This document shows positions 1-64,000 of a DNA stretch of 64,000 nucleotides, piece by piece (the first letter of the stretch is position 1; every line of letters starts with the position of its first letter). This DNA comes from Sulfurimonas sp. HSL-1656 (GTDB lineage: Bacteria > Campylobacterota > Campylobacteria > Campylobacterales > Sulfurimonadaceae): the NCBI RefSeq assembly GCF_039645585.1, contig NZ_CP147915.1, positions 434,001 to 498,000 of the forward strand, given 5' to 3'. The translations under genes were made by a program, and so were the position numbers. The notes below the pieces were generated by a model. That model worked only from the letters and a program-made list of their open reading frames with translations. It searched no databases and had not been told where the DNA came from.

Positions 1-147
1 AAAGCGGGTGCGATCAACTCGGCCTATCTCGCGATGCAGATCATGGCCCTTGAGAACGAGGACCTGCGCATCAAGCTCCAGGAAGACCGTGTCGCCAAGG
101 CGAAAAAAGTCGAGATGGACTCCCTCGAGATCGAGACGAAGCTGTAA
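1..147 (+). CDS. purE: 5-(carboxyamino)imidazole ribonucleotide mutase PurE, C-terminal end only
   Basis: The window opens inside a reading frame that ends with TAA at 145-147. The 48 visible residues include the stretch KAGAINSAYLAMQIMALEN, which fits the last helices of class I PurE, the mutase that converts N5-CAIR to CAIR in purine synthesis. The active-site part lies upstream, outside the window, so the call rests on the C-terminus alone. The next gene starts at the very next base, so the two are probably co-transcribed and translationally coupled. An unrelated protein with a similar tail cannot be excluded. Confidence 0.65.
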   Translation, partial: KAGAINSAYLAMQIMALENEDLRIKLQEDRVAKAKKVEMDSLEIETKL

Positions 148-1005
148 ATGAAAATCGAAAATGCCTGCGTTGAGTGTATCATCGGTCAAAGTCTGCGCGT
201 AGCGGACGCGATCGGTGCCGACGCGGCACTTCGCAAGAAGATCAACGATGACGTTTTGGCAATGTCGAAGGATTTCGATTTTGCCAAGTCGCCGCCGGAA
301 GTCGCCCGGGAAGTCTACGAGCACCTGGCCGTGCTCGCCGGGAAAAAAGACCTCTACGATGAGGTCAAGCGCCACTCCTCCGAAAAAGCGAAAACCTTCA
401 TTCCGTTCCTGCGCGGACAGATCGCCAAGGCCGAAGATCCCTTCCTGACGGCGGTCAAAGTCGCCGTCGCGGGGAACGTCATCGACCTGGCCGCGGAGGT
501 GAGCTTCGACCTCGATACGGAAATCGACAAGCTCTTCCATACCCACTTTGCCCACGACGACGTGGATGCATTGCGCGAGCGCCTTGCCGGGGCGAAGACG
601 CTGCTCTATATCGGCGATAACGCCGGCGAGCATCTTTTTGACGCCCTGGCCATCGAGGCCGTTGCCGCGCTCTACCCGCAGCTCGCGATCACCTACATGA
701 CCCGCGGCAAGCCGATCATCAACGACGTCACCTTCGACGAGGCGATGGCGGACGGGTTGGCGGAGGTCGCGACCCTCGTCGACAGCGGCGTCGACACCCC
801 GGGCTTCGTCTACGAGCGCGCGTCGGAGGAGGCGCAGCGCCTTTTCGATGAGAGCGACGTGGTGCTCACCAAGGGGATGGGCAACTACGAATGCCTCTCC
901 CCCTCACCGCGCGGCGACCTCGTCTACCTGCTCAAGGTCAAATGCAACGTCGTCTCGCGTTCCATCGGCGCGGAGATCGGCAGCATTATCTGCAAACTCG
1001 TCTGA
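148..1005 (+). CDS. DUF89 / ARMT1-like damage-control phosphatase family protein
   Basis: This 285-residue protein has the DUF89 hallmarks: an N-terminal C7-x2-C10 pair, a GDNAGE motif (156-161), TRGKPIINDVT (185-195) and TKGMGNYE (241-248). The acidic residues in these motifs form the metal site in known family members, which are metal-dependent phosphatases thought to clear damaged sugar or metabolite phosphates in the cytosol. The bacterial substrate is not predictable from sequence. The start codon touches the purE stop codon, suggesting coupling. Length is normal for the prokaryotic DUF89 subfamily. Confidence 0.8.
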   Translation: MKIENACVECIIGQSLRVADAIGADAALRKKINDDVLAMSKDFDFAKSPPEVAREVYEHLAVLAGKKDLYDEVKRHSSEKAKTFIPFLRGQIAKAEDPFLTAVKVAVAGNVIDLAAEVSFDLDTEIDKLFHTHFAHDDVDALRERLAGAKTLLYIGDNAGEHLFDALAIEAVAALYPQLAITYMTRGKPIINDVTFDEAMADGLAEVATLVDSGVDTPGFVYERASEEAQRLFDESDVVLTKGMGNYECLSPSPRGDLVYLLKVKCNVVSRSIGAEIGSIICKLV

Positions 1006-1070
1006 CCTCTTGCCCGTTTTTAGGGCCTCTGCGTCCGATTATGGTATGGTTTCATTATGAAAGGACTGCC

Positions 1071-1394
1071 ATGACGGGTGAAATGATGATCAAGTATATA
1101 GTACTCTGCGACGCCGATCTGGAGATCAGCGTGACGTTGGCGGATCTGCTCCAGAACGAAGCGGTGGCACGGGCTATCAAAAATGCCTACGCCAAGGGCA
1201 AAAGGGATATCGAGGCCGTGGTCATGGAACCCGGTGCACTGACGATCAAAAATAAAAAAGCACTACAGACCGTCACCATCCCCAAAGAGAGTTTCATGGA
1301 TGCACTGACCCTCGCCGAAGAGGATGCGAAAGCCAAAAAACTGCTCAAGAAGGGGTGCGACCGTATCGAGATCGTCGATATCGAAACCATCTGA
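1071..1394 (+). CDS. hypothetical protein, 107 aa
   Basis: I do not recognise this gene. The frame stays open far upstream, but ATG 1071 is preceded by AAGGA at 1061-1065 with five bases between, so it is the best start; ATG 1083 is an alternative. The product is soluble, charged and Lys/Glu-rich in its C-terminal half, with no signal peptide or membrane segment. A U-tailed hairpin follows directly, so it ends a transcription unit, possibly the one starting at or before purE. Confidence 0.6.
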   Translation: MTGEMMIKYIVLCDADLEISVTLADLLQNEAVARAIKNAYAKGKRDIEAVVMEPGALTIKNKKALQTVTIPKESFMDALTLAEEDAKAKKLLKKGCDRIEIVDIETI

Positions 1395-1395
1395 G

Positions 1396-1415
1396 ACGGG
1401 GTCGATCCCGTTTTT
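1396..1415 (+). terminator. Rho-independent terminator after the 107-aa gene
   Basis: ACGGG (1396-1400), a six-base loop and CCCGT (1407-1411) are followed by an unbroken T run to 1415, only a base or two after the stop codon. This separates the upstream unit from the export operon starting at 1559. Confidence 0.6.
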
Positions 1416-1504
1416 GTGCTATGATGGGGGAAGCATTGCGCTTCTTCGCATGCTCAACCTTCAAGATTAAGTCTCCTGACTAACTGCCCCGTATTATTCT
1501 TCTA

Positions 1505-1523
1505 TTTAATAAAAATCATTATC
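1505..1523 (+). promoter_or_regulatory. Fur-box-like operator upstream of the export operon
   Basis: The 19 bases here match the classical Fur consensus GATAATGATAATCATTATC at 15 positions, with the right half (AATCATTATC) perfect. The site lies 36 bases before the ABC-membrane gene in an AT-rich leader, where a promoter is expected. Iron-responsive control of the operon is inferred, not shown; AT-rich Campylobacterota promoters give chance partial matches. Confidence 0.45.
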
Positions 1524-1558
1524 ATTTTATATAAAAATCCTTTTTCGGAAAGCGCTGT

Positions 1559-2512
1559 ATGAACGTCACAAAGATTGTGCTTGAGAATATCAGGCGAATT
1601 GTCAGGGAAGACCGCCGCAACATCTTCTACCTGGTCTACTACTCCGCCATCGAAGCGGTGCTGGTTCTCTCGATCCCGCTTGCCTCCTCCTTTGTCATCA
1701 ACAGTGTTCTGGCGCATGCCGCAATCTCGCTCGTGATGCTGGGCTTTGTCGTGATCGTTATGTTTGTCCTGGTGACGATGCTGCAGGTGATCAAGGAGTA
1801 CATTATCGAGAACTTCCAGCAGCGGGTGTTTCTGAAAACGGGTATCCAGGTTGCCACGATGGCGGTGTCATACCGGGGAAGCGACGCCGTGCAGGAACAC
1901 GGAAAGTACATGAACTACTTTTTCGACATCGCGGCCATTCAGAAGTTCTTTCCCATCCTGCTCCTGGACGGGGTCGGTCTGGCGGCCAAGATTGTCGTCA
2001 GCCTTGTCCTGCTGCTGGCGTTCGACCCGGTCCTGTTCGGCGTCGGCCTCTTTTTCTTTTCCGCCTATTTCCTGCTGCTGCTTCTGCTCGGGCGCAGCGG
2101 CATCGACCGGGCCGTGAAGCGCTCGGACGCGAAACACGGCGTCATCTACTACCTGCAGCATATCCATGAGCAGCCCGGAACGCCGAAAGAGGTGCTCGGC
2201 ACCTTCGACCGCCTGCTGCTGCATTACGCCTCCGCGCGCCAGAAGCTCTTCCGGGTGACCATAAGGCAGCTGGCGCTGACCTTTTTCACCGAGGGGTTTA
2301 TCTTCAGCACCTTCCTCATCGCCGGGGGCTACCTGGTCATCAACGGCTCGCTGCCGCTCGGGGAGTTCATCGCGGCCGAGATCGTCGTCGTCTCCATCAC
2401 CTCGGCGCTCAAGGGCGTTGTCAAGCAGATCGACTACATCTACGATACGGTCGAGGGGTTCTACAAAGTGCATAAACTCTCCGCAAAGCTTCAGGAGAAC
2501 GGTCATGACTGA
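1559..2512 (+). CDS. ABC transporter transmembrane-domain protein without an ATPase domain
   Basis: The 317-residue product contains hydrophobic segments matching a six-helix exporter-type ABC membrane domain: about 23-47, 55-78, 131-180 (two helices) and 235-290 (two helices). In type I secretion ABC proteins (HlyB/LapB type) this domain is followed by a nucleotide-binding domain. Here the protein stops at residue 317 with no Walker A, signature or Walker B motif, and the next frame is HlyD. The stop overlaps the HlyD start by 8 bases, so this is not an obvious frameshift. It probably forms the inner-membrane part of an envelope-spanning exporter energised by an ATPase encoded elsewhere, or it works differently. 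Confidence 0.7.
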   Translation: MNVTKIVLENIRRIVREDRRNIFYLVYYSAIEAVLVLSIPLASSFVINSVLAHAAISLVMLGFVVIVMFVLVTMLQVIKEYIIENFQQRVFLKTGIQVATMAVSYRGSDAVQEHGKYMNYFFDIAAIQKFFPILLLDGVGLAAKIVVSLVLLLAFDPVLFGVGLFFFSAYFLLLLLLGRSGIDRAVKRSDAKHGVIYYLQHIHEQPGTPKEVLGTFDRLLLHYASARQKLFRVTIRQLALTFFTEGFIFSTFLIAGGYLVINGSLPLGEFIAAEIVVVSITSALKGVVKQIDYIYDTVEGFYKVHKLSAKLQENGHD

Positions 2513-3782
2513 TCTGCAGTTCCGTTCGCTCGACAGCACCGAAATGAACCCGGTGGTGCGCCGCATCTGGCTCTTTACCATCATCATCGTCCTTATTCTC
2601 GTCGCCTTCCTCTTTCTGCCGTGGCAGCAGACCGTCAAGGGGAAAGGCACCCTGATCGCCTATGATCCGAGCGAACGGGTCCAGCCGGTCTCCGCGACGA
2701 TAGACGGTTTCATCGAAGCGTTCCACGTTGAGGAGAACCAGCGCGTGGCAGAGGGGGAGCGGCTCTTTACGATGGTCGACCTGGATACGGAGTACGCGGC
2801 GCGGGTCAAGGAGATGGAACGGCGCCTGCGCGAACAGCTGGAGAATACCCGGCGGGAGATCGAAGCCGTGCAGGCCAACCGCGACAACGCGCGCAAACAG
2901 CGCAGCGTCGGTATCGCGCTCTTTGAGCAGCGGCGCATTCAGGCCGAAGAGAAGCTCTCCAGCCTGAAGCTCAAACGGGTCGCCCTGCAAAAAAGCGCCG
3001 AGACGGAGGCGGCGAATTACGAGCGGATCAAGCGCCTCTACGAAGAGGCGATCGAATCGCGCCGCAATTACGAACGCGCGGATGCGGCGTGGACCCGGGC
3101 GCAAACGGAGCTCGAAAAGCTCGATGTCGATCTTCGCGTGCAGGCGCGGAGCCTGGAGATCATCGCGCAGGAGAAGGTGCAGTTCGTCCACGAAGCCGAC
3201 AACCGCATCCGCCGGCTGGAAAATGACGTGCTCGCCGCACAGAGCCGTTCCAGCGGGCTGGAGCGGGAGCTGCAGCGCCAGTTGACGGAGATCGCGCGTT
3301 ACGCCTCATCGGAGGTGCGCGCGGAAAAAGCGGGGGAGGTGATCCGGGTCCTGACCAACGACAAGAACAAGTTTGTCCGCCGGGGGGACGCCGTCTTGCA
3401 GTTTGCGCCGGAGGTGACCGAACGCACCGTGCTGCTGAAGGTATCGGACTTCAACATGCCGCTGATCCGCGAAGGGCTGAAAGTGCGCATGATGTTCTAC
3501 GGCTGGCCCGCACTGCAGATTTCCGGCTGGCCGCAGATCCGCTTCGGCACCTTCGGGGGCGTCATCAAAAAGGTGGACCCGGTTTCGTACGAGAAGGGCT
3601 TCTACTACGCCTACGTCGTCGAGGACCCCGAGGAGCCGTGGCCTTCGGAGACGATCCTTCGCCGGGGCACGCAGGCGACCGTTTGGGTGGCGCTCGACAC
3701 GGTGCCGGTCTGGTACCAGCTGTGGCGCCTGATGAACGCCTTCCCGCCGAAGATGGTGATCCCGCAGGAGGAGGGGGCATGA
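2505..3782 (+). CDS. HlyD family periplasmic adaptor subunit
   Basis: The 425-residue protein starts at ATG 2505, overlapping the preceding gene by 8 bases; longer in-frame starts would overlap it deeply. It has a short cytoplasmic tail, one membrane helix (about 20-39), a first lipoyl half (about 50-90), a long Arg/Glu-rich coiled coil (about 95-270) and a second lipoyl half plus beta-barrel (about 275-400). This is the membrane-fusion protein layout that bridges an inner-membrane exporter to a TolC channel. It overlaps the next gene by ATGA, fitting one translated unit. Confidence 0.85.
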   Translation: MTDLQFRSLDSTEMNPVVRRIWLFTIIIVLILVAFLFLPWQQTVKGKGTLIAYDPSERVQPVSATIDGFIEAFHVEENQRVAEGERLFTMVDLDTEYAARVKEMERRLREQLENTRREIEAVQANRDNARKQRSVGIALFEQRRIQAEEKLSSLKLKRVALQKSAETEAANYERIKRLYEEAIESRRNYERADAAWTRAQTELEKLDVDLRVQARSLEIIAQEKVQFVHEADNRIRRLENDVLAAQSRSSGLERELQRQLTEIARYASSEVRAEKAGEVIRVLTNDKNKFVRRGDAVLQFAPEVTERTVLLKVSDFNMPLIREGLKVRMMFYGWPALQISGWPQIRFGTFGGVIKKVDPVSYEKGFYYAYVVEDPEEPWPSETILRRGTQATVWVALDTVPVWYQLWRLMNAFPPKMVIPQEEGA

Positions 3783-5197
3783 GACTACAACATGCCGTCC
3801 CCCTGCTGATGGCCCTTCTGCTGCCGGGAAGCGTCGGGGCGAAGGAGCTGCTGACCCCTGCCGTCATCGAAACCTATCTGAATGAAAAGAACCCTTACAT
3901 CTATACGGCCGTCGGGCAGCAGTACGTGTCCCAGGCCCGTGCGGAGGCCGCGGAGGGGGCGTTTGATACCCGTGTTGGCGTCAAGTACGACAACAAGCGG
4001 TACCCGGCGAGCGAAGGGGAACTGGCGGACGTTTACGTTGAAAAAGCGACCGAGAGCGGCGTCGAATTCCTGGCGGGTTACCGCAGGGCGGAAGGGGTCC
4101 AGGAGTACAACAACATCAAGACCGGTGACGACGGCGAAGTGCGCCTGGGGGTGAAAGTACCGGTGTTCGCGGTCGCAAAGGGGATGAACGAGCGCCGCTA
4201 CCAGCTGGAATCGGCCGCGATCGACGCTGCCCGTTCTACCTACGATGCGAAGGAGAACCTCAGACATCTCCGTTTCGACGTCTATGCCGCCTATTACACG
4301 CTGCTCTACCGCCGGTCGGTCGCGTCGCTGGAGTCCGTGCTGCTGGAGAAGGCACGCGAGCGCGAAGGGTTTGTCCGCAGCAAGGTCGGCGTCGGCGAGC
4401 TGCCGGAGATCGCACTGCTCGAGGTACAGCGGCAGATCCTCAACCGGGAACAGCGCCGGCTTGAAGCGTTGAATGGTTACAGGGTGGCCCTGGGGAGCCT
4501 TGCGCGTTTTCTCGGCCTCCCTCCCGATGCGCTCGAGGCACGCTATACGCTGCCCATCCTGCCCGAAGAGAAGGCGGAAGAGCTCCGTTTCGAGAAGGCG
4601 CTGCAAACGGCCTGGGACCAGCGCCCCGACCTCAGAAGCCTGCAGTACGATAAGCGCCGGTTCGGCCTGCAGGAGGAGTACAACGACCTTTCGAAGTATC
4701 CGAGTCTGAATGTGGCGCTGTACGGCGTGCACGATTTTGTCTACGATAACGGCGTCAAAGTGTCGCTGGAGATGAGTTTCCCGGTCGAACGTCGTACTTA
4801 TGCCGGCCGCAAGAAAGCGATCGAAAAAGGGGAGAGGGCCGTGGACGAGGCACTGCAGCGCAAGCGGATCGAGATCGAAACAGCCCTTTCAAACCGTTTT
4901 ACGACGCGGCGCATGCTCCGTGAGAACCTGAAAAGTGCTGCCGAGGAAGTGTCGATGGCGGAAAAACTGGAAGCGGCCGAGGTGAAAAAGTACCGCCTGG
5001 GTGCCGGCGACCTGGTTATGATCAACCAGCGCGAACTCACGACCCTGGAAGTCCGGCAGAAGGAGCTCACCTACCGGCTTAGGCTGCTGCTGCAGGCGCT
5101 GGAGATCGAGCGGGAGCTGGGGAGTGATTCGCTGTTGGCGGCGATGCCGGTTTCAGGCGAGAATATGACAGTACGGACGGAAGGAGCGGGGCAATGA
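3779..5197 (+). CDS. TolC family outer-membrane efflux protein
   Basis: ATG 3779 overlaps the HlyD stop codon (ATGA). The 472-residue product begins with a Sec signal peptide ending near SVGA (residue 21), followed by two long helical repeats with TolC-type features, such as a tyrosine-rich strand segment near 165-190 and LGVKVPVF / LEMSFPV beta strands in each half. TolC proteins form trimeric channels from the periplasm across the outer membrane. Together with the ABC membrane protein and HlyD it makes a complete type I-like export path, apart from the missing ATPase. Substrate unknown. Confidence 0.8.
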   Translation: MRLQHAVPLLMALLLPGSVGAKELLTPAVIETYLNEKNPYIYTAVGQQYVSQARAEAAEGAFDTRVGVKYDNKRYPASEGELADVYVEKATESGVEFLAGYRRAEGVQEYNNIKTGDDGEVRLGVKVPVFAVAKGMNERRYQLESAAIDAARSTYDAKENLRHLRFDVYAAYYTLLYRRSVASLESVLLEKAREREGFVRSKVGVGELPEIALLEVQRQILNREQRRLEALNGYRVALGSLARFLGLPPDALEARYTLPILPEEKAEELRFEKALQTAWDQRPDLRSLQYDKRRFGLQEEYNDLSKYPSLNVALYGVHDFVYDNGVKVSLEMSFPVERRTYAGRKKAIEKGERAVDEALQRKRIEIETALSNRFTTRRMLRENLKSAAEEVSMAEKLEAAEVKKYRLGAGDLVMINQRELTTLEVRQKELTYRLRLLLQALEIERELGSDSLLAAMPVSGENMTVRTEGAGQ

Positions 5198-5826
5198 AAA
5201 AATATATCCTCTTTGACAATGACGGGGTGCTCGTCGAGACGGAGGCGTGGTACTTCCGGGCCAACGTCGAAATCCTCAAAACGATGGGCATCACCCTGGA
5301 AGAGGCGCGTTACCGCGAGATCATGATCAACGGCCAGAGCGCTTTTCTGCTGGCGGAGGAGGCGGGGTACGACTCCGAAACGGTCGAAGCGGCCCGCAGC
5401 AGACGCAACGAGCTCTACCAGCACTACCTGCAGACCGAGGAGATCGCCATCCCAGGGGTTCATGAGGTCCTGGAGACCCTCAAGGAGCGTTACCGGATGG
5501 GAATAGTCACCTCGGCGCGTCGGGAGGATTTTGAACTGATCCATGCCGGCAGAGGGATCACGGACCCCATGGAGTTTGTGCTCTGCAGCGGTGAATATGC
5601 CCGCGCGAAACCCCACCCCGATCCCTATCTGAAAGGGCTGGAACTGTTCGGCGGGGAGAAGCATGAGGCGGTCATCGTCGAGGATTCGCAGCGGGGACTG
5701 CGTTCGGCGGTGAGCGCGGGGATTGAGTGCGTCATCGTTGATAACGTCTTTACGGCGCAGCACGACTTCTCAGACGCGACCCACCGTATTGACAGCATCG
5801 AGGGCCTGCTCGCCCTGCTGGAGTGA
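5194..5826 (+). CDS. HAD superfamily phosphatase, beta-phosphoglucomutase/phosphoglycolate phosphatase-like
   Basis: Overlaps the TolC-like gene by ATGA, making it the fourth coupled gene of the operon. The 210-residue protein carries HAD motif I as DNDGVL (D8, D10), a helical cap, motif II in VTSARR, the motif III lysine in AKPHPDPYLKG and motif IV IVEDSQRG. The first motif reads D-N-D rather than the usual D-x-D with a hydrophobic middle residue, as in some phosphosugar phosphatases. Substrate cannot be told. Its stop codon abuts the stop of putP on the other strand with no gap, so there is no room for separate terminators. Confidence 0.8.
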   Translation: MKKYILFDNDGVLVETEAWYFRANVEILKTMGITLEEARYREIMINGQSAFLLAEEAGYDSETVEAARSRRNELYQHYLQTEEIAIPGVHEVLETLKERYRMGIVTSARREDFELIHAGRGITDPMEFVLCSGEYARAKPHPDPYLKGLELFGGEKHEAVIVEDSQRGLRSAVSAGIECVIVDNVFTAQHDFSDATHRIDSIEGLLALLE

Positions 5827-7311
5827 CTACCTTGCCGCTTTTCGGCGTTTGTACTCTCTGCTTGTGGCATCGACCCTTTCAAGGATCGAAGCGGGAACAG
5901 GCGGGGTCATCGGTGAAACGAGCCGGATGGCGACCCAGCCGGCTATAAAGCCCGGCAGCAGCTCGTAGAGCTCAAACAGACCCCCCTCAAGCTGTTTCCA
6001 GACGATGACCGTGAGAGCACCTGTCACCATCCCGGCGATTGCACCCCCTTTGGTGATGTCACGGCGGTAGAGGGAGAGAATGATCAGCGGTCCGAAGGCC
6101 GCACCGAAGCCGGCCCAGGCGTAGGCAACGAGGGAAAGGACGCTGGAGTTTTTGTCCGTCGAGAGGTACCAGGCGATCAGTGCGATTATTATGACCGTGG
6201 CCCGGCCGATCCAGACCAGCTCTCTGTTCGTCGCGTTTTTGCGCAGGACGGCGTGGTAGATGTCGCGTGTCAGGACCGACGAGGAGACCAGCAGCTGTGA
6301 ATCGATCGTACTCATGATGGCGGCGAGGATGGCGGCGAGAAGGAAGCCGGCGATCCAGGGGTTGAAGAGCAGCTGCGAGAGGGTGATGAAGATCTTTTCG
6401 GGATCGGTGAGGTCTGTTCCCGACGAGACGACATAGGCGAGGCCGAAGAAACCGACGGCCAGCGAGCCGAGAATGGAGAGGCCCATCCACCCCATGCCGA
6501 TCGCCTTGGCGTGGTGCATCTCGTCCTCGCTGCGGATCGACATGAAGCGTACGAGGATGTGGGGCTGCCCGAAATAGCCCAGCCCCCAGGCCATCAGGGA
6601 GAGGATCCCGATGACGCCGGTGCCGTGGACGATGTCGAGGTGGGACGGGTCGATCGACTCGATCAGCTCCAGGGCGGCGGAGAGGCCGCCCAGGTGGGTG
6701 ATGACGACGGCGGGCGTGACGATGAGGGCGAGCATCATCAAGATCCCCTGGATGAAGTCGGTCCAGCTGACGGCGTTGTAGCCGCCGAGGAAGGTGTAGG
6801 AGACGATGATGAAACTGCCGACGGCGAGCGCGACGGCGTAGTCGAGGTGGAAGGTTGCTTCAAAGAGCTTTGCCCCGCCGACGAGGCCCGAGGAGGTGTA
6901 GAGGGTATAGAAGAGCAGGATCACGAGGGCCGTGATGACGCGCAGATGGCCCTTGGCATCGCCGAAACGGTTGGCGAAGTAGTCGGGAATCGTGATCGCA
7001 TCGTCAAGGCGGTGGGTCATGATGCGCAGCGGCCGGGCGACGTAGTGCCAGTTCAGGTAGGCACCGATGAGCAGACCGACGGCGATCCAGCTGCCGGCGA
7101 TCCCGTCGCTGTACATCATGCCCGGGAGCCCGAGCAGGAGCCAGCCGCTCATATCCGAGGCCCCCGCGCTCAGCGCCGTGACGCCGGGACCGAGACCCCG
7201 CCCGCCGAGAACATAGTCGCCGAGGTCCTCGGTTTTAAAGTAGAAATAGAGGCCGATGGCCACCATCACAAGCATGTAAAGGCCGAACGAGATCAGTACG
7301 GGTGTCTGCAT
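5827..7311 (-). CDS. putP: Sodium/proline symporter PutP
   Basis: The 494-residue protein has about 13 hydrophobic segments typical of the sodium:solute symporter (SSS) family and lies immediately downstream of putA: the putA TAA stop is followed directly by this ATG, with an AGGAGG ribosome site inside the putA end. The N-terminus (ALSAGASDMSGWLLLGLPG) and FLGGYNAVSWTDF match PutP. It would import proline with sodium to feed PutA. The SSS family includes other substrates, but the putA linkage makes proline most likely. Confidence 0.9.
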   Translation of the reverse strand: MQTPVLISFGLYMLVMVAIGLYFYFKTEDLGDYVLGGRGLGPGVTALSAGASDMSGWLLLGLPGMMYSDGIAGSWIAVGLLIGAYLNWHYVARPLRIMTHRLDDAITIPDYFANRFGDAKGHLRVITALVILLFYTLYTSSGLVGGAKLFEATFHLDYAVALAVGSFIIVSYTFLGGYNAVSWTDFIQGILMMLALIVTPAVVITHLGGLSAALELIESIDPSHLDIVHGTGVIGILSLMAWGLGYFGQPHILVRFMSIRSEDEMHHAKAIGMGWMGLSILGSLAVGFFGLAYVVSSGTDLTDPEKIFITLSQLLFNPWIAGFLLAAILAAIMSTIDSQLLVSSSVLTRDIYHAVLRKNATNRELVWIGRATVIIIALIAWYLSTDKNSSVLSLVAYAWAGFGAAFGPLIILSLYRRDITKGGAIAGMVTGALTVIVWKQLEGGLFELYELLPGFIAGWVAIRLVSPMTPPVPASILERVDATSREYKRRKAAR

Positions 7312-10300
7312 TTATACCTCCTCATCCGGGTGCAGGCCGGCAATGCCGAGGTTGCCGTAGCGGTGATAGCTGTTGGAGATGCTCTGTTCGATGAAGTAGT
7401 GCATCAGTTCGATCCGTCCGTGGGCGACGAAGGGCTCCCTGGCGATGTAGACGGCCCGGTCGGTCACGGCGTTGAAGAGGGCCGGGGAGACGTTCTCGGG
7501 GCGGAGGAAGCGGACCCGTTCGTAATGGGGGATCCGGTCGATCAATACCGCCTCGCTGTCGCGGGTGATGGTGTCGTGCTCCCCGAGCAGGCTCGCCTGC
7601 TTCGATTCGAGCCAGAGGAACTCCGCCTGCTTAGAGTGTTCGGGCAGGGAGATGTGCAGCCGTGCACCGACCATCCTGACGGCCATGATCGTGGCAAGCG
7701 ACTCCTCGAGGCTGTCCCCCTCTTCGAGGCGCAGCAGGACGCTCGCGACCGGCAGGTAGCGGATGACATTGGACTCGCCGCGGATATGGGCGTAGTCATG
7801 GGGTTTCATAAACTCGGTCTCATACCAGTGTGCGAAGTGGCAGAGGTGGCGCAGGCCCCTTTCGCACTCGTCGTGAAAGACCGTGTCGCGCTGGAGCATC
7901 ACCCGCATCCGGTCGGTGAAGGGGGTGGAACAGGACTCGTAGAGGTTGGTCTCACGGTAGGTGATCTGCATGAACTGGCTGACGTAGTTGAAGCCGCCCG
8001 CTTTCCTGCCACTGCCGATGGCTGATTTGCGCATGCCGCCGAAGGGCTGGCGCAGCACTATGGCCCCCGTCGTGCCGCGGTTGATATAGAGGTTCCCCGC
8101 GAGCAGCGCCGTTTTCCACTGCTCCTGTTCGCGGCGGTCGAGGGACTCCAGTCCGGAGGTGAGGCCGTAGCCGGTGGCGTTGACGATCGCGATGGCCTCT
8201 TCGAGGTCTTCGGCGCGCATGACGCTGAGCACCGGGCCGAAAAGCTCGTTCATATGGCAAAAATCCCCCGGCGCGGTCCCCCAGCGGATGGAAGGCTTCA
8301 GCATATAGGGGTTGCCTTGGTCGGCGTAGTCCGGTGCAAGCAGCCACTCCTCGCCCTCGTCCAGGGTCTCGATGGCATGTTCAAGTTTGCCCGCCGGACG
8401 GTCGACAAGGGTGCCGACGCGGTTGCTGAAATCCCAGACGGAGCCGGTCTGCATTGACTCCGCCGCCTCTTTGAGCTGCCGTTTGTACTCCGCGTCGTCG
8501 TAGAGCTCTTTTTCCAGCACGAGCAGCGAGGTCGCCGAGCACTTCTGCCCGGAGTTGTGAAAGGCCGAGGCCATGACGTGGCCGATCGCCTGGTCCCTGT
8601 CCGCCATCGCCGTGACGATGGTAGCGTCCTTGCCCCCCGTTTCCGCACTCAGGTGGATGCCGGGACGGGCCTTGATGATGCGGTATGCCGTCTCTTCGCC
8701 GCCGGTGAAGATGGTAAAGTCGATCGCCTCGCTGGGGATCATATGTTTCCCGACCTCCGAACCGCGTCCCGGGATGAACTGCAGGGTGTTCATACTGACC
8801 CCCGCCTCCCAGAAGCATTGGCAGAGGCGGTAGGCGGTGAGGATGGAGGCTTCGGCGGGTTTCAGGATCACCGTGTTGCCCGCCGCGAGGGCTGCGGCGA
8901 TCCCCCCGGTCGGGATGGCGACGGGAAAGTTCCAGGGGCTGATAACGAGACCGACCCCTTTGCCCCTGGCCTCGACACCCGTCAGTCCGTCCAGCTTGGT
9001 GACGCTGTAGGGGTAGAAGTTGACGAAATCGATCGCTTCGCTCACTTCGACGTCGGTCTCGGTAAAGACTTTACCGACTTCGGCGGCTGCTACGCCGATG
9101 AGGTCGCCCCGGGCGAGCCGGATCTTGTGGGCGACCTCCATCATGATCTTCTGGCGCGCGTGCGGTGTCAGTGCCCGCCAGCCGTCGGGGTCGGCCTTGG
9201 CCGTAGCGATGGCACTTTTCATATCTTCCGGGGTCGCTTCGACATAGGCGCCCGCACGTTTGCCTTCATAGTACTGGGACTTGTCTATGACCGTGACCGT
9301 TTCGTCGCGCTGCACGACCTTTCCGCCGACGACGGGGTAGGCGCTGAAGCCGCCGCGCTCGCCGATATGCTGCCACTTGTCGCGGATCGCCTCCGCCCAG
9401 GCGCGGTTGGCGGGAAGGATAAAGTCCGTATCGGGTTCGTTCTCGAAATGGTAGACGGCGGGATCGATGTCGCTTTTTTCGATCGGACGGGTGCGGTCCT
9501 GGGTGCGGTTGGGGGCTTCGGAGAGCGAGGGGATGAGGGCGACGGCATCGTCGAAGGTCTTGACGAGCAGCTCCCACTCCGGGGTATCCACCCGCAGGCC
9601 GAAACTGTGGCGCAGGAAGTTCTGTTCGGCGGTATTCTCATCGAAGCGCCGCACCAGGTAGGCGATGGCGTTTGTAAAGGTCTCTTTGGTCGCCGTCGGG
9701 GCGTAGAGGATGACACTGCGCCCCTCGGCTTTGAGAAGTCGGTAGGCCGCTTCGCTCATCCCCTCGAGCATCTCGGCAGTGACGTATGGCTCCACACCGC
9801 GCGCTTTGGCGAGCAGCATGGCCAGTGCATGGTCGAAGAGGTTGTGCGAGGCAACGCCGGTGTGCACGTAGGGGGCGACGGCGGGGTCGAGCAGGTAATC
9901 CATCGCCTTTTTGTAGTTGGCGTCCGATTCCGCCTTGTGCGCATAGGTGACGTTGGGCCAGCCGCGCAAGGAGGCCTCGGTCAGTTCCATCTCCTGGTTG
10001 GCCCCCTTGACGATGCGGATCTTGATCGGCGCGCCTCCGGCATCGACGCGGACTTTGGCCCAGTCGGCCAGTTCCCGGATGTAGGTGAGGGCGTCGGGGA
10101 GGTAGGCCTGGACGACGATGCCGGCGTGCAGCTGCGCGAACTCCTCCCGGGAGAGGACCTTTTTGAAGGCGTCGATGGTGATACGGACGTCGCGGTACTC
10201 CTCCATATCGAGGTTGACGAACTTGGGCTGTGCCTTTCCCTCACTGTCGCGGCAGGGGTTGGCGACGGCCGCCCGGTAGACCCGCTCCAGCCGGGAGGAG

Positions 10301-10899
10301 ACATGCGCGACGTTGTTGTCGTGGGCCAGGGGAAGGATCTGCGAGAACATGTTGGAGATCTTGAGCGAGAGGTAGTCGATATCGGGGTTCTCGAGCAGCG
10401 CGATATATTTTTCGACCCGGCGTTCCGCCTCGGCCTCGCTGTGGACGACCTCGCCGATGACGTTGATGTTGACCCGGGTCCCCTCTGCGCGGCGCGCTTT
10501 CATGTGCTTGGAAAGGACAGGATCTTCGCCCTGGATGACAATGCTGCTGATGTCGTTGCGCAGGTAGTTGATGAACATGGGGACCGAGAGGGAGCTGACG
10601 TAGATGCCGACGTCGCGGAAGAGCCAGATAAGGATCTGCTCGAAGTGGCTGAAGAAATCCGTACTTTTGTATTTTTCGAAGATGTATTCGAGCTGGTCGG
10701 CGACCCGGTCGGGGTCTTTGGAACGGAAGCTCTGGTCGAGCAGCTCGATGAGAAAGATCTTGTTGATGGGGTTTTTCAGCATGCGCTGCATCATCGTATG
10801 CAGTCTCTGCTCCTCCTTCCCGATATGGTGCGAGATCTCCTCCTGCCAACGGCGTGCAACGGTTTTGGTCTCTTCGAACAGTTCGGGAGGTATGGGCAT
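7312..10899 (-). CDS. putA: Bifunctional proline dehydrogenase / L-glutamate gamma-semialdehyde dehydrogenase PutA
   Basis: The 1195-residue flavoenzyme oxidises proline to P5C and then to glutamate. The start at 10899 is chosen because AAGGAG lies six bases upstream; the frame continues 25 codons further without a ribosome site. An N-terminal helical region precedes the PRODH barrel (about 150-470), then an ALDH domain (about 540-1010) with the FNSGQKCSA-type catalytic cysteine segment (here HNSGQKCSA), then a C-terminal domain. There is no N-terminal ribbon-helix-helix DNA-binding domain, so it should not repress its own operon. It forms a catabolic unit with putP. Confidence 0.95.
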   Translation of the reverse strand: MPIPPELFEETKTVARRWQEEISHHIGKEEQRLHTMMQRMLKNPINKIFLIELLDQSFRSKDPDRVADQLEYIFEKYKSTDFFSHFEQILIWLFRDVGIYVSSLSVPMFINYLRNDISSIVIQGEDPVLSKHMKARRAEGTRVNINVIGEVVHSEAEAERRVEKYIALLENPDIDYLSLKISNMFSQILPLAHDNNVAHVSSRLERVYRAAVANPCRDSEGKAQPKFVNLDMEEYRDVRITIDAFKKVLSREEFAQLHAGIVVQAYLPDALTYIRELADWAKVRVDAGGAPIKIRIVKGANQEMELTEASLRGWPNVTYAHKAESDANYKKAMDYLLDPAVAPYVHTGVASHNLFDHALAMLLAKARGVEPYVTAEMLEGMSEAAYRLLKAEGRSVILYAPTATKETFTNAIAYLVRRFDENTAEQNFLRHSFGLRVDTPEWELLVKTFDDAVALIPSLSEAPNRTQDRTRPIEKSDIDPAVYHFENEPDTDFILPANRAWAEAIRDKWQHIGERGGFSAYPVVGGKVVQRDETVTVIDKSQYYEGKRAGAYVEATPEDMKSAIATAKADPDGWRALTPHARQKIMMEVAHKIRLARGDLIGVAAAEVGKVFTETDVEVSEAIDFVNFYPYSVTKLDGLTGVEARGKGVGLVISPWNFPVAIPTGGIAAALAAGNTVILKPAEASILTAYRLCQCFWEAGVSMNTLQFIPGRGSEVGKHMIPSEAIDFTIFTGGEETAYRIIKARPGIHLSAETGGKDATIVTAMADRDQAIGHVMASAFHNSGQKCSATSLLVLEKELYDDAEYKRQLKEAAESMQTGSVWDFSNRVGTLVDRPAGKLEHAIETLDEGEEWLLAPDYADQGNPYMLKPSIRWGTAPGDFCHMNELFGPVLSVMRAEDLEEAIAIVNATGYGLTSGLESLDRREQEQWKTALLAGNLYINRGTTGAIVLRQPFGGMRKSAIGSGRKAGGFNYVSQFMQITYRETNLYESCSTPFTDRMRVMLQRDTVFHDECERGLRHLCHFAHWYETEFMKPHDYAHIRGESNVIRYLPVASVLLRLEEGDSLEESLATIMAVRMVGARLHISLPEHSKQAEFLWLESKQASLLGEHDTITRDSEAVLIDRIPHYERVRFLRPENVSPALFNAVTDRAVYIAREPFVAHGRIELMHYFIEQSISNSYHRYGNLGIAGLHPDEEV

Positions 10900-11142
10900 A
10901 GGAAGCTCCTTCATGCTGGTGTGGATTGGTCCCGCATGGATGAAAGGGCGGGGGGCAAAACAGTACCCTGGCACTGTGTGGGTACGCTCTGGCGGCTGAC
11001 AGGCCCTACGATAACATATTAGGTTTAGTGCAAGCTAAAATTTTCCGGAAGCCGGAGTTGGAATGGGGTTGAGAATAGCGAAAACGTGTTTGAATTTTCT
11101 GCGGGTTTGTTCTGGAAATAATGTAAAGGAAATGTTGTTTCG

Positions 11143-11218
11143 TGGTGGCCTGTCGCGGAATCGAACCACGGACACAGGGATTTTCAATCCCTTGCTCTAC
11201 CGACTGAGCTAACAGGCC
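11143..11218 (-). tRNA. tRNA-Phe (GAA)
   Basis: On the minus strand the sequence folds as a full cloverleaf: acceptor GGCCTGT/ACAGGCC, D arm with AGCTCAGTCGGTAGAGC, anticodon loop TTGAAAA with anticodon GAA, T loop GGTTCGATTCC, and an encoded CCA end (11143-11145). It lies between the divergent putA promoter region and murD. Confidence 0.97.
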
Positions 11219-11261
11219 ATTCGTTAAGGAGGCCGAAATTATAGCAATGGCATATTGAAGC

Positions 11262-12500
11262 CTAGCTTAAATTGGCGACGGCTTCTTTAAAAGTGTTTCC
11301 GCGTACGGCGTAGGAGGGAAACTGGTCCAGGCTGGCGCAGGCCGGGGAGAGCAGGGCAACACTTTCCAGGGTATGCACATCGGCGATCCGTTTGACGGCT
11401 TCGGTCAGGACCCCGCAGCTCTCAAAGGGGATGCCGAAACGTTCGGAGAGGGCATCAAGCTTCGCCTGGTTGCTGCCGATGGTGTAGAGGGTGACGTCGA
11501 CGTCGGCGAGGGCTTCGAAGAGCGGCATCATGTCGACCCCCTTGTCATCCCCGCCGACGATGAGGTGGATGGGGCGGTCGGCGTAGCGGCGGACGGCGGC
11601 CAGGGCCGCATCGATGTTGGTGGCCTTGGTGTCGTTGACCCAGAGGCGCTTCTGTGCATCGCTGAACTCCTCCTGGCGGTGCGGGTCGAGGACGAAGGCG
11701 TTCATCTTCTCATAATCGATGCGGTCGAAGAGGAGCCGGTCGACAGCCATGGCCAGAAGGGCGTCGAGGAGGAAGGGGCCTTTGAAGCGGATACGTTCCG
11801 TGTCGAAACCGAAAAAGGCGGCGAGATCCTGGGCATCGTCGTAGGGGATGACGAAGGCGTCCGTCGGCATATCGGCATAGGCGCGCGGCAGCAGGACGGT
11901 CTCGCCCTCGCGCATCTGTGCCAGGGGTTTCAGTTTGTCGTCGATGTAGGCCTGTTCGCTGCCGTGCCAGCTCACGTGGTCCGGGGTGATCGGCAGCACG
12001 ACGTAGAGGTCCGGTTTCGCCTCATGGGTATAGTGCAGGGTAAACGAGCTCGTCTCCAGGACCCAAAGCGGTGCCTTGGTATTCAGCGCGGCCAGCGGGG
12101 TGCCGATGTTGCCGCCGGAAAGCGCTCCCTTGTCGGCGAGCAGGTGGGTGAGCATCTGCGTGGTGGTCGTTTTGCCGTTGGTGCCGGTGATCCAGACGGT
12201 AAAAGGTTTCGCTTCCGGCGTAAAAGGGGGACGCGACAGCGGCGAGAGGAAGAGGTCGTACTCGCTGACGAGATGGGCCGCTTTTTGGATCAGCGGATGC
12301 TCGGGCGGGATCCCGGGTGATGGGATCTCAAGGTCGGAGTAGCGCGGGTCGAACTCCGCCGTGGGACGCACCCGGTTGCCGTCGTCGTCGGTAAAAGGTT
12401 TGTGGACGTTGTCGTCATAGAAGGTAAAGGGACCGAAGGCCTTGGCAATGGCGCGGGTCGTGATGCCGTAGCCGAAAAGGGAGGTGCGTTTGTGCTGCAT
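11262..12500 (-). CDS. murD: UDP-N-acetylmuramoyl-L-alanine--D-glutamate ligase MurD
   Basis: The 412-residue cytosolic Mur ligase adds D-glutamate to UDP-MurNAc-L-Ala in peptidoglycan synthesis. It shows the Mur ATP-binding loop ITGTNGKTTTT (about 107-117), the central LETSSF region and the C-terminal domain with LWVNDTKATN and VGGDDKG. It is somewhat shorter than E. coli MurD, as usual in Campylobacterota. It lies nine bases downstream of mraY on the same strand, giving a two-gene cell-wall operon. Confidence 0.93.
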   Translation of the reverse strand: MQHKRTSLFGYGITTRAIAKAFGPFTFYDDNVHKPFTDDDGNRVRPTAEFDPRYSDLEIPSPGIPPEHPLIQKAAHLVSEYDLFLSPLSRPPFTPEAKPFTVWITGTNGKTTTTQMLTHLLADKGALSGGNIGTPLAALNTKAPLWVLETSSFTLHYTHEAKPDLYVVLPITPDHVSWHGSEQAYIDDKLKPLAQMREGETVLLPRAYADMPTDAFVIPYDDAQDLAAFFGFDTERIRFKGPFLLDALLAMAVDRLLFDRIDYEKMNAFVLDPHRQEEFSDAQKRLWVNDTKATNIDAALAAVRRYADRPIHLIVGGDDKGVDMMPLFEALADVDVTLYTIGSNQAKLDALSERFGIPFESCGVLTEAVKRIADVHTLESVALLSPACASLDQFPSYAVRGNTFKEAVANLS

Positions 12501-12509
12501 CGGGGGGCC

Positions 12510-13571
12510 TTAACGGATTTTCAGCGTGATCAGTGCGGCCAGGTTCGAGAGCATGGCGATGATCCAGAAGCGGACGATGATCTTGTTCTCCGCCCAGTTC
12601 TTCATCTCGAAGTGGTGGTGGATGGGGGCCATCAGGAAGACCCGCTTTTTGCGCAGTTTGAAGCTGCCGACCTGGATGATGACGGAGACCGTCTCGATGA
12701 CGAAGATGAGCCCGATGAGCAGGAGCAGGAACTCGCTTTTGGCAACAATGCCGAGGTAGCCGATGAAGGCGCCGATGGCTAAAGAACCGCTGTCACCCAT
12801 GAAGACTTCGGCGGGGTGGGAGTTGAACCACAAAAAGCCGATCAGCGCACCGATCAGTGCCGCAGCGACGACGGAGGCTTCCCCGGCAGGGAAGTTCGGC
12901 ATCAGCAGGTAGGCGGAGAGGCCCGCGTGCCCGATGACATAGACGAAAACGCCCAGGGTCATCAGGGCAAAGACGGAGGGGACCGTCGCCAGGCCGTCGA
13001 GGCCGTCCGTGAGGTTGACGGCGTTGGAGGACGCGACCATGACGAGGACCCAGAAGAGCAGGGCGAAGAGGTGCATGTCAAAGAGCGGATGCTTGTAAAA
13101 GGGGACGTAGAGTTCCGTATCGAGCCCCGCCGCGAAACGCAGGAAAAGGGCCCCGGCAAGGGCGGCGCCGATCTGGAACATCAGTTTGGCGCGCGCCGTA
13201 AGGCCGGCGAGGTTGTGCTGCTTGTCGATCTTGGCGTAGTCGTCCTTGAATCCGATCAGCATAAAGAGTGCGAGCACGAGCATCCCGCCCAGGGCGAAAA
13301 AGTTGTCGTACCGTACGGTGATGGCCGACGCAATCAGGGTCGATACGATGAAGACGACGCCCCCCATCGTCGGGGTCTTTGCCTTTTCGCGGTGGCGGTC
13401 GGGCGCGTAGTCGTTTATGGGCTGGACGCTGGAGGTCTTCTGGGCCCAGCGGATGAACACGGGCATCAGGAAAAGGGTCATGCAGAGCGCCAGGAAAAAG
13501 GCGACGCCGGCACGGACGGTAATGTATTGCAGCAGGTTGATATCCAGAAGTTCGTAAAACCAGTAAAGCAT
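12510..13571 (-). CDS. mraY: Phospho-N-acetylmuramoyl-pentapeptide-transferase MraY
   Basis: This 353-residue integral membrane enzyme (about ten helices) transfers phospho-MurNAc-pentapeptide to undecaprenyl phosphate, forming lipid I. The segments PTMGG, DDYAKI (paired aspartates), [13 protein letters not shown] and MAPIHHHFE are MraY signatures. ATG 13571 is preferred over an in-frame GTG at 13595, which lacks a ribosome site and would add eight atypical residues. It precedes murD in the same transcription unit. Confidence 0.95.
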
Positions 13572-13635
13572 TATCTGTCCATAAAGAGTTTTCACTAGGT
13601 TGTAGTGATAAAGTGAGTAAAAAGTGCTATTTTAA

Positions 13636-13641
13636 TATAAT
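13636..13641 (+). promoter_or_regulatory. -10 element of a likely sigma-70 promoter for gpmI
   Basis: A perfect TATAAT stands in an AT-rich gap between the divergent mraY and gpmI genes, about 70 bases before the gpmI start. No convincing -35 box is visible, which is usual for Campylobacterota promoters. Confidence 0.4.
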
Positions 13642-13713
13642 TGCCGTCATTATATGTTTAAGGGCATCTTAGCAATCCCGACAGGTTGCACGATAGCCTT
13701 CAAAGGATTTTTT

Positions 13714-15189
13714 ATGGGACAAAAGACAGTACTCGTGATCACGGACGGTGTCGGCTACAGCCAACGGACGGAAGCGAACGCTTTTTACCATGCCAAAAAG
13801 CCGACCTATGAGAAACTGTTCGCGGAGGTTCCCCACGCACTGATCGATACCTTCGGCCTGAGCGTCGGCCTGCCCGAGGGGCAGATGGGGAACTCCGAAG
13901 TAGGTCATATGACCATCGGGAGCGGCCGGGTGCTCTACCAGGACCTCGTCAAGATCTCCCTCGCCGTGGCCGAAGGGACGCTGGCAGGCAACCCGGCATT
14001 GACGGCGCTGCTGGAGCGTTCCGACACGCTGCACCTCGTCGGCCTCTTCAGTGACGGCGGGGTCCATTCGCACCTTGATCATACGATCGCGCTGGCAAAG
14101 ATCGGCGAAGCGGCGGGCAAGAAGGTGTGGCTCCACCTCATTACCGACGGTCGCGACGTCTCGCCGACGTCCGCACCCCACTACCTGGAGAAGCTGCAGG
14201 AGGCCCTGAGCCCGAACGTCCGGATCGCGACCATCGGCGGCCGCTTCTATACGATGGACCGGGACAACCGCTGGGAACGCGTCCAGAGCGGCTACGACGC
14301 GATCGTGACCGCGCAGCCTGCCAGTGACCTCTCACCTTCAGCCTATGTCGAAGCCTCCTACGCGAGGAAAGAGACGGACGAGTTTATCGTCCCGGCAGCC
14401 TTCAACGGTTACGGGGGGATGAAAGCGGGCGACGCCGTGCTCGTCACCAATTTCCGCAGCGACCGCGTCCGCGAGATCACGACGGCGCTGGCCTCGCCGG
14501 AATTCGCCGAGTTCGACCGCCCTTTCGCCGTGGCAAACATCGCGACGATGACGGAGTATGACAAAAGCTTCAGCTACCCGGTCCTCTTCCGGAAAGAGAC
14601 GCCGAAAAACACCCTGGCGGAAGTGATCAGCAGCCGGGGACTTCGCCAGCTCCATACGGCGGAGACGGAGAAGTACGCCCACGTCACCTTCTTCCTCAAC
14701 GGCGGCATCGACGAGCCCTATACGAATGAAGCGCGGGTGCTCGTGCCGAGCCCGAAGGTCAAGACCTACGACCTGCAGCCGGAGATGAGCGCTCCCGCGG
14801 TCGGTGACGCTGTTTTGAGCGCGATGGACGAAGGGTACGACTTCATTGTCGTCAACTTCGCCAACGGCGACATGGTCGGCCATACGGGTGTTTACGACGC
14901 CGCGATCAAGGCCGTCGAAGCCGTCGACCGTGAACTCGGCCGCATCGTGGAGAAGGCGAAAGTGAAGGATTACGCGATGGTCCTCACCTCCGACCACGGC
15001 AACTGCGAGGAGATGTGGGACGAGCAGGGCAATGTGCTCACCAACCACACCGTCGGCAAGGTCTGGGCCTTCGTCATGGCCGAAGGGGTTGAAAAAGTCC
15101 ACCCCGGCGGTCTCAACAACATCGCCCCGACGGTCCTCGAACTGATGGGCGTGGACAAACCGGCCGAGATGGACGACAGCCTCTTATAG
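13714..15189 (+). CDS. gpmI: 2,3-bisphosphoglycerate-independent phosphoglycerate mutase
   Basis: The 491-residue cytosolic enzyme interconverts 3- and 2-phosphoglycerate using two manganese ions. ATG 13714 is chosen because AAAGGA lies just upstream; the frame is open 20 codons further without a ribosome site. The alkaline-phosphatase-like core shows VITDGVGY at the N-terminus, the catalytic serine in MGNSEVGH, the substrate segments HLITDGRDVSP and FRSDRVREI, and the metal site TSDHGNCE near the C-terminus. Complete and of normal length. Confidence 0.95.
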   Translation: MGQKTVLVITDGVGYSQRTEANAFYHAKKPTYEKLFAEVPHALIDTFGLSVGLPEGQMGNSEVGHMTIGSGRVLYQDLVKISLAVAEGTLAGNPALTALLERSDTLHLVGLFSDGGVHSHLDHTIALAKIGEAAGKKVWLHLITDGRDVSPTSAPHYLEKLQEALSPNVRIATIGGRFYTMDRDNRWERVQSGYDAIVTAQPASDLSPSAYVEASYARKETDEFIVPAAFNGYGGMKAGDAVLVTNFRSDRVREITTALASPEFAEFDRPFAVANIATMTEYDKSFSYPVLFRKETPKNTLAEVISSRGLRQLHTAETEKYAHVTFFLNGGIDEPYTNEARVLVPSPKVKTYDLQPEMSAPAVGDAVLSAMDEGYDFIVVNFANGDMVGHTGVYDAAIKAVEAVDRELGRIVEKAKVKDYAMVLTSDHGNCEEMWDEQGNVLTNHTVGKVWAFVMAEGVEKVHPGGLNNIAPTVLELMGVDKPAEMDDSLL

Positions 15190-15198
15190 TTTGGGTAC

Positions 15199-15330
15199 GG
15201 CATCCGAGCAAAAGCCAGGATGCCTACGCTAACGCTGTGTTCTCCTTGGCGGAGAGCCCATACCCCAAGGGTATTTCCTGCGGGGCACGCGCAGTAAACC
15301 GCGCTTATGCATTACGGCAGAGTTCCCGTA
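15199..15330 (+). other. Gap between gpmI and fabG with five consecutive hairpins
   Basis: The 171-base gap holds five short inverted repeats in a row: GGCATCC/GGATGCC (15199-15224), TCTCC/GGAGA (15241-15255), ATACCC/GGGTAT (15260-15274), GCGC/GCGC (15289-15304) and TACGG/CCGTA (15313-15330). No T run follows any of them closely, so a plain terminator does not explain the set. It could be a structured fabG leader, a small RNA, or packed palindromic repeats. It matches no riboswitch I could recognise. Confidence 0.35.
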
Positions 15331-15360
15331 GATGTAAGTAAATTATTCAAAAGGAGTGAG

Positions 15361-16107
15361 ATGAAATTCAGTGGTAAAAACGTATTGGTAACGGGATCAA
15401 GCCGGGGGATCGGCGCGGAGATCGCGAAAGTACTGGCCGGGTACGGCCTGAAGGTCTGGGTCAACTACCGCAGCGGCGCTGAGGCGGCTGAAGCGGTCAA
15501 GGCGGCGATCATCGCCGCGGGCGGCGAAGCGGAGACCATCGGTTTCGACGTCGCGGATGAAGCGGCTTTTGTCGATGCGATCAAGACGATCGTCGACACC
15601 GACGGCGAGCTGGGCTACCTGGTCAACAACGCCGGGATCACGAACGACAAGCTGGCCCTGCGCATGAAAACGGAGGAGTTCCTCGCCGTGATCAACGCCA
15701 ACCTCACTTCCGCCTTTATCGGCTGCCGTGAAGCGATGAAAGTGATGCGAAAGAAGAAGCAGGGCGCCGTTGTCAATATCGCCTCCATCGTCGGTGAAAC
15801 GGGCAACGCGGGGCAGACGAACTATGCGGCGTCCAAGGGCGGCCTGATCGCGATGACGAAGAGTTTCGCCATCGAAGCGGCCACGAGCGGTATCCGTTAC
15901 AACACGGTCACGCCGGGCTTTATCGCCACCGATATGACCGACGAACTCAGCGACGATATCAAGTCCAACTTTACCTCCAAAATCCCGATGGGACGCTTCG
16001 GCGAAGCACGCGAAGTCGCGGAAGCGACGGCCTTCCTGCTCTCCGACTCCGCCTCCTATATTACGGGCGAAACCCTCAAAGTCAACGGCGGGATGAACAT
16101 GGCCTAA
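15361..16107 (+). CDS. fabG: 3-oxoacyl-ACP reductase FabG
   Basis: The 248-residue short-chain dehydrogenase reduces 3-ketoacyl-ACP with NADPH in fatty-acid elongation. ATG 15361 follows AAGGAG with six bases between. It has the Rossmann motif TGSSRGIG near the N-terminus, NNAG, the catalytic Ser in NIASI and the YxxxK pair in YAASKGG, and ends with the NGGMNMA-type tail of FabG. It leads into acpP, fabF and accA on the same strand. Confidence 0.93.
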   Translation: MKFSGKNVLVTGSSRGIGAEIAKVLAGYGLKVWVNYRSGAEAAEAVKAAIIAAGGEAETIGFDVADEAAFVDAIKTIVDTDGELGYLVNNAGITNDKLALRMKTEEFLAVINANLTSAFIGCREAMKVMRKKKQGAVVNIASIVGETGNAGQTNYAASKGGLIAMTKSFAIEAATSGIRYNTVTPGFIATDMTDELSDDIKSNFTSKIPMGRFGEAREVAEATAFLLSDSASYITGETLKVNGGMNMA

Positions 16108-16110
16108 GGC

Positions 16111-16144
16111 CGGAGGGGGGACCCCCCTTCAGCGCTTTTTTTTA
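16111..16144 (+). terminator. Possible terminator/attenuator between fabG and acpP
   Basis: AGGGGGG and ACCCCCCT form a perfect inverted repeat just after the fabG stop, and an eight-T run begins a few bases later. The gap between stem and T run is longer than ideal. A partial terminator here would let acpP, which has its own promoter-like sequence, be expressed separately. Confidence 0.4.
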
Positions 16145-16156
16145 TATTCCGTATGC

Positions 16157-16162
16157 TATACT
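16157..16162 (+). promoter_or_regulatory. -10 element of a likely acpP promoter
   Basis: TATACT stands 33 bases before the acpP start, after the T-rich end of fabG. It would give acyl carrier protein, a very abundant protein, its own promoter. The -35 region is weak. Confidence 0.35.
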
Positions 16163-16194
16163 TCCGGAATTTCAAATTGGAAAGAGGAGCTATA

Positions 16195-16425
16195 ATGGCA
16201 CTTTTGGATGACATCAAAGAAGTCGTAGTTGAACAACTGAGCGTAAACCCGGACGAAGTAAAGCCGGATGCGAAATTCGTTGAAGATCTCGGAGCGGACA
16301 GCCTCGACGTCGTTGAACTGGTCATGGCACTCGAAGAAAAATTCGATATTGAAATCCCGGACGATGAAGCTGAAAAAATTCAGACGGTTCAGGATGTCGT
16401 AAACTACGTCGAAAACAAGGCGTAA
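16195..16425 (+). CDS. acpP: Acyl carrier protein
   Basis: The 76-residue acidic protein carries growing acyl chains on a phosphopantetheine arm. The attachment serine is in [10 protein letters not shown], the canonical site. ATG 16195 is preceded by AAAGAGGAGC; the upstream-extended frame gives a non-ACP N-terminus. Strong four-helix ACP pattern with a highly acidic second half. It lies between fabG and fabF. Confidence 0.97.
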
Positions 16426-16515
16426 GTTTCCTTTGCGGGTTTCCCGCAAAATGGTTTTGTATTGCCGTCCTCGGACGGGTATATAAAGCTATACACATAT
16501 TTTTCAGGAGTTGAT

Positions 16516-17742
16516 GTGAGAAGAGTTGTCGTAACGGGTATGGGCATGATCAATGCTGTCGGTCACAATAAAGAAGAGTCGTTCAAAGCGATGTGCGACG
16601 GCGTGAGCGGCATTGACAGAATTACCCTTTTCGATGCCGAAGCCGAAGGACAGGGTGTCCTGATTGCCGGTGAGGTCAAAGACTTCGACCCTGCGACCGT
16701 CATGGCCGCCAAAGAGGTCAAAAAAGCGGACCGTTTCATCCACCTCGGCCTTAAAGCGGCCCAGGAAGCGATGGAAGATGCGGCGTTCAACGAGATCGAG
16801 ATCGAGTACGAGCGCTTCGGTGTCGCTGCGGCATCCGGTATCGGCGGTCTTCCGGCGATCGAGAAGAACTCTATCGTCCTTGAAACCCGCGGGCCGCGCC
16901 GCATCTCCCCTTTCTTCATCCCGAGCGCCCTGGTTAACATGCTCGGCGGTTTCGTCTCCATCGAGCACGGTCTGAAAGGCCCCAATGTCGCGGCGGTTAC
17001 TGCCTGTGCGGCGGGAACACACTCCATCAGCGAAGCGGCGAAGACGATCATCTGCAACGGTGCGGACCGTATGCTCGTCGTCGCGGCAGAGTCTGCGGTG
17101 ACCGGTGTCGGTATCGGCGGTTTTGCCTCCATGAAAGCGCTCTCCACACGCAATGACGACCCGAAAACGGCTTCCCGTCCCTTTGACGCGGAGCGCGACG
17201 GTTTCGTTATGGGTGAAGGGGCGGCAGCCCTCGTCCTCGAAGAGTATGATGCGGCCGTTGCGCGCGGTGCGAAGATCTACGGCGAGCTGATCGGTTTCGG
17301 CGAGAGCGGCGACGCGAGCCACATTACGAGCCCGAGCATGGACGGCCCGCTTCGCGCAATGAAAGCGGCGATGACGATGGCCGGCAACCCGAAAGTCGAC
17401 TACGTCAATGCCCACGGTACGTCCACGCCGACGAACGATAAGAACGAAACGGCAGCGCTCAAAGAGCTCTTCGGCGGCAAAGAGAACTGCCCGCCGGTGA
17501 CATCTACCAAGGGCCAGACGGGGCACTGCCTCGGCGCGGCCGGCGGTATCGAAGCGGTCGTCTGTCTGATGGCGATGCAAGAAGGCATCATCCCGCCGAC
17601 GATCAACCACGTCAACCCGGACGAGAACTGCGACCTGGACATCGTCCCGAACGCGTCACGCAAGGCGGAACTGAACATTGTCATGAGCAACTCCTTCGGT
17701 TTCGGCGGCACCAACGGCGTCGTTATCTTCAAGAAGCTCTAA
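16516..17742 (+). CDS. fabF: 3-oxoacyl-ACP synthase II FabF
   Basis: The 408-residue condensing enzyme elongates acyl-ACP with malonyl-ACP. I choose GTG 16516 because AGGAG lies five bases upstream and it yields the classic MRRVVVTGMG N-terminus. The catalytic cysteine is in VTACAAGTHS, and the histidines are in NAHGTSTPTND and KGQTGHCLGAAG. The C-terminal SNSFGFGGTN is typical. It follows acpP by about 90 bases and is followed by accA after 9 bases. Confidence 0.95.
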   Translation: MRRVVVTGMGMINAVGHNKEESFKAMCDGVSGIDRITLFDAEAEGQGVLIAGEVKDFDPATVMAAKEVKKADRFIHLGLKAAQEAMEDAAFNEIEIEYERFGVAAASGIGGLPAIEKNSIVLETRGPRRISPFFIPSALVNMLGGFVSIEHGLKGPNVAAVTACAAGTHSISEAAKTIICNGADRMLVVAAESAVTGVGIGGFASMKALSTRNDDPKTASRPFDAERDGFVMGEGAAALVLEEYDAAVARGAKIYGELIGFGESGDASHITSPSMDGPLRAMKAAMTMAGNPKVDYVNAHGTSTPTNDKNETAALKELFGGKENCPPVTSTKGQTGHCLGAAGGIEAVVCLMAMQEGIIPPTINHVNPDENCDLDIVPNASRKAELNIVMSNSFGFGGTNGVVIFKKL

Positions 17743-17751
17743 GGTCCGGCA

Positions 17752-18690
17752 TTGGCTACCTACCTCGACTTTGAGCAGAAGATCCAGCAGATCCAGGAAG
17801 AGATCGTCAGCGCAGAGGTGCGTCACGACCTCCATGCCGCCGAGATCCTGAAAAAAGATCTGGAGAAAGAGGTCAGTAAAACCTACAAGAACCTCTCCCC
17901 CTACCAGGAGCTGCAGCTGGCGCGCCACCCGGACCGTCCGTACGCGCTCGACTACATCAACCTGCTGCTCGAAGACAAGTACGAACTGCATGGCGACCGC
18001 CACTTCCGCGACGATGCGGCGATCCTCTGCTACATGGGTTACATCGACGGTCAGCGCGTGATGGTTATCGGGGAACAGAAGGGTCGCGGAACGAAGAACA
18101 AGCTCAAGCGCAACTTCGGGATGCCGCATCCCGAGGGGTACCGCAAGGCGCTGCGCTGCGCCCAGCTGGCGGACAAGTTCAACATCCCCGTCGTCATGCT
18201 CATCGACACCCCGGGCGCCTACCCGGGACTCGGTGCCGAAGAGCGCAACCAGAGCGAAGCGATCTCCCGCAACCTGCTGGAGCTCTCCAAACTGGAGACG
18301 ATCACCATCTCCATCGTTATCGGCGAGGGGGGCAGCGGCGGTGCGCTGGCTATCGGCGTGGCCGATCGTCTGGCGATGATGCGCTACTCCGTTTTCAGCG
18401 TTATCTCCCCGGAAGGGTGCTCTGCCATTCTCTGGAACGATCCGTCCAAAGCGGAAGCGGCGACGAAGGCGCTCAAGATCACCAGTAGCGACCTTAAAGA
18501 GCTCGACCTGATCGACGACGTCATCGACGAGCCGCTCATCGGAGCGCACCGCGATAAGTCCGGTGCGGCGGATGCGATGAAAAACTACATTCTCGAGCGT
18601 ATCAATGAACTCTCGAACTACAGCGGATCTGAACGCCGCCATAAGCGCTATGACCGTCTGACGGGTATGGGCGCTTACTCCGAAAACTAA
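17752..18690 (+). CDS. accA: Acetyl-CoA carboxylase carboxyltransferase subunit alpha
   Basis: The 312-residue protein is the alpha subunit of the carboxyltransferase that forms malonyl-CoA, the first committed step of fatty-acid synthesis. It starts at TTG 17752 with AAGG seven bases upstream; no ATG fits. It contains the AccA segments [60 protein letters not shown] and [17 protein letters not shown]. It is the last gene of the fab cluster. A rare start codon may lower its output relative to fabF. Confidence 0.95.
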
Positions 18691-18759
18691 TCCAGCTAAC
18701 TTTTTTTTCTTGGGGCGGCCTAGCTGCTCCGACCTCTCTTTATTTTCTTAAACTGTTTT

Positions 18760-18942
18760 GTTCCCCTTCTTTTTCGCTTATCCAAAAAAGAAGCCGAACC
18801 GGGAAGAAAAAAGGATAAAAGGCTGCGCCCTGGAAGAAATACTCTCGGAGTGCGCTTTCGGGACATACCATGCCCCGGTGATCCTGCTGACACGCTAATA
18901 ATCGTTTTGGACTTGACAGATGAAGCGGATTGTCATACGTTT
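18760..18942 (+). repeat. Dispersed repeat, copy A
   Basis: First of four copies of an element beginning GTTCCCCTTCTTTTT. The core (to 18826) contains a pyrimidine arm, a six-base loop, the matching purine arm, and a downstream GGATAA that can pair with the loop. Copy A has one mismatch in the arm (CTTCTTTTTCG). Beyond the core it shares the flank from about 18852 with copy C, but carries about 25 extra bases just after the core that copy C lacks. It lies between the convergent accA and exonuclease genes. Reading frames crossing it are not credible genes. Confidence 0.75.
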
Positions 18943-19009
18943 CACTTAGCACTTAGCACTTAGCACTTAGCACTTAGCACTTAGCACTTAGCACTTAGCA
19001 CTTAGCACT
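18943..19009 (+). repeat. Heptamer tandem array, CACTTAG x 9
   Basis: Nine exact head-to-tail copies of CACTTAG plus four bases of a tenth follow copy A of the dispersed repeat without a gap and end five bases before the exonuclease stop. Because the unit is seven bases and contains TAG, every plus-strand frame is closed. The array at 48009 has the same unit but 14 copies. Confidence 0.97.
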
Positions 19010-19013
19010 CTGG

Positions 19014-19805
19014 TTACGCTTCGGGGGGTGTCTGTTCCGGGGGCTGGGGCGGGAATTTCGGGCGTTTGAGGCGTTTGGCCTTTTTGGAGAAGGTGATGAG
19101 CTCTTCGACGGTCTGGATCTCCGTGGGGATGCATCTGAGGGTGCGCTTGAAGAGTTTGGCCGTCGTCATCGCATCGGAGAGGGCGCGGTGGTGGGTTGCC
19201 TCTTTATAGAGTTCGAGCTGTTCATTCAGAAAGGCGAGGCCGTAGCGGTAGGAGCTGATGGTACGCTCGGCCAGATCAATGGTGCAGAGACTGCGGTTGA
19301 GCAGGGGAGCCATCCCGACGCGCTCCATCATCTTGGAGGTGAACTGGAAGTCGAATTTGACGTCGTGGCCGACGAAGATGTCATTGCCCAGGAAGATTTT
19401 GAACGCTTCGAGTACCTCTTTCATGGTCGGGGCATTCTGGGTGTCCTCTTCGGCAATACCGGTGATCTCGGTGATGTGCCCCGAGATATGGTCGCAGCGT
19501 ACCAGGCTTTCAAACCGGTCAATGATGTGGAGATTCTGTACCTTGACGGCGCCGATCTCGATGATCTGGTGCTTGTCGGGTTTGGAACCGTTGGTCTCGA
19601 TGTCGACGATGCAGAAGGTCGCCGCGGAGAGGAGCTGGTCGCAGCTTTGGGGGTAGTAGCGTGTACCGTCACGGCTGACAAGTTCGAGCCCCTGTGCTTT
19701 CATAAGTTCGACGGCCAGATCGACGGATTCGCCGGTGAGATGCTCTATCTGGTAGGCAGTAAGACCCTCGCAGAGCTTCTGGGGGAGTTGGGAGGCTTCG
19801 ATCAT
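19014..19805 (-). CDS. DnaQ-like 3'-5' exonuclease (DNA polymerase III epsilon-type)
   Basis: The 263-residue protein has an N-terminal region of about 70 residues and a DEDDh exonuclease domain: IVDIETNG (Exo I, D and E), FVGHDVKFDF (Exo II) and HRALSDA (Exo III, H and D). This fits the epsilon/PolC exonuclease family that proofreads or trims DNA in the cytosol. The start at 19805 overlaps the trpF stop by ATGA. The stand-alone N-terminal extension leaves open whether it is the replicative proofreading subunit or an accessory nuclease. Confidence 0.82.
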   Translation of the reverse strand: MIEASQLPQKLCEGLTAYQIEHLTGESVDLAVELMKAQGLELVSRDGTRYYPQSCDQLLSAATFCIVDIETNGSKPDKHQIIEIGAVKVQNLHIIDRFESLVRCDHISGHITEITGIAEEDTQNAPTMKEVLEAFKIFLGNDIFVGHDVKFDFQFTSKMMERVGMAPLLNRSLCTIDLAERTISSYRYGLAFLNEQLELYKEATHHRALSDAMTTAKLFKRTLRCIPTEIQTVEELITFSKKAKRLKRPKFPPQPPEQTPPEA

Positions 19806-20389
19806 GCCTTGGCCTTTGCAATAAACAGGCCAACCTTCTCGGGGTCTTTTTTTCCCTTGGACGCTTCGACACCGCTGCTGACGTCGAGGGCATAAAATCC
19901 GTAAGGGAGGCACTCTTCGACGTTTTCCGGTGAGAGGCCGCCGGCCAGGATGATCTTCGAGCAGTCGACACCCTTGAACCACTCGAGGTTGAGCCGCTTG
20001 CCCATGCCGCCGTACGCCTCGCAATAGGCGTCTACGAGGCGGTACTCGTCGGCGTACGCTTTGACGTCTTCAGGGTTCTGGGCCCGGATGACGCGAACAT
20101 AGGGGCACTCCAGGGCGTCAAAAAGGCTTTCGGGCGCGTCGAAATGGATCTGGGCGAGGGTGATGCCGCTCCTCTTCGCCGCTGCGTTGATAGCCTGGGC
20201 CTCCTCGTTGACGAAGAGACCGACCTTCTCGACAAAGGGAGGGAGTGCTTTGATGATCTCCGCGGCCGCTTCGGGGGAGATATGGCGCGGCGAGGGGGGA
20301 TAGAAAACGAAACCAAGCGCGTCGGCCCCGGCTTCGATCGCACTCATCGCGTCTTCATAGGAGGTGATGCCGCAGATCTTGACGCGCAC
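19802..20389 (-). CDS. trpF: Phosphoribosylanthranilate isomerase TrpF
   Basis: The 195-residue (beta/alpha)8 enzyme converts PRA to CdRP in tryptophan synthesis. It starts with GTG at 20389, giving MRVKICGIT, the catalytic cysteine segment, and has GFVF, SPRHIS, LAGGLSPENV and ALDVSSGVE near the C-terminus. It sits seven bases after rpe and overlaps the exonuclease gene by ATGA. It is not in a trp operon here. Confidence 0.93.
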   Translation of the reverse strand: MRVKICGITSYEDAMSAIEAGADALGFVFYPPSPRHISPEAAAEIIKALPPFVEKVGLFVNEEAQAINAAAKRSGITLAQIHFDAPESLFDALECPYVRVIRAQNPEDVKAYADEYRLVDAYCEAYGGMGKRLNLEWFKGVDCSKIILAGGLSPENVEECLPYGFYALDVSSGVEASKGKKDPEKVGLFIAKAKA

Positions 20390-20396
20390 GGAAGGC

Positions 20397-21038
20397 TCAG
20401 ACTTTCAGGCTGTTAATGGCCGCTTTGAGGCCGTCTGCGTGTTTGAAAACATAGCTGCCGGCGACACAGACGTCGACGCCCGCTTCGGCGAGCGCGGCGA
20501 TATTTGCGTCGTTGACCCCGCCGTCAACCTCGATGAGGCAGTCGGGGTTGAGACGGTCGCGCAGGTCACGCAGGCGGCGTACCTTCTCGTACACGTCAAT
20601 GAACTTCTGGCCCCCGAAACCGGGGTTGACGCTCATGACGAGGACCATGTCGATATAGGGCAGCAGGTACTCGAGGCTTTCGGCCGGCGTGTGCGGGTTG
20701 AGCACGATGGCCGGTTTGATGCCGAGGCTGCGGATGTACTGCGCCAGGCGGTGCGGGTGTTTCTCCTCTTCGATATGAAAGGAGATGTACGCCGGTTTCA
20801 GCGGGGCGAAGAGGTCGACGAAGAAGGTGTTGTTCTCGACCATCAGGTGGATGTCGAGGGGTTTGGTGGCCGCCTCGGCGACCGCGGAGACGACAACGGG
20901 TCCGATGGTGAGGTTCGGAACGAAATGGCCGTCCATGACGTCGACGTGTACCAGGTCGCACCCGGCGTCGCAGATCGCGCTGACGTCGCGTGCAAGGTTG
21001 CCGAAATCGGCGGAGAGAATACTGGGGGCTACAAGCAT
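20397..21038 (-). CDS. rpe: Ribulose-phosphate 3-epimerase
   Basis: The 213-residue TIM-barrel enzyme interconverts ribulose-5-P and xylulose-5-P. ATG 21038 follows AAGGG and gives MLVAPSILSADFGNL; the frame continues upstream with non-family sequence. The metal/catalytic motifs HVDVMDGHFVPN, MSVNPGFGGQKF and EVDGGVN are present. It serves the pentose-phosphate or Calvin-type pathways and heads an rpe-trpF-exonuclease unit. Confidence 0.95.
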   Translation of the reverse strand: MLVAPSILSADFGNLARDVSAICDAGCDLVHVDVMDGHFVPNLTIGPVVVSAVAEAATKPLDIHLMVENNTFFVDLFAPLKPAYISFHIEEEKHPHRLAQYIRSLGIKPAIVLNPHTPAESLEYLLPYIDMVLVMSVNPGFGGQKFIDVYEKVRRLRDLRDRLNPDCLIEVDGGVNDANIAALAEAGVDVCVAGSYVFKHADGLKAAINSLKV

Positions 21039-21154
21039 TGCGCTACCCTTTCTTTTTTGTGGCATTTTATCCAAATAGTGCGTGCATTGCGATAAAATGT
21101 CGGTACACCCCGTGCTACAGTGGCTATTTAAGGAACTCTTTTGATTTGAGAGGA

Positions 21155-21160
21155 TATAAT
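21155..21160 (+). promoter_or_regulatory. -10 element of a likely rpmB promoter
   Basis: GATATAATG provides a perfect TATAAT 31 bases before the rpmB start and after the divergent rpe start. AAGGAGCC lies between it and the rpmB ATG as ribosome site. Confidence 0.45.
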
Positions 21161-21191
21161 GCGCCACTAAATTTACGCAAGGAGCCTTCAT

Positions 21192-21383
21192 ATGGCAAGA
21201 AAATGTGCTATTAGCGGTAAGGGCCCAATGAGCGGAAACAACGTTTCTCACGCGAAAAATCGCACGAAAAGACGTTTCATGCCTAATCTTCGCACCGTCC
21301 GCGTCCAGATGGAAGACGGTACGACTAAGAAGATTAAGATCTCTGCTTCTGAGCTTCGTACTATGAAGAAAAAGCAGGCGTAA
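21192..21383 (+). CDS. rpmB: 50S ribosomal protein L28
   Basis: The 63-residue basic protein begins [20 protein letters not shown], the L28 signature, and continues with [13 protein letters not shown]. It is a large-subunit ribosomal protein. It has a good AAGGAG site and its own promoter-like -10. The K+ channel gene follows after 27 bases. Confidence 0.97.
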
Positions 21384-21410
21384 CCCCTTACGCCTAAAAT
21401 AGAGCGCCGT

Positions 21411-22541
21411 TTGAATCTAATCGAAAAGATTCGGGCCTTTCTTCACTGGGAGACCCCTCCCAAACCCCAATACGATCTACTTCCCGATATTTACAGCCAC
21501 CTCAAACCGTTTAGACTGCCGCTGATTTTTACGGCAATCATCATGTTCCTCGGCACCATCGGCTACATGGTTATCGACGACTTTTCGCTCATCGACGCCA
21601 TCTACCAGACGGGGATCACCTTTACGACGGTCGGCTTCGGGGAGATCGCCCCCATCTCCGATGCGGGAAGGCTCTTTACGATCACGCTGATCATTACCGG
21701 GTTCGCCGTCTTCTCGATGGCGGTCGGTATTCTGGTCAACGAGATCAACCGCGGCAACATCTACAAAACCATAAAGGAGCGGGACATGCTCTACAAGATC
21801 GCGCGCTTGAAAAAGCATTTTGTCATCTGCTACCACAACGATTACACCATCGAAGTCACGAAGGAGCTGCGCCGTTCGCACATCCCCTTCGTCGTGATCG
21901 ATCCCCGCGAGGAGATCGAGGCGTGGGCGAAACAGCACAAGTACCCTTATTTCCTCCGCGAAGAGCCCCACACGGAGGTGGCGATGCTCAAGGCGCACCT
22001 GAGCTCCGCGAGCGGGATGATCACCCTCTCGCCGCTCATCGCGGACAACATCGCCATCATCGCCTCCGTGCGCCTCTTCGAGAAGGAGCACCAGCTGCCG
22101 CGGCCGTACAACCTGATCAGCTCGGCCGAGACGATGAGTGACGTCGAGAAGCTGAAAAAACTCGGGGCGGATACCGTCGTATCCCCGACGAAGCTGACGG
22201 CGCAGCGCATCACCTCCATGGCGGCGCGCCCCGATATGGAGAACCTCCTCGAGGAGTTCCTCTACCGCAGCGACACCCCGCTGGACATGGAGGAGATTTT
22301 CGTGCCCAAGTACAGCTGGATGGTGCTCAACCGCCTCAAGGAGACCCATCTCCGTGAGATCGCGAACGTCTCCGTCGTCGGGGTGACGCGCAAAGACGGC
22401 AAGTTCGTCGCCATGCCCAAAGGCGACGACCTCGTCACCAGCGAGTCGAAACTGCTGGTCGTCGGGACCGAGAAGGGGATCAAAATGACCAAAGAGCTGG
22501 TGAAACAGCGTAAAAAACCGCAGGAGTTGCGTTATGTTTGA
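21411..22541 (+). CDS. Potassium channel protein with RCK (TrkA-N/C) domains
   Basis: The 376-residue protein has two membrane helices (about 36-55 and 92-110) flanking a pore loop with the K+ selectivity filter in TFTTVGFGE, then a cytoplasmic RCK domain and a TrkA-C-like domain (about 300-370). It starts with TTG 21411. The nucleotide-binding loop of the RCK domain reads CYHNDYT where GxGxxG is usual, so ligand binding may differ or be lost. The last 8 bases overlap argJ. Confidence 0.85.
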   Translation: MNLIEKIRAFLHWETPPKPQYDLLPDIYSHLKPFRLPLIFTAIIMFLGTIGYMVIDDFSLIDAIYQTGITFTTVGFGEIAPISDAGRLFTITLIITGFAVFSMAVGILVNEINRGNIYKTIKERDMLYKIARLKKHFVICYHNDYTIEVTKELRRSHIPFVVIDPREEIEAWAKQHKYPYFLREEPHTEVAMLKAHLSSASGMITLSPLIADNIAIIASVRLFEKEHQLPRPYNLISSAETMSDVEKLKKLGADTVVSPTKLTAQRITSMAARPDMENLLEEFLYRSDTPLDMEEIFVPKYSWMVLNRLKETHLREIANVSVVGVTRKDGKFVAMPKGDDLVTSESKLLVVGTEKGIKMTKELVKQRKKPQELRYV

Positions 22542-23721
22542 GATGAAAAAAGTCGGCGGCGGCGTCTGCGCGCCGGAGGGGTTCTTTGCGGGGGCGGCGA
22601 GTGCCGGCCTGCGCCCGAACGGGGCGGACGACGTCGCCTTTATCTATGCCGACACCCCCTGTGAGATGGCGGCGGTCTTCACGACCAACAAGATGACGGC
22701 CGCACCGATCCGCCACTACCGGGCGAAAGGCAGCTTCAAGAGCAACTTCGTCCTGATGAACGCCAAAAACGCCAACGCAATGACGGGCCCTGCGGGGATC
22801 AGCGATATCGACGAGGTCCTGGGCGAGCTGCAGGCGCATTACGGCGTCCTTCAGAACCCGGTCATGAGTTCCACGGGGGTCATCGGTGTCCGCATGCCCA
22901 AAGCCAAGATTACGGCGGCGGCAAAGACCTTCGATCTCTCTACCAAGGACAGCCTGGCGGCCGCGAAAGCGATCATGACGACGGACACCTTCTACAAGAT
23001 GGTGTCGACGGAGGTCGTCCTGGAGGGCGGCAAACGTTTCCGCCTCGGGGCGATTGCCAAGGGTGCGGGCATGATCAACCCGGCGATGGCGACGATGCTC
23101 TGTTTTGTCACCACCGACGCCGATGCCGGCGCCGCGGAGCTGCAGGAGTGCCTCGAAGCGGTCATTCCGACGACCTTCAACGCGGCCAGCGTCGACGGCG
23201 ATACGTCGACGAACGATACGGTAATGCTCTTTTCCAACCGCAAAAGCGGCGCGTTTGATGCCGAGGCGTTCAAGACGGCCCTGCACGAGATGCTGCTCGA
23301 ACTGGCGCAGATGATGGTCAGCGACGGGGAGGGGGCGACGAAGATGGTCACCTTCCACGTGACGGGCGCCGCCAGCGACGCCGAGGCGGAGACGGCCGCA
23401 AAGGCACTCTCCAACTCGCTGCTGATGAAAACGGCCATCTTCGGCGAGGACCCCAACTGGGGCCGGGTCGCATCGACGATCGGTGCCAGCGGCGTTACGT
23501 GTGACGAGGCGACGCTCACGGTCAGTTTCGACGAGGTCTGCGTCTACGACAGGGGGACGATCCTCTTTGATGCCGACTCCGAAAAGCTGGCGGCGGCGGT
23601 GATGAAACGCGAACGCTTTACGATCAGCTGTGACCTGGGAGTGGGCGAGGGGGCGTTTGACGCCTACGGCTGCGACCTCGGTCACGAGTACGTGAAGATC
23701 AACGCCGACTACAGAACGTAG
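22534..23721 (+). CDS. argJ: Bifunctional glutamate N-acetyltransferase / amino-acid N-acetyltransferase ArgJ
   Basis: The 395-residue enzyme recycles the acetyl group in arginine synthesis. It has the ArgJ N-terminus (GGGVCAPEGFFAGAA), VFTTN, and the self-cleavage region KGAGMINPAMATMLCF, where the precursor cuts before the catalytic threonine (ATML). GEDPNWGRV and the tail HEYVKINADYRT complete the family pattern. The start overlaps the K+ channel gene by 8 bases, which suggests coupling without an obvious functional link. Confidence 0.95.
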   Translation: MFEMKKVGGGVCAPEGFFAGAASAGLRPNGADDVAFIYADTPCEMAAVFTTNKMTAAPIRHYRAKGSFKSNFVLMNAKNANAMTGPAGISDIDEVLGELQAHYGVLQNPVMSSTGVIGVRMPKAKITAAAKTFDLSTKDSLAAAKAIMTTDTFYKMVSTEVVLEGGKRFRLGAIAKGAGMINPAMATMLCFVTTDADAGAAELQECLEAVIPTTFNAASVDGDTSTNDTVMLFSNRKSGAFDAEAFKTALHEMLLELAQMMVSDGEGATKMVTFHVTGAASDAEAETAAKALSNSLLMKTAIFGEDPNWGRVASTIGASGVTCDEATLTVSFDEVCVYDRGTILFDADSEKLAAAVMKRERFTISCDLGVGEGAFDAYGCDLGHEYVKINADYRT

Positions 23722-23762
23722 CGGCGATTTGAAGGAGAATACGGCGGCCCGTGCGGCCGTCG

Positions 23763-24386
23763 TTAGAAGCGGTAGCCTACCTTGAGAAGGGTCCGCAGAT
23801 TGTCGAGGCTGTATTTCTTCGTACCGCCGAAATCGTTTTCGGTGGTCCATGTACGGCGGATATCCACACCCGCCAGGAAACTTCCCATATAGTATTTCAG
23901 ACCCGCGCCGGCCTGCAGCGTAAAGAGCCAGTCATTCTGGGTATCGGTGGATGTCGTCGGGAACAGTCCGCCTGTACTCGTGGTCACGGGGTATTCGGTA
24001 TACATTGCACCGATTCCCGGTCCGACGCCGAGGACGAGGTTCTTGGTGAAATGGATGAAATAGTAGGGGTTCATTTCGATCGCAGTGATCGTCACGTCAT
24101 CTTTATCGTAACGGCTCAGGCTCAGTTGCTGGCGAAGCAGGTTGTCGCCGGGCAGGGTGAATACGGGGCAGTCGAGGGAGACTTCGACACCGTAGTTATA
24201 GTCATCTTTGACAGAACCGTTGTCAAAATCCATCGTCCCGCCGACGGCGGCGACTTCGATATTCGCTTTCCAGTCCGGGGTGTTAAAGACGGGCAGCCAG
24301 ACGAACTTGTCCGCGGCGGTAGCCGCCGATGCCGACAGGATCGCGGCGCCTGCCAGGGCGCTGAGCAGTTGGGTCGTTTTCTTCAT
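23763..24386 (-). CDS. Outer-membrane beta-barrel protein
   Basis: The 207-residue product starts at ATG 24386 behind GAGGAG and has a clear Sec signal peptide ending in SAATAA. The mature part has alternating aromatic/hydrophobic strands and ends in a C-terminal phenylalanine (VGYRF), the usual signal for outer-membrane insertion. Similar in size to OmpW/OmpA-barrel porins of about eight strands. No specific substrate can be assigned. It is a single-gene unit. Confidence 0.7.
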   Translation of the reverse strand: MKKTTQLLSALAGAAILSASAATAADKFVWLPVFNTPDWKANIEVAAVGGTMDFDNGSVKDDYNYGVEVSLDCPVFTLPGDNLLRQQLSLSRYDKDDVTITAIEMNPYYFIHFTKNLVLGVGPGIGAMYTEYPVTTSTGGLFPTTSTDTQNDWLFTLQAGAGLKYYMGSFLAGVDIRRTWTTENDFGGTKKYSLDNLRTLLKVGYRF

Positions 24387-24525
24387 TTTTACTCCTCTCT
24401 TGAAGAAAGATGGTGTGCACGATAGGCAAACTTTTTTCATTTATCATACAGACAATCACATTTTATTCACATTTTTCTGAAAAATAAAAAAAAGTTATTT
24501 AATGCCTCCCGCGAAATCGCGGGTT

Positions 24526-25146
24526 TCAGCGCGGGGGAAGGTCGAGGTGGGGGAGGTGCCAGCCGCGGTAGTGCGCGACGAGGCGGAGCACGGTGGCAAA
24601 GAGGGCGACGGCGAGAATGGCCGTGTCGTTCAGCCAGCCGACGGCATCGAGCAGGATCAGCAAGACGGCGACGATGACGGCGATCGTGCCGTAGAAGTCG
24701 CTGGTGAGGATGGCTGGGACGGTATTGACGAGGACGTCACGGGTCACCCCGCCGCCGATGGCGGTGAGGAAGCTGACGATGATGATGCCGAAAAAGTTGA
24801 ACTCCGCCGCAATCCCCAGCAGGGCGCCGGTGATGCTGAAGGCGACGAGGCCGACGGTATCGCTGATGATAAAGAGCCATTTGCGTTCCAGCGCGTCCCG
24901 GCGGTAGAGGCGGAGGGCGAGGGCCAGTAGAACACTGGCGATGACAGTTACTGCCGGGTAGTAGTGGGTAAAGGCGAAGGGGGTGCGGTCAAGCATGAGG
25001 TCACGGATGACCCCGCCGCCGAGCGCCGTCAGGGAGGCGACGATGATGAGCCCCAGCAGGTCGAGCCGGTGACGGACGCCGGCAAGGAAACCGCTCAGGG
25101 CAAAGGCGACGATGCCGATGATGTCGGCGAGGATGAAAAAGTCCAT
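24526..25146 (-). CDS. TRIC-type cation channel family protein (UPF0126)
   Basis: The 206-residue membrane protein has about seven helices arranged as two similar halves, each containing a glycine-rich motif: LTALGGGVIRDLML and LTAIGGGVTRDVLV. This duplicated GGGxxRD pattern is diagnostic of the YicG/YadS UPF0126 family, related to trimeric intracellular cation channels. It lies 12 bases downstream of the gamma carbonic anhydrase gene. Confidence 0.85.
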   Translation of the reverse strand: MDFFILADIIGIVAFALSGFLAGVRHRLDLLGLIIVASLTALGGGVIRDLMLDRTPFAFTHYYPAVTVIASVLLALALRLYRRDALERKWLFIISDTVGLVAFSITGALLGIAAEFNFFGIIIVSFLTAIGGGVTRDVLVNTVPAILTSDFYGTIAVIVAVLLILLDAVGWLNDTAILAVALFATVLRLVAHYRGWHLPHLDLPPR

Positions 25147-25158
25147 GGCTTTGGCGTC

Positions 25159-25695
25159 TTAGGCACCAGCGATGCGGAAATCCTCTTTGAACGCGACATA
25201 GCGTTCTGCCGAGGCGTAAAGCTCTTTGACCTCTTCATCGGACAGTTCCCGGACGACTTTGGCCGGGGAGCCCATGATGAGGGAACGGGGCGGGAAGACT
25301 TTGTTCTTCGTGACCAGCGCCCCGGCACCGACGATGGACTCCTTGCCGATGACGGCGCCGTCGAGGATGGTCGCGCTCATGCCGATCAGGCAGGCATCCT
25401 CGATCGTACAGCCGTGGAGCATGACGCGGTGGCCGATGGTGACGTCGCTGCCGATGACGGTCGGGTGGCCGTCGCTCATGTCGGGCTTTTTATAGTGGGT
25501 GACGTGGATCATGGAGAGATCCTGGATATTGGTCCGGTCGCCGATGACGATGCGGTGGACGTCCCCGCGTACGACGCAGCCGAACCAGACGGCGCAGGAT
25601 TCACCCATGGTGACATTCCCGATGACGTCGGCGCTCTTCGCGATCCAGGAATCGTCACCGATCTGGGGTTCCCATTGCTTGAAAGGGTAGGTCAT
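25159..25695 (-). CDS. Gamma carbonic anhydrase family protein
   Basis: The 178-residue left-handed beta-helix protein contains GDDSWIAKSADVIGNV, the arginine segment VVRGDVHRI, and three metal-ligand histidines in MIHVTH and IGHRVMLHGC, as in YrdA/CamH-type proteins. Many such homologues lack strong anhydrase activity, so the reaction is uncertain. It sits between ppk1 and the TRIC-like gene on the same strand. Confidence 0.88.
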   Translation of the reverse strand: MTYPFKQWEPQIGDDSWIAKSADVIGNVTMGESCAVWFGCVVRGDVHRIVIGDRTNIQDLSMIHVTHYKKPDMSDGHPTVIGSDVTIGHRVMLHGCTIEDACLIGMSATILDGAVIGKESIVGAGALVTKNKVFPPRSLIMGSPAKVVRELSDEEVKELYASAERYVAFKEDFRIAGA

Positions 25696-25715
25696 TGCTG
25701 CTCCTTGCGGCGGCC

Positions 25716-27809
25716 TCAGCTCTCTTTGAAGAGGCGGGAGGCCAGTTTGTTGATGTAGGTCGTGTCGCGTTTTTTCGACGACTTGTAGAGTTTGGTCGTA
25801 TGCTGTTCGAGCAGGAGCTGGGAGTTGACCGGGTTTTCACCGGACTCGACCCGGTGGTAGCTTCCGTCGCTCTGCAGTTCATGGGAAAGGACGTTGTCCG
25901 TGAGCTGGAGGGTAAGCAGCTGCAGGAGCTTCTCTTTGGACTCTTCGTCCTCGATGCCCGTCATCAGTTCGATACGGCGCACGAGGTTCCGCGGCATCCA
26001 GTCGGCACTCGAGATGTACATCTGCGGATGGCCGTGTTTAAAGTAGAAGACACGGGCATGTTCGAGGTACTTTCCGATCAGGGAGGTGACCCGGATATTT
26101 TCGCTCACCCCTTCAATGCCCGGGACGAGGCAGCAGATCCCGCGGACGATCAGGTCGACCTTGACCCCGGCCTGCGACGCTTTGTAGAGGGCACGGATGA
26201 CGTCCTCGTCGACGAGGGAGTTGACTTTGACGATGATGCGCCCCTCCGTCCCCATGCGGGTCTCGTTCTGGATCAGCGAGAGGATCTTCGGCTTCGTCTG
26301 TGTCGGGGACATGTAGAGCTTGTTGAGTTTCCCTTTCTTGCTGAAGCCCGTCAGGAAGTGGAAGAAGCGGGTCATGTCGTTGGTGATCGCCTCGTTGGAG
26401 GTCATGTAGCTGACGTCCGTATAGATCTTCGCCGTACCGGGGTTGTAGTTCCCCGTGCCCAGGTGGGCGTACTGTTTGAGCTTGTCGCCGACCTTGCGGG
26501 TGACGAGGGCGGCCTTGGCGTGGACCTTGAAGCCGGGGATGCCGTAGATGACGTGCGCGCCCGCGCTCTCCAGCGCCTTGGCCCAGATGAGATTGTTCTC
26601 CTCGTCGAAACGCGCCTTGAGTTCGACCATGGTCGTGACCTGCTTGCCCGATTCGGCCGCCTGCATCAGGGCGTTGACGATGGGGGAGTTCGTCCCGCTG
26701 CGGTAGAGCGTCATCCGGATGGAGACGACGTCGGGATCCTTGGCCGCCGCCTGGATGAACTTGACGATGGGCTCGAAACTCTCATAGGGGTGATAGAGCA
26801 GGACGTCCTGTTTGTCGAGGACGGAGTAGATGCTGTCCTCTGAATCCAGCGGGGGGAGGTTCCGCGGTTTGTACGGTGCCGCGACGAGGTGCGCAAAATC
26901 CTTGTTGCCGACGATCTGCCAAAGGCTGGCGAGGTTCAGCACGATCTTGAAGCGGTAGAGGTCGTCTTTATAGACGTTGGTATGGCGGTTGAAGAAGTCA
27001 ATCAGTTCATCATCGGCGTCGACCCCGATCTCGAGACGGACAAGCTCCCCTTTTTTGCGGAGTTTGAGTCCCTCTTCGAGCATCTCCATGAAGTCGTCGG
27101 CCTCCTCCTCTTCGATGGTGATGTCGGCGTTGCGCGTGACGCGGAAAGGGGTGTACTGCAGCAGGGTATAGCCCGGGAAGAGCTCATCGATGTGCTGTGC
27201 GACGATGCTGCCGATGGGCACGTAGATGCCGGTGCCGATCTGCACGAAGCGGGGCAGGACCCGCGGGATGCGCACCAGGCCATAGCGCTGGACGTTCGCA
27301 TCGTCGTTGTCCTGGAGTTTGACGATGAGGCCGAAGCTGAGGTTGTTCAGGTGCGGAAAGGGGTGGGTACCGTCGACGGCGATCGGAACGATTACAGGAT
27401 AGATGTGTTCATGGAAGTAGCGGTTGACCTCCCCCTTCTCCTGGTTGTTCAGCTCCGAATAGCGTTTGAGGAAGATTCCCTCGTCTTTCAGGCCGGACAT
27501 GATCTCGATAAAGGTATGTTCGACGACCTGCAGCTCCCGGTGGAGGTACTTGCGGATTTCGCGCAGCTGCTGCAGCGGGGTGAGACGGTCGGGGCCCGAG
27601 AGGATGATCCCGGAGGTGAAGAGCTTCTTGAGCCCCGCAACGCGGATCATGTAGAATTCGTCGAGGTTGGTGCCGTAGATGGCAAGGAACTTCAGGCGCT
27701 CGAGCAGCGGCTGTTTTTTGTCCTGGGCTTGCTGCAGTACACGGGTGTTGAACTGGAGCCAGGAGAGTTCACGGTTGAAATAGAATTTTGGGTCTTTCAG
27801 ATTGGTCAT
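25716..27809 (-). CDS. ppk: Polyphosphate kinase 1
   Basis: The 697-residue enzyme polymerises phosphate from ATP. The N-terminal domain (FNRELSWLQFN...NLDEFYMIRVAG), head domain and two phospholipase-D-like domains are all visible. The phosphorylated histidine is in HLGTGNYNPGTAKIYTD, and the second active-site segment VDLIVRGICCLVPG is intact. Full length. It starts the minus-strand run leading to the carbonic anhydrase and TRIC-like genes. Confidence 0.96.
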   Translation of the reverse strand: MTNLKDPKFYFNRELSWLQFNTRVLQQAQDKKQPLLERLKFLAIYGTNLDEFYMIRVAGLKKLFTSGIILSGPDRLTPLQQLREIRKYLHRELQVVEHTFIEIMSGLKDEGIFLKRYSELNNQEKGEVNRYFHEHIYPVIVPIAVDGTHPFPHLNNLSFGLIVKLQDNDDANVQRYGLVRIPRVLPRFVQIGTGIYVPIGSIVAQHIDELFPGYTLLQYTPFRVTRNADITIEEEEADDFMEMLEEGLKLRKKGELVRLEIGVDADDELIDFFNRHTNVYKDDLYRFKIVLNLASLWQIVGNKDFAHLVAAPYKPRNLPPLDSEDSIYSVLDKQDVLLYHPYESFEPIVKFIQAAAKDPDVVSIRMTLYRSGTNSPIVNALMQAAESGKQVTTMVELKARFDEENNLIWAKALESAGAHVIYGIPGFKVHAKAALVTRKVGDKLKQYAHLGTGNYNPGTAKIYTDVSYMTSNEAITNDMTRFFHFLTGFSKKGKLNKLYMSPTQTKPKILSLIQNETRMGTEGRIIVKVNSLVDEDVIRALYKASQAGVKVDLIVRGICCLVPGIEGVSENIRVTSLIGKYLEHARVFYFKHGHPQMYISSADWMPRNLVRRIELMTGIEDEESKEKLLQLLTLQLTDNVLSHELQSDGSYHRVESGENPVNSQLLLEQHTTKLYKSSKKRDTTYINKLASRLFKES

Positions 27810-27871
27810 AAGCAGCTCGGGAAAAATATTGGAATGGGTTATATTATAGCGAAGAATTGTTATCGAAGCGG

Positions 27872-28750
27872 TTACGGAACGCGCGCCGCGGGGGCGGGGC
27901 GGGTGATGAGGTAGGCGCCGAGCAGGATCGGGAGGGTTCCGAGCAACTGCCGCAGGGTCGGGACCTCCCCCAGGGTCGGGTAGGCAAAGATCAGGGTAAA
28001 GAGCGGCATGAAGGCGATCATGGCGCTGAGCTTGGTGATGCCGATACGGTGCAGGGCTTCGATCCAGAGGATCTTGGCCAGGACGTAGACGAGCAGGGCG
28101 ACGGCGGTAATGGCCGGGACGACGTCAAGCAACGCCCCCGTCGATGGGAAACCTTCAAAGAACAGCGCGGCGCCGAAGAGCACCGGCAGGGCCGCCAGGT
28201 TACGGAAGGTGAGGATGGCCAGCGCGCTGACCCTCTGGCGGGCACGCTTCTGGTAGAGGTTCGCCAGCGGTGCCGTCGCGGCGGCAAGGAGGATGAGCAG
28301 GTCGCCCGGGTTGAAGGCGAAGGTCGCGGGAAAGAGAATGACGACCGCGCCCGAACCCATCATAAAGGCGGCGAAGGTATGCAGGGCATCGAGCTTTTCC
28401 CGCCCCGGCAGGTTGAAATAGAGGTAGGAGAAAAAGAGCTGAAGCGTCAGGATGACGGCCATGTTCCCTGCCGTGGTATAACGCAGCCCGATAAAAACGA
28501 GGGTGAAGAGCAGGGTGATATAAAAGGAGGTCCACAGCAGGTCGGGAAGGGCCTCCCTGTCGGCAAGCCCGCCGAACCCCTCCCGCACGTAGAGCAGGAG
28601 CAGCAGCACGGCGGTGGCGATAATAAGGATGAAGCCGTAAGTGTTCAGCGGACCGATGGACTGGACGGCGACGAGGGCGAGAATGGGGAACCAGCTCTCC
28701 AGCAGCGAGAGCACGACGGCGTAGAGCTCGCCCTGACGCTGCGGGGTCAC
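27872..28750 (-). CDS. DMT superfamily EamA-type transporter
   Basis: The 292-residue protein has ten hydrophobic helices in two five-helix halves, the layout of EamA (DMT) exporters or permeases. No signal peptide and little hydrophilic sequence. Substrate cannot be predicted. Its start overlaps the stop of the glycosyltransferase gene by ATGA, so the two are translated together. Confidence 0.8.
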   Translation of the reverse strand: MTPQRQGELYAVVLSLLESWFPILALVAVQSIGPLNTYGFILIIATAVLLLLLYVREGFGGLADREALPDLLWTSFYITLLFTLVFIGLRYTTAGNMAVILTLQLFFSYLYFNLPGREKLDALHTFAAFMMGSGAVVILFPATFAFNPGDLLILLAAATAPLANLYQKRARQRVSALAILTFRNLAALPVLFGAALFFEGFPSTGALLDVVPAITAVALLVYVLAKILWIEALHRIGITKLSAMIAFMPLFTLIFAYPTLGEVPTLRQLLGTLPILLGAYLITRPAPAARVP

Positions 28751-29904
28751 CGGTGCAGTCGCTTCAGGGCATCGCTGTGGGTCTCTATAAAGTGCGTAAA
28801 AGAGACTTTGATGTCGAAATGCTGCATGTTCTCATACCCACGGCGTGCAAAATTTTGCCGTAGTGTAGCATTTTCAAGAAGGGCTTCCAAGGCATCAACC
28901 CAGGCATCGTCGTCATTGCCCCTGACGACCATGCCCCCGGGCCCGCCGCCGTGGTTGACGATGCTTTGCGGACCGCCCACGTCCGACACGAGGCAGCAGA
29001 CCCGGCTTGCCTGGGCCTCCATCACGACCTGGCCGAGCGTATCGGTGACGGAGGGGAAGACGAAAAGATCGCTCGAAGCGTAGAGTGCGGAGAGGTCGTC
29101 GCCGATAACGGGCCCGGCGAAGGTAACGTCATCGAGGGCGAGGTTGGCACGCTTGTGGCGCAGAAAGCCTTCGCCTACGAGCAGCAGCTCGGCCGTACTG
29201 TTCGGGTTGCAGGCCTTGTAGCGCTGCCAGACATCCAGCAGGAAGGGGACATTCTTCTCTTTGGAGATGCGCCCGACATAGAGCACTTTCGGGCCGTCCC
29301 CCGTTACGCCGTATTTCGCGAAGACGGTCGTGTTTTTATGGGAGGGGTGGAAACGGGTACGGTTTGTGCCCGGGGGAAGCAGTGCGCTGCGTGCACGGTC
29401 TATACCGATTTCCCGTTCCATGATGTCGAGGTATTCGGCCGAACGGGTGAAGACCCGCCAGAACGGAAGGTAGAAGCGCTGCATGGCCCGGTCGGCGGCC
29501 CGCTTGGCCCAGGCCATCCCGGTATTGTCGCGGATATAGGCGGGAAAGTCCGTGTGGTAGGTGCCGAGCACGGGCAGCTTGTGCTTGGCGGCCAGTTTCT
29601 TGGCGATGATGCCGACCGGCCCCGGGGTGGAGATATGCAAGATGTCCGGACGCAGCTCCCTCAGGACCCTTTCGAGTGCATTGGCAGAGGGGTAGGCGAG
29701 GTCCAGTTCACGGTAGAAGGGCATCGGGACCCTCCAGCGGGGCGGCAGGTTGTGGACGTTGGGAAGATCGGGACAGTATTTGGCGGTTGAGGCGACAATA
29801 TGGAGGTCGATACCGTTTGCGAGGGCCTGTTCGCCCATATCCTGGATAAAACGCGAGACGCCGTTAAGATCACCGAGGGTATCGGTAAAAATGCAGATGC
29901 GCAT
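28747..29904 (-). CDS. Glycosyltransferase family 4 protein
   Basis: The 385-residue cytosolic GT-B enzyme begins MRICIFTDTLGDLNGVSRFI, with the acceptor-side glycine loop, and has HISTPGPVGI, GTYHTDFPAYI, the LYVGRISKEKN donor-domain start and the FPSVTDTLGQVVMEAQASR region with the EX7E-type glutamates (D in TDT, E in MEAQ). It resembles the MgtA/GtfA group of lipid-sugar transferases. The acceptor is unknown. First gene of a pair with the EamA transporter. Confidence 0.87.
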   Translation of the reverse strand: MRICIFTDTLGDLNGVSRFIQDMGEQALANGIDLHIVASTAKYCPDLPNVHNLPPRWRVPMPFYRELDLAYPSANALERVLRELRPDILHISTPGPVGIIAKKLAAKHKLPVLGTYHTDFPAYIRDNTGMAWAKRAADRAMQRFYLPFWRVFTRSAEYLDIMEREIGIDRARSALLPPGTNRTRFHPSHKNTTVFAKYGVTGDGPKVLYVGRISKEKNVPFLLDVWQRYKACNPNSTAELLLVGEGFLRHKRANLALDDVTFAGPVIGDDLSALYASSDLFVFPSVTDTLGQVVMEAQASRVCCLVSDVGGPQSIVNHGGGPGGMVVRGNDDDAWVDALEALLENATLRQNFARRGYENMQHFDIKVSFTHFIETHSDALKRLHR

Positions 29905-30194
29905 AGTTGCTTGCTCCGTGACGATAAGTCGGAAATCGTAACGCGCAGGGGTTTCAAAGCGGTTACAGCCGGTAGAGCCGGCGTTGTCAAAGGAGAAAAA
30001 ATAGCAATAAAAGCAATAAATATTAATAAATAATGTTAAAGTGTGTGTAAAAATTAAATAAAGTTAAAGAAAACAATTATGCATTGGTAAAATAGTTAGG
30101 AAACTGTTAAATTAAATTCTATTTAATAAAAAAGAAAATAATATTTTGCAGAGGACGGCTCAACGGTCTTCGATATTTTTATAGGAGTGTATAT
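29905..30194 (+). promoter_or_regulatory. AT-rich leader upstream of the secreted-peptide genes
   Basis: This 290-base gap between divergent genes turns strongly AT-rich from about 30000, unlike the surrounding coding sequence, and runs to the first small secreted protein. Several TTAAAT/TAATAT-like -10 candidates exist but none stands out. The only clear element is AGGAG at 30182-30186 for the next gene. Such a long AT-rich leader suggests strong or silencer-controlled expression; this is inference. Confidence 0.35.
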
Positions 30195-30530
30195 ATGAAA
30201 AAGATGATGATGGGTGTCGCAGCAGCGGCAGGTATCACTTCAGTTGCATCTGCAGCAGAACTGGCAGCTACTGATGCTCAGTTTATGTTCGGTGCGAGCA
30301 ATGTAGATGCAATCGCAATGACGGGTGCTGAAATGGTCGGTACGCAGGGACAACTGCTCGGTCTGACTATCCTGGACCCGGTTCTGAACATTGTCGGCAG
30401 CCTCCCGCTCGTCGGTCCGATCGTATCCGGTCTGCTCGATACTGTTGACGGTCTGCTCTCAGGTCTGCTCGGCGGCGGTCTTCCGCTCGTCGGCGGTCTG
30501 CTCGGCGGCGGCCTCCCGCTGCTCGGTTAA
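30195..30530 (+). CDS. Small secreted prepropeptide 1 with double-glycine-like motif
   Basis: I recognise no named family. The 111-residue product has a Sec signal peptide cut near SVASA (20), a linker DAQFMFG (27-33), then MTGAEMVGTQGQ (42-53). That stretch matches the double-glycine leader pattern LSxxELxxIxGG at the hydrophobic, S/T, E, L/M and first G positions; the last G is Q and the I is T. The rest (54-111) is a hydrophobic Leu/Gly/Pro core with two near copies of GLLGGGLPLVG. The linker and motif recur in the next gene. Likely matured by the C39 peptidase encoded at 32266. Confidence 0.7.
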   Translation: MKKMMMGVAAAAGITSVASAAELAATDAQFMFGASNVDAIAMTGAEMVGTQGQLLGLTILDPVLNIVGSLPLVGPIVSGLLDTVDGLLSGLLGGGLPLVGGLLGGGLPLLG

Positions 30531-30826
30531 CACACCCCTCTTACCCTTACCCTCCCTCCGGGGAGGGGTTCTTCTTTCCCTATTTCCAATCAACCTTCTT
30601 TTAACGACAACGACACAACTGATTCTGAACCGTGTCACATTTATTTAATTGTGATGTAAAGGAAAAATATTTTTGTTTTTCAATGTTTTAATTGTGATTT
30701 CTATACGAAACGCTAAATTATTTAAAAATTGTTGTATTTTTAACAATAGTTTAATGTGATACGGTATAAAGTTTACGTACGAACGTTAATTCAAACGCTT
30801 CAGGTATTACATCTAAAGGAGAAAAG
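30531..30826 (+). promoter_or_regulatory. Terminator and AT-rich leader between the two secreted-peptide genes
   Basis: The gap starts with a strong hairpin, CCCTCCC/GGGAGGG (30550-30567, loop TCCG), followed by a T-rich tail, which should end most transcription of the first gene. The remaining 250 bases are AT-rich and lead to AAAGGAG before the second gene, implying a second promoter. The two peptides can therefore be made in different amounts. Confidence 0.55.
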
Positions 30827-31231
30827 ATGAAAAAAGTGTTGGCAAGTATTGCAGTTGCAGGTATGATCACAAGCGTTAGCGCTGCAGATTTCGGCACAGC
30901 AGATGCACAGTTCATGTTTGGTCAGGACAGTGTCAATGTCGTAACGATGAGTGGTGCGGAAATGGCACAGACTGAAGGTCAGCTCCTCGAAGCACTTGGT
31001 GCACTCGGCGCGATCCCGGTCGCAGGTCCGATCCTGACGGATCTGCTCGCTAGCCTTAACCTCGGTGCACTGCTCGGTCTGGTACCGGCTGCACTTGGCG
31101 CGGCATTCCCGATCACGGCTGACCTCGATGTCAACGTCGGCGGCCTGCTGAGCATCGATACGGGCAGAGATCCGCTTACTATCGACTCCGGACTCCCGGC
31201 ACTGGTCGGTGCGGTCGTTTCCTCACTGTAA
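30827..31231 (+). CDS. Small secreted prepropeptide 2 with double-glycine-like motif
   Basis: A 134-residue paralogue of the preceding protein. Signal peptide ends near SVSA (19); then DAQFMFG (26-32) and MSGAEMAQTEGQ (41-52), again fitting the double-glycine leader pattern except for the final residue. The core (53-134) starts with LLEALGALGAIPVAGPILTDLL, hydrophobic and Gly/Ala/Leu-rich, but differs from the first protein and adds an Asp-rich tail (ADLDVNVGGLLSIDTGRD). Conserved pro-part with divergent core is what one expects of a processed peptide family. ATG 30827 has AAAGGAG upstream. Confidence 0.7.
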   Translation: MKKVLASIAVAGMITSVSAADFGTADAQFMFGQDSVNVVTMSGAEMAQTEGQLLEALGALGAIPVAGPILTDLLASLNLGALLGLVPAALGAAFPITADLDVNVGGLLSIDTGRDPLTIDSGLPALVGAVVSSL

Positions 31232-31242
31232 CAAACCCCGGT

Positions 31243-31275
31243 GTGCAGGTGCCAACCTGCACGCCACCCCTTTTC
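31243..31275 (+). terminator. Probable terminator after prepropeptide 2
   Basis: GTGCAGGT and ACCTGCAC form a perfect eight-base stem with loop GCCA (31243-31262), followed by a C/T-rich tail with short T runs. The barrel gene starts 74 bases after the stem. Confidence 0.5.
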
Positions 31276-31336
31276 TGCTTTTACTTTTTAAGTTGAATCC
31301 CCCTAAAATCATGATGAAATTACACAAAGGTTATTT

Positions 31337-32266
31337 ATGTTCAACAAAAAAGCATTATTTCGCTTTTTAGGTGCGGCGACACTGCTCTCGACACTGCTGC
31401 ATGCGGACGGCCAGACACCGCTGAAAGTCGAAGAACTTCTTTCCAAGAAAAATGCGTTCAACGTCGATGTCTCCGTCGCGTATTCCAACATCGACCAAAA
31501 AACCGCGATGAGTACGGTGGTCCCGGTATCGACGCTGCTTTCGTTCATCTACATCCCGGCGTATGCGGGGGAGCAGGTGCTTGACCAGGATGTGGTCGTA
31601 GCCTCGCTGAACCTCAAATACGGTCTGACCGATTGGCTCGAACTGGTCATGTATGCCAACGGGCACAACACCTCCAGCCGCGTGCAGCTCGGCGACGCGA
31701 TCGCGAACCAGGCAGATACGGATTTCGACCATGCGGGTATCGGTGCGACGTTCCGCGTCAAGGACGAGGGGGTCTACCCCTCGCTGCTGGTGGGGGTCTC
31801 GACCAACGTGATCGGCCGGCTGACTTTTGCCGACCGTGACGTCGACGGCAACGTTATCGGGACGACGAAACAGGACAAGACGTTTGAATCGTTCAACTTC
31901 TACGCGCTCTCCTATTACACGGTGGACCCGGTTGTCTTCGTCTTCAAAGCGCAGTACCAGTGGAGTGTGGAAGAGGATTACAAAGGGGATACAAGTGACC
32001 GCCCGGACATCCTGGCGATTTCCCCGCAGGTCTATTTTGCGGTCAACCCCTATACCAACCTCAGCTGGGGCGTAACCTACCGCTACCAGACGGAGCAGCG
32101 CTTTAACGGCAAAGTGGAAACGATTGCGGAATCTTCCATCGGCTATAACATCGGGGTAAGCTACGAGGTCTCCCGGGGCAACATCATTTCCCTGGATGCC
32201 AGCAACAACGAAACGGCCACGTACAGCCAGAACACGATCAACCTTATCTACTCAAAGCGGTTCTGA
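31337..32266 (+). CDS. Outer-membrane beta-barrel protein paired with a C39 peptidase
   Basis: The 309-residue product has a signal peptide ending near LHA (23), then many amphipathic strands (SVAYSNI, VVASLNLKYGL, AGIGATFRV, FVFKAQYQW, LSWGVTYRYQ) and a terminal phenylalanine after NLIYSKRF, as in outer-membrane barrels of about 12 strands. It resembles phenol-pathway MetA-type or FapF-like transporters in general plan only. Its stop overlaps the start of the C39 peptidase (TGATG), so barrel and peptidase are made together. It is the obvious outer-membrane exit for the two small peptides upstream. Confidence 0.7.
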   Translation: MFNKKALFRFLGAATLLSTLLHADGQTPLKVEELLSKKNAFNVDVSVAYSNIDQKTAMSTVVPVSTLLSFIYIPAYAGEQVLDQDVVVASLNLKYGLTDWLELVMYANGHNTSSRVQLGDAIANQADTDFDHAGIGATFRVKDEGVYPSLLVGVSTNVIGRLTFADRDVDGNVIGTTKQDKTFESFNFYALSYYTVDPVVFVFKAQYQWSVEEDYKGDTSDRPDILAISPQVYFAVNPYTNLSWGVTYRYQTEQRFNGKVETIAESSIGYNIGVSYEVSRGNIISLDASNNETATYSQNTINLIYSKRF

Positions 32267-32982
32267 TGAAACGGGCATTGCAGGCACTCTTCCCGGCACT
32301 CTGGCTGCTTGCGGCGGCTGATGTGTATGCCGGACAGGCGGAGGGCGAAGTGAAAACCGCCATGCCGATCATCGAGCAGGAGTACACCGTCAGGGTCCCG
32401 GTGAAAAGCTGGAGTGAGCTCAAAGAGCAGGATGTCGTACGCCAGCGCTACGATTTCTCGTGCGGTGCGGCGTCGATGGCGACGATCATGAACCATTTTT
32501 ACGAGCAGAACGTGACCGAGAACGGCATCGTTCAGACGGTCCTGAAAATGAAAGGTGTCGGCAGCGACGCGCATAAACTGGAGAAGAGCGACTTCGCCCT
32601 TTCGTTCGCGGACCTCGCCGACTTCGGGCAGACCATCGGGTTCAGGGGCGTGGGTGTCGCGATGGATATCGATGCCCTGCGCAAGCTGCGGATCCCGGTC
32701 ATCCTCTATGTCAAGATCCGCCGCTTCGAACACTTTACCGTTTTCAAGGGGATCCGCGGCGACTTCGTCTACCTGGCCGACCCCTCATTCGGCAATATGA
32801 AAGTGAAGATGGCAAAGTTCCTGGAGATGTTCTACCAGCGTGATGACCTCAAACACCCCGGGCGGGTGCTCGCGTTTATCCCGGTGGACAAAGAGGCCGT
32901 CCAGCCGGACAAAACGTTTATGACCGTCCCCGACTCCACCGACTACCTCTACCAGTACATCGAAAACAGGATCGACCACTAG
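32266..32982 (+). CDS. Periplasmic C39 family cysteine peptidase
   Basis: The 238-residue protein begins with a signal peptide ending near VYA (22). It then has the papain-like C39 core: oxyanion Q60 and catalytic C66 in QRYDFSCGAAS, catalytic H156 in FEHFTVFKG, and D172 in YLADPS. C39 domains usually form the cytosolic N-terminus of bacteriocin exporters and cut after double-glycine leaders; here the peptidase is free-standing and exported, like FapD of the Fap amyloid system. Translationally coupled to the barrel gene. Probable role: cleavage of the leader-like motif in the two small secreted proteins, or of the barrel's N-terminus. Confidence 0.82.
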   Translation: MKRALQALFPALWLLAAADVYAGQAEGEVKTAMPIIEQEYTVRVPVKSWSELKEQDVVRQRYDFSCGAASMATIMNHFYEQNVTENGIVQTVLKMKGVGSDAHKLEKSDFALSFADLADFGQTIGFRGVGVAMDIDALRKLRIPVILYVKIRRFEHFTVFKGIRGDFVYLADPSFGNMKVKMAKFLEMFYQRDDLKHPGRVLAFIPVDKEAVQPDKTFMTVPDSTDYLYQYIENRIDH

Positions 32983-32993
32983 CTCCCTGGTCC

Positions 32994-33014
32994 GCACGCA
33001 CCCGCGTGCTTTTT
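32994..33014 (+). terminator. Terminator after the C39 peptidase gene
   Basis: GCACGC / GCGTGC with loop ACCC is followed by five Ts. It lies between two convergent genes, so it ends the plus-strand operon. Confidence 0.75.
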
Positions 33015-33015
33015 G

Positions 33016-33612
33016 TTAAAAGAGGAAGTTGATCCCGCCGTAGTAGCGTACGGAGTTGTCATCCGTCGAGAGCTTGGTGTAGCTCGGCGTGTAATACGTG
33101 ATGTCCTGCCATGTGCGCCACTGGAAATCGACGCCGCCCATCAGCTCCAGCTGCGGCGCGATGCGGAAGATAAGCCCTGCCCCGACCTTGAGACTGACTT
33201 CATTGATGCGGTCGTCATCAGGGTAATAGTAGTTGTCAAGCCGCATCGAACCGCTGCCGATTCCCGCCTGGATAAATGGCATCAAGGCCGAGTACGTTTC
33301 GAAGGTTTTCATAACATCCAGCCCGAGCTCGTACAGTTCGTCATTACTGTAGTCAAAGAGGGGCTCGTCGAAGAGTTCACCGAGCAGATAGCCCTGCAGG
33401 CGCCACCCGTCGTAGAGGACGGCCCCGAATTTAAGGGCGAAACCTTTGCTCCCGATCGATGGTCTTTCATGATAGCCGTTGGCTTCAAAATCGAATTTGT
33501 TTTCGCTGCCGAAAAGGTTCAGACCGAAATAGAGATCCGCCCGCTGCGCCCAGGCATTTGCCGAGAGCGCGCCCAAAAGCAGCGGGGTCAACAGGAGGGA
33601 TTTTCGCATCAT
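33016..33612 (-). CDS. Outer-membrane beta-barrel protein, hypothetical
   Basis: The 198-residue product has a signal peptide ending near NAWA (22) and a mature part of alternating strands with many Tyr/Trp/Phe and Gly, ending in a C-terminal phenylalanine (YYGGINFLF). This fits a small outer-membrane barrel. AAGGAA precedes the tandem ATGs at 33612/33609. It converges on the C39 locus and is probably a separate unit. No finer family call is possible. Confidence 0.65.
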   Translation of the reverse strand: MMRKSLLLTPLLLGALSANAWAQRADLYFGLNLFGSENKFDFEANGYHERPSIGSKGFALKFGAVLYDGWRLQGYLLGELFDEPLFDYSNDELYELGLDVMKTFETYSALMPFIQAGIGSGSMRLDNYYYPDDDRINEVSLKVGAGLIFRIAPQLELMGGVDFQWRTWQDITYYTPSYTKLSTDDNSVRYYGGINFLF

Positions 33613-33753
33613 AGTTCCTTCTTGAATGGTATTTCATAGCTATTATTATTCATAGTTTACAGTAAACAGCCACGGAAGGACATGAAATAAGGGCGGCGGC
33701 GCTACGGTTTTGCTACGTTTTGCCGTTACAATCCACTTTAAAAAGGAGAAGCA

Positions 33754-34143
33754 ATGCAGGCAATCAAATTCCCTTTTCTCGAACACACCGGCGCGACACT
33801 GAAGCGCGCGGAGCAGGGCGAAGCGGAGGTAGAGCTGCACGTTCAGCCGTACCATCTGCAGCACCTGGGCTTTGTGCACGGCGGGGTTATCTCGACGCTG
33901 ATGGACAATACCGGCTGGTACGCCGCCGTCTCCAACCTGGACGAGGGCTACACGGCCGTGACAATGGAGATCAAGATCAACTATCTCAAGCCCGCCTCGG
34001 GCAAGCACCTGCTGGCCTCGGCCGCCGTGAAAAGACAGGGGCGAAAGACGGCCTTCGTCACGATCGAGCTGCACGATGAAGGCAAGCTCGTCGCCTTTGC
34101 CACGGGCACCTACGCCATCATGGAAGACCCGCAGCACTCCTGA
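33754..34143 (+). CDS. PaaI family hotdog-fold thioesterase
   Basis: The 129-residue protein shows the hotdog thioesterase pattern: HLGFVHGGVISTLMDNTGWYAA, where HGG and the later D form the active site, then YLKPASGKHLLASAAVKRQGR and a final strand. Members hydrolyse acyl- or aryl-CoA thioesters. AAAGGAG precedes the ATG. The substrate is unknown. Confidence 0.85.
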   Translation: MQAIKFPFLEHTGATLKRAEQGEAEVELHVQPYHLQHLGFVHGGVISTLMDNTGWYAAVSNLDEGYTAVTMEIKINYLKPASGKHLLASAAVKRQGRKTAFVTIELHDEGKLVAFATGTYAIMEDPQHS

Positions 34144-34146
34144 AAA

Positions 34147-34368
34147 TTACATGACGAGGTCCGAGTTGTAGTGGCACATGAAGCATTCGGGGCGCTCGTC
34201 CAATACTTCCGCCAGGATCTCGGCAAAATCGGGGAGCACAATACTTCTAAGCCCCGCTTCCTGGGCTTCCACAATCTTGATCAGCTCTTCGGGCCAGTAG
34301 ACGTAGGTGGTCGTCCGCGCCGTGTTTTTGTAAATATGGATTTTGTCGTCGATGATGTCGTATTCCAT
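34147..34368 (-). CDS. hypothetical protein, 73 aa
   Basis: I do not recognise this family. The small acidic protein contains a CFMCH motif near the C-terminus that could bind a metal. It lies nine bases downstream of the 77-residue gene on the same strand, so the two probably form an operon convergent with the thioesterase gene. No signal peptide or membrane helix. Confidence 0.5.
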   Translation of the reverse strand: MEYDIIDDKIHIYKNTARTTTYVYWPEELIKIVEAQEAGLRSIVLPDFAEILAEVLDERPECFMCHYNSDLVM

Positions 34369-34376
34369 ACGTCGAC

Positions 34377-34610
34377 TCAGTCCGGCGTGTTCTGCATAGC
34401 TTCGATAACGGCGTTTCTGTATGTCTCCGCCTCCGCCATCGTCGTGTAATACCTCGTCCAGACAATTCCCGCGATGATCTTGAAGTAGTAGAGTTTCTCA
34501 TCCATCTTGTTGCTGTTCGCGACGTAGTTCTCGTTTTCATAGATACCGGTGACCCCCGATATGTTCCTGACGGCAATGACGTTGCCGTAGCTGTCCTCAA
34601 GCAGTTGCAT
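34377..34610 (-). CDS. hypothetical protein, 77 aa
   Basis: Unrecognised small soluble protein, first of a two-gene unit with the 73-residue gene. It has a YGNVIAVRNISGVTGI strand-like N-terminus and a helical C-terminus, with no signal peptide. An AGGAG-type site (complement of 34615-34620) precedes the ATG. It marks the left edge of the AT-rich region. Confidence 0.5.
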   Translation of the reverse strand: MQLLEDSYGNVIAVRNISGVTGIYENENYVANSNKMDEKLYYFKIIAGIVWTRYYTTMAEAETYRNAVIEAMQNTPD

Positions 34611-34858
34611 TTTTGCTCCTGTGTGTTGGCATTGACACCATTATATATGCAAGCACCTCTCTTGCGGACGGGAAGGTTGCCTACTCTTTAGCGTTATGTT
34701 GAAAAGACGGAGAACCGTTTTTAGATCAGAAGTTTCTGGGTGTGGAAGATGAAAGAAGGAAGTGTATATTTAGGAGGGTTTCGAGCGGATGGATTTGAAA
34801 AAACAGATCCCCAATGCTGGACACAACTTCTAGGATTGGTCCAACATCGGGGTGGCGG
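34611..34858. other. Non-coding stretch with an imperfect inverted repeat
   Basis: No credible gene. CCCCAATGCTGGAC (34809-34822) and GTCCAACATCGGGG (34839-34852) form a 14-base inverted repeat with two mismatched pairs and a 16-base spacer. This could be a remnant of an insertion-sequence end or an operator. Confidence 0.4.
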
Positions 34859-35059
34859 TTATCTACTGCACATCGGTGAGCAGTAGTCGCATCCATCTAC
34901 GGCCGTGTAGAATACTTTCGCTGCCTCAAGCGCGTTCAGACAGTGTGAAAAGCCTCCAAGGAAAATTCTCTCACTCGGTAACTGTGAGCAACCCTCTTTA
35001 TGAACTGCGTGTTCACCTGCATTCCCTGCTTCTTTGCTTACATAGTATTTAGCTGCCAT
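34859..35059 (-). CDS. Small conserved Cys-containing protein, 66 aa
   Basis: The product starts MAAKYYVSKEAGNAGEHAVHKEGC and ends in GCDYCSPMCSR. A small protein with an N-terminal YYV, then HxxxC and a terminal CxxCxxxC cluster is seen scattered in many bacteria and may bind a metal ion; function unknown. AAGGACACGAT precedes the ATG. It lies at the left of the AT-rich island and may be mobile cargo. Confidence 0.6.
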   Translation of the reverse strand: MAAKYYVSKEAGNAGEHAVHKEGCSQLPSERIFLGGFSHCLNALEAAKVFYTAVDGCDYCSPMCSR

Positions 35060-35115
35060 ATCGTGTCCTTATGCTGTCAGCACAAGTGGAGAGACGTGAC
35101 ATATCAGTCTGTTGA

Positions 35116-35361
35116 TTAGGGTAATCTTGGATTTTCAGTCCTAATTTTAAAGGCACAGACTAAAATATGTTTTGCGTTATAGTCTAAAACCACTTCTACT
35201 GGTTTTGATTCTGACCGGAGTGCCATTCCCAGTGGCACTCTAATCACACCTGCAATGCTACTTTTATCTGAGACGGATTGGTACCGTTCAAAATAATCAC
35301 TCTGGCTTTCAAAATTCAGTGCAATCGTATTTCTACTCGCTATGTCATGAAGTACATCCAC
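35116..35361 (-). CDS. hypothetical protein or gene fragment, 81 aa
   Basis: An unrecognised open frame whose C-terminal two thirds (strand-rich, VIRVPLGMALRSE and VEVVLDYNAKHILVCAFKI) reads like a folded domain rather than a chance frame. No good ribosome site precedes the ATG, and upstream sequence is AT-rich and featureless, so it may be the surviving end of a larger gene. Confidence 0.3.
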   Translation of the reverse strand: MDVLHDIASRNTIALNFESQSDYFERYQSVSDKSSIAGVIRVPLGMALRSESKPVEVVLDYNAKHILVCAFKIRTENPRLP

Positions 35362-35858
35362 ATCAATGACTCAAAATACGGGGTGCATAAATTATTCAAG
35401 AACGTAATATTTCAGGCGCTTTGTTTTCATTTTGTGACATAACTTTTTACACATTTTGAGCAAGCTTTACAGAGCTTTAATAATGGAGAATATTTATTGT
35501 TTGAAAGAGTACGAAATATGCCTGCTTTGGTGCGTTCATATCAAGTATGTTTAGGAAAGCCCGAAATTCAGGCGTTTGAACCAGTGCGTATTATTGAGAA
35601 GATCTGAATAATTTGTTGTTTGTATCCTTGACATTGATGCACTTTAAAGTTAGGAGCCCTCATGGAAATAAACGATAATGATCTGTTTTTCTGAAATCGT
35701 AAATTTTTTGAAAAGTTTCTAGTTTGGAAGTTTTTGCTTGGATGGTGAGACAGGAGTGATTTGAAAAAATACATCGTATTTGAGTACAGAGGGATTCGAA
35801 AAAAAACCACCGCTTTGACATAAAATCGTCTTCATTTTTTACACTGTTCTACCATTAC
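35362..35858. other. AT-rich non-coding stretch
   Basis: About 500 bases with no gene I can support. The one longer minus-strand frame (35568-35810) has Ser/Phe/Asn-rich low-complexity composition and no ribosome site. Probably decayed DNA at the border of the island. Confidence 0.4.
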
Positions 35859-36007
35859 GGTATGCAAACCTTCAAGTCTTTTACCTTGCCGGCTCTTAGC
35901 TTTTATGGGCCGTCAGAACTTTTTACAAATGTTGATCAGCTCTACAGATTTTTGAGCATGCAGAATATTCGTTATTTGAGAGAATATAAGAAGAGTCTAC
36001 CGTGGTA
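35859..36007 (+). repeat. Direct repeat, left copy
   Basis: The 149 bases starting GGTATGCAAACCTTCAAG recur with point changes and one 24-base deletion at 38378-38502, in the same orientation. The extra 24 bases here are bracketed by TTTGAG, which occurs once in the other copy, consistent with deletion by short-repeat slippage. The two copies bracket four AT-rich genes. Confidence 0.8.
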
Positions 36008-36080
36008 TGTAAAGGTATTAAATTGTGGGAGTAAAATAGAGGTAATTGTGTTTGAATGCGAAATTATTTTAGAGCAGTGA
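35862..36080 (+). CDS. hypothetical protein, 72 aa, longer member of a duplicated pair
   Basis: An unrecognised small protein starting MQTFKSFTLPALSFYG. Its first part is repeated by the frame at 38381, which stops early. Changes between the two mostly keep the reading frame, and the deletion is a multiple of three, hinting at past coding selection. No ribosome site of note. Confidence 0.4.
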   Translation: MQTFKSFTLPALSFYGPSELFTNVDQLYRFLSMQNIRYLREYKKSLPWYVKVLNCGSKIEVIVFECEIILEQ

Positions 36081-36168
36081 CAAAGTGATTCATTTTTGCA
36101 TTATTACTAAAAAATTTATTTCAATATTTTTTGATAAACTGTCTTCAAATGTATTTTGAGGTGTTGTC

Positions 36169-36888
36169 ATGGTATTAAGTAGAGTAGTTATCGGTGTAAT
36201 GTTGAACAAAAGACTTTTTCGATTGTCTTCAATAGGTGGACTTGTAATCGATGCTCTATTGGATTTGGAAACTAAGAAAGGACACCCTTTTTTTTCAGAG
36301 ATAGGGTATACAGGTTCCAAGGAAAATGATTACACAATATCTCTTCGTGGACAAGATGGAAGGTATTCCTTAACAATAACTCAAGATCAATTTATATTAA
36401 AGAAGACTTCTCTAGATGAAAACCCTGTAAATATTCCGAATGTAATTAGTGATTTTGATGTTTTTTGGAAGGCTGCTAATAAGATTATTTCATTTCCTTC
36501 AATCAGAAGAATTGGTTTTGTTGGTGAGCACCAGATAGATTTGGATGAGAAAAAAAGAAATGAGATGATGCAAAAGTTTGTTACTTTTTCCGTACCAGAT
36601 TACCTTGGTAAGTTTCAACTGACTTTTGAAAATCGTAGGTTAACTACTAGTGGCGATATCGCGGATAAATTGGTTGATGATTTTTGGAATACGATTTATA
36701 CAATATATCTTAGTGAGCAGGATGAAACACCAACAGAGAATAAACTTAATATCAATATCGACGTACAGCGTTATTACAATCCTGCAAAAACTGATCCTAT
36801 AAAAGAAATTAATAATATAAAAGCTAAATATATTGAAGACAAAGATCAATTTATTGCGAATTTTGATTTGTCAGGTCTCGGAAAATAA
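36169..36888 (+). CDS. hypothetical protein, 239 aa, AT-rich island
   Basis: I cannot name this family with confidence. The soluble mixed alpha/beta protein contains RRIGFVGEHQIDL (about 118-130) and INIDVQRYYNP near the C-terminus, vaguely recalling the sporadic TIGR04255 family; this is weak. Codon use is visibly AT-rich compared with the rest of the window, a sign of transfer. It overlaps the next gene by TAATG, so the pair acts as one unit. GAGGTGTTGTC precedes the ATG. Confidence 0.6.
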   Translation: MVLSRVVIGVMLNKRLFRLSSIGGLVIDALLDLETKKGHPFFSEIGYTGSKENDYTISLRGQDGRYSLTITQDQFILKKTSLDENPVNIPNVISDFDVFWKAANKIISFPSIRRIGFVGEHQIDLDEKKRNEMMQKFVTFSVPDYLGKFQLTFENRRLTTSGDIADKLVDDFWNTIYTIYLSEQDETPTENKLNINIDVQRYYNPAKTDPIKEINNIKAKYIEDKDQFIANFDLSGLGK

Positions 36889-37397
36889 TGGCAAGAAAGA
36901 AACCGAAAACGAGAAATCCTAGGTTTATTCCTAATGATGTTCATTCTGAGCACGTGCGAGATGCTGATGATGTTTTTTCAACTCAGGGTACGAGAAGGGG
37001 AGAAGGTGAAGAGAACTTTACATCTGTACCACGGCCAAGAGTAAAGACTGAGGATAAGAAAAAAAATCTTTATCAATATATATCTAAATACATAAATGAA
37101 ATTGTAACTGTAGCTGCTTTGATCCCTTTACTTTATTTCTTATTTAGTATCTATCGCGATTTAGAAGATGCAAAAACGGATATTGATACTAACAAAAAGG
37201 CAATTAAAACAGATAAGTCTACGATTGTAGAACACGATAGACAAATTGCGTTAATTGAAAGAGATATTATTTATCTTCAGGAAGCGAAAAAACGAATTGA
37301 AGATAAGATATCAACATTAGAACATAGTTTGGTTGATATGCGATTGGAGCAGACTAGGTTTGAGTCGCATGAGAAAAATAAACAAGCAAAAAAGTAA
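36888..37397 (+). CDS. Membrane-anchored coiled-coil protein, 169 aa
   Basis: Unrecognised. The N-terminal 75 residues are basic and hydrophilic, one membrane helix follows (about 75-93, IVTVAALIPLLYFLFSIY), and the rest is a continuous charged coiled coil (about 95-165). Overlap with the preceding gene (TAATG) implies a two-protein system, perhaps a soluble sensor or effector with a membrane partner. AT-rich, like its partner. Lack of a signal peptide puts the N-terminus in the cytosol and the coil probably outside. Confidence 0.6.
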   Translation: MARKKPKTRNPRFIPNDVHSEHVRDADDVFSTQGTRRGEGEENFTSVPRPRVKTEDKKKNLYQYISKYINEIVTVAALIPLLYFLFSIYRDLEDAKTDIDTNKKAIKTDKSTIVEHDRQIALIERDIIYLQEAKKRIEDKISTLEHSLVDMRLEQTRFESHEKNKQAKK

Positions 37398-37400
37398 ATA

Positions 37401-37811
37401 TTATTCTATTTTTTTGTAGATGCTCTTTATCCCAAAAGCTTCGATGAAAATCGTATTCTTGTCAACAACTCTATACACTGCTCCGGTTCCGCTGTCATCA
37501 TGGACGATCACCGTGTTTCCGTCTACGTCATATTTAACTTTCGCGTAGATCCCCATTGTGATCATGCTGTCTTTTCTGAACTCGATTTTTTGACGTCCCA
37601 TGAATGGTAATTTGGTTGCAGATACCCAGGTGCCGATTAGTGGATTTGTTGGTTTGAACGCAACAAAGGCCAAGATCAGTGTCGCAACTACCATTGCACC
37701 TATGACGTAGTAAGCTTTCTTGGTTGTCTTATCGGTTCTGATGTTGCCTGCAGCGCAGTGAGGGCATGTCTTACTAATGTAGAATTCGTTGCAATTTTGG
37801 CAAATAGGCAT
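37401..37811 (-). CDS. Zinc-ribbon membrane protein, 136 aa, hypothetical
   Basis: The product starts with a zinc ribbon (CQNC-x8-CPHC, residues 4-19), has one membrane helix (about 33-52) and a small beta-rich domain (about 57-136, LIGTWVSATKLPF) resembling lipocalin-type or copper-resistance-like modules. Similar ribbon-helix-domain proteins are often phage or island cargo. Convergent with the coiled-coil gene, ending three bases from its stop. Confidence 0.55.
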   Translation of the reverse strand: MPICQNCNEFYISKTCPHCAAGNIRTDKTTKKAYYVIGAMVVATLILAFVAFKPTNPLIGTWVSATKLPFMGRQKIEFRKDSMITMGIYAKVKYDVDGNTVIVHDDSGTGAVYRVVDKNTIFIEAFGIKSIYKKIE

Positions 37812-37879
37812 ATCGTTACTTCCAATAGTATGGGTTTTTGTTTTCAGTGTTGTAATTGAAAATAAACTCGTATAATGGG

Positions 37880-38263
37880 TTAATTTTGACTTCTTTGTAT
37901 GCTGATTCCACCACTGGAATCTTCTGCATCTTCTGTGTCACTGTAATTATTAATTCTTTCTGGCATTAATACATTTAGTATGCAATCACCTCGGTTCGGG
38001 ATTACTTGTATTCTGTATGTTCCAACGGATACTTTGATATTGGCACCCCAAGCAAAGGTATTTGGAATTTTTTTGTTGTGTCTATCGTAGACACTTAACA
38101 TACCGCAGCTGGACGGTGTCAGGCTTACATTCATATAACCTACATTTTTTGCATATACGTTTATGATTTTTTGATTGTCTGACATTTCAATCTTATATGA
38201 ACCAGTACCATCAAGTGCAAGAAGTGATGATGCCGCGATTAGCAGTGAGAGAAATATTTTCAT
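37880..38263 (-). CDS. Secreted/periplasmic hypothetical protein, 127 aa
   Basis: A clear signal peptide (MKIFLSLLIAASSLLALDG) is followed by a small beta-rich domain with two cysteines (SSCGML and GDCILN), which could form a disulfide, and a Ser/Asp-rich tail. AGGAGTTGGACCT-type sequence precedes the ATG. Unrecognised family, AT-rich, inside the direct-repeat-bounded segment. Confidence 0.55.
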   Translation of the reverse strand: MKIFLSLLIAASSLLALDGTGSYKIEMSDNQKIINVYAKNVGYMNVSLTPSSCGMLSVYDRHNKKIPNTFAWGANIKVSVGTYRIQVIPNRGDCILNVLMPERINNYSDTEDAEDSSGGISIQRSQN

Positions 38264-38377
38264 AGGTCCAACTCCTATTTATAGGAGATAAATTTACCTA
38301 ACCCTTCCTTGTTTTTTGATATTTTTAATGGAATTGCCATACATTCAGTTCTAGTTCGTTCATTGATTCGTCATGTT

Positions 38378-38502
38378 GGTATGCAGACCTTCAAGCCTTT
38401 TACCTTGCCAGCTCTTAGCTTTTATGGGTCATCAGAACTCTTTACAAATGCGGATCAGCTCCACATATTTTTGAGAGAATATGAGAAGTATTTCCCTTGG
38501 TA
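38378..38502 (+). repeat. Direct repeat, right copy
   Basis: Same-orientation copy of 35859-36007 with about a dozen point differences and a 24-base in-frame deletion. It marks the right edge of the AT-rich segment, shortly before the GC-rich lipoprotein gene. Confidence 0.8.
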
Positions 38503-38503
38503 A
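38381..38503 (+). pseudogene. Truncated copy of the 72-aa protein gene
   Basis: The frame starts MQTFKPFTLPALSFYG, as the 35862 gene does, but ends after 40 residues at PW, where that gene continues for a further 23 residues. Probably a decayed duplicate. Confidence 0.5.
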
Positions 38504-38513
38504 ATCTATGAAA

Positions 38514-38547
38514 GATTAAAACTCCCGATTCCCGGTAAAGGAATCGG
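38514..38547 (-). terminator. Terminator of the Ca-binding lipoprotein gene
   Basis: On the minus strand CCGATTCC / GGAATCGG (8 bp, seven-base loop) is followed by GAGTTTTAAT, 26 bases after the lipoprotein stop codon. Confidence 0.65.
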
Positions 38548-38572
38548 CAGCCTGCCAAATGCATTCGCGCTA

Positions 38573-40951
38573 CTAAAAAGCAGTACAGGTACCAATGTAT
38601 CCTGGAACGTTACACGCCTCGGTTAGACCAGTGCACGCAGTGTCACAACAATAAGCGTCCACACAGTTACCAGAAGTACAGTCACTGGTTGAAGTACACA
38701 GAGACCCATTGGGAAGTTTAGGAACGTCATCTGCGTTACCGTTACAGTTTTCATCAATTCCATTGCTTAGGATTTCAGTTGCACCGGGGTTGATGGACGG
38801 ATCCGTGTCATCGCAGTCGTTCAGGATCGCGCAGTAACCGTCCATGTCGGCGTCCGTACAGCTTGTACCGCTGTAGTCGATATTTCCATCTGGGTCGGCA
38901 CCGTCACTGGTGCCGCCGGGAACGAGCGGTGACGTGGAACTGTCGGGTGCCAGCGGATGCGGGTCGCTGCCGTCTTTGAGGGCATCGTCGTCCGTGTCGG
39001 CATCGGCGGGGTCCGTCTCGGAGGCGCCTACGGCACCGTTTGCATCAAGATCTTCGCCGCTGACGCATTCGGAGGCAACCGCGGCAGGGCCGTCGCAAAG
39101 GCCGTCGTTGTCGCTGTCGGCGTCGAGGGGGTCGGTGTGTGTGCCGGGATCATTGTCCGGCTGCCAGAGACCGAGGTTCGTACCGCTGTAGGCGATGGCG
39201 GCCGCACCGTCGCTGGTGCCGCCCGAGACGGCAGAAGTTGTTCCTATCTCGAGGCCGTCGATCAGGCCGTCATTGTCGCTGTCATTGTCAAGCGGATTGA
39301 GTGAATAGGTGACTTCAAGGCCATCCGGGATGCCGTCATCATCGGTGTCGGCGTCGAGCGCGTCAGTATTGGCGCTGAGCTCCTGGCCGTCGTTGAGGCC
39401 GTCGTTGTCCGTATCGGGGTCATTCGGGTCAGTGCCGTTTGTGATTTCCGCGGCGTCGGAGACCCCGTCGCTGTCCGCATCGGTAGAAAGCGTACCGCTG
39501 CAGACCCCCGTGACTTGGCAGATATCGTCGACGGTCAGAGGGTTTCCGTCGTTACAGGTTGTCCCTGCAGGAAGCGACTGGATGCTGCAGCCTGTGACCG
39601 GATCAGCGCTGAGCGCTTCGGGGCTGCAGGATGCAGTAGTGCAGGGGTTGCTGTCATCGCAGAACGTATCATTGGGTGTATTGCTGCATGCCCCGGCGGT
39701 ACAGACATCCATCGTACAGGCAAAGTTGTCGTCACAGACAGTCGCCCCATCTTCGTCTGTCGCACCGTCGCAGTCGTTGTCCAGGCTGTCGCATCCGTCC
39801 AGGACGCTGTTATAGGAGGCATCGTGGGCCAGGTAGACGGCGTCGTTGCAGGGGAGCCATCCGGCAGCGCCGCCGCAGGTTTTCTTCGCACCGCTGCAGA
39901 CGCCGTCCTGCATTTCACAAAGCTGCGCGATGAGGTCCGGATCGGCACTGTCAATCAGGCCGTCGCCGTCGTTGTCGACGCCGTCACAGACCTCGACTTC
40001 GTCGATCATACCGTTACAGTTGTCGTCGATACTGTTCCCAATGATTTCGGTTGCGCCCGGATAGACGTTGGGGTTGGTATCGTTGCAGTCGGTGGTAAAG
40101 GGGTACCCGTCCGCATCGGCATCGGCGGGAGCCGCCACGGTGTAGGAGAGTGAGAGTTGACCCAGCGCATTGGCGCCGGTGTCGTTCACATCGATGACGA
40201 GGGTTTGGGCGCCTTCCGACCAGAAGGTTTTAGCCGAAAAGGTCAGGCGGTCATTGGCATGGACGTCCGTGCTCCAGGCCCCGCCGTTGCTCTGGGGCGC
40301 CATCGTGCCGGAGAGCAGAAGGCTGGTCGTATCCATACTTCGGGTGAAAACGACGGCGACGGTGTCGTTGACCTCGATGTCCGAACTGCTTTCGGGAACG
40401 GCGATTGCTGTGAGCGGGACGGTCATGCCTGCGGCCACCATCCCTTCGCCCAGGGCGTGCATCGCTTCTACTGCCCCGACCAGCGTTATCCCCAGCGCCG
40501 CTTCGACGTCTGCGGCGAAAGTGGGGGAACTGAAATCCGTCCCCGCGGGCAGAGCGGCGATCAAAGTGCTGTTGAGATCGATAAGCCCGTTGTTGGGGTC
40601 GCCGTCCCCGTCAAGCGACTGCAGCAGCCGTGCCAGGTTGACGGCTGCAACGGTATCTGCCGGGAAGAAGCTGTAGGGAACGACCGGGCCGCTTTCAGCC
40701 GTGACGGTTCCGATGGAGACGGCGCCGACCGAGAAGGTGACGGTGTCGCCGTCCGGGCAGGTATACCCGCCGCCGGCATCGGTCGTGCCGGCCGTTCCGG
40801 AAGAACAGGCATAGGAGAGCCCCTGGACGGGGGCGTCAATAAACTGGCCGGTCACCGTCGGGGTGCTGCTGCCCCCGCCGCCACCGCCACACGCAGTCAA
40901 TAAGATCAACGCCGTAAAGGCGGGTAAGAGCATTCCCATCCGGATCATCAT
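38573..40951 (-). CDS. Large lipoprotein with MopE-type and thrombospondin-type-3 Ca-binding repeats
   Basis: The 792-residue protein has a lipobox (LLTAC, Cys21) followed by a Gly run, an N-terminal domain (to about 100), an Ig-like Big_5 region (about 178-275), a MopE-type metal-binding motif (DCNDTNPNVYPGATEI, GNSIDDNCNG), Cys-rich segments, a series of Asp-rich repeats (DTDNDGLNDGQEL, DTDDDGIPDGLEV, DNDSDNDGLIDGLEIG), and a second MopE motif near the C-terminus. Such repeats bind calcium and stiffen surface proteins. Probably an extracellular lipid-anchored adhesin or matrix protein. AAAGGA precedes two tandem ATGs. Confidence 0.8.
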   Translation of the reverse strand: MMIRMGMLLPAFTALILLTACGGGGGGSSTPTVTGQFIDAPVQGLSYACSSGTAGTTDAGGGYTCPDGDTVTFSVGAVSIGTVTAESGPVVPYSFFPADTVAAVNLARLLQSLDGDGDPNNGLIDLNSTLIAALPAGTDFSSPTFAADVEAALGITLVGAVEAMHALGEGMVAAGMTVPLTAIAVPESSSDIEVNDTVAVVFTRSMDTTSLLLSGTMAPQSNGGAWSTDVHANDRLTFSAKTFWSEGAQTLVIDVNDTGANALGQLSLSYTVAAPADADADGYPFTTDCNDTNPNVYPGATEIIGNSIDDNCNGMIDEVEVCDGVDNDGDGLIDSADPDLIAQLCEMQDGVCSGAKKTCGGAAGWLPCNDAVYLAHDASYNSVLDGCDSLDNDCDGATDEDGATVCDDNFACTMDVCTAGACSNTPNDTFCDDSNPCTTASCSPEALSADPVTGCSIQSLPAGTTCNDGNPLTVDDICQVTGVCSGTLSTDADSDGVSDAAEITNGTDPNDPDTDNDGLNDGQELSANTDALDADTDDDGIPDGLEVTYSLNPLDNDSDNDGLIDGLEIGTTSAVSGGTSDGAAAIAYSGTNLGLWQPDNDPGTHTDPLDADSDNDGLCDGPAAVASECVSGEDLDANGAVGASETDPADADTDDDALKDGSDPHPLAPDSSTSPLVPGGTSDGADPDGNIDYSGTSCTDADMDGYCAILNDCDDTDPSINPGATEILSNGIDENCNGNADDVPKLPNGSLCTSTSDCTSGNCVDAYCCDTACTGLTEACNVPGYIGTCTAF

Positions 40952-41135
40952 GCCATCCTTTGTCAGAGCAATAATTTTATTATCGAATGAACCCTCTTAG
41001 AAGCGTATAAAAATCATGACAGAAGGGGTGGTATTTGCAGCAAAGACGGCAGCATCGCATAGGGAGAAATAAACGAAGTTTTTTGTTTCAGAGTTTTGAG
41101 TCGGATTTGAATGATTTTGTGAAAAAATTAGAAGA

Positions 41136-41221
41136 TGGTGCGACCGGCGAGATTTGAACTCGCACACCAAGTTGGCACTACCCCCTCAAGATAGCGTGTC
41201 TACCAATTCCACCACGGTCGC
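41136..41221 (-). tRNA. tRNA-Leu (GAG)
   Basis: Minus strand: acceptor GCGACCG/CGGTCGC, D arm GGTGGAATTGGTAGACAC, anticodon stem CTATC/GGTAG with loop TTGAGGG (anticodon GAG), a long variable arm as in class II tRNAs, T loop GTTCAAATC and an encoded CCA (41136-41138). Confidence 0.95.
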
Positions 41222-41298
41222 GTTTTAACAGTAAGTTTTAAAAGACCAGAATTATACTGGCGAGAATGTTATAAACAGCTTAAATTTCTTCAGGCTGT

Positions 41299-41325
41299 CA
41301 AAAAAAACGAAGGCCGAAGCCTTCG
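41299..41325 (-). terminator. Terminator of atpE
   Basis: CGAAGGC / GCCTTCG with a four-base CGAA loop; read on the minus strand the stem is followed by seven Ts. It lies just after the atpE stop codon. Confidence 0.85.
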
Positions 41326-41341
41326 CGGGTTTTTCGGCTGA

Positions 41342-41656
41342 TTAGCCGAGGTACGGGTTAGCGTACAGAGCGATCAGGGCAATAACGAGTGTATAGATGA
41401 CCTGAGCTTCGATCATCGCGAGGGCGATGAACATTGTAGTCATGAGCTTACCACCCAGACCCGGGTTGCGAGCAGTACCTGCGATAGTCGCAGCAGCAGT
41501 GTGACCCATACCGATAGCGCCACCGAGAGCAGCGAGACCGAGGCCGACGCCTGCAGCGATCATAGAGTAAGCTTTGAGTGTCTGGTTTGCAACGTCAGCG
41601 TCAGCTGCGAAAGCAGCGCCAGCGAAAGCAACCATCAGAAAAAGAATCTTTTTCAT
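41342..41656 (-). CDS. atpE: ATP synthase F0 subunit c
   Basis: The 104-residue protein has an N-terminal signal-like segment (FLMVAFAGAAFA) followed by the two-helix c-subunit hairpin; the proton-carrying glutamate is in ALAMIEAQVIYTL and the polar loop is GTARNPGLGG. Start 41656 gives MKKILFLMVAFAG; GGAG lies upstream. In Campylobacterota atpE is usually separate from the other ATP synthase genes, as here. The extended N-terminus is typical of that group. Confidence 0.95.
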   Translation of the reverse strand: MKKILFLMVAFAGAAFAADADVANQTLKAYSMIAAGVGLGLAALGGAIGMGHTAAATIAGTARNPGLGGKLMTTMFIALAMIEAQVIYTLVIALIALYANPYLG

Positions 41657-41767
41657 GGAGTTCTCCAGTAAATTTTTTTGTGTCAAAGTCCGTTCGGCTT
41701 GCGTATCCCTACTTGTCACTTTGCGGGCGAATTATAGATATTGCACGCTTAAGAGGCGCTTTGTTGT

Positions 41768-42940
41768 CTATAAAGTGATAGGGATGATTTTCCCGTAGGG
41801 GACTTCCCGCTCTGTTTCCGGGGTGATCCAGACGGTGTCGATGAGGGGCTCCCTGTCCGGGAAACGGCCGTCGCAGTCGGTGAAGTAGAGCAGCAGCGGC
41901 GCCATCGGGGCGTGGCGCTCCGTCCACTCGAAGACCGGGCGGAAGTCGGTGCCGCCCCCGCCTTTGAGGTCGAAGACAAGCGGCTCGCCGGGGTAGAACT
42001 GGTGATGCGACTGTACTTTTGCATCGCAGACGAGCAGCTCGATACGGTAGTCGGAAAAGGTCTCCAGCAGGGACTCGACCTCGGCGATAAAGCGCCCCAG
42101 TAGCGTTTCGTCGACGGAGCCTGAGCTGTCGATGGCGATGACGAGGTCGAGGGTCTCCGACGTGGGCGAGGGGAGGTAGATGTGGCTGTAGAGCAGTTTT
42201 TTAGAGGGCGGGAGCATGCGGTAGTCGCTGCGCAGGTGGCGGTTGAGGGCGTGCGCGAGTTCGCTGCGCCAGTCGATGACGCTCTTCGTCGTGGGGATGA
42301 AAAAGCGTTCCAGCCCCAGCGGGGTGTCGCCCTGCTGCGCCAGCATCTCGCGGACGGCCTTCTCAAAATGCTCGAAGAGCGACTCGTCCACGCTGTTCTC
42401 CACCTCCATCTGAGGCCGTTTTTTGTCCGGGTCGTGGTCCCCTTCGGCGTTTTTCAGCTCGTCGCGCTTGCGCTGGTTGTTCTCGTTGAAGCCGGTATCG
42501 TTGCTCTCGTCGTCGCTGTACTCTTCGTTTCTGATCTCGTCTTTGAGCTGGGCGTAAATCGCTTCGGCGTACATCCCTTCGAAGCGGGGGTCGTAGTTGA
42601 CCTGCGGCGGCAGGGCGAAGTTGTTCTGCACGAGCATGGCGTTGATGGCGTGGTCGGTGGCCAGCTGCCACAGCCAGCTCATCCGCCCGTTCTGGCGCCG
42701 TTCATGTACGAGCGCGGCGTGCATGGCCCCGTTGGCCAGCATAAACTCGCATTCCCGGGCGTCGAGGCCTTCGACGTATTCGGGGTTGTACTCCAGGCGG
42801 AGGCCGTTGCTGAGAAAGCCCGGGATGTCGTCGCTGGTGTCCAGCTCCAGTCGGCTGGCGAGGGTACCGAAGTAGGGGGAGTTCAGCAGGAGGGTGGCCT
42901 TGGCCTTGCCCAGTTTTTCGGCGGCGATGTTTTCAGACAT
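41768..42940 (-). CDS. VWA-like domain protein (DUF2201 type)
   Basis: The 390-residue protein has an N-terminal putative metallopeptidase-like domain (HAALVHERR, DHAINAML region), an acidic linker (about 140-180) and a C-terminal von Willebrand A-like domain with a MIDAS motif (AIDSSGSVD) and GGGGTDFRP. VWA proteins of this kind pair with MoxR AAA+ ATPases; the moxR gene lies just upstream on the same strand, separated by a dispersed-repeat copy. Likely a chaperone or insertion complex for an unknown client. Confidence 0.82.
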   Translation of the reverse strand: MSENIAAEKLGKAKATLLLNSPYFGTLASRLELDTSDDIPGFLSNGLRLEYNPEYVEGLDARECEFMLANGAMHAALVHERRQNGRMSWLWQLATDHAINAMLVQNNFALPPQVNYDPRFEGMYAEAIYAQLKDEIRNEEYSDDESNDTGFNENNQRKRDELKNAEGDHDPDKKRPQMEVENSVDESLFEHFEKAVREMLAQQGDTPLGLERFFIPTTKSVIDWRSELAHALNRHLRSDYRMLPPSKKLLYSHIYLPSPTSETLDLVIAIDSSGSVDETLLGRFIAEVESLLETFSDYRIELLVCDAKVQSHHQFYPGEPLVFDLKGGGGTDFRPVFEWTERHAPMAPLLLYFTDCDGRFPDREPLIDTVWITPETEREVPYGKIIPITL

Positions 42941-42960
42941 GGGTGAAACCTCGGGAGTTT

Positions 42961-43028
42961 GTTCCCCTTCTTCTTTGTTTGCCCAAAGAAGAAGCCGAAC
43001 CGGGAAGAAGAAAGGGCAAATCGGCTGC
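42961..43028 (+). repeat. Dispersed repeat, copy B (diverged)
   Basis: A core-only copy. Relative to the others, the hairpin arms read CTTCTTCTTTG (42967-42977) and CAAAGAAGAAG (42984-42994), still perfectly complementary, and the second helix reads TTGCCC with GGGCAA (43014-43019) instead of TTATCC with GGATAA. Changes occur on both sides of each helix. It lies between moxR and the VWA gene, inside one probable operon. Confidence 0.75.
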
Positions 43029-43096
43029 CGCGCATGAATGGTGTTGATCGGTTGTCAACCTTTTTCTATTACATGCGCGCGCCATGCCATACCTTT

Positions 43097-44104
43097 TTAT
43101 TGCAGAAGGAAGGCGAACTTGCCGACCCACTTGCCGTAGGCGTCGAGGTGGTCCATCATGACGCCGTTTTTCTGGAGGTCCTGGACGATGAGGACGGCGA
43201 ACTCCGGCGGGAGCAGGTGGGTGTAGTCGAGCAGGCGTGCCAGCGTATCGTCTTCGGGGGCTTTGAGCACTTTGGCGACGAGGGCGGAGGCGAGGGTGTA
43301 AAGGGCGCTGAGATCCTCCGGGACCTCATGCGACTCCCCGCGCAGGACGGCATCGGTGTCGGGCAGAAGGTGCATCACCTTGGCAAAGGCCGTGAAATCG
43401 ACGGCGCGCTCCTCCCCGACGGCCCCGGCGATGGCATTCATTGTCAGGGCGGGGTTCATGTTGGCGTTCAGGATGCCGTTGACGAACTCCCAGCTGCGCG
43501 GGGTGGGGAAGCTTTTGGTGTCGCTGTCGGGGTCGAAACCGAAGAGGGCCGCGTTGTTGGCGCTGATGTAGCCGATGATGCGCTCGTCGATGCCTCGCGT
43601 ATAAGCCCAGCGGCGCCAGTCGTCGACGTTGACGTCCATCTCCAGGTGGATGAAGCGGTTGGCCAGCGGCAGCGGCATGCGGTAGACGACGCCCCGGTCG
43701 TTCTCGCGGTTGCCCGCCGCGACGATGGCCCATCCCTCGGGCAGTTCGTACTCGCCGACCTTGCGGTCGAGGATGAGCTGGTAGGCCGAGGCCTGGACGG
43801 AGGGCGCGGCGGTGTTGAGCTCGTCGAGGAAAAGGATGCCGCTCCCCTCCCGCGGGAGGAACGACGGCGGCGCCCAGACGGCCTGATGCGCCTGGTTCTC
43901 GTAGAAGGGGATCCCCTTGAGGTCGGTCGGGTCCATCAGCGAGAGGCGCAGGTCGATAAAACCGATGCCTTTCGCGTCGGCAATCTGTTTGACGACGGAG
44001 GATTTGCCTATTCCCGGTGCTCCCCACAAAAAGGTCGGTAGCTTCTGATCGACCAGGGCGTCCAGGGTTTCAATGATCTCTTGACTTCTCAAGGGCACCT
44101 CCAA
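43097..44104 (-). CDS. MoxR family AAA+ ATPase
   Basis: The 335-residue protein has Walker A GAPGIGKSS (about 28-36), Walker B GILFLDELNTA and sensor-1 AAGNREND, and a C-terminal helical lid, as in MoxR ATPases that remodel or load partner proteins together with VWA-domain proteins. The VWA gene follows after 156 bases. The upstream region contains inverted repeats rather than a clear promoter. Confidence 0.88.
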   Translation of the reverse strand: MEVPLRSQEIIETLDALVDQKLPTFLWGAPGIGKSSVVKQIADAKGIGFIDLRLSLMDPTDLKGIPFYENQAHQAVWAPPSFLPREGSGILFLDELNTAAPSVQASAYQLILDRKVGEYELPEGWAIVAAGNRENDRGVVYRMPLPLANRFIHLEMDVNVDDWRRWAYTRGIDERIIGYISANNAALFGFDPDSDTKSFPTPRSWEFVNGILNANMNPALTMNAIAGAVGEERAVDFTAFAKVMHLLPDTDAVLRGESHEVPEDLSALYTLASALVAKVLKAPEDDTLARLLDYTHLLPPEFAVLIVQDLQKNGVMMDHLDAYGKWVGKFAFLLQ

Positions 44105-44357
44105 TTTCCCTGCGTGAATTTCAGAAAGGATTTGAGGTATGAGATTTTTTTGGAGCGCTTTGCAGGCATAGCGGGAGCTACGTCAAAAAGTGAACCAAGG
44201 AAAGATCGTGCCTCAAATGCTTTCCCGCAGGGCGTTGCAGAGAAAACTCTCTTCAGGATTGTACTATGCCTCAGGCATTTGACAAACCTTGGAAGGTAGA
44301 TTCCGATGAGAACTTTCTCTGTAACGCTGAAAACGCGGAGGGGAGTTGGATGTGCCC
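44105..44357. repeat. Palindrome-rich gap between moxR and the repeat-protein gene
   Basis: No gene is convincing here. GCGTTGCAGAGAAAACTCTC (from 44232) and, on the other strand, GCGTTACAGAGAAAGTTCTC (ending at 44327) form a 20-base inverted repeat with four mismatches around a short palindrome TGCCTCAGGCA. A second pair, ATTTGAGG / CCTCAAAT, lies to the left. The layout looks like a REP-type palindromic element or a decayed mobile sequence. Confidence 0.4.
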
Positions 44358-45707
44358 TCATAACCATCCTATGTTTTCGCGTTGAATGAACTGCCCGAAG
44401 GCGTCGTTGGTTCGTACGGCGCGCTCGAAACGCGCATCGAGCTGCAGCTGCTGCAGGATCGCGACGGGGGTCGCATGGTTGGCCGCCAGGGCAAGCAGGA
44501 CGTCGCTATCGCCTTTGGCGTAGAGCGCTTCGAGCAGCGTTGCAGGGGCGGAGCCGTTCCCCGCCAGCGCCCTGTTGCAGCAGCCCGTGCCGGCCAGGGC
44601 TTCGAGCTGCGCCGTGTTCAGCGACGGGTTGGCGGCGAGCGCCTGCATGACGCTTTCATCCCCGTCGTCCGTGAGTGTATCGGCGATCTGCAGCGCGGGA
44701 TTGGCCGCCAGGGCACATCGGACGGCGTGATCGCCGCTTGTATAGAGCTGCCGCTGCATGGCCTCTGTCAGCGAGGGATTGGCGGCCAGTGCTGCTGCGT
44801 GGTCGATGAGGCCCTTTTCATAGCGCTCGCCGTCGAGGCGGATATGGGCATATCCGACGTCGGCGAGGCTGCCGTCGGCAAAGAGGGTGTCGGCCAGCGC
44901 CGGGCCGAGGTCGGGGTTGGCGGCCAGCGCCGTATGGATCTGCGGATCGTTCATGCCGGCGAGCTCCTGCTGCAGGGCGGGGTCAAGCGCCGGGCGTGAA
45001 GCCACAAGCGTTCGCAGGGCATCGTCCCCCTGGCGGATGAAGTGTTTGAGGGTCGGTTCGTCCGTGTCGGGGTGCAGGGCAAGCGCTTCGAGCACGGCGC
45101 GCATCTGGCGGTCGCCGGAGCTGACGGCTTTGCGGAGGGGCGGCAGGCCGCCGATGACGCGGATGAGCCGGGGGCGGCGGGTCTGCCGGAGCAGGTGCAT
45201 GAGGCCGAGGGTGGAGTACTGGACGTTGTGGTTGCGTTCGAGGTTCTCGTAATAGCGACCGATCAGCGCCGCCGTGACGTCGCGGTTCTCATCGCTCTCG
45301 AAAAAGCCCTCTCCACCCCAGTCGTAAAGCTGCAGCAGTTTCAGGAAAAAATCGTTGTCGATGTAGGGGTTCTGCAAAAATGCGCGGAGCCGGTCGCGGT
45401 CGCGCGTGAGCTTGAGGCTCATAATGATCCGGTCGGGTTCGATCTGCGAACAGAGCGTCTTTTCGAAATCGTCGATGGAGAGGGGGACGACCTTGCGGGT
45501 ATCGTAGAGCCGGTCGAGTGTTTCCTGCTCTATAGGGTTGATCAGCCGGCCCTCGATGACGGCGTCGACACTGTCGTCGTACGCATCGGCCAGGGTGATC
45601 TGTGCCGCCTGCAGCAGCCGGTCGAACTCATCGCGCGAAAAGGCGCGCGGGGCACCGAAAAGCAGGATGCGTTTGTGGGTGAATGTTCGCAGTTTCATAA
45701 CCGTCAT
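44358..45707 (-). CDS. Leucine-rich-variant (LRV)-like repeat protein, 449 aa
   Basis: The N-terminal about 75 residues (RILLFGAPRAFSRDEFDRLL, AVIEGRLINP) look like a small alpha/beta domain, possibly BRCT-like. The C-terminal half has helical repeats with the recurring phrase ALAANPxL (at least six times) and GDxxV, as in LRV/HEAT-type solenoids used for protein binding. It is next to moxR and the VWA gene on the same strand and may be a partner. ATG 45707 or 45698 are both possible; neither has a strong ribosome site. Confidence 0.65.
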   Translation of the reverse strand: MTVMKLRTFTHKRILLFGAPRAFSRDEFDRLLQAAQITLADAYDDSVDAVIEGRLINPIEQETLDRLYDTRKVVPLSIDDFEKTLCSQIEPDRIIMSLKLTRDRDRLRAFLQNPYIDNDFFLKLLQLYDWGGEGFFESDENRDVTAALIGRYYENLERNHNVQYSTLGLMHLLRQTRRPRLIRVIGGLPPLRKAVSSGDRQMRAVLEALALHPDTDEPTLKHFIRQGDDALRTLVASRPALDPALQQELAGMNDPQIHTALAANPDLGPALADTLFADGSLADVGYAHIRLDGERYEKGLIDHAAALAANPSLTEAMQRQLYTSGDHAVRCALAANPALQIADTLTDDGDESVMQALAANPSLNTAQLEALAGTGCCNRALAGNGSAPATLLEALYAKGDSDVLLALAANHATPVAILQQLQLDARFERAVRTNDAFGQFIQRENIGWL

Positions 45708-45829
45708 TATAACCGTGTATGCTTATCCACATGGGAATGGCAAATGCATTTAAGGTTGACATCTGTCAAAATACACGTAAAAACATAGTTAAATACTATG
45801 GATTACAGATAATTTCTCATGGCTTCGTC

Positions 45830-45835
45830 TATAAT
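45830..45835 (+). promoter_or_regulatory. -10 element of a likely cysK promoter
   Basis: TATAAT 29 bases before the cysK start, within the divergent gap. AAGGATAAGG precedes the ATG as ribosome site. The -35 region is weak. Confidence 0.4.
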
Positions 45836-45863
45836 AGCACGAAGCAACAATAAAGGATAAGGA

Positions 45864-46784
45864 ATGATAGCGTCAAACATCACTGAACTGATCGGCAACA
45901 CGCCGCTGATTCGTCTCAACACCCCTTCCGAGCAGACCGGAGCGACGATCCTCGGCAAATGCGAGTTCATGAACCCGACGAGCTCCGTCAAGGACCGGAT
46001 CGGTTTCAACATGATCAAAACGGCGATGGACGACGGCATCATCAATTCCCAGACGACGATTATCGAGCCGACCAGCGGCAACACGGGGATCGCGCTCGCC
46101 TCGATCTGTGCCGCACTGGGGCTGAAACTCATCCTGACGATGCCCGAGTCCATGAGTATCGAGCGCCGCAATATCCTCAAGGCCCTCGGCGCGGAGCTGG
46201 TACTGACCCCGGCAATGTCCGGCATGAAGGGGGCCATCGAAAAGGCCGAGGAGCTCAAAGAGAACCTGGGCAACGCCGTTATCTTGCAGCAGTTCCAGAA
46301 CCCGGCCAACCCGGCGGTGCATATCCGCACGACAGCCGAAGAGATCCTGCGTGACACGGACGGCAAGCTCGATATCTTCGTCGCTGCCGTCGGGACCGGC
46401 GGTACGCTGACGGGAACGGGTACGCGCCTCAAAGAGGTGATCCCTTCCATCGAGATCATTGCCGTGGAACCGACGGACTCGGCAGTCCTCTCCGGCGGCA
46501 AACCGGGCCCGCACAAGATCCAGGGGATCGGCGCGGGCTTCGTGCCGGAGGTCCTCAATACGGCGATCTACGGCGAGGTTGTCACTGTCAGTAACGACGA
46601 TGCGATGGCGACGTCGCGGATGCTGGCCAAAGAGGAGGGGCTGTTGGTGGGTATCTCCGCCGGGGCCAACGTCTACGCTGCCATGCAGGTGGCCGCACGC
46701 CCGGAGAACAAGGGCAAGACCATCGTCACCATCCTCTGCGACACGGCCGAACGCTACCTCTCGACGGCACTGTTCAGCGAATAG
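45864..46784 (+). CDS. cysK: Cysteine synthase A (O-acetylserine sulfhydrylase)
   Basis: The 306-residue PLP enzyme makes cysteine from O-acetylserine and sulfide. It has the N-terminal [14 protein letters not shown], the PLP lysine K43 in SSVKDRIG, the [10 protein letters not shown] loop, the GTGGTLTG phosphate loop and the [11 protein letters not shown] segment. Complete and of normal length. Three bases after its stop begins a class IV aminotransferase gene, so the two are one unit. Confidence 0.95.
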
Positions 46785-46787
46785 GCC

Positions 46788-47369
46788 ATGCCCTTTCTGG
46801 AAACGATCCTGGCCGAAGAGGGGCGTTTCCCCTATCTTGAATGGCACCAGCAGCGTCTGGAACGGACGCTCAAGCGCCACGGCATTTTTTCCCAATACGA
46901 CCTGGCAAGCCGTCTTGAAGCCCCGGAAACGGGGCGCTGGCGCTGCCGTGTCCAGTACGATGAACAAATGTTCACATATGAACTTCTCCCCTATCCCCCC
47001 CGTATCATCACCTCGCTACAGCCGGTGACGGACGAGACGATCACCTACCGCGACAAAACGACCGAACGTGAACGACTTAATCAGCTTTATGACCTGCGGG
47101 GTGAGGCGGACGACGTCCTGATCGTCCAGGAAGGCCTTATCACCGATACAACCATCGCCAATGTCGCCTGCCTGATCGGGGAGCAGTGGCTGACCCCGAA
47201 ACGGCCGCTGCTCGAAGGTACGGCGCGTGCCCGGCTGATCGCCGAAGGGAAGCTCATCTGCGCCGACATCACCCTCGATGCGGCACGGGGCGCGGAGCGG
47301 GTGGCCGTGATGAATGCCCTGTCAGGCTTTGTCGAGGTGAGCGGTGGTATACTTCCCCCGATTAATTAA
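46788..47369 (+). CDS. Class IV aminotransferase family protein (PabC/IlvE-like, short)
   Basis: The 193-residue protein has the fold-type IV pattern: ETILAEEGRFPYLEWHQQRL, the PLP lysine in TYRDKTTERERLN, and LLEGTARARLI with the C-terminal NALSGFVEV. It is shorter than typical PabC (about 270 residues), with a compact N-terminal part. Aminodeoxychorismate lyase or a branched-chain/D-amino-acid transaminase role are both possible. Co-transcribed with cysK. Confidence 0.8.
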   Translation: MPFLETILAEEGRFPYLEWHQQRLERTLKRHGIFSQYDLASRLEAPETGRWRCRVQYDEQMFTYELLPYPPRIITSLQPVTDETITYRDKTTERERLNQLYDLRGEADDVLIVQEGLITDTTIANVACLIGEQWLTPKRPLLEGTARARLIAEGKLICADITLDAARGAERVAVMNALSGFVEVSGGILPPIN

Positions 47370-47378
47370 CTGGGAGAG

Positions 47379-47843
47379 ATGATGCTCATCAATATTCTCA
47401 ATGATGAAAAATTTGTCGATTTAATGCAGCGGCATGTCGAGGAGCTGATGCTCTACCTGTTCGAACATGACCAGTCTTTCGGCATTCTTTGCAAGATCGA
47501 GCATCTGGGCTTCGAACCGGCGCTGCCCGAGCACATCACCGAGTCCTTCCGGCCGATGACCCTGTTCTATCTCGCGGGCTACACCTTTGACAGTGCGCGC
47601 ATCGACGGGAACCGCCTCATCTTCGAAGCGGGCTTCGGCGCGGAGAACATCGGCAGTTTCGTGACGGTGCCCCTGCCGAGCATCATGCAGATCATTATCG
47701 ACGAAACGCCCATTTTCATCAATCATGCCGTGTATAAAAGCGGTGCGGAAGAGGCGGAAGCGGTCGATGACGGCGGGATCGAGAATTCGATGGCGGCATT
47801 TTTGTCGAATCCGGAAAACGAGAAGTTTCTGAAGAAGAAGTGA
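47379..47843 (+). CDS. Conserved hypothetical protein, 154 aa, possibly SspB-like
   Basis: The N-terminal part is helical and the middle has strand pairs, including RLIFEAGFGAENIGSFVTVP followed by PSIMQIII and FINHA, loosely resembling the SspB adaptor core (beta strands then VP...). The acidic C-terminal tail ends in KFLKKK, as adaptor tails sometimes do. This resemblance is my inference and weak. It follows the aminotransferase gene by nine bases. GGGAGAG precedes the ATG. Confidence 0.5.
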   Translation: MMLINILNDEKFVDLMQRHVEELMLYLFEHDQSFGILCKIEHLGFEPALPEHITESFRPMTLFYLAGYTFDSARIDGNRLIFEAGFGAENIGSFVTVPLPSIMQIIIDETPIFINHAVYKSGAEEAEAVDDGGIENSMAAFLSNPENEKFLKKK

Positions 47844-47851
47844 TGAGGTTC

Positions 47852-48008
47852 GTTCCCCTTCTTTTTTGCTTATCCAAAAAAGAAGCCGAACCGGGAAGAA
47901 AAAAGGATAAAAGGCTGCCGCTTTCGGGACATACCATGCCCCGGTGATCCTGCTGACACGCTAATAATCGTTTCGGACTTGACAGATGAAGCGGATTGTC
48001 ATACGTTT
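47852..48008 (+). repeat. Dispersed repeat, copy C
   Basis: The most complete copy. Perfect 11-bp hairpin arms CTTCTTTTTTG (47858-47868) and CAAAAAAGAAG (47875-47885) flank loop CTTATC; GGATAA (47905-47910) can pair with the loop region. The flank to 48008, ending in GTCATACGTTT, is nearly identical to copy A. It lies between convergent genes. Confidence 0.85.
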
Positions 48009-48109
48009 CACTTAGCACTTAGCACTTAGCACTTAGCACTTAGCACTTAGCACTTAGCACTTAGCACTTAGCACTTAGCACTTAGCACTTAGCACTTAGC
48101 ACTTAGCAC
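48009..48109 (+). repeat. Heptamer tandem array, CACTTAG x 14
   Basis: Fourteen exact head-to-tail units (48009-48106) plus CAC directly follow copy C, as at 18943 after copy A. The exactness of all units implies recent expansion or ongoing slippage. Confidence 0.97.
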
Positions 48110-48156
48110 CCGCCTCGGAGAAAGTCCCCCGGGGGATAGAAGAGTATGAAACGTAC

Positions 48157-49056
48157 TTACATCCGCATGGTAAGCAGGAAGTCGACGACGTTGTTGACGA
48201 AGGCGTCGTGCTTGCGGTCTTTTGAGTAGGCGATGTAGAACTTGCGGTGAACGCGGAAGTTGCGCATGCGTGATTCGTACAGTTTGCCCTCGGCGATCTC
48301 GTCCTCGATGACGTGGCGGGAGATGACCGATACGATGGGGCGCTCCGCATCCTTGGGAGAGCGCATGATCGTCTCCTTGACCGCCGTCGGCGACTGGACG
48401 ACCCCGATGACGTTGAACGTCGAACAGTCGATCTCAAGCTCTTCGAAGGCTTCGGAAACGAGCTTGCGGGTGTGGGAGTTCTCGTCGCGGCAGATCCAGT
48501 CGAAGGTGAAGAAGTCCTCTTTCTTCAGATACTTCGGCAGCGGCTGGTTGGAGAAGAGGACGAGTTCGTCCTCCATCCATTCGCGGTAGATGATCCCGTC
48601 GCGGAAGACCGGGGACTCGATCAGCGCGACATCGATCTTCTTGTCTTCGAGCTCGTCGATGATCTCGTTGGAGAGGCCGACGTGCATGTAGACTTCGTTG
48701 TGGATCTTCTCTTTGATGGCACCGAGATAGGTCGGAATGACGTAGTTCCCGATCGCGTAGGAGGCACCCAGGATAAAGGTGAAGTCTTTGTTGATGATCT
48801 TGAGCAGCTCTTTCTGGCTCGTGTTGATCGCTTTTTCGAGCTTGATCGCGATGCGGTAAAGGTCTTCGCCCTCTTTGGTCAGCTTGATCCCGTTCTTCTT
48901 GCGCTCGACGATGCGGGTGTCAAGATACTCTTCGATAAATTTGATCTGTTGGGTGACGGCGGGTTGGGAGATGCCCAGTTTTGCAGACGCCTTGGAAAAG
49001 CTCTTCTCTTTAACGACGGTCAAAAAGGTTTGGAGTTTGGCGAAGTCTTTCAGCAT
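48157..49056 (-). CDS. LysR family transcriptional regulator
   Basis: The 299-residue protein has the N-terminal LysR winged helix (LQTFLTVVKEKSFSKASAKLGISQPAVTQQIKFIE) and a periplasmic-binding-like effector domain (about 90-299). LysR proteins often control a divergent gene; here the divergent neighbour is the UvrD-type helicase, across an AT-rich gap of about 250 bases. Its target and ligand are unknown; a CysB/Cbl-type role near cysK is only a guess. Confidence 0.9.
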   Translation of the reverse strand: MLKDFAKLQTFLTVVKEKSFSKASAKLGISQPAVTQQIKFIEEYLDTRIVERKKNGIKLTKEGEDLYRIAIKLEKAINTSQKELLKIINKDFTFILGASYAIGNYVIPTYLGAIKEKIHNEVYMHVGLSNEIIDELEDKKIDVALIESPVFRDGIIYREWMEDELVLFSNQPLPKYLKKEDFFTFDWICRDENSHTRKLVSEAFEELEIDCSTFNVIGVVQSPTAVKETIMRSPKDAERPIVSVISRHVIEDEIAEGKLYESRMRNFRVHRKFYIAYSKDRKHDAFVNNVVDFLLTMRM

Positions 49057-49267
49057 TCAGATATCCTTGGCAATGGGCCGTATTTGTCTTTGTTATAAAG
49101 CGTCCGCTTTTGGATAACAGGGCACCATAAAAATAAAACATCAGAATTATAACGTACAATGATAGTCATTTCAATAAGAGAAATTAGTTTTGATTACTTT
49201 TTTTATAATTTTCCGCTGAAGTAACATCAAATTGACATCAAACAATGAGAGCTTAAAAATTTATTGA

Positions 49268-49273
49268 TATAAT
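49268..49273 (+). promoter_or_regulatory. -10 element of a likely promoter for the UvrD-type helicase
   Basis: TATAAT 31 bases before the helicase ATG, in the AT-rich gap shared with the divergent LysR gene. Confidence 0.4.
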
Positions 49274-49303
49274 AGATTAACCTAAAAACACGAAAAACGG
49301 ACG

Positions 49304-51352
49304 ATGGAACATATTTTCAAAAACCTCAACGAGCAGCAGGCCGAAGCGGTCAAAAAGATCGACGGCCCCTTACTGATCCTGGCGGGAGCGGGCAGCGGAA
49401 AAACGACGACAATCACCTCGCGCCTTGCCTACCTGCTGGACGTTGTGGGGATCCCCGCGAGCAATACGCTGACGCTGACCTTTACCAACAAAGCGGCCAA
49501 GGAGATGCGTGAACGCGCCCTGAAGATGATCGACGCGAACACCTACCCGCCGCTGCTGTGTACATTCCACAAGTTCGGCCTGCTGTTCCTGAAGTTCCAT
49601 ATCCACCGCCTTAGCCGTGAGAACAATTTCGTCGTCATCGACACCGACGACAAGAAGCGGATCCTGAAAAAACTCAACGGCGATCTGCCGCTGCCGCTGG
49701 TTGCCAGCGAGATCTCCCGGTATAAAAACTCCCTGATCACGCCGGAAGAGGCCCATGCCCAGGCGGAGCAGAAAAACTACGAGCAGATCGCGAAGGTCTA
49801 CAAGGAGTACGAGGCCTACCTCGTCGAAAACAACCTCGTGGATTTTGACGACCTTATCTCCCTGACCTACAAACTGCTCGACGAGCATCCGGAACTGGCC
49901 GAAGAGACCAGCAAGCGCTACCAGTACATCATGATCGACGAGTACCAGGATACGAACGAGCTGCAGTTCAAGCTGCTGCAGAAGCTCTGCAGCGCCCACA
50001 ACAACCTCTGTGTCGTCGGGGACGACGACCAGAGCATCTACGGGTGGCGGGGGGCGCACGTGCGCAACATCTTGGAGTTCGACCAGGACTTCGAGGATGC
50101 CATGGTCGTCAAACTCGAACACAACTACCGTTCGCGCACGCCTATTCTGACCGTCGCCAACGCGCTGATCGAGCACAACCGCTCCCGCCTGGGCAAGACG
50201 CTGCTGCCGACCCGCGGCGACGGGGAAGCGGTGAAGATGCTCTCGTCGAATGACGAGAACGAGGAGGCGGGCAAGATTGCGCTGCAGATCAAAAAGCTGA
50301 TCAGCGAGGGGGTCCGCCCCAACGAGATCGCCGTGCTCTACCGCATCAACGCGCTCAGCCGCTCCCTCGAAGAGGGGCTCAACCGCGCCGGGATCCCCTA
50401 CAAGCTCGTCGGCGGGCTGCGCTTTTACGACCGGGCCGAGATCAAGGACCTGATCAGCTACCTGCGCGTCATTACGAACCACCACGACAACTTTTCCATG
50501 AAGCGCATCATCAACAAGCCCAAACGCGGGATCGGAAAGGCGTCTATAGACAAGCTGGAGCTGGCGGCGATCGAGCAGGAGCGCTCCCTCTACGATCTGA
50601 TACGCCTCAGTGCCGCCGCGGAGCTCGAAGGACTGGTGCGCAAGAAGAACGCCACGACCCTCAAGCAGTTCGTCAGCGAACTGGAACAGATGCGCGCCGT
50701 CGCGGACGAATCGCTCTACAGCTTCGCCGAGCGCATCGACGAGATCTTCAAGATCAAGGCCTTCTACGAGGCGATGCCCGACGGGACGGAGAGGGTGCAG
50801 AACATCGACGAGTTCTTCGGCCTCTTCCGCGATTTCATCAAGCAGAACCCCGAAGCGACCCTGGATGCCTTTTTAAACGAAGTCTCGCTGCAGAGCGAAC
50901 AGGACCAGGTGGAGGGGGAGAGCATCTACATCATGAGTATCCACGCCTCCAAGGGGCTGGAGTTCGAGCACCTCTTCATCATCGGCCTCGAAGAGGGGTT
51001 CCTGCCGCTGATCGGGGACGGGAGCGATCTGGAGGAGGAGCGCCGCCTGGGGTACGTCTCCTTTACGCGCGCCAAGGATTCGCTGACCCTGTCGCATGTC
51101 CAGAGCCGCTACTACAAGGGACGCCGTACGGAACTGGAAAAGAGCCGTTTCTTCGGCGAAGCCGGCCTCTGCGAAAGCTCCCTCAAGATCGAGAAGAACA
51201 CGGCGTTCAAAAAAGGGGACCTCGTCCGTCACAAAATCTTCGGCGCCGGACGCGTGATCGGGGTGAGCAAGGCCGGCCGCGAATTCAAGCTCAATATCAA
51301 CTTCGGCGGCAACAAGCGGGAGATCCTCGCTTCCTTTGTCGAACGCCTCTGA
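49304..51352 (+). CDS. UvrD/PcrA/Rep-type superfamily 1 DNA helicase
   Basis: The 682-residue ATP-dependent 3'-5' helicase has all SF1A motifs: Q motif LNEQQAEAV, Walker A GAGSGKTTTI, Ia TFTNKAAKEM, II IDEYQDTNE, III GDDDQSIYGWRGA, IV YRSRTPIL, V SIHASKGLEFEHLFIIG, and VI RRLGYVSFTRAK. The C-terminal tail (HKIFGAGRVIGV) is the PcrA/UvrD Tudor-like polymerase-binding module. Role: repair and removal of blocks to replication. First gene of a run with truB and ispE. Confidence 0.93.
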   Translation: MEHIFKNLNEQQAEAVKKIDGPLLILAGAGSGKTTTITSRLAYLLDVVGIPASNTLTLTFTNKAAKEMRERALKMIDANTYPPLLCTFHKFGLLFLKFHIHRLSRENNFVVIDTDDKKRILKKLNGDLPLPLVASEISRYKNSLITPEEAHAQAEQKNYEQIAKVYKEYEAYLVENNLVDFDDLISLTYKLLDEHPELAEETSKRYQYIMIDEYQDTNELQFKLLQKLCSAHNNLCVVGDDDQSIYGWRGAHVRNILEFDQDFEDAMVVKLEHNYRSRTPILTVANALIEHNRSRLGKTLLPTRGDGEAVKMLSSNDENEEAGKIALQIKKLISEGVRPNEIAVLYRINALSRSLEEGLNRAGIPYKLVGGLRFYDRAEIKDLISYLRVITNHHDNFSMKRIINKPKRGIGKASIDKLELAAIEQERSLYDLIRLSAAAELEGLVRKKNATTLKQFVSELEQMRAVADESLYSFAERIDEIFKIKAFYEAMPDGTERVQNIDEFFGLFRDFIKQNPEATLDAFLNEVSLQSEQDQVEGESIYIMSIHASKGLEFEHLFIIGLEEGFLPLIGDGSDLEEERRLGYVSFTRAKDSLTLSHVQSRYYKGRRTELEKSRFFGEAGLCESSLKIEKNTAFKKGDLVRHKIFGAGRVIGVSKAGREFKLNINFGGNKREILASFVERL

Positions 51353-51359
51353 TACGTCC

Positions 51360-52181
51360 ATGAACCGACTCTTTGTCGCTTACAAGCCCACCGGGCTCAG
51401 CTCCAACCAGTTCCTGCGCACCCTGAAGCGCAAATACGGGGTGAAAAAAGCGGGCTATTCCGGTACCCTCGATCCTTTTGCCAGGGGGGTGCTCATCATC
51501 GCCTTCGGAAAATACACCTCGCTCTTCCGTTTCCTGGACAAGACCCCCAAGCGCTACCGGGCGACGCTCTGGCTCGGGGCGCACTCCGACACCCTCGACA
51601 TCGAAGGGGTCGAGCAGATCGACGACATCGCGCCGCTGCCGGAGGCAAAGGTCCGGGAGGCCGTCGAATCCCTGAAGGGGGAGCAGGCCTACCCGCCGCC
51701 GATCTTCAGTGCAAAGCGGATCAACGGGCGGAGGGCCTACGATCTGGCCCGGGCGGGGATCCCGTTTGAGCTGGAGACGATATATTCGACTGTGTATGAT
51801 GTCCGTATGCTGCACTACTGCCACCCCTTCGTCACCTTCGAGGCGACGGTTTCCGAGGGGACCTATATCCGATCGCTCGGACGCCTCGTGTATGAGCGGC
51901 TGGGCCTCGAGGGGGGATCGCTCAGTATGCTCGAACGGCTCTGCGAAGGTCAGTTCGTCTATGAAGGGGAACGCGCCCTCGATATCCGAAGCTGCCTGCG
52001 TCTCCCCCCGGTTGAATACCGGGGCGAATGGCGGAAAATCACCCTGGGGCAGCCGTTGACGCGCGACGAGTTCGCTCCCGTGGAAGACGGGGTCTACCGT
52101 GTCGATGACGGGCAGGAGATGGCGGTCTTCGCCTTTGACGGCGAAGGCGTGCATTACGTATTGAACAAGGTGGCATTATGA
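51360..52181 (+). CDS. truB: tRNA pseudouridine(55) synthase TruB
   Basis: The 273-residue enzyme makes pseudouridine 55 in tRNA. ATG 51360 gives MNRLFVAYKPTGLSSNQFL; the longer frame would overlap the helicase end. The catalytic aspartate is in YSGTLDPFARGVL, and the family segments YPPPIFSAKRINGRRAYDLAR and GTYIRSLGR are present. The stop overlaps ispE by ATGA. No strong ribosome site, so it may depend on translation of the upstream gene. Confidence 0.94.
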   Translation: MNRLFVAYKPTGLSSNQFLRTLKRKYGVKKAGYSGTLDPFARGVLIIAFGKYTSLFRFLDKTPKRYRATLWLGAHSDTLDIEGVEQIDDIAPLPEAKVREAVESLKGEQAYPPPIFSAKRINGRRAYDLARAGIPFELETIYSTVYDVRMLHYCHPFVTFEATVSEGTYIRSLGRLVYERLGLEGGSLSMLERLCEGQFVYEGERALDIRSCLRLPPVEYRGEWRKITLGQPLTRDEFAPVEDGVYRVDDGQEMAVFAFDGEGVHYVLNKVAL

Positions 52182-52951
52182 AGCACTACACGGCACCGGC
52201 CAAGGTCAATATTTTTCTCAAGATTACGGGCAGGCGCGGGGAGTACCACGAGATCCTGTCGCGGTTCATGGTGGTAGAGCAGCTGCATGACCTGCTCTAT
52301 TTCTTCCCGAAGGAGCAGGAGGGGTTCGTCATCGACGGCGATTTCGCCTGTACGACGGAACAGAACACGATCTACAAAGCGTACACCGCCCTGCTCGAAG
52401 CGACGGGGTCGGCGGAACTCGAGCGGCTGATGCAGACCCACGGGATCGCCGTCAACAAGCACATTCCGGCCTTTGCGGGGCTGGGAGGAGGCAGTTCGGA
52501 TGCGGCAACCTATCTGAAGATGTGCAACGAAGTGCTGCACCTAGGCCTGGACGTCAGCGAGCTGGCCGCCATCGGTGCAAAGGTCGGTGCGGATGTCCCC
52601 TTTTTCGTCTACGGGTACCCCAGTGCGAACGTCTCCGGGATCGGGGAGATCGTGGAACCTTTTCATGAAACGCCGCTGCATCTCGAGACGCGTACGCCGC
52701 CGATCGAGATCAGCACTCCCGCGGTCTACCGCCGTTTCCGGGAGAGCTTCTACAAGGAGCTCTCTGCGGGGGATTATGACTATTTTGCCGCCACCGACTC
52801 CAAAACGCTGCTTTCCGAACTGAGCGCCGATGATGCGAACGACCTTTTCGAGCCGGCGCTGTCGCTCTACCCCGAACTCAAAGAGCATTTCCGCCACGGC
52901 TGGTTCTTCTCCGGCAGCGGGAGCAGTTTTTTCAAAGTCTCCGAAGGGTAG
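52178..52951 (+). CDS. ispE: 4-diphosphocytidyl-2-C-methyl-D-erythritol kinase IspE
   Basis: The 257-residue GHMP kinase phosphorylates CDP-ME in the MEP isoprenoid pathway. It has APAKVNIFLKITGRR at the N-terminus, the GHMP ATP loop IPAFAGLGGGSSDAATYL, GADVPFF, and the C-terminal FFSGSGSSFF. Overlaps truB by ATGA and converges with the histidine kinase gene four bases away. Shorter than the E. coli enzyme, as usual in Campylobacterota. Confidence 0.93.
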   Translation: MKHYTAPAKVNIFLKITGRRGEYHEILSRFMVVEQLHDLLYFFPKEQEGFVIDGDFACTTEQNTIYKAYTALLEATGSAELERLMQTHGIAVNKHIPAFAGLGGGSSDAATYLKMCNEVLHLGLDVSELAAIGAKVGADVPFFVYGYPSANVSGIGEIVEPFHETPLHLETRTPPIEISTPAVYRRFRESFYKELSAGDYDYFAATDSKTLLSELSADDANDLFEPALSLYPELKEHFRHGWFFSGSGSSFFKVSEG

Positions 52952-52955
52952 GCCG

Positions 52956-53966
52956 TTACACCTCGGGTCTGCAGAACTCGGAGATCGGCAGCATGATGAC
53001 AAAGCGGGTCTCGCCGGGCAGGCTGGAAACGATGATGGTGCCCAGGAAGAGCTTCTGAATGATCTGACGGCTCATATGCAGTCCGATGCCGCTCCCTTTG
53101 AGGCTCCCCTTTGTCGTGAAATAGGGATCGAAGATCTTCGTCTGGATTGCCGGGTCGATGCCGGGGCCGTTGTCGAAAACGCAGATACGAAGATGGCCTC
53201 CGCCCGGAGGGTACTCAAACTCAATGTGGATCTGTTTCTTCTCCTGGTCCAGGGATTCAAGGGCGTCCTTGGCGTTGTTGATGAGGTTCAGGAGGACCTG
53301 GGAGATTGCGGTTGCGATCTGCAGCCGGTGGATCGTATCGCTGTTCCATGTGATCTCCAGCGCAATAGTATTGGCTTCGAGCGTCGGTGTGATGATACGG
53401 TGCAGCTCGTAGACGATCTGATGCAGCGGCAGGAGCTTCGTCGGGGCCTTGTTCTGGAAGAACGAGCGGAAATCCTCGATCGTTTCGGAGAGGTGCAGGG
53501 TGTTCTGTTCGATCGTCTCAAAGGCATGGTCGAGTGTCTCGTCATCCAGACGTCCCGTCGCCTTGGCCAGTTTGGCGGAGAGCAGCGTCAGGTTGATCGT
53601 GTTGAGTGGCTGGCGCCACTGGTGGGAGATGTTCGAGAGCATCTCCCCCATCAGGGCGAAGCGTTCCTGCTCGAAAAGGAGCATATCCTTTTCCCGGTTC
53701 TTCTCGATTTCATCGTGCAGCGCGCTTTTGTAAGTTTCGAGCCGCATGACCAGTTTGATGACGATCGCGAGGATCGGCGGGGTCATGAGCAGTGGCATCA
53801 GGATGGAGAAGCCCAGAATGACCGGCGGAAGCGTGCCGGTCAGCAGCGTGTAGAAGATCCCGACACAGAGGACGGAGACGACGGTGGTGGCGAGTGTCAC
53901 CCCCGCGACGATCTTCAGGGGGCTGTGCATACCGAGTTTGTCGATAAAACGGTTAAGGTGTTTCAT
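52956..53966 (-). CDS. Membrane-bound sensor histidine kinase
   Basis: The 336-residue kinase has two membrane helices (about 18-40 and 46-70) with almost no periplasmic loop, a short coiled coil, the H box SNISHQWRQPLN (the HQWRQP form common in Campylobacterota), and the catalytic domain with LLNLINNAKDA (N box), DNGPGI (G1) and GSGIGLHMS (G2). No response regulator is adjacent, so its partner is elsewhere. Signal unknown, possibly membrane or redox state. Confidence 0.9.
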   Translation of the reverse strand: MKHLNRFIDKLGMHSPLKIVAGVTLATTVVSVLCVGIFYTLLTGTLPPVILGFSILMPLLMTPPILAIVIKLVMRLETYKSALHDEIEKNREKDMLLFEQERFALMGEMLSNISHQWRQPLNTINLTLLSAKLAKATGRLDDETLDHAFETIEQNTLHLSETIEDFRSFFQNKAPTKLLPLHQIVYELHRIITPTLEANTIALEITWNSDTIHRLQIATAISQVLLNLINNAKDALESLDQEKKQIHIEFEYPPGGGHLRICVFDNGPGIDPAIQTKIFDPYFTTKGSLKGSGIGLHMSRQIIQKLFLGTIIVSSLPGETRFVIMLPISEFCRPEV

Positions 53967-54087
53967 GCCGTATTATAGGAAAAGTTCCCTGTCGGCGTCC
54001 GCACCAGGCATGGATCTTTCCAAGGAAGAGGGTTCGCCGAAGGGCGGGTTTTCGCTATGATTGCATCACTGATTCAAAGGAATGCAA

Positions 54088-54540
54088 GTGGGCGAAACGA
54101 TTGCCAAAAACAAAAAAGCCTTTCACGATTACGAGATCCTCGAGAAATTCGAGGCGGGCATCGTGCTCAAGGGCAGTGAGGTCAAGGGGATCCGTGCCGG
54201 CCGCGTCAACCTCAAGGACAGTTTCGTCAAGCTTGTTAGGGGCGAGGCTTTTTTGTTCAACGCCCACATCGGCCGCCTGGAGACGACACACCACTACTAC
54301 GGCCACGAGGAGCGCGGCAGCCGGAAGCTCTTGCTGCATAAACGGCAGATCGCCAAACTGGCGGACGCCGTGGAGAAAGAGGGACACACGATCGTGCCCC
54401 TGCAGATGTACTTCAACAACAAGAACATCATCAAGCTCGAGATCGCCATTGCGCGGGGTAAAAAGCTGCACGACAAACGAGCCGATATGAAAGAGAAGGA
54501 TATGAAGCGCGACATCGAACGGGCGCTCAAAGACTACTAG
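54088..54540 (+). CDS. smpB: SsrA-binding protein SmpB
   Basis: The 150-residue RNA-binding protein works with tmRNA in ribosome rescue. The start is GTG 54088: AAAGGA lies six bases upstream, whereas it abuts ATG 54082 too closely. It shows [30 protein letters not shown], the GLHLY-type pocket strand [11 protein letters not shown], and the C-terminal tail [21 protein letters not shown]. Its last 70 coding bases and the following terminator-like hairpin are repeated 168 bases downstream with only synonymous changes. Confidence 0.95.
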
Positions 54541-54568
54541 CAGCTTTTTGCGGCTCTGCATGAGCCGT
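54468..54568 (+). repeat. smpB 3'-end duplication, left copy (functional gene end)
   Basis: This 101-base segment covers the last codons of smpB and the hairpin CGGCTC/GAGCCG after the stop. It recurs at 54636-54736 with six differences, all at third codon positions and all silent. Confidence 0.95.
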
Positions 54569-54635
54569 CTTCAGTGCCATAGCGGCCAGCGAAAGTCCGC
54601 GGGGCTTTGCTCCGGGGACGGCAATGACAGTGGTC

Positions 54636-54736
54636 GCACGACAAGCGCGCCGATATGAAAGAGAAGGATATGAAGCGCGATATCGAGCGGGCTCTCAAAG
54701 ACTATTAGCAGCTTTTTGCGGCTCTGCATGAGCCGT
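54636..54736 (+). repeat. smpB 3'-end duplication, right copy (displaced gene end)
   Basis: It encodes the same last 22 residues of SmpB (from HDKRADMKE) plus stop and hairpin but has no gene body in front. AAA/AAG, CGA/CGC, GAC/GAT, GAA/GAG, GCG/GCT and TAC/TAT differ between copies. It is likely the former gene end displaced by integration at smpB, or a duplication scar. The 67 bases between the copies hold no gene. Confidence 0.85.
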
Positions 54737-54761
54737 GTTTTCCAAGATTATTTGTGTTTTT

Positions 54762-54882
54762 GTTCCCCTTCTTTTTTGCTTATCCAAAAAAGAAGCCGAA
54801 CCGGGAAGAAAAAAGGATAAAAGGCTGCCGCTTTCGGGGTATTCCATTCCCTGGCGATCCGTTCGACACGCTAACTATCGTT
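54762..54882 (+). repeat. Dispersed repeat, copy D
   Basis: The core (to 54828) is identical to copy C, including the perfect hairpin arms and GGATAA. The right flank keeps only partial similarity (CGACACGCTAACTATCGTTT against GACACGCTAATAATCGTTT) and has no heptamer array. It lies between the smpB duplication and a convergent gene. Confidence 0.8.
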
Positions 54883-54924
54883 TATAACCCACAGAAAAAG
54901 TCCTGCTACTGATAGTTTGTTGTT

Positions 54925-55260
54925 TTATCCTGCTGTCCGCATCACTTCTATAAGGGTGATGAGTATGGCGACGACGGCGGAGGCAATGGCGACCCTGTCC
55001 GCTCTTTTGATGGCCTTGTAGATGCGTTCGAGTTCGGGGTCGTCGAGGTCGGCGAACTTGTGGGCACGGATGTATTTGACGGCTTCGCGGAAGCGGGGGT
55101 CGCCGAACTGGATGTTCCAGCGCGGGCGCCCCATGGCTTCATAGCGTGAGGGGTGGTTGTCGCGCAGGCGGTTCAGAAACGCATTCGTCTCCAGAAGCTG
55201 CTTCAGTACGGCGATGATGAAGAGGGCGGTGGCAGTGATGAAAAACAGGTTAAGCGTCAT
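54925..55260 (-). CDS. UspB-like small membrane protein, 111 aa
   Basis: It has an N-terminal membrane helix (about 3-21), a hydrophilic middle (LRDNHPSRYEAMGRPRW, REAVKYIRAHKFADLDDPEL) and a C-terminal helix (about 90-107). This helix-loop-helix plan with Arg-rich middle resembles the universal stress protein B family. The family match is by eye. AAGGAATC precedes the ATG. Convergent with smpB. Confidence 0.55.
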   Translation of the reverse strand: MTLNLFFITATALFIIAVLKQLLETNAFLNRLRDNHPSRYEAMGRPRWNIQFGDPRFREAVKYIRAHKFADLDDPELERIYKAIKRADRVAIASAVVAILITLIEVMRTAG

Positions 55261-55337
55261 ACGGATTCCTTCTGCAGGAAGCGGTTGGTGGTAAAAAATT
55301 GGTGGGGAAGTGTGTCGGGTGTGAAGGGCGTCCGCAA

Positions 55338-55694
55338 TTACTTGCGGAGCTCTTTGATACGTGCAGATTTACCGGCACGGTCGCGCAGGTAAAAGAGTTT
55401 CGCACGGCGTACACGTCCGCGGCGAAGTACTTTGATCTCGTTGATGCTGTCGCTGTAGATCGGGAAAACACGCTCGATACCGATACCGTTGGCACCGATT
55501 TTACGAACTGTGATGGTTTTACCCGTTCCCTGACCGCGCATTGCGATACATACACCCTCGTAGTTCTGAACACGAGTTTTGTCACCCTCTTTAATGGTAA
55601 CAGCGAGGCGTACGGTATCACCGGCGCGGAATTCTGGGACGTTCTTTTCAGCGACTTGAGCATTTTCGAAATTTTCGATGTATTTATTTCTCAT
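55338..55694 (-). CDS. rplS: 50S ribosomal protein L19
   Basis: The 118-residue basic protein has [42 protein letters not shown] and [25 protein letters not shown], all L19 signatures. Start 55694 (AAGGAC upstream) gives [13 protein letters not shown]; it overlaps the end of trmD by 11 bases. Last gene of the ffh-rpsP-khpA-rimM-trmD-rplS cluster. Confidence 0.97.
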
Positions 55695-56388
55695 ACAATG
55701 TCCTTTTTCTATGCCTTTTAAGCTGCTCAGGCCTGAAGAATTTAGTCTTGCATTCTGACAAGGCAAATTTGAGTGCCGCAATTTTACTGTGGTTTCCCTT
55801 TAAGAATTCTGATGGCACGCCCTTATCGTCAAAAAGCGGGGGCTTTCCGAACGAGGGGGCTTCCAGCAGGTGGGTCTCAAAGCTTTCCGTCTCCAGTGAC
55901 TCGCTGTTTCCGAGTACACCTTCGAGATTGCGGGCAATGGCATCGGTCATCACCAGCGAGGGCAGCTCCCCGCCGGTCAGGATATAGTCGCCGATACTGA
56001 AGAGTTCGTCCGCAAAGGTCTCGATGACCCTTTCGTCGATGCCTTCGTACCGGCCGCTGACAAATGCAACATGGTTTTTTTTGGCAAGCCGTTTGGCGTC
56101 GTTCTGCACAAAGGGTTTGCCGACAGGGGTCGCGAAAACGATATGGACGTCCGGATCGTTTTCGCGGAGCTGTTTGAGTGTGTCGTAGAGCGGCTGTGGC
56201 GTCATCACCATTCCGGCGCCTCCGCCGACGGCCGTGTCGTCGACCTTCCCGTGCTTGTTCGTCGTGAAGTCGCGCGGGTTGAGGTAGGCGACGCTGAAAA
56301 GCCCCTTCTCCTGCGCACGTTTGAGGATGGAGTCCTGGAAATAGCCCTCGATCAGGTTTGAGAAGAGGGTGACATAGGTAAAGGTCAC
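55684..56388 (-). CDS. trmD: tRNA (guanine(37)-N1)-methyltransferase TrmD
   Basis: The 234-residue SPOUT methyltransferase makes m1G37 in tRNA. The start is GTG 56388, which overlaps the rimM stop (GTGA) and has GGAGGAG upstream; a longer frame would run through rimM. It shows [30 protein letters not shown] and the SAM-knot segment [20 protein letters not shown]. Complete, typical length. Confidence 0.95.
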
Positions 56389-56930
56389 GACTCCTCCAGG
56401 ATGGCCATCGCGCCGTGTGCGGTGATCAGGGCCGCATCGGTATCGACGCTTTCGACAAATGGCGGCTGCTTGGGCAGAAGGAACTGCTTGGGCAGCCTTT
56501 GCTTCAGCAGCGCGTCGTCGGTTTTGATCTGCAGATAGTCGACCGCGCCGATACGCTCGATCTCCAGCACCTTGCCCAGCGCCACACCGTCTTCCATGAC
56601 CGTGCACCCGATCAGGTCGAACCAGAAGTGTTCCCCCTCATCGAGGTGGCACATTTCGCGGGTACGTCCGTAGGTCGTGTAGAGCATGGTGTTGGTGTAG
56701 CGTTTGGCGTCCTCGGGGGTGTCGACGCCCTCGAGTTTGACCAGTTCGCGCTCCATGTTGACGGTTTCAAATACCAGGGGCGTGCGCTCTTTGGTATAGA
56801 AGGTCTCGCCGGGGACGAACTGTTCGGGAAAGTCGGTGAAGAGGTGCAGCTTCATCTCGCCGTGCAGGCCGACGGTGCGGCCCAGCGTGGCGATATGGAG
56901 CAGCCGGTCGTTATTCTGCCGCTTCGACAT
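56385..56930 (-). CDS. rimM: Ribosome maturation factor RimM
   Basis: The 181-residue protein assists 30S head assembly and binds S19. It has the N-terminal barrel (LHIATLGRTVGLHGEMKLHLFTDFP) and the C-terminal PRC-like barrel (FWFDLIGCTVMEDGVALGKV, PFVESVDTDAALI). It overlaps khpA by 20 bases and trmD by 4. Low sequence conservation is normal for the family; the context makes the call firm. Confidence 0.93.
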   Translation of the reverse strand: MSKRQNNDRLLHIATLGRTVGLHGEMKLHLFTDFPEQFVPGETFYTKERTPLVFETVNMERELVKLEGVDTPEDAKRYTNTMLYTTYGRTREMCHLDEGEHFWFDLIGCTVMEDGVALGKVLEIERIGAVDYLQIKTDDALLKQRLPKQFLLPKQPPFVESVDTDAALITAHGAMAILEES

Positions 56931-57150
56931 TGATGCGGTAGCTCTTGCCGTCTTTGGCTTTGCAGCCGGAGATGACGGTTTTGATGGCGCCGATCATCTT
57001 GCCCTCTTTGCCGATCAGCTTGCCGATGTCGGCACCGTTGGCATAGAGGACAATTTCGGCGATCTCGTCACCTTCGAACATCTCCACGCGGATGTCCTCG
57101 GGATGGGAGGCGATGAGACGTGCGTATTCGGCGACGAAATCGGTGACCAT
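56911..57150 (-). CDS. khpA: KH-domain RNA-binding protein KhpA
   Basis: The 79-residue protein is a single KH domain with the RNA-binding GxxG loop in ADIGKLIGKEGKMIGAIKT. Found between rpsP and rimM in many bacteria. KhpA binds structured RNA, often with KhpB. Overlaps rimM; starts two bases after rpsP. Confidence 0.92.
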   Translation of the reverse strand: MVTDFVAEYARLIASHPEDIRVEMFEGDEIAEIVLYANGADIGKLIGKEGKMIGAIKTVISGCKAKDGKSYRINVEAAE

Positions 57151-57152
57151 AA

Positions 57153-57374
57153 TTATTTGCCGGTGATCTTTTTAACGCGGTCGCTCATTGTCGCGCCGAC
57201 GCCGATCCAGTAGTTCAGACGCTCTTCGTCGATCTTCTGCTCTTTGGTCATCGGGTTGTACCAGCCGATCAGTTCGATCCAGCCGCCGTCACGGCGCTTG
57301 CGGGAGTCAGTAACCGCAACGCGGTAGAAAGGCTGTTTTTTGCGTCCCATACGGGTAAGACGGATTGTTGTCAT
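57153..57374 (-). CDS. rpsP: 30S ribosomal protein S16
   Basis: The 73-residue protein begins [20 protein letters not shown], the S16 signature, and contains [14 protein letters not shown]. Follows ffh after about 300 bases and leads the ribosomal/RNA-modification part of the cluster. Confidence 0.97.
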
Positions 57375-57678
57375 TGTTCGTTCCTTCGATAAATAATAGG
57401 GTGAATGGTTTTCGGGAAGGTCGGAAAAAGAGGGTAGTGCAGCGGAACGATGAAGGAGTCACTCTAACATTGGTACCGCGGCCTCTAACCGTCTTATCGG
57501 AGACGTTCCGTGCAAACCGTTCGGGTATGCGATACGCCAATGTCACAGAGGTATTGTTCATAAGCGTAAAACGATGGTGAAATTATAGCGGAAAAATCAG
57601 TGAATGTAAAATCTTGCGTGCGGGGAAGAAATATAAGTTCTGCTTTGGGGTCACAGGGGTGCCCCCGGAGGGCCGTGC
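57375..57678. promoter_or_regulatory. Gap between ffh and rpsP
   Basis: About 300 bases on the minus-strand route from ffh to rpsP without a credible gene. It probably carries the rpsP promoter and leader: read on the minus strand, TATAAT occurs at 57584-57589. A high-T tract with no clear hairpin follows ffh. No known ribosomal autoregulatory structure could be identified by eye. Confidence 0.35.
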
Positions 57679-59025
57679 CTAGCGCGGGAATTTCCCGCCC
57701 TGCATCTGGCTCATCATGTTCTGCAGATCCTGCATCCCCTTTTTGCCGGAGAACTTCTTCGCCATCTTGGCGGCATTTTTGAACTGTTTGAGGATGCGGT
57801 TGACGTCCATCTGATCCATCCCGGCCCCCTGCGCCAGACGCTGCTTGCGGCTGTTGTTGAGCAGATCGGGGTCTTCGCGCTCTTTGGGGGTCATGGAGCT
57901 GACCAGCGCCTTGATCTGCTTGAGCTCCTGGGAGTTCTCCAGGTCGAAGTCCTTGAGCGCCTTGGACATGTCCCCCATCCCGGGGATCATCCCCAGCAGG
58001 GATTTCATGGAACCGAGTTTCTTCATGCTCTCCATCTGCTCGAGGAAGTCGTTGAAGTTGAACTGTCCCTTCTTGATCTTCTGGGTCAGCTTCTTCGCCT
58101 GTTTCTCATCGATGACGCTTGAAGCTTTCTCCGCAAGCCCCTCGATGTCCCCCAGCCCCATGAGGCGGTTGACGATGCGGTCGGGAAGGAAGACTTCCAG
58201 GTCCGCCATCTTTTCGCCGGCCCCGATGAAGCGCAGCGGTACCTGCACCTGCGAAGCGATGCCGAGGGCAACCCCGCCCTTGGCGTCACCGTCGTACTTG
58301 CTCAGGATGACCCCGTCGATACCGATCTGCTCTTTGAAGCTCTGGGCGGTACGGACGGCATCCTGCCCCGTCATGGAGTCGGCGACGTAAAAGATTTCGC
58401 TCGGCTTGGCGGCATCACGGACCTGCTTGAGCTCGCTCATCAGTTCTTCGTCGATGGCCAGGCGTCCGGCGGTATCGACGAGCACGACGTCGTACAGGCT
58501 GTTCTTCGCTTTGGCCATGGCGGCCGTGACGACCTCCACCGGATTCTTGGTCGCCTCGTCTTCATAGAGGTCGACGCCGATCTGGGCCGTGATCTGCCGG
58601 AGCTGTTCGACGGCAGCCATACGCTGCAGGTCCGCCGCGACGATCAGGACTTTTTTCTTTTTCTGCTCTTTGAGGTAGGTGGCGAGTTTCCCCGTCGTGG
58701 TCGTTTTCCCCGATCCCTGGAGGCCCGTCATCAGGATAACGGTCGGAGGGTTGGCTGCGAACACAAACCCCTGGTGCCCTTCGGTTTTGAGCAGGTCATG
58801 GAGGGTGAAACGCATCGCATCGAGGAATTGGTCCTTGCCGATGCCGGCTTTCTTCGTATCCAGTTCGACGCGTTCGATGAGCTCTTTAACGACCTTGTGA
58901 TGGACATCGGCCTTGAGCAGCGCTTTTTTCAGTTCGGCAAGCGCCTTCTTAAGTGCCTTCTCATCGTCGTGGAATCGAATTTTCTTAATGGCGGATGTAA
59001 ATGAATCCGTCAAGGTATCAAACAC
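57679..59025 (-). CDS. ffh: Signal recognition particle protein Ffh
   Basis: The 448-residue SRP GTPase targets membrane proteins to the translocon. It has the N domain, G domain motifs LQGSGKTTTTGKLA (G1), DTAGRLAIDEELM (G3) and SKYDGDAKGG (G4), and the methionine-rich M domain with MGDMSKAL and RILKQFKNAAKMAKKF that binds 4.5S RNA. Full length. First gene of the ribosomal cluster. Confidence 0.97.
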   Translation of the reverse strand: MFDTLTDSFTSAIKKIRFHDDEKALKKALAELKKALLKADVHHKVVKELIERVELDTKKAGIGKDQFLDAMRFTLHDLLKTEGHQGFVFAANPPTVILMTGLQGSGKTTTTGKLATYLKEQKKKKVLIVAADLQRMAAVEQLRQITAQIGVDLYEDEATKNPVEVVTAAMAKAKNSLYDVVLVDTAGRLAIDEELMSELKQVRDAAKPSEIFYVADSMTGQDAVRTAQSFKEQIGIDGVILSKYDGDAKGGVALGIASQVQVPLRFIGAGEKMADLEVFLPDRIVNRLMGLGDIEGLAEKASSVIDEKQAKKLTQKIKKGQFNFNDFLEQMESMKKLGSMKSLLGMIPGMGDMSKALKDFDLENSQELKQIKALVSSMTPKEREDPDLLNNSRKQRLAQGAGMDQMDVNRILKQFKNAAKMAKKFSGKKGMQDLQNMMSQMQGGKFPR

Positions 59026-59725
59026 GGGTGCTCCTTGTACTCTGCATCGTAACTATCTATGGCGGGTGCAAAATGATGAAGGCGCATTATAGCAAAACAC
59101 CCTTTGCAGGATGTTTGGTCTGTTCAGAAGTAAGGCCCATATTAAAGTATAACGGCCGGTGGGGAGAAGCCCCGTATCGGTGCGATGCCTTCATACGGAT
59201 ATCCGATGCCGATAATGGTCAGTGTGATCTTGTCATTCAAAAAAACCGTTAAAAGGCGTTATAAAAAGACCAATATAAGAGAATCTTTTAGAACAAATTT
59301 ACTCAGCAGAATAAAATACACTAAAAAATAATAATATCACACATATATAAGAAAAAGTTGTAATTCATTTGACTTGAAAAAGGGAAGATTGTGTAAATAG
59401 GTAACATGTAGTGCGGGCAATATAACTGTTTCTTCTGTAGTTGTGGGCTAAGAAAGGGTAGACAATGGCATAATTTTCTTACCACGACTCTAACGACGAT
59501 TTGGCATCAGGTTTCAGTCAAATGCAGGCAACTGAGAAAGGGTAAGAGGTGGCATCGGTGAGGGCTGATTGCTGCTACGTGTTAACTATTAAGATGACCG
59601 AGGCGAACCGACCGGCTTCTGTGCGAGCTATTCGGTTTTGGGCGGATTGAACCGATCCGTGCTGTGAAATCTGCATAGACTGCTATTGTGCACGACAGAC
59701 TTCTAAATTATATAAGGAAAAAACA
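59026..59725. other. 700-base non-coding region with a repeated GAAAGGGTA element
   Basis: No gene I can support; the frame at 59001-59252 overlaps the ffh start region and has no family-like pattern. From 59260 the sequence is AT-rich. Two similar sites, GAAAGGGTA-x5-TGGCAT (about 59452-59471) and the same pattern at about 59535-59554, lie 83 bases apart upstream of the lipoprotein gene. They could be regulator binding sites. The leader ends in ATAAGGAAAAAACA before the ATG at 59726. Confidence 0.4.
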
Positions 59726-61723
59726 ATGAAACAATCACTAAATGGCGTACGGGGTATTTTGATGTCAAGTGCTGTGGGGGCAGCACTTCTGTTTTCTGGA
59801 TGTGGTTCCTCATCTTCAACAACAGCGACAACAGGTACCGTAGTCGGTGCAGAACAGGCGACGGCGCTTCTCGGTACGCTTGAGTGTGTCCTCGATACGG
59901 CGACCGGCACCCTCACCAATGCTCTGAGCGCAGCAGACCTCAGCCTGCTTACTTCAATCCCGCTTGACCTTGCCGCTGTTGCCAACGCCATGGTTGAACT
60001 CGGTCTGACGACATCTGATGTCACTGTCGGTGCAATGCTTGAAACAAGCGTTTCCCTGAGCCAGGTCCTTGACATCATCGGCCTGATCGGCGGTACGCCG
60101 GATGTCCTGGCTATCGTTGCTTCCATTAAAGATGCACTGGACCCTGCAACGCTGCTGCAGACACTTCCGCTGGGTGATCTGCTGACAGTTGCACCGAGCC
60201 TGCTGACACAGGTGCTGAGTACGGTAACCGATGCGACTGCCGGTGTGGCAGAAACTGCTATCGATGCACTGACATTCCTGGATGACACGGTTATGGGTGT
60301 CGGCTACGATGTCGCTGCCTGTATCCCGCAGCTTGAACCTGTCGTCGCAACGCTTGACTGTGCAACAGACAGCGTACTGGGCGGTGCCGAACTGACAGCC
60401 GCTAACCTGAAGACCCTTGCCGTCGCCCTGCCGCTGGGTGATCTGCTCGGTGCCGTTCAGAGCGCAACAGGCCTTCTTGACAGCGCGACACTCTCAGACC
60501 TTCTTGCTGCACCGCTCAGCGCAGGCGATCTCCTCGGTATTCTCGGCACGCTGGCATCCGGCGATCCGGCTTCTGTCCTGTCTACACTGACAGGTGCGCT
60601 TGACCCGAGCCAGCTGACAAACCTGCTGAGCCTCGGCGATCTTATCACCGTACCTCAGGAGCTGCTCGGTACGACACTCGGCAGCCTGCCGGCAACCCTG
60701 CTGACAACGACAACGGGTCTGCTCGGTACGGTTGAAGGTCTGCTTGCCCAGGTCGCCGGCGACCTCACATCCTGTCTTGATCCGAACCTGCTGGTCGGTT
60801 CCCTGACAAGTCTGCTCGGTGCGCTCCCGCTTGACGGCGGCGCGCTTGCGCTTGACCCTGCAGGGCTTCTGAGCCTGGTCAGCACCGATACGACGATCAA
60901 TGACATTATCGCCGCGGCAAAAACACTCCCGGTCCTCAGTTCACTCCCGCTTGATGAACTGATGGCGACAAAACTGAGCGTTGCACAGCTGATGGACATC
61001 ATTAACGCACTGCCGATCCCTGAGCCGGTATCTACGGTACTCACGACAGTACTCGGTGCCGTACCGGATCTGAACCTTCCGGCGCTGTCACTGAACGATA
61101 TCCTCGCTCTGCCGGGTGAAGTTCTGCCGTTCGGTATCGATCCGATGGATACAAGCGTTAACGGTCTGCTGACGACAGGCGTCAATATGCTGGCACTGCT
61201 GGAAGCCGTTGCACACGGCCTGAATGCCGAAGGTGCATCGTTCCTGATCAACGCCGCGGTCGTTATGCCGGTTGTCACGACCATCGACAAGCTTGGCGGT
61301 TTTGCCATCCTCGGCGGTCTGATGACGAATGTCCCGTACCTGACGCAGACACTGCCGCTTGGTGACCTGAGCGGTCTGCTTGTAAACGGTAACCCGCTCA
61401 GCGCACTCGACCTGGCGAACCTGACAAGCCTGCTCGATACGATCCTCGGCAGCGGCGATCCGACCGGTGTCCTCGAAGCGATCCTCGGAACACTGACTGC
61501 AGGCGGTCTCGACGGCCTGCTTGGCAGCCTGCTCGGTACCGTGAGCGACCTGCTCGGCGGAAACCTGCTGGGTGATCTGCTGACGACGCTGACAGGTCTG
61601 CTCGGCGGCGACCTTGCCGGTACGATTACGTCACTGCTTGGAAGCCTGACAACAGATCCGACGGCAATCCTGCAGACGCTTCTGAGCCTCCTGAACGCTC
61701 AGAACCTGGCACTGCCGCTCTAA
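59726..61723 (+). CDS. Large Leu/Gly/Ala-rich repeat lipoprotein, 665 aa
   Basis: Lipobox LLFSGC with Cys26, then a Ser/Thr linker. The rest is unusually rich in Leu, Thr, Gly, Ala and Asp with almost no Lys/Arg after the signal. The phrase LPLGDLL and variants (SLGDL, SLNDIL, SAGDLL, PLDEL) recurs more than eight times, about every 60-90 residues. The C-terminus runs LLGTVSDLLGGNLLGDLL. I know no named family. Probably an extracellular lipid-anchored amphipathic solenoid or matrix protein. It precedes a second lipoprotein gene that shares its C-terminal pattern. Confidence 0.6.
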   Translation: MKQSLNGVRGILMSSAVGAALLFSGCGSSSSTTATTGTVVGAEQATALLGTLECVLDTATGTLTNALSAADLSLLTSIPLDLAAVANAMVELGLTTSDVTVGAMLETSVSLSQVLDIIGLIGGTPDVLAIVASIKDALDPATLLQTLPLGDLLTVAPSLLTQVLSTVTDATAGVAETAIDALTFLDDTVMGVGYDVAACIPQLEPVVATLDCATDSVLGGAELTAANLKTLAVALPLGDLLGAVQSATGLLDSATLSDLLAAPLSAGDLLGILGTLASGDPASVLSTLTGALDPSQLTNLLSLGDLITVPQELLGTTLGSLPATLLTTTTGLLGTVEGLLAQVAGDLTSCLDPNLLVGSLTSLLGALPLDGGALALDPAGLLSLVSTDTTINDIIAAAKTLPVLSSLPLDELMATKLSVAQLMDIINALPIPEPVSTVLTTVLGAVPDLNLPALSLNDILALPGEVLPFGIDPMDTSVNGLLTTGVNMLALLEAVAHGLNAEGASFLINAAVVMPVVTTIDKLGGFAILGGLMTNVPYLTQTLPLGDLSGLLVNGNPLSALDLANLTSLLDTILGSGDPTGVLEAILGTLTAGGLDGLLGSLLGTVSDLLGGNLLGDLLTTLTGLLGGDLAGTITSLLGSLTTDPTAILQTLLSLLNAQNLALPL

Positions 61724-62008
61724 GTAGCAACCTCTTACCATCCATCTGCAGCGCGCTGCGCTGCGGAGAAGATGCGCTTTTACCGACTTTCTCTACCCTT
61801 TCCGAAATATCGCTTTCACCTCCTTCAATTCTGAAAAAAATGTCCAGTATCACAATATGAAATGTTGTTATAATCGATACTAATTTCTTTGTTTAACTTC
61901 AGCTTCGTGTGCTATTATTAATTGAATTTTTCCGCGTATTTTGCGCGGGGAGAACGGCGCGAAGCGGCCTTAACCGAGGGGACGGCTTCACGAATGAAGG
62001 AGTATATA
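61724..62008 (+). promoter_or_regulatory. Gap between the two surface lipoprotein genes
   Basis: Holds a GC-rich hairpin (CAGCGC/GCGCTG, about 61770) without a T run after the first gene, an AT-rich middle with a possible promoter, and a small hairpin CCGCG/GCGCGG (about 61932-61948) in the leader of the next gene. AAGGAG (61997-62002) is the ribosome site. No gene. Confidence 0.4.
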
Positions 62009-64000
62009 ATGCAATTGTTCTTGCAAACGAAGAGGGGGTTGGCACTCTTCCTCGGCACGATCATGATGATCATGCTGGCGGGTTGCGGTGCGGACAGTGT
62101 TTTTGACAACAATGTCAAAGGCAGTGGTCTTACGGTGGTTGTTAAACCTGCCGATGGGGCAACAAACGTTTTCCTGAATACCGATATTACGGGAACGTTC
62201 AACAAAGATATTCAGCAGGCAACGTTGATCGAGGGGACAACGTTCTACCTGCTGGATCCGAATGATAATATGGTTGCGGGTTCGTGGTCTTACCTGAACA
62301 AGGTGCTGCGCTTCAAGCCTGATGCCAATCTGACGGCGAACACGACATACCGGTTCGTCACGACAAACGGTATCCGCGGTACGGATTACTCGCGCCTGGG
62401 TGGTGATGTCGTCACGACCTTTACGACAGGAACGGGTCTGGGACTGACGGTGACGCTCAATCCGCAGCATGGGGACACGAACGTATCGCTCAACCCTAAT
62501 ATTACGGCGACGTTCAACGAACCGATCGATTTCTCGACCGTGACGAACAACAGCTTCTATCTGCTGGATGCGCTCAGTGCAAAAGTACCGGTGACGAAGA
62601 TCGAACATACCGACGACAATACGACGGTGATTCTGAAACTCGCTTCGAACCTTGCGCCCTTCAGTACCTATACCACTGTTGTGACAACGGATGTTTCCGC
62701 GCCGAACGGCCATACGCTCGCCGCAAACGAGGAAGCGATGTTCGTGACAGGCAACTGGCTGCGCCTGGCGGTTTCAATCATGCCGCAGGACGGTGCGACG
62801 AATGTGCCGATCAACACGATGATCACCGCTACCTTCAACAAACCGATGGATCTGTCGACGCTGAATGCGGGCAATATCTACCTGATGGACGAAAACGGTA
62901 CCCATATCCCGGGCACGCTGCATACCGCGACGGATGCAAACGGCAATACGGTCGTGACCTTCATTCTGGAGCCGGGCACGACACTGGCACCGAACAGCGA
63001 TTATACGTTTGTCGTTGAAAACGATGTGACCTCACTCGACGGCGAACAGCTGGGCACGGACGAGACGTCGACGTTCACGACCGGCACCCAGACGGAGCTG
63101 CAGGTATATATCGTACCGGCTGACGGAGAAACAGGTGTCGCAGTCAGTGACAATATCGTTGCCTACTTCAATGAAGATGTGAATGATACGACGCTTGACG
63201 GTACGACCTTCTATCTTGAAAACAATGTAACCGGAGTGATTCCGGGAGCGATCAGCTATGACGGTACAAATTACATTGCCGTCTTCAATCCGGATGCGAA
63301 CCTCACGGCGTATACGACCTATACGTTCACGGTAACAACCGGTGTCGAAGCCGTCAACGGCGATACACTGGCAAGTGATGCAAGTTCAACGTTTACGACC
63401 GGCAATCTGATCCGGGTGATCGATGCGGCTGTCTTCACGATGAACAGCAACGCTGCGACGGTCGACACGAATGAGTCTGATGTCCTTGGCACCCTGACGG
63501 GTAACCTGCTTGGGACACAGCTGCAGGTCGATGCTGCCGGCGTTCAGGGGCTTGCTGAAGCGGATGTCCAGTTCGTCGGTTTTGTAGGAGGCCTCGCAAA
63601 CGAAGTCAACGCTACAACGATCGAAGATCTGGTCAACAGCAATATCACGGTTACGCAGGCACTCCAGGTGCTCGCTGATCAGTACGGCGCGATTCCGGCC
63701 GGACCGGCACAGGATGTCATCAACCAGCTTATCGCCGCGATTGACAGCAATGGTACGGACCAGACGATCAGTATCAGTGACCTGCTTCAGTTCCCGGCCA
63801 GCATGCTGCCGATGGATGTTACGGATCTGGTTTCCACAGAGGATCTTGCTGCGGCAACGACGGATGGCTTCGCAGTCCTGAGCGGCCTCAACTCTGCGCT
63901 GACGCCGGTTGCGGAAACCATTATTGAAGTGCCGCTGGACCTGGCGGGGCTCCTTGGTGCAGACGGCACGCTGCGTGCACAGCTGGTTTCGCCTGCGGCC
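62009..64000 (+). CDS. Surface lipoprotein with four Ig-like (Big_5) repeats, 3' end beyond window
   Basis: The frame opens at ATG 62009 (AAGGAG seven bases upstream) and is still open at base 64000, giving 664 residues. Lipobox MLAGC with Cys26. Four repeats of about 105 residues follow, each with PxDGxTNVxxNxxIxATFN, a FYL strand and an FTTG end, the Big_5 Ig-like pattern used in bacterial surface proteins. From about residue 475 the style changes to a Leu/Asp-rich domain (SISDLLQFPASMLPM) that matches the C-terminal half of the preceding lipoprotein (SLNDILALPGEVLPF). Likely adhesin-type surface anchor. Confidence 0.75.
   Translation, partial: MQLFLQTKRGLALFLGTIMMIMLAGCGADSVFDNNVKGSGLTVVVKPADGATNVFLNTDITGTFNKDIQQATLIEGTTFYLLDPNDNMVAGSWSYLNKVLRFKPDANLTANTTYRFVTTNGIRGTDYSRLGGDVVTTFTTGTGLGLTVTLNPQHGDTNVSLNPNITATFNEPIDFSTVTNNSFYLLDALSAKVPVTKIEHTDDNTTVILKLASNLAPFSTYTTVVTTDVSAPNGHTLAANEEAMFVTGNWLRLAVSIMPQDGATNVPINTMITATFNKPMDLSTLNAGNIYLMDENGTHIPGTLHTATDANGNTVVTFILEPGTTLAPNSDYTFVVENDVTSLDGEQLGTDETSTFTTGTQTELQVYIVPADGETGVAVSDNIVAYFNEDVNDTTLDGTTFYLENNVTGVIPGAISYDGTNYIAVFNPDANLTAYTTYTFTVTTGVEAVNGDTLASDASSTFTTGNLIRVIDAAVFTMNSNAATVDTNESDVLGTLTGNLLGTQLQVDAAGVQGLAEADVQFVGFVGGLANEVNATTIEDLVNSNITVTQALQVLADQYGAIPAGPAQDVINQLIAAIDSNGTDQTISISDLLQFPASMLPMDVTDLVSTEDLAAATTDGFAVLSGLNSALTPVAETIIEVPLDLAGLLGADGTLRAQLVSPAA

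Follow-up and report, generated by a model that had tools for sequence, protein, structure and literature searches.

A locus in the window (the whole 64,000-nucleotide stretch of Sulfurimonas sp. HSL-1656 DNA that was analysed) probably encodes a two-step export system for small proteins, the cargo of which appears to be bacteriocin-like in many relatives. From the sequences, we put the probability of this reading at roughly 0.7. The two small proteins of the locus, P1 and P2, would cross the inner membrane via Sec, as indicated by their signal peptides. In the periplasm, an exported C39 peptidase would recognise the motif LxxxE(M/L)xxTxG(Q/E) in their pro-part and cut next to the glycine, a step suggested by motif conservation, co-occurrence and homology. 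The released core would then exit through a FapF-type barrel, to judge from homology, operon structure and linkage.

An earlier note on this DNA had proposed such a two-step Sec/C39 pathway and presented it as a candidate new system. The pathway itself gains from the conserved unit, the constrained motif and folds related to those of double-glycine peptidases and FapF. To call the system new goes too far, since a peptidase of this kind is already paired with such a barrel in Pseudomonas Fap (PMC5557850) and in Neisseria nap (PMC11798529).

Genes of the locus

All four genes of the locus are on the forward strand. P1 (30195..30530) is a preproprotein of 111 residues, with a Sec-type signal peptide, a pro-part and a Leu/Gly/Val-rich core. 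Its paralogue P2 (30827..31231) has 134 residues, and the two share 51% identity over the aligned part. Both match the pro-part profile (4e-13 for P1 and 2e-14 for P2), and no family was found for either in Pfam or NCBIfam. The signal peptides were called by eye and with a crude rule that asks for a charged start, a hydrophobic core and small residues, and which overlooks some cases when run in scripts. The pro-part, which runs from DAQFMFG to GQLL (30273..30359 in P1, 30902..30988 in P2), is kept across 57 precursors. It contains the double-glycine-like motif, MTGAEMVGTQGQ in P1 (residues 42-53, 30318..30353) and MSGAEMAQTEGQ in P2 (residues 41-52, 30947..30982). Cleavage is predicted at G52/Q53 or after Q53 in P1, and at G51/Q52 or after Q52 in P2. 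The alignment of these motifs with the classical leader LSxxELxxIxGG, made in the earlier note, holds in part: Glu at -8 and Gly at -2 are identical in both proteins and Ser at -11 in P2, whereas Met at -12, Met at -7 and Thr at -11 are conservative changes and not identities.

The outer-membrane barrel (31337..32266), of 309 residues with a signal peptide, is followed by the exported, FapD/FilB-like C39 peptidase (32266..32982), of 238 residues. The barrel stop and the peptidase start overlap by one base, in the sequence TGATG (32264-32268), as confirmed by direct reading. The two Sec-type preproteins with their double-glycine-like motif, the barrel and the exported C39 peptidase were thus all recovered as first described, and so was the paralogy of P1 and P2.

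The peptidase matches Pfam PF03412 (3.6e-15) and, under that model's cut-off, NCBIfam C39_FapD (2.9e-28). With the FapD equivalog NF058616 it scores 98.7 bits, below the cut-off of 330, as compared to 401.5 bits for the FapD of a Pseudomonadales genome in which the fap operon is complete. The FilB model, from the putative Fil pilus system, also matches (2.6e-22), but at 79.5 bits against a cut-off of 475. The residues Q60, C66, H156 and D172, described in the earlier note as an intact set, are invariant in 23 homologues. The AF2 model of the peptidase (pLDDT 83.8) has a fold related to the double-glycine peptidases, its matches being those of PCAT1, LahT and ComA; the LahT match is 6mpz, a structure solved with a leader peptide. 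The free, exported peptidase of the window is the sole PF03412 match in the genome, so processing by a C39-bearing ABC exporter is impossible, and export through a C39-type ABC transporter was rejected.

The barrel matches FapF structures at the profile level (5.6e-13). The fifteen best solved matches of its AF2 model (pLDDT 82.9) are all FapF chains, with E values from 7e-12 to 9e-9 and TM scores of 0.6-0.75. By profile and model, the proposed outer-membrane barrel is therefore a FapF relative of the 12-strand type. The AF2 model has about 20 mostly disordered residues between the signal peptide and strand 1, and the N-terminal coiled coil and linker of FapF are absent from it.

An immunity candidate was sought among the small open reading frames around P1 and P2, and none looks like one. 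Elsewhere in the window, a lipoprotein-like protein of 792 residues (38573-40951, reverse strand) is rich in Asp/Asn repeats of the calcium-binding type.

Conservation of the leader and the gene set

Searches with the peptidase covered 60 relatives first and then GTDB genomes. Loci were found in Sulfurovum, Thiovulum, Helicobacter and the Campylobacteraceae, and remoter ones in Aquificota, Deltaproteobacteria, and Beta- and Gammaproteobacteria. In the Campylobacterota loci, the pro-part profile detects Sec-type small proteins; it gives 57 unique precursors, nearly all adjoining the machine or sharing a genome with it. The gene order is peptide-barrel-peptidase in most loci.

The leader positions are nearly fixed among the 56 scorable precursors, so the lack of motif conservation that would have spoken against the earlier note's reading is not seen. 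The consensus is L(-12), E(-8), M/L(-7), T(-4), G(-2) and E/Q/K(-1), with Leu or Met at -12 in 53 precursors, Glu at -8 in 54, Met or Leu at -7 in 54, Thr at -4 in 51 and Gly at -2 in 54. The last 30 leader residues average 65% identity within genomes, against 29% for the cores and 17% for shuffled cores, which upholds the view that the pro-part is conserved while the cores diverge. Cleavage is predicted to adjoin the motif glycine, as G|Q or Q|L.

Residue -1 (Glu in 39 of the 56, Gln in 6 and Lys in 4) is not the usual Gly, Ala or Ser, and this counts against the two-step export reading. It would also suit a C39 protein acting as a non-cleaving chaperone, with the pro-part as a mere targeting segment for the barrel, and some C39-like domains do work without catalysis (PMC5557850). 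However, the catalytic residues are invariant in the homologues and FapD requires its catalytic Cys (PMC5557850); we regard the chaperone explanation as quite unlikely. Residue -1 may not be under selection, because RGG and SGR motifs both accompany a peptidase of this class in one fap-like locus.

Among 399 Campylobacterales genomes, 16 have both the leader and a close peptidase (E<1e-60), 6 the leader only, 3 the peptidase only and 374 neither. With the leader in 22 genomes and the peptidase in 19, the Fisher test gives 5e-21; by genus, the counts are 11, 4, 2 and 70 (3e-9). Both p-values overstate the association, because related genomes are not independent. Moreover, the leader profile was built partly from neighbours of the peptidase, a bias that favours co-occurrence. 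A search with P2 only therefore gives a less biased view: it finds 7 genomes at E<=0.001, 5 with the peptidase and 2 with the precursor by a contig end. The small-protein homologues are thus seldom found without the machine in these genomes. Their common occurrence alone, which the earlier note had named as speaking against its reading, is not seen, and the profile search across genomes that it suggested bears out the co-occurrence with the peptidase.

Chance association of the small proteins, which would work with signal peptide removal alone, with a peptidase and barrel that serve something else would account for the precursors distant from the machine and for the few genomes that have leaders without it. 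The scattered precursors sit in genomes that own the machine, however, and conservation is far stronger in the leader than in the cores. In addition, several leader-only genomes stop at a contig edge (G011 and G098) or in masked DNA (G025); in G086 the barrel and peptidase are broken, and G193 and G080 give weak matches. The machine is likewise at a contig edge in two of the three peptidase-only genomes (G059 and G111). We consider accidental linkage highly improbable. In G086 (locus L170, 6248-8011), the broken barrel and peptidase lie beside an intact precursor, apparently a decaying copy.

These sequence comparisons support a single conserved unit made up of the propeptides, the barrel and the exported C39 peptidase. 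Two genomes have precursor matches spread over the chromosome (seven in G360 and six in G401) and a single barrel-peptidase pair each. This suggests that the precursors need not adjoin the machine and that substrates act in trans.

Outside Campylobacterota, the motif E(L/M)xx[TVILSFYM]xG was sought in Sec-type proteins within 5 kb of the peptidase in 69 loci, mostly from other phyla. Such a protein is present in 19 loci, as compared to 2.7 expected from shuffles. Without the five loci that were drawn from the motif search or selected in the light of it, 14 of 64 remain, two of which (L067 and L105) look like chance. Examples come from Cupriavidus, from Aquificales with a full GG (ELDDVSGG), and from gammaproteobacterial fap-like operons (ELSEYRGG). 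Compact plasmid cassettes are found on an E. coli Col156 plasmid, on Acinetobacter plasmids and on C. concisus pCCON16. Related E. coli plasmids keep the barrel, leader and peptidase and vary in their core and in how many tiny membrane open reading frames they have; a match is present in only 6 of the 5426 complete E. coli genomes. On the E. coli plasmid pN51a (L223, 100-393), an annotated E492-group microcin is directly upstream of a barrel-peptide-C39 cassette. The Campylobacter jejuni plasmid p4549-2 (L211, 87-1549) has an overlapping barrel and C39 gene, beside which no precursor was recognised.

Cores and cargo

Cores other than the window type have a median length of 35.5 residues and a median charge of +2, and some have a cationic tail of the KKIKKWFRW type or a GWWK tail. 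A further class of cores reads FWP...NAP...YxG (the NAP class). For 7 of 9 NAP-class precursors, the gene directly after them encodes a small membrane protein (<=140 residues, >=2 predicted membrane helices), as compared to 15 of 426 background gene pairs. This small polytopic protein looks like an immunity protein. In Helicobacter-type loci, an outer-membrane protein of about 245 residues comes after about 21 of the other precursors; it is possibly a partner, a receptor or an immunity protein. In loci L152-L159, L035, L047 and L053, the non-NAP precursors are mostly followed by a close protein of this length and of one type. The outer-membrane protein gene that neighbours the window locus (33016-33612, reverse strand) was considered as a relative of these Helicobacter proteins and gave no match. 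Exported proteins of about 160 residues that resemble one another are located between the precursors and the barrel in L160 (7401-7886, reverse strand), L167 (7126-7608, reverse strand) and L023 (1994-2224, where the copy is cut by masked DNA); no such protein is in the window.

Family scans of 41 precursors returned weak matches only; in NCBIfam the lactobin/cerein class IIb bacteriocin family was the commonest, with 4 members and a best value of 0.005. With short, variable and often cationic or glycine-zipper cores, the cargo of many relatives is most likely bacteriocin-like.

The cores of P1 and P2 are acidic (net charge -3 and -6) and, at about 58 and 82 residues, longer than the median. 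These properties count against the two-step export reading, as does the absence of an immunity-like gene from the window. The two cores are Leu/Gly/Val-rich, with imperfect LPLVG-type repeats, and less certainly would be membrane-active or surface-coating peptides. Their acidity, their greater length and the lack of an immunity-like neighbour make a coating, fibre or self-lytic role possible.

A reduced Fap-type fibre system, in which P1 and P2 would build a surface fibre or a hydrophobic coat after maturation and export by the FapD/FapF-like pair, shares its pathway with the two-step reading and differs from it only in the role of the cargo. The kinship of the peptidase and barrel to FapD and FapF, the length, composition and repeats of the window cores, and the lack of an immunity-like neighbour are all compatible with it. 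On the other hand, the cores have 2% Asn+Gln, as compared to 15-17% in FapC/FapB, which also makes the amyloid option raised in the earlier note a weak one. They contain 7-9% proline, P1 and P2 match no Fap subunit family, and the disordered stretch that precedes strand 1 in the barrel model is short. The fibre explanation is therefore tentative and the less favoured of the two.

Relation to known systems

Class II microcins and double-glycine bacteriocins are exported by peptidase-containing ABC transporters and carry the leader code LxxxELxxxxG. The export system proposed here resembles them in leader code, peptidase fold and diversity of cores. In contrast, the window genome lacks a C39-bearing ABC exporter and its peptidase is free and exported. 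The motif comes after a Sec-type signal peptide instead of standing at the very N-terminus; residue -1 is Gln, Glu or Lys in the precursors, and the window motif ends in GQ.

The closest studied gene set is the nap island of N. gonorrhoeae (NapA-C, NapP, NapF and NapI), described by Poncin et al. in 2025, with double-glycine peptides, a C39 peptidase, a FapF-like channel and an immunity-like gene (PMC11798529). Periplasmic cleavage was proposed there (PMC11798529), and the arrangement is therefore known in outline. A C39 relative from N. gonorrhoeae (L215) is also among the matches listed in our searches. The window likewise has double-glycine-type peptides, a C39 peptidase and a FapF homologue, with a motif that ends in GQ and not GG. 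Differences are that signal peptides on the Naps are unmentioned and NapH is suggested for inner-membrane transport (PMC11798529), that the window has no NapI-like gene, and that its cores are not short, cationic mature peptides. Naps promote stationary-phase lysis of the producer, and the gonococcal Nap peptides, when synthesised in their mature form, showed no antibacterial activity (PMC11798529); the latter result counts against the two-step export reading with bacteriocin-like cargo. Self-directed peptides, as proposed for the autolytic Naps, in place of weapons against competitors are conceivable on these grounds. This is unlikely, given that the Naps are short and cationic, the window cores acidic and longer, and that many relatives have immunity-like partners.

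In Fap (PMC5557850), too, a C39 peptidase exported by Sec is paired with a barrel of the same fold, and FapE bears a similar double-glycine-like leader after the signal peptide. In comparison, no Fap subunit homologue was found adjoining the window locus, the window cores have no FapB/FapC-type Asn/Gln repeats, the barrel has no long N-terminal region, and the cargo of the window's relatives is small and very variable. In a Pseudomonadales genome with a FapD above the NCBIfam cut-off, FapE is located between FapD and FapF, and LxDx(E/Q)(L/M)x(Q/N)LRG(K/R) is found directly after the signal peptide in all 23 FapE copies found in the genus. The surrounding FapE residues are also conserved, so conservation alone does not single out this motif; it is singled out as a putative site by its match to the leader code. 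According to Rouse et al. (2017), Fap secretion requires a periplasmic and catalytically active FapD, and by mass spectrometry only FapE appeared N-terminally processed, with no peptides in its first ~70 residues (PMC5557850). The FapE leader is thus a specific candidate for the FapD site, consistent with that work and with a 2018 review that also reports fapD-fapF pairs in five more phyla (PMC6173800).

The odds lean slightly toward a broader interpretation, in which passage by Sec, cleavage by a periplasmic FapD-class C39 peptidase and exit through a FapF-class barrel form a general Gram-negative route of double-glycine peptide export with a leader code of its own. In Campylobacterota and on Pseudomonadota plasmids, this route would carry bacteriocin-like peptides that come with immunity genes, and Fap amyloid would be a specialised branch in which FapE is cleaved. 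In the open-access literature, no description was found of the Campylobacterota members, of precursors with a signal peptide plus pro-part as the rule, of a leader code across many genera, of the immunity-like pairing in Campylobacterota, of precursors in trans or of the FapE leader.

The analysis provides periplasmic C39 peptidases with a concrete leader code and points to unannotated bacteriocin-like precursors in Helicobacter, Sulfurovum, their relatives and small plasmids. It also names a testable candidate cleavage site in FapE, where the FapD target was said in 2017 to remain "unclear" (PMC5557850) and in 2018 the substrate was yet to be determined (PMC6173800).

Follow-up and report, generated by a model that had tools for sequence, protein, structure and literature searches.

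The closest described elements are the PIT/BoxC intrastrand triplex motifs of E. coli and other bacteria (Holder et al. 2015, PMC4666352). In vivo footprints suggest that triplex formation by the E. coli motif is at most minor or transient, and earlier work summarised in the same paper saw no influence of the motif on replication, transcription, or conjugation in living cells (PMC4666352). Moreover, this motif reads nearly the same as its mirror image, and a triplex constraint therefore cannot be proven from its sequence alone. The homopurine-homopyrimidine mirror repeats of H-DNA also combine mirror symmetry with a third strand in the major groove, and they need the duplex to be unwound. Among eukaryotic or viral RNAs, MALAT1/PAN triple helices and telomerase-type pseudoknots join major-groove triples to a pseudoknotted tail; MALAT1/PAN elements consist of a U-rich strand, a small stem-loop, a second U-rich strand, and an A-rich strand. 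Lastly, REP/BIME and CGTC-tagged repeats (PMC3733652) are intergenic and lie at gene 3' ends; REPs are palindromes of 20-40 bp with small loops and have neither a third strand nor a loop-tail helix.

A structural search of the window, the whole 64,000-nucleotide stretch that was analysed (positions 434001 to 498000 of a 2,556,179-base chromosome), identified exactly four copies of a structured repeat, compared with none in 20 Markov shuffles. These copies, A to D, begin at 18760, 42961, 47852, and 54762 on the plus strand, exactly where the sequence-only reading had placed them. On the element strand, the blocks run 5' to 3' as GTTC, a pyrimidine arm (Y), an 8-base loop, a purine arm (R), a linker with GAAC, a third strand (T), a tail (S2b), and a CTGNCGY motif. 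In copy B, whose core (GTTCCC to CTGCCGC, 42961 to 43031) matches across 16 aligned copies, the outer stem pairs GTTC (42961 to 42964) with GAAC (42997 to 43000). Helix 1 joins Y (CTTCTTCTTT, 42967 to 42976) to R (AAAGAAGAAG, 42985 to 42994), while the final six bases of the loop, segment S2a (TTGCCC, 42979 to 42984), pair with their complement S2b (GGGCAA, 43014 to 43019) to form helix 2. Between R and the tail lie the linker that holds the outer-stem GAAC (CCGAACCGG, 42995 to 43003) and T (GAAGAAGAAA, 43004 to 43013), an exact mirror of R. The conserved CTGNCGY motif, here CTGCCGC, follows 3' of the tail at 43025 to 43031 and has ACTGNCGTC as its counterpart in another family, f6. The core of copy A spans 18760 to 18826 (Y, 18766 to 18775; R, 18784 to 18793; T, 18803 to 18812; S2b, 18813 to 18818), that of copy C 47852 to 47922 (Y, 47858 to 47867; R, 47876 to 47885; T, 47895 to 47904; S2b, 47905 to 47910), and that of copy D 54762 to 54832 (Y, 54768 to 54777; R, 54786 to 54795; T, 54805 to 54814; S2b, 54815 to 54820). 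Copy C continues on the plus strand into a 3' extension (TTTCGGGACAT..CGCTAAT..CGTTTCGGACTTGAC; 47923 to 47995, boundaries approximate), which is kept at orthologous sites and missing in copy B.

In its layout, the repeat resembles PIT/BoxC: both are short, lie dispersed between genes, and line up a pyrimidine block, a purine block, and a mirrored third-strand block in one order on a single strand, which makes both of them class II on that strand and hence class IV on the other. The element shows the defining Y-R-third strand succession with allowed triplets, but its A/T-rich blocks have a different sequence, and the BoxC consensus, CCCTCNCCC N3-6 GGGNGAGGG N3 GGGNGAGGG, found no match in it. 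BoxC is G/C-rich, and its purine block is nearly its own mirror, which makes mirror and direct repeats indistinguishable there, whereas the two can be told apart in the element. A loop-tail helix is present in the element, and none is reported for BoxC. Furthermore, the BoxC copies of MG1655 show no replication bias (13 of 23 oriented with replication, counted from Table 1 of PMC4666352 against the origin and terminus of the chromosome), and BoxC loci are reported to be rearranged between strains, while element sites are kept in up to six species, a comparison at the species level. Given the same block order but a different composition, symmetry, loop-tail pairing, orientation, and site stability, we regard the element as a variant of the PIT/BoxC kind. 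As for H-DNA, the purine mirror of the element is preceded by a pyrimidine arm, so that one strand alone can make the triplex.

The helices seen earlier were recovered as described: in copies C and D the arms CTTCTTTTTTG and CAAAAAAGAAG pair around CTTATC, in copy B the arms read CTTCTTCTTTG and CAAAGAAGAAG, and the second helix joins TTATCC to GGATAA (copies C and D) or TTGCCC to GGGCAA (copy B). The accompanying claim that both helices are kept by compensation held in 43 sequences from two genera. In this set, helix 1 was 98.3% paired and had changed on both sides at 8 of its 10 pairs; for helix 2, pairing stood at 91.9%, and 4 of the 6 pairs had changed on both sides. The whole structure reached 95.9% pairing, against 52-60% in slid controls, and a covariation score of 0.551, against 0.12-0.19. 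Copy A has an uncompensated change in helix 1, a C.A mismatch (CTTCTTTTTCG vs CAAAAAAGAAG), which the sequence-only reading had not mentioned. Folding energy alone was unremarkable (z of -0.6 to -1.9), and G-U type pairs were rare, at about 10 U-G cells in 656. Covariation supports the earlier suggestion that the element acts through structure.

The outer stem, GTTC/GAAC, is constant among home-genus copies, whereas genus g8, from the same family, has other sequences on its 5' side, each varying together with its partner (GTTA/TAAC, GCTA/TAGC, and TCAA/TTGA). The mismatch that usually separates outer stem and helix 1, CC/CC, is replaced by CC/GG in a few copies (L142, L146, L160, and L171), giving a single long perfect hairpin. 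In L017, L114, L118, L126, L129, L132, L145, L152, and L168, the hairpin loop contains a recurrent insert of about 46 bases, which has two small hairpins of its own (GGCATTTAGTGCC and GCGCTTTAGCGC). This insert is always placed after Y and before S2a, which leaves S2a next to R.

With two helices that share loop bases and undergo compensatory changes, the element has what characterises an H-type pseudoknot, as proposed from the window alone. The pseudoknot topology of the loop-tail pairing stood, but the purine tract of the linker was recognised as a third strand, covarying with helix 1, which points to a triplex and not to a plain H-type pseudoknot. T mirrors R and changes jointly with both arms. 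Of 79 home-genus copies, 69 have a T that mirrors R at all 10 positions, and positions 1, 4, 7, and 10 swap as whole triples, (C,G,G) <-> (T,A,A). Across 15 distinct combinations, the observed score was reached by 1 of 20000 permutations, although within-genus counts of this sort are not independent, since whole sequence types have been copied between sites. Genus g8 has differing sequences (e.g., TTTCTTTCTT / AAGAAAGAAA / AAAGAAAGAA) that obey the same mirror rule, with 114 of 120 matches to the triple rule (permutation mean 87, maximum 108 in 20000). In family f6, the block has at least 12 bases and T is the parallel complement of Y, and matches came to 416 of 468, against a permutation mean of 309 and a maximum of 338; there were 95 hits in the f6 loci and none in a shuffle of them. 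The purine arm of f6 has a one-base bulge, which we counted against the triplex reading.

Judged from these alignments, the stronger argument is the agreement of three lineages of Campylobacterales despite unrelated block sequences. A mirror repeat does not arise by duplication; it is the symmetry needed for a third strand to lie in the major groove. The comparison gives good support to an intrastrand triple helix, predicted from its triples, as the unit that is conserved, with its tail paired to the loop of the hairpin, and the covariation shows selection acting on this predicted three-strand arrangement together with the loop-tail lock. Non-symmetric third strands that covary with both arms in three lineages constitute direct evolutionary evidence for a triplex constraint.

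The same covariation of both helices would be expected of an H-type pseudoknot formed by plus-strand RNA, and a connection of 1-2 nt over 5-6 bp suits the deep groove of A-form RNA, where the bridge measures 10-12 A. Such a pseudoknot leaves unexplained why the purine arm is mirrored base by base, and few G-U pairs were found. A purine-motif triplex would account for the mirror, but such triplexes are said not to form in RNA, although pyrimidine-type intrastrand triplexes can (PMC4666352). We consider the plus-strand pseudoknot very unlikely. The pyrimidine motif draws its stability from T.A-T triplets and the purine motif from G.G-C triplets (PMC4666352). The purine blocks of the element are A-rich, and no GG occurs among 24 distinct third strands where about 5 would be expected (p about 0.002; a modest argument). 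On ideal fibre helices, bridging 5-6 bp takes 11.5-12.8 A across the B-DNA minor groove, as needed on the minus strand, which is feasible with 1-2 nt; the B-DNA major groove (25-30 A) and the minor groove of A-form RNA (19-22 A) are too wide for 1-2 nt. A plus-strand purine-motif DNA triplex was rejected on account of the A-rich blocks and the unspannable B-DNA major groove. By this model reasoning, a pyrimidine motif in minus-strand DNA would be the only arrangement compatible with the triple rule and the bridge length alike.

We next consider where the element lies relative to replication. With dnaA at the start of each contig, all 18 sites in the home genome (G000) are co-oriented with replication. 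The sites of G004, G005, and G007, mostly the same sites across these three, are likewise replication-oriented, as are those in complete genomes of family f6, namely G294 (8/8), G481 (1/1), and G445 (5/6), where the single exception lacks a third strand. G675 adds 4 of 4, its dnaA position being unconfirmed. Furthermore, all 31 sites in G000, G294, and G445 lie within 0.37 genome length of the origin (KS p 0.0005). In genus g8, the complete genome G031 has about 20 intact elements in mixed orientation and with no fixed gene arrangement, and it thereby breaks the orientation rule despite intact elements. Orientation could also be a relic of how copies inserted and not a matter of function.

Our preferred reading, to which we give a nearly even chance, is a dispersed, replication-linked family of structured DNA that forms a loop-locked intrastrand triplex, probably of the pyrimidine motif and on the minus strand; both the molecule and the function are what we infer. 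The folded form would be single-stranded DNA, most likely the minus strand with T.A-T and C+.G-C triplets, which may become exposed as a replication fork or RNA polymerase passes. The weakest step is that the structure might serve as a polar mark or barrier where a fork reaches an oncoming transcription unit at its 3' end. That a loop-locked DNA triplex forms in the cell, is polar with respect to forks or oncoming transcription, and is functional and selected near the origin is a more tentative proposal, about which we are doubtful. If true, it would provide a functional, selected bacterial DNA triplex evidenced by triple covariation. Whether the molecule is RNA or single-stranded DNA had been left undecided in the sequence-only reading; orientation, scarce G-U-type pairs, and groove geometry favour DNA, short of proof.

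Gene context bears on an RNA version of the triplex. In the home genome, an oncoming opposite-strand gene lies downstream at 17 of 18 sites (gene call by codon usage), and the remaining site has an oppositely oriented tRNA gene there; in family f6 the arrangement holds at 20 of 24 sites. An element placed just past where a gene on the other strand ends is also what an RNA model would predict, in which a minus-strand transcript of the gene's 3' end folds into a U.A-U / C+.G-C triple helix that protects the mRNA. The minus-strand order would be U-rich, stem-loop, U-rich, and A-rich, as in MALAT1/PAN-type RNAs, and pyrimidine-type triplexes are open to RNA; unlike those RNAs, the element is bacterial, replication-oriented, and known from DNA sequence. 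This model would place the element at head-on genes only, but four G294 sites keep replication orientation without an oncoming downstream gene, and many downstream genes in G031 face the other way. It would also have to span 19-22 A of A-form RNA with 1-2 nt over the 5-6 bp of the loop-tail helix, and U-G pairs are few; we therefore rate it as rather unlikely. The same G294 sites and G031 contradict a 3'-UTR role as the primary rule.

Convergent genes flank 14 of the 18 home sites, and T-rich tracts occur on both sides of the element, as an ordinary bidirectional transcription terminator between such genes would have it. A terminator scan found 3 at copy B, where 1.2 would be expected by chance, and none at copy C, and a terminator explains neither the mirror strand, nor the loop-tail helix, nor the sites between tandem genes; it is an extremely improbable account. 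Within the window, copy A has accA on one side and an exonuclease-domain gene on the other, copy C adjoins a LysR-type regulator gene, and copy D lies between smpB and another gene. Copy B is flanked by two minus-strand genes, for an AAA ATPase and a DUF2201 metallopeptidase/VWA protein. An integron-like array, suggested by the 300-750 bp spacing in G031, was set aside: the intervals are non-coding and hold another repeat, and the spaced copies do not lie between cassettes. This second repeated non-coding unit between triplex elements is seen at L098 (600-880) and L101 (560-870) and terminates in a T-rich hairpin (..TTTTTTTGCGGCGTAAAAAAA..).

The home genome has 18 copies in all, and relatives yielded well over 150 more. 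Covariance models, a check proposed with the original observation, found the element in 17 of 228 home-family genomes, mainly in two genera, and in 60 of 150 genomes of family f6 with up to 23 copies each. Of 397 genomes in a phylum sample, 29 gave hits, some of them weak. Among named records, the home-genus sequence occurs in MAGs that carry the labels Campylobacterales and Sulfuricurvum. An Rfam search returned two tRNAs at the gathering score and chance-level weak matches around the element, and we found no publication on this repeat family in the openly accessible literature searched.

Flank comparison showed home-genus sites to be orthologous in up to six species. Core identity was 87% between orthologues and 83% between paralogues within one genome, compared with flank identities of 82% and 52%, respectively. 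The sequence type at orthologous sites is reshuffled between species, and L008 is a chimera of two element types. This turnover at fixed sites, together with the chimera, points to gene conversion between dispersed copies, with the triplex rule retained. The fixed sites, the orientation with replication, and the exchange of sequence from site to site open the element to concrete experiments.

A multicopy, dispersed, structured, and replication-oriented repeat with short conserved motifs at both ends could also be a non-autonomous mobile element whose folded single strand of DNA enters the lagging-strand template, its structure having been needed for transposition and its orientation and dispersal being relics of insertion. 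Against this stand the orthologous sites, at which no recent movement was seen, and the third strand, which is intact at old sites. Nor was a Y1 transposase domain, as in REP/RAYT (IS200/IS605-type) systems, present in the carrier genomes G000, G005, and G007, for which reason IS200/REP mobilisation was rejected; a plasmid search and two viral-contig pattern scans gave no element hits. We thus regard mobility as quite unlikely. CGTC-tagged repeats are similarly without a transposase (PMC3733652), and like REP/BIME repeats they share the intergenic position at gene 3' ends with the element. The f6 copies have ACTGNCGTC near their 3' side, resembling the CGTC-tagged repeats (PMC3733652). Instead of a 20-40 bp palindrome with a 4-5 bp loop and an unpaired CGTC tag, which the element lacks, it has CTGNCGC (in the home genus), an 8-nt loop, and a third strand.

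Several further repeats accompany the element. Perfect 7-base tandem arrays (CACTTAG) lie 3' of copies A and C, at 18943 to 19009 and 48009 to 48109 of the window. Other copies in the genome have different heptamer arrays (TTAACTC or CGCTTCA) or none. Such arrays are often missing at orthologous sites, and they start a few bases past a promoter-like TTGAC(A)-N17-NANNNT stretch. Small palindrome-like inserts (GCCCTGGAAGAAATACTCTCGGAGT; CGCCCCGGAGGAAGTCCCCTCGGGGGATAG), which resemble a further short repeat family, occur at 18825 to 18853 of the window and within the heptamer arrays of the L002, L003, and L012 orthologues. Finally, positions 32001 to 40000 of the window have a G+C content of 0.47, compared with 0.55-0.60 in the rest of the window, and may represent an acquired region.
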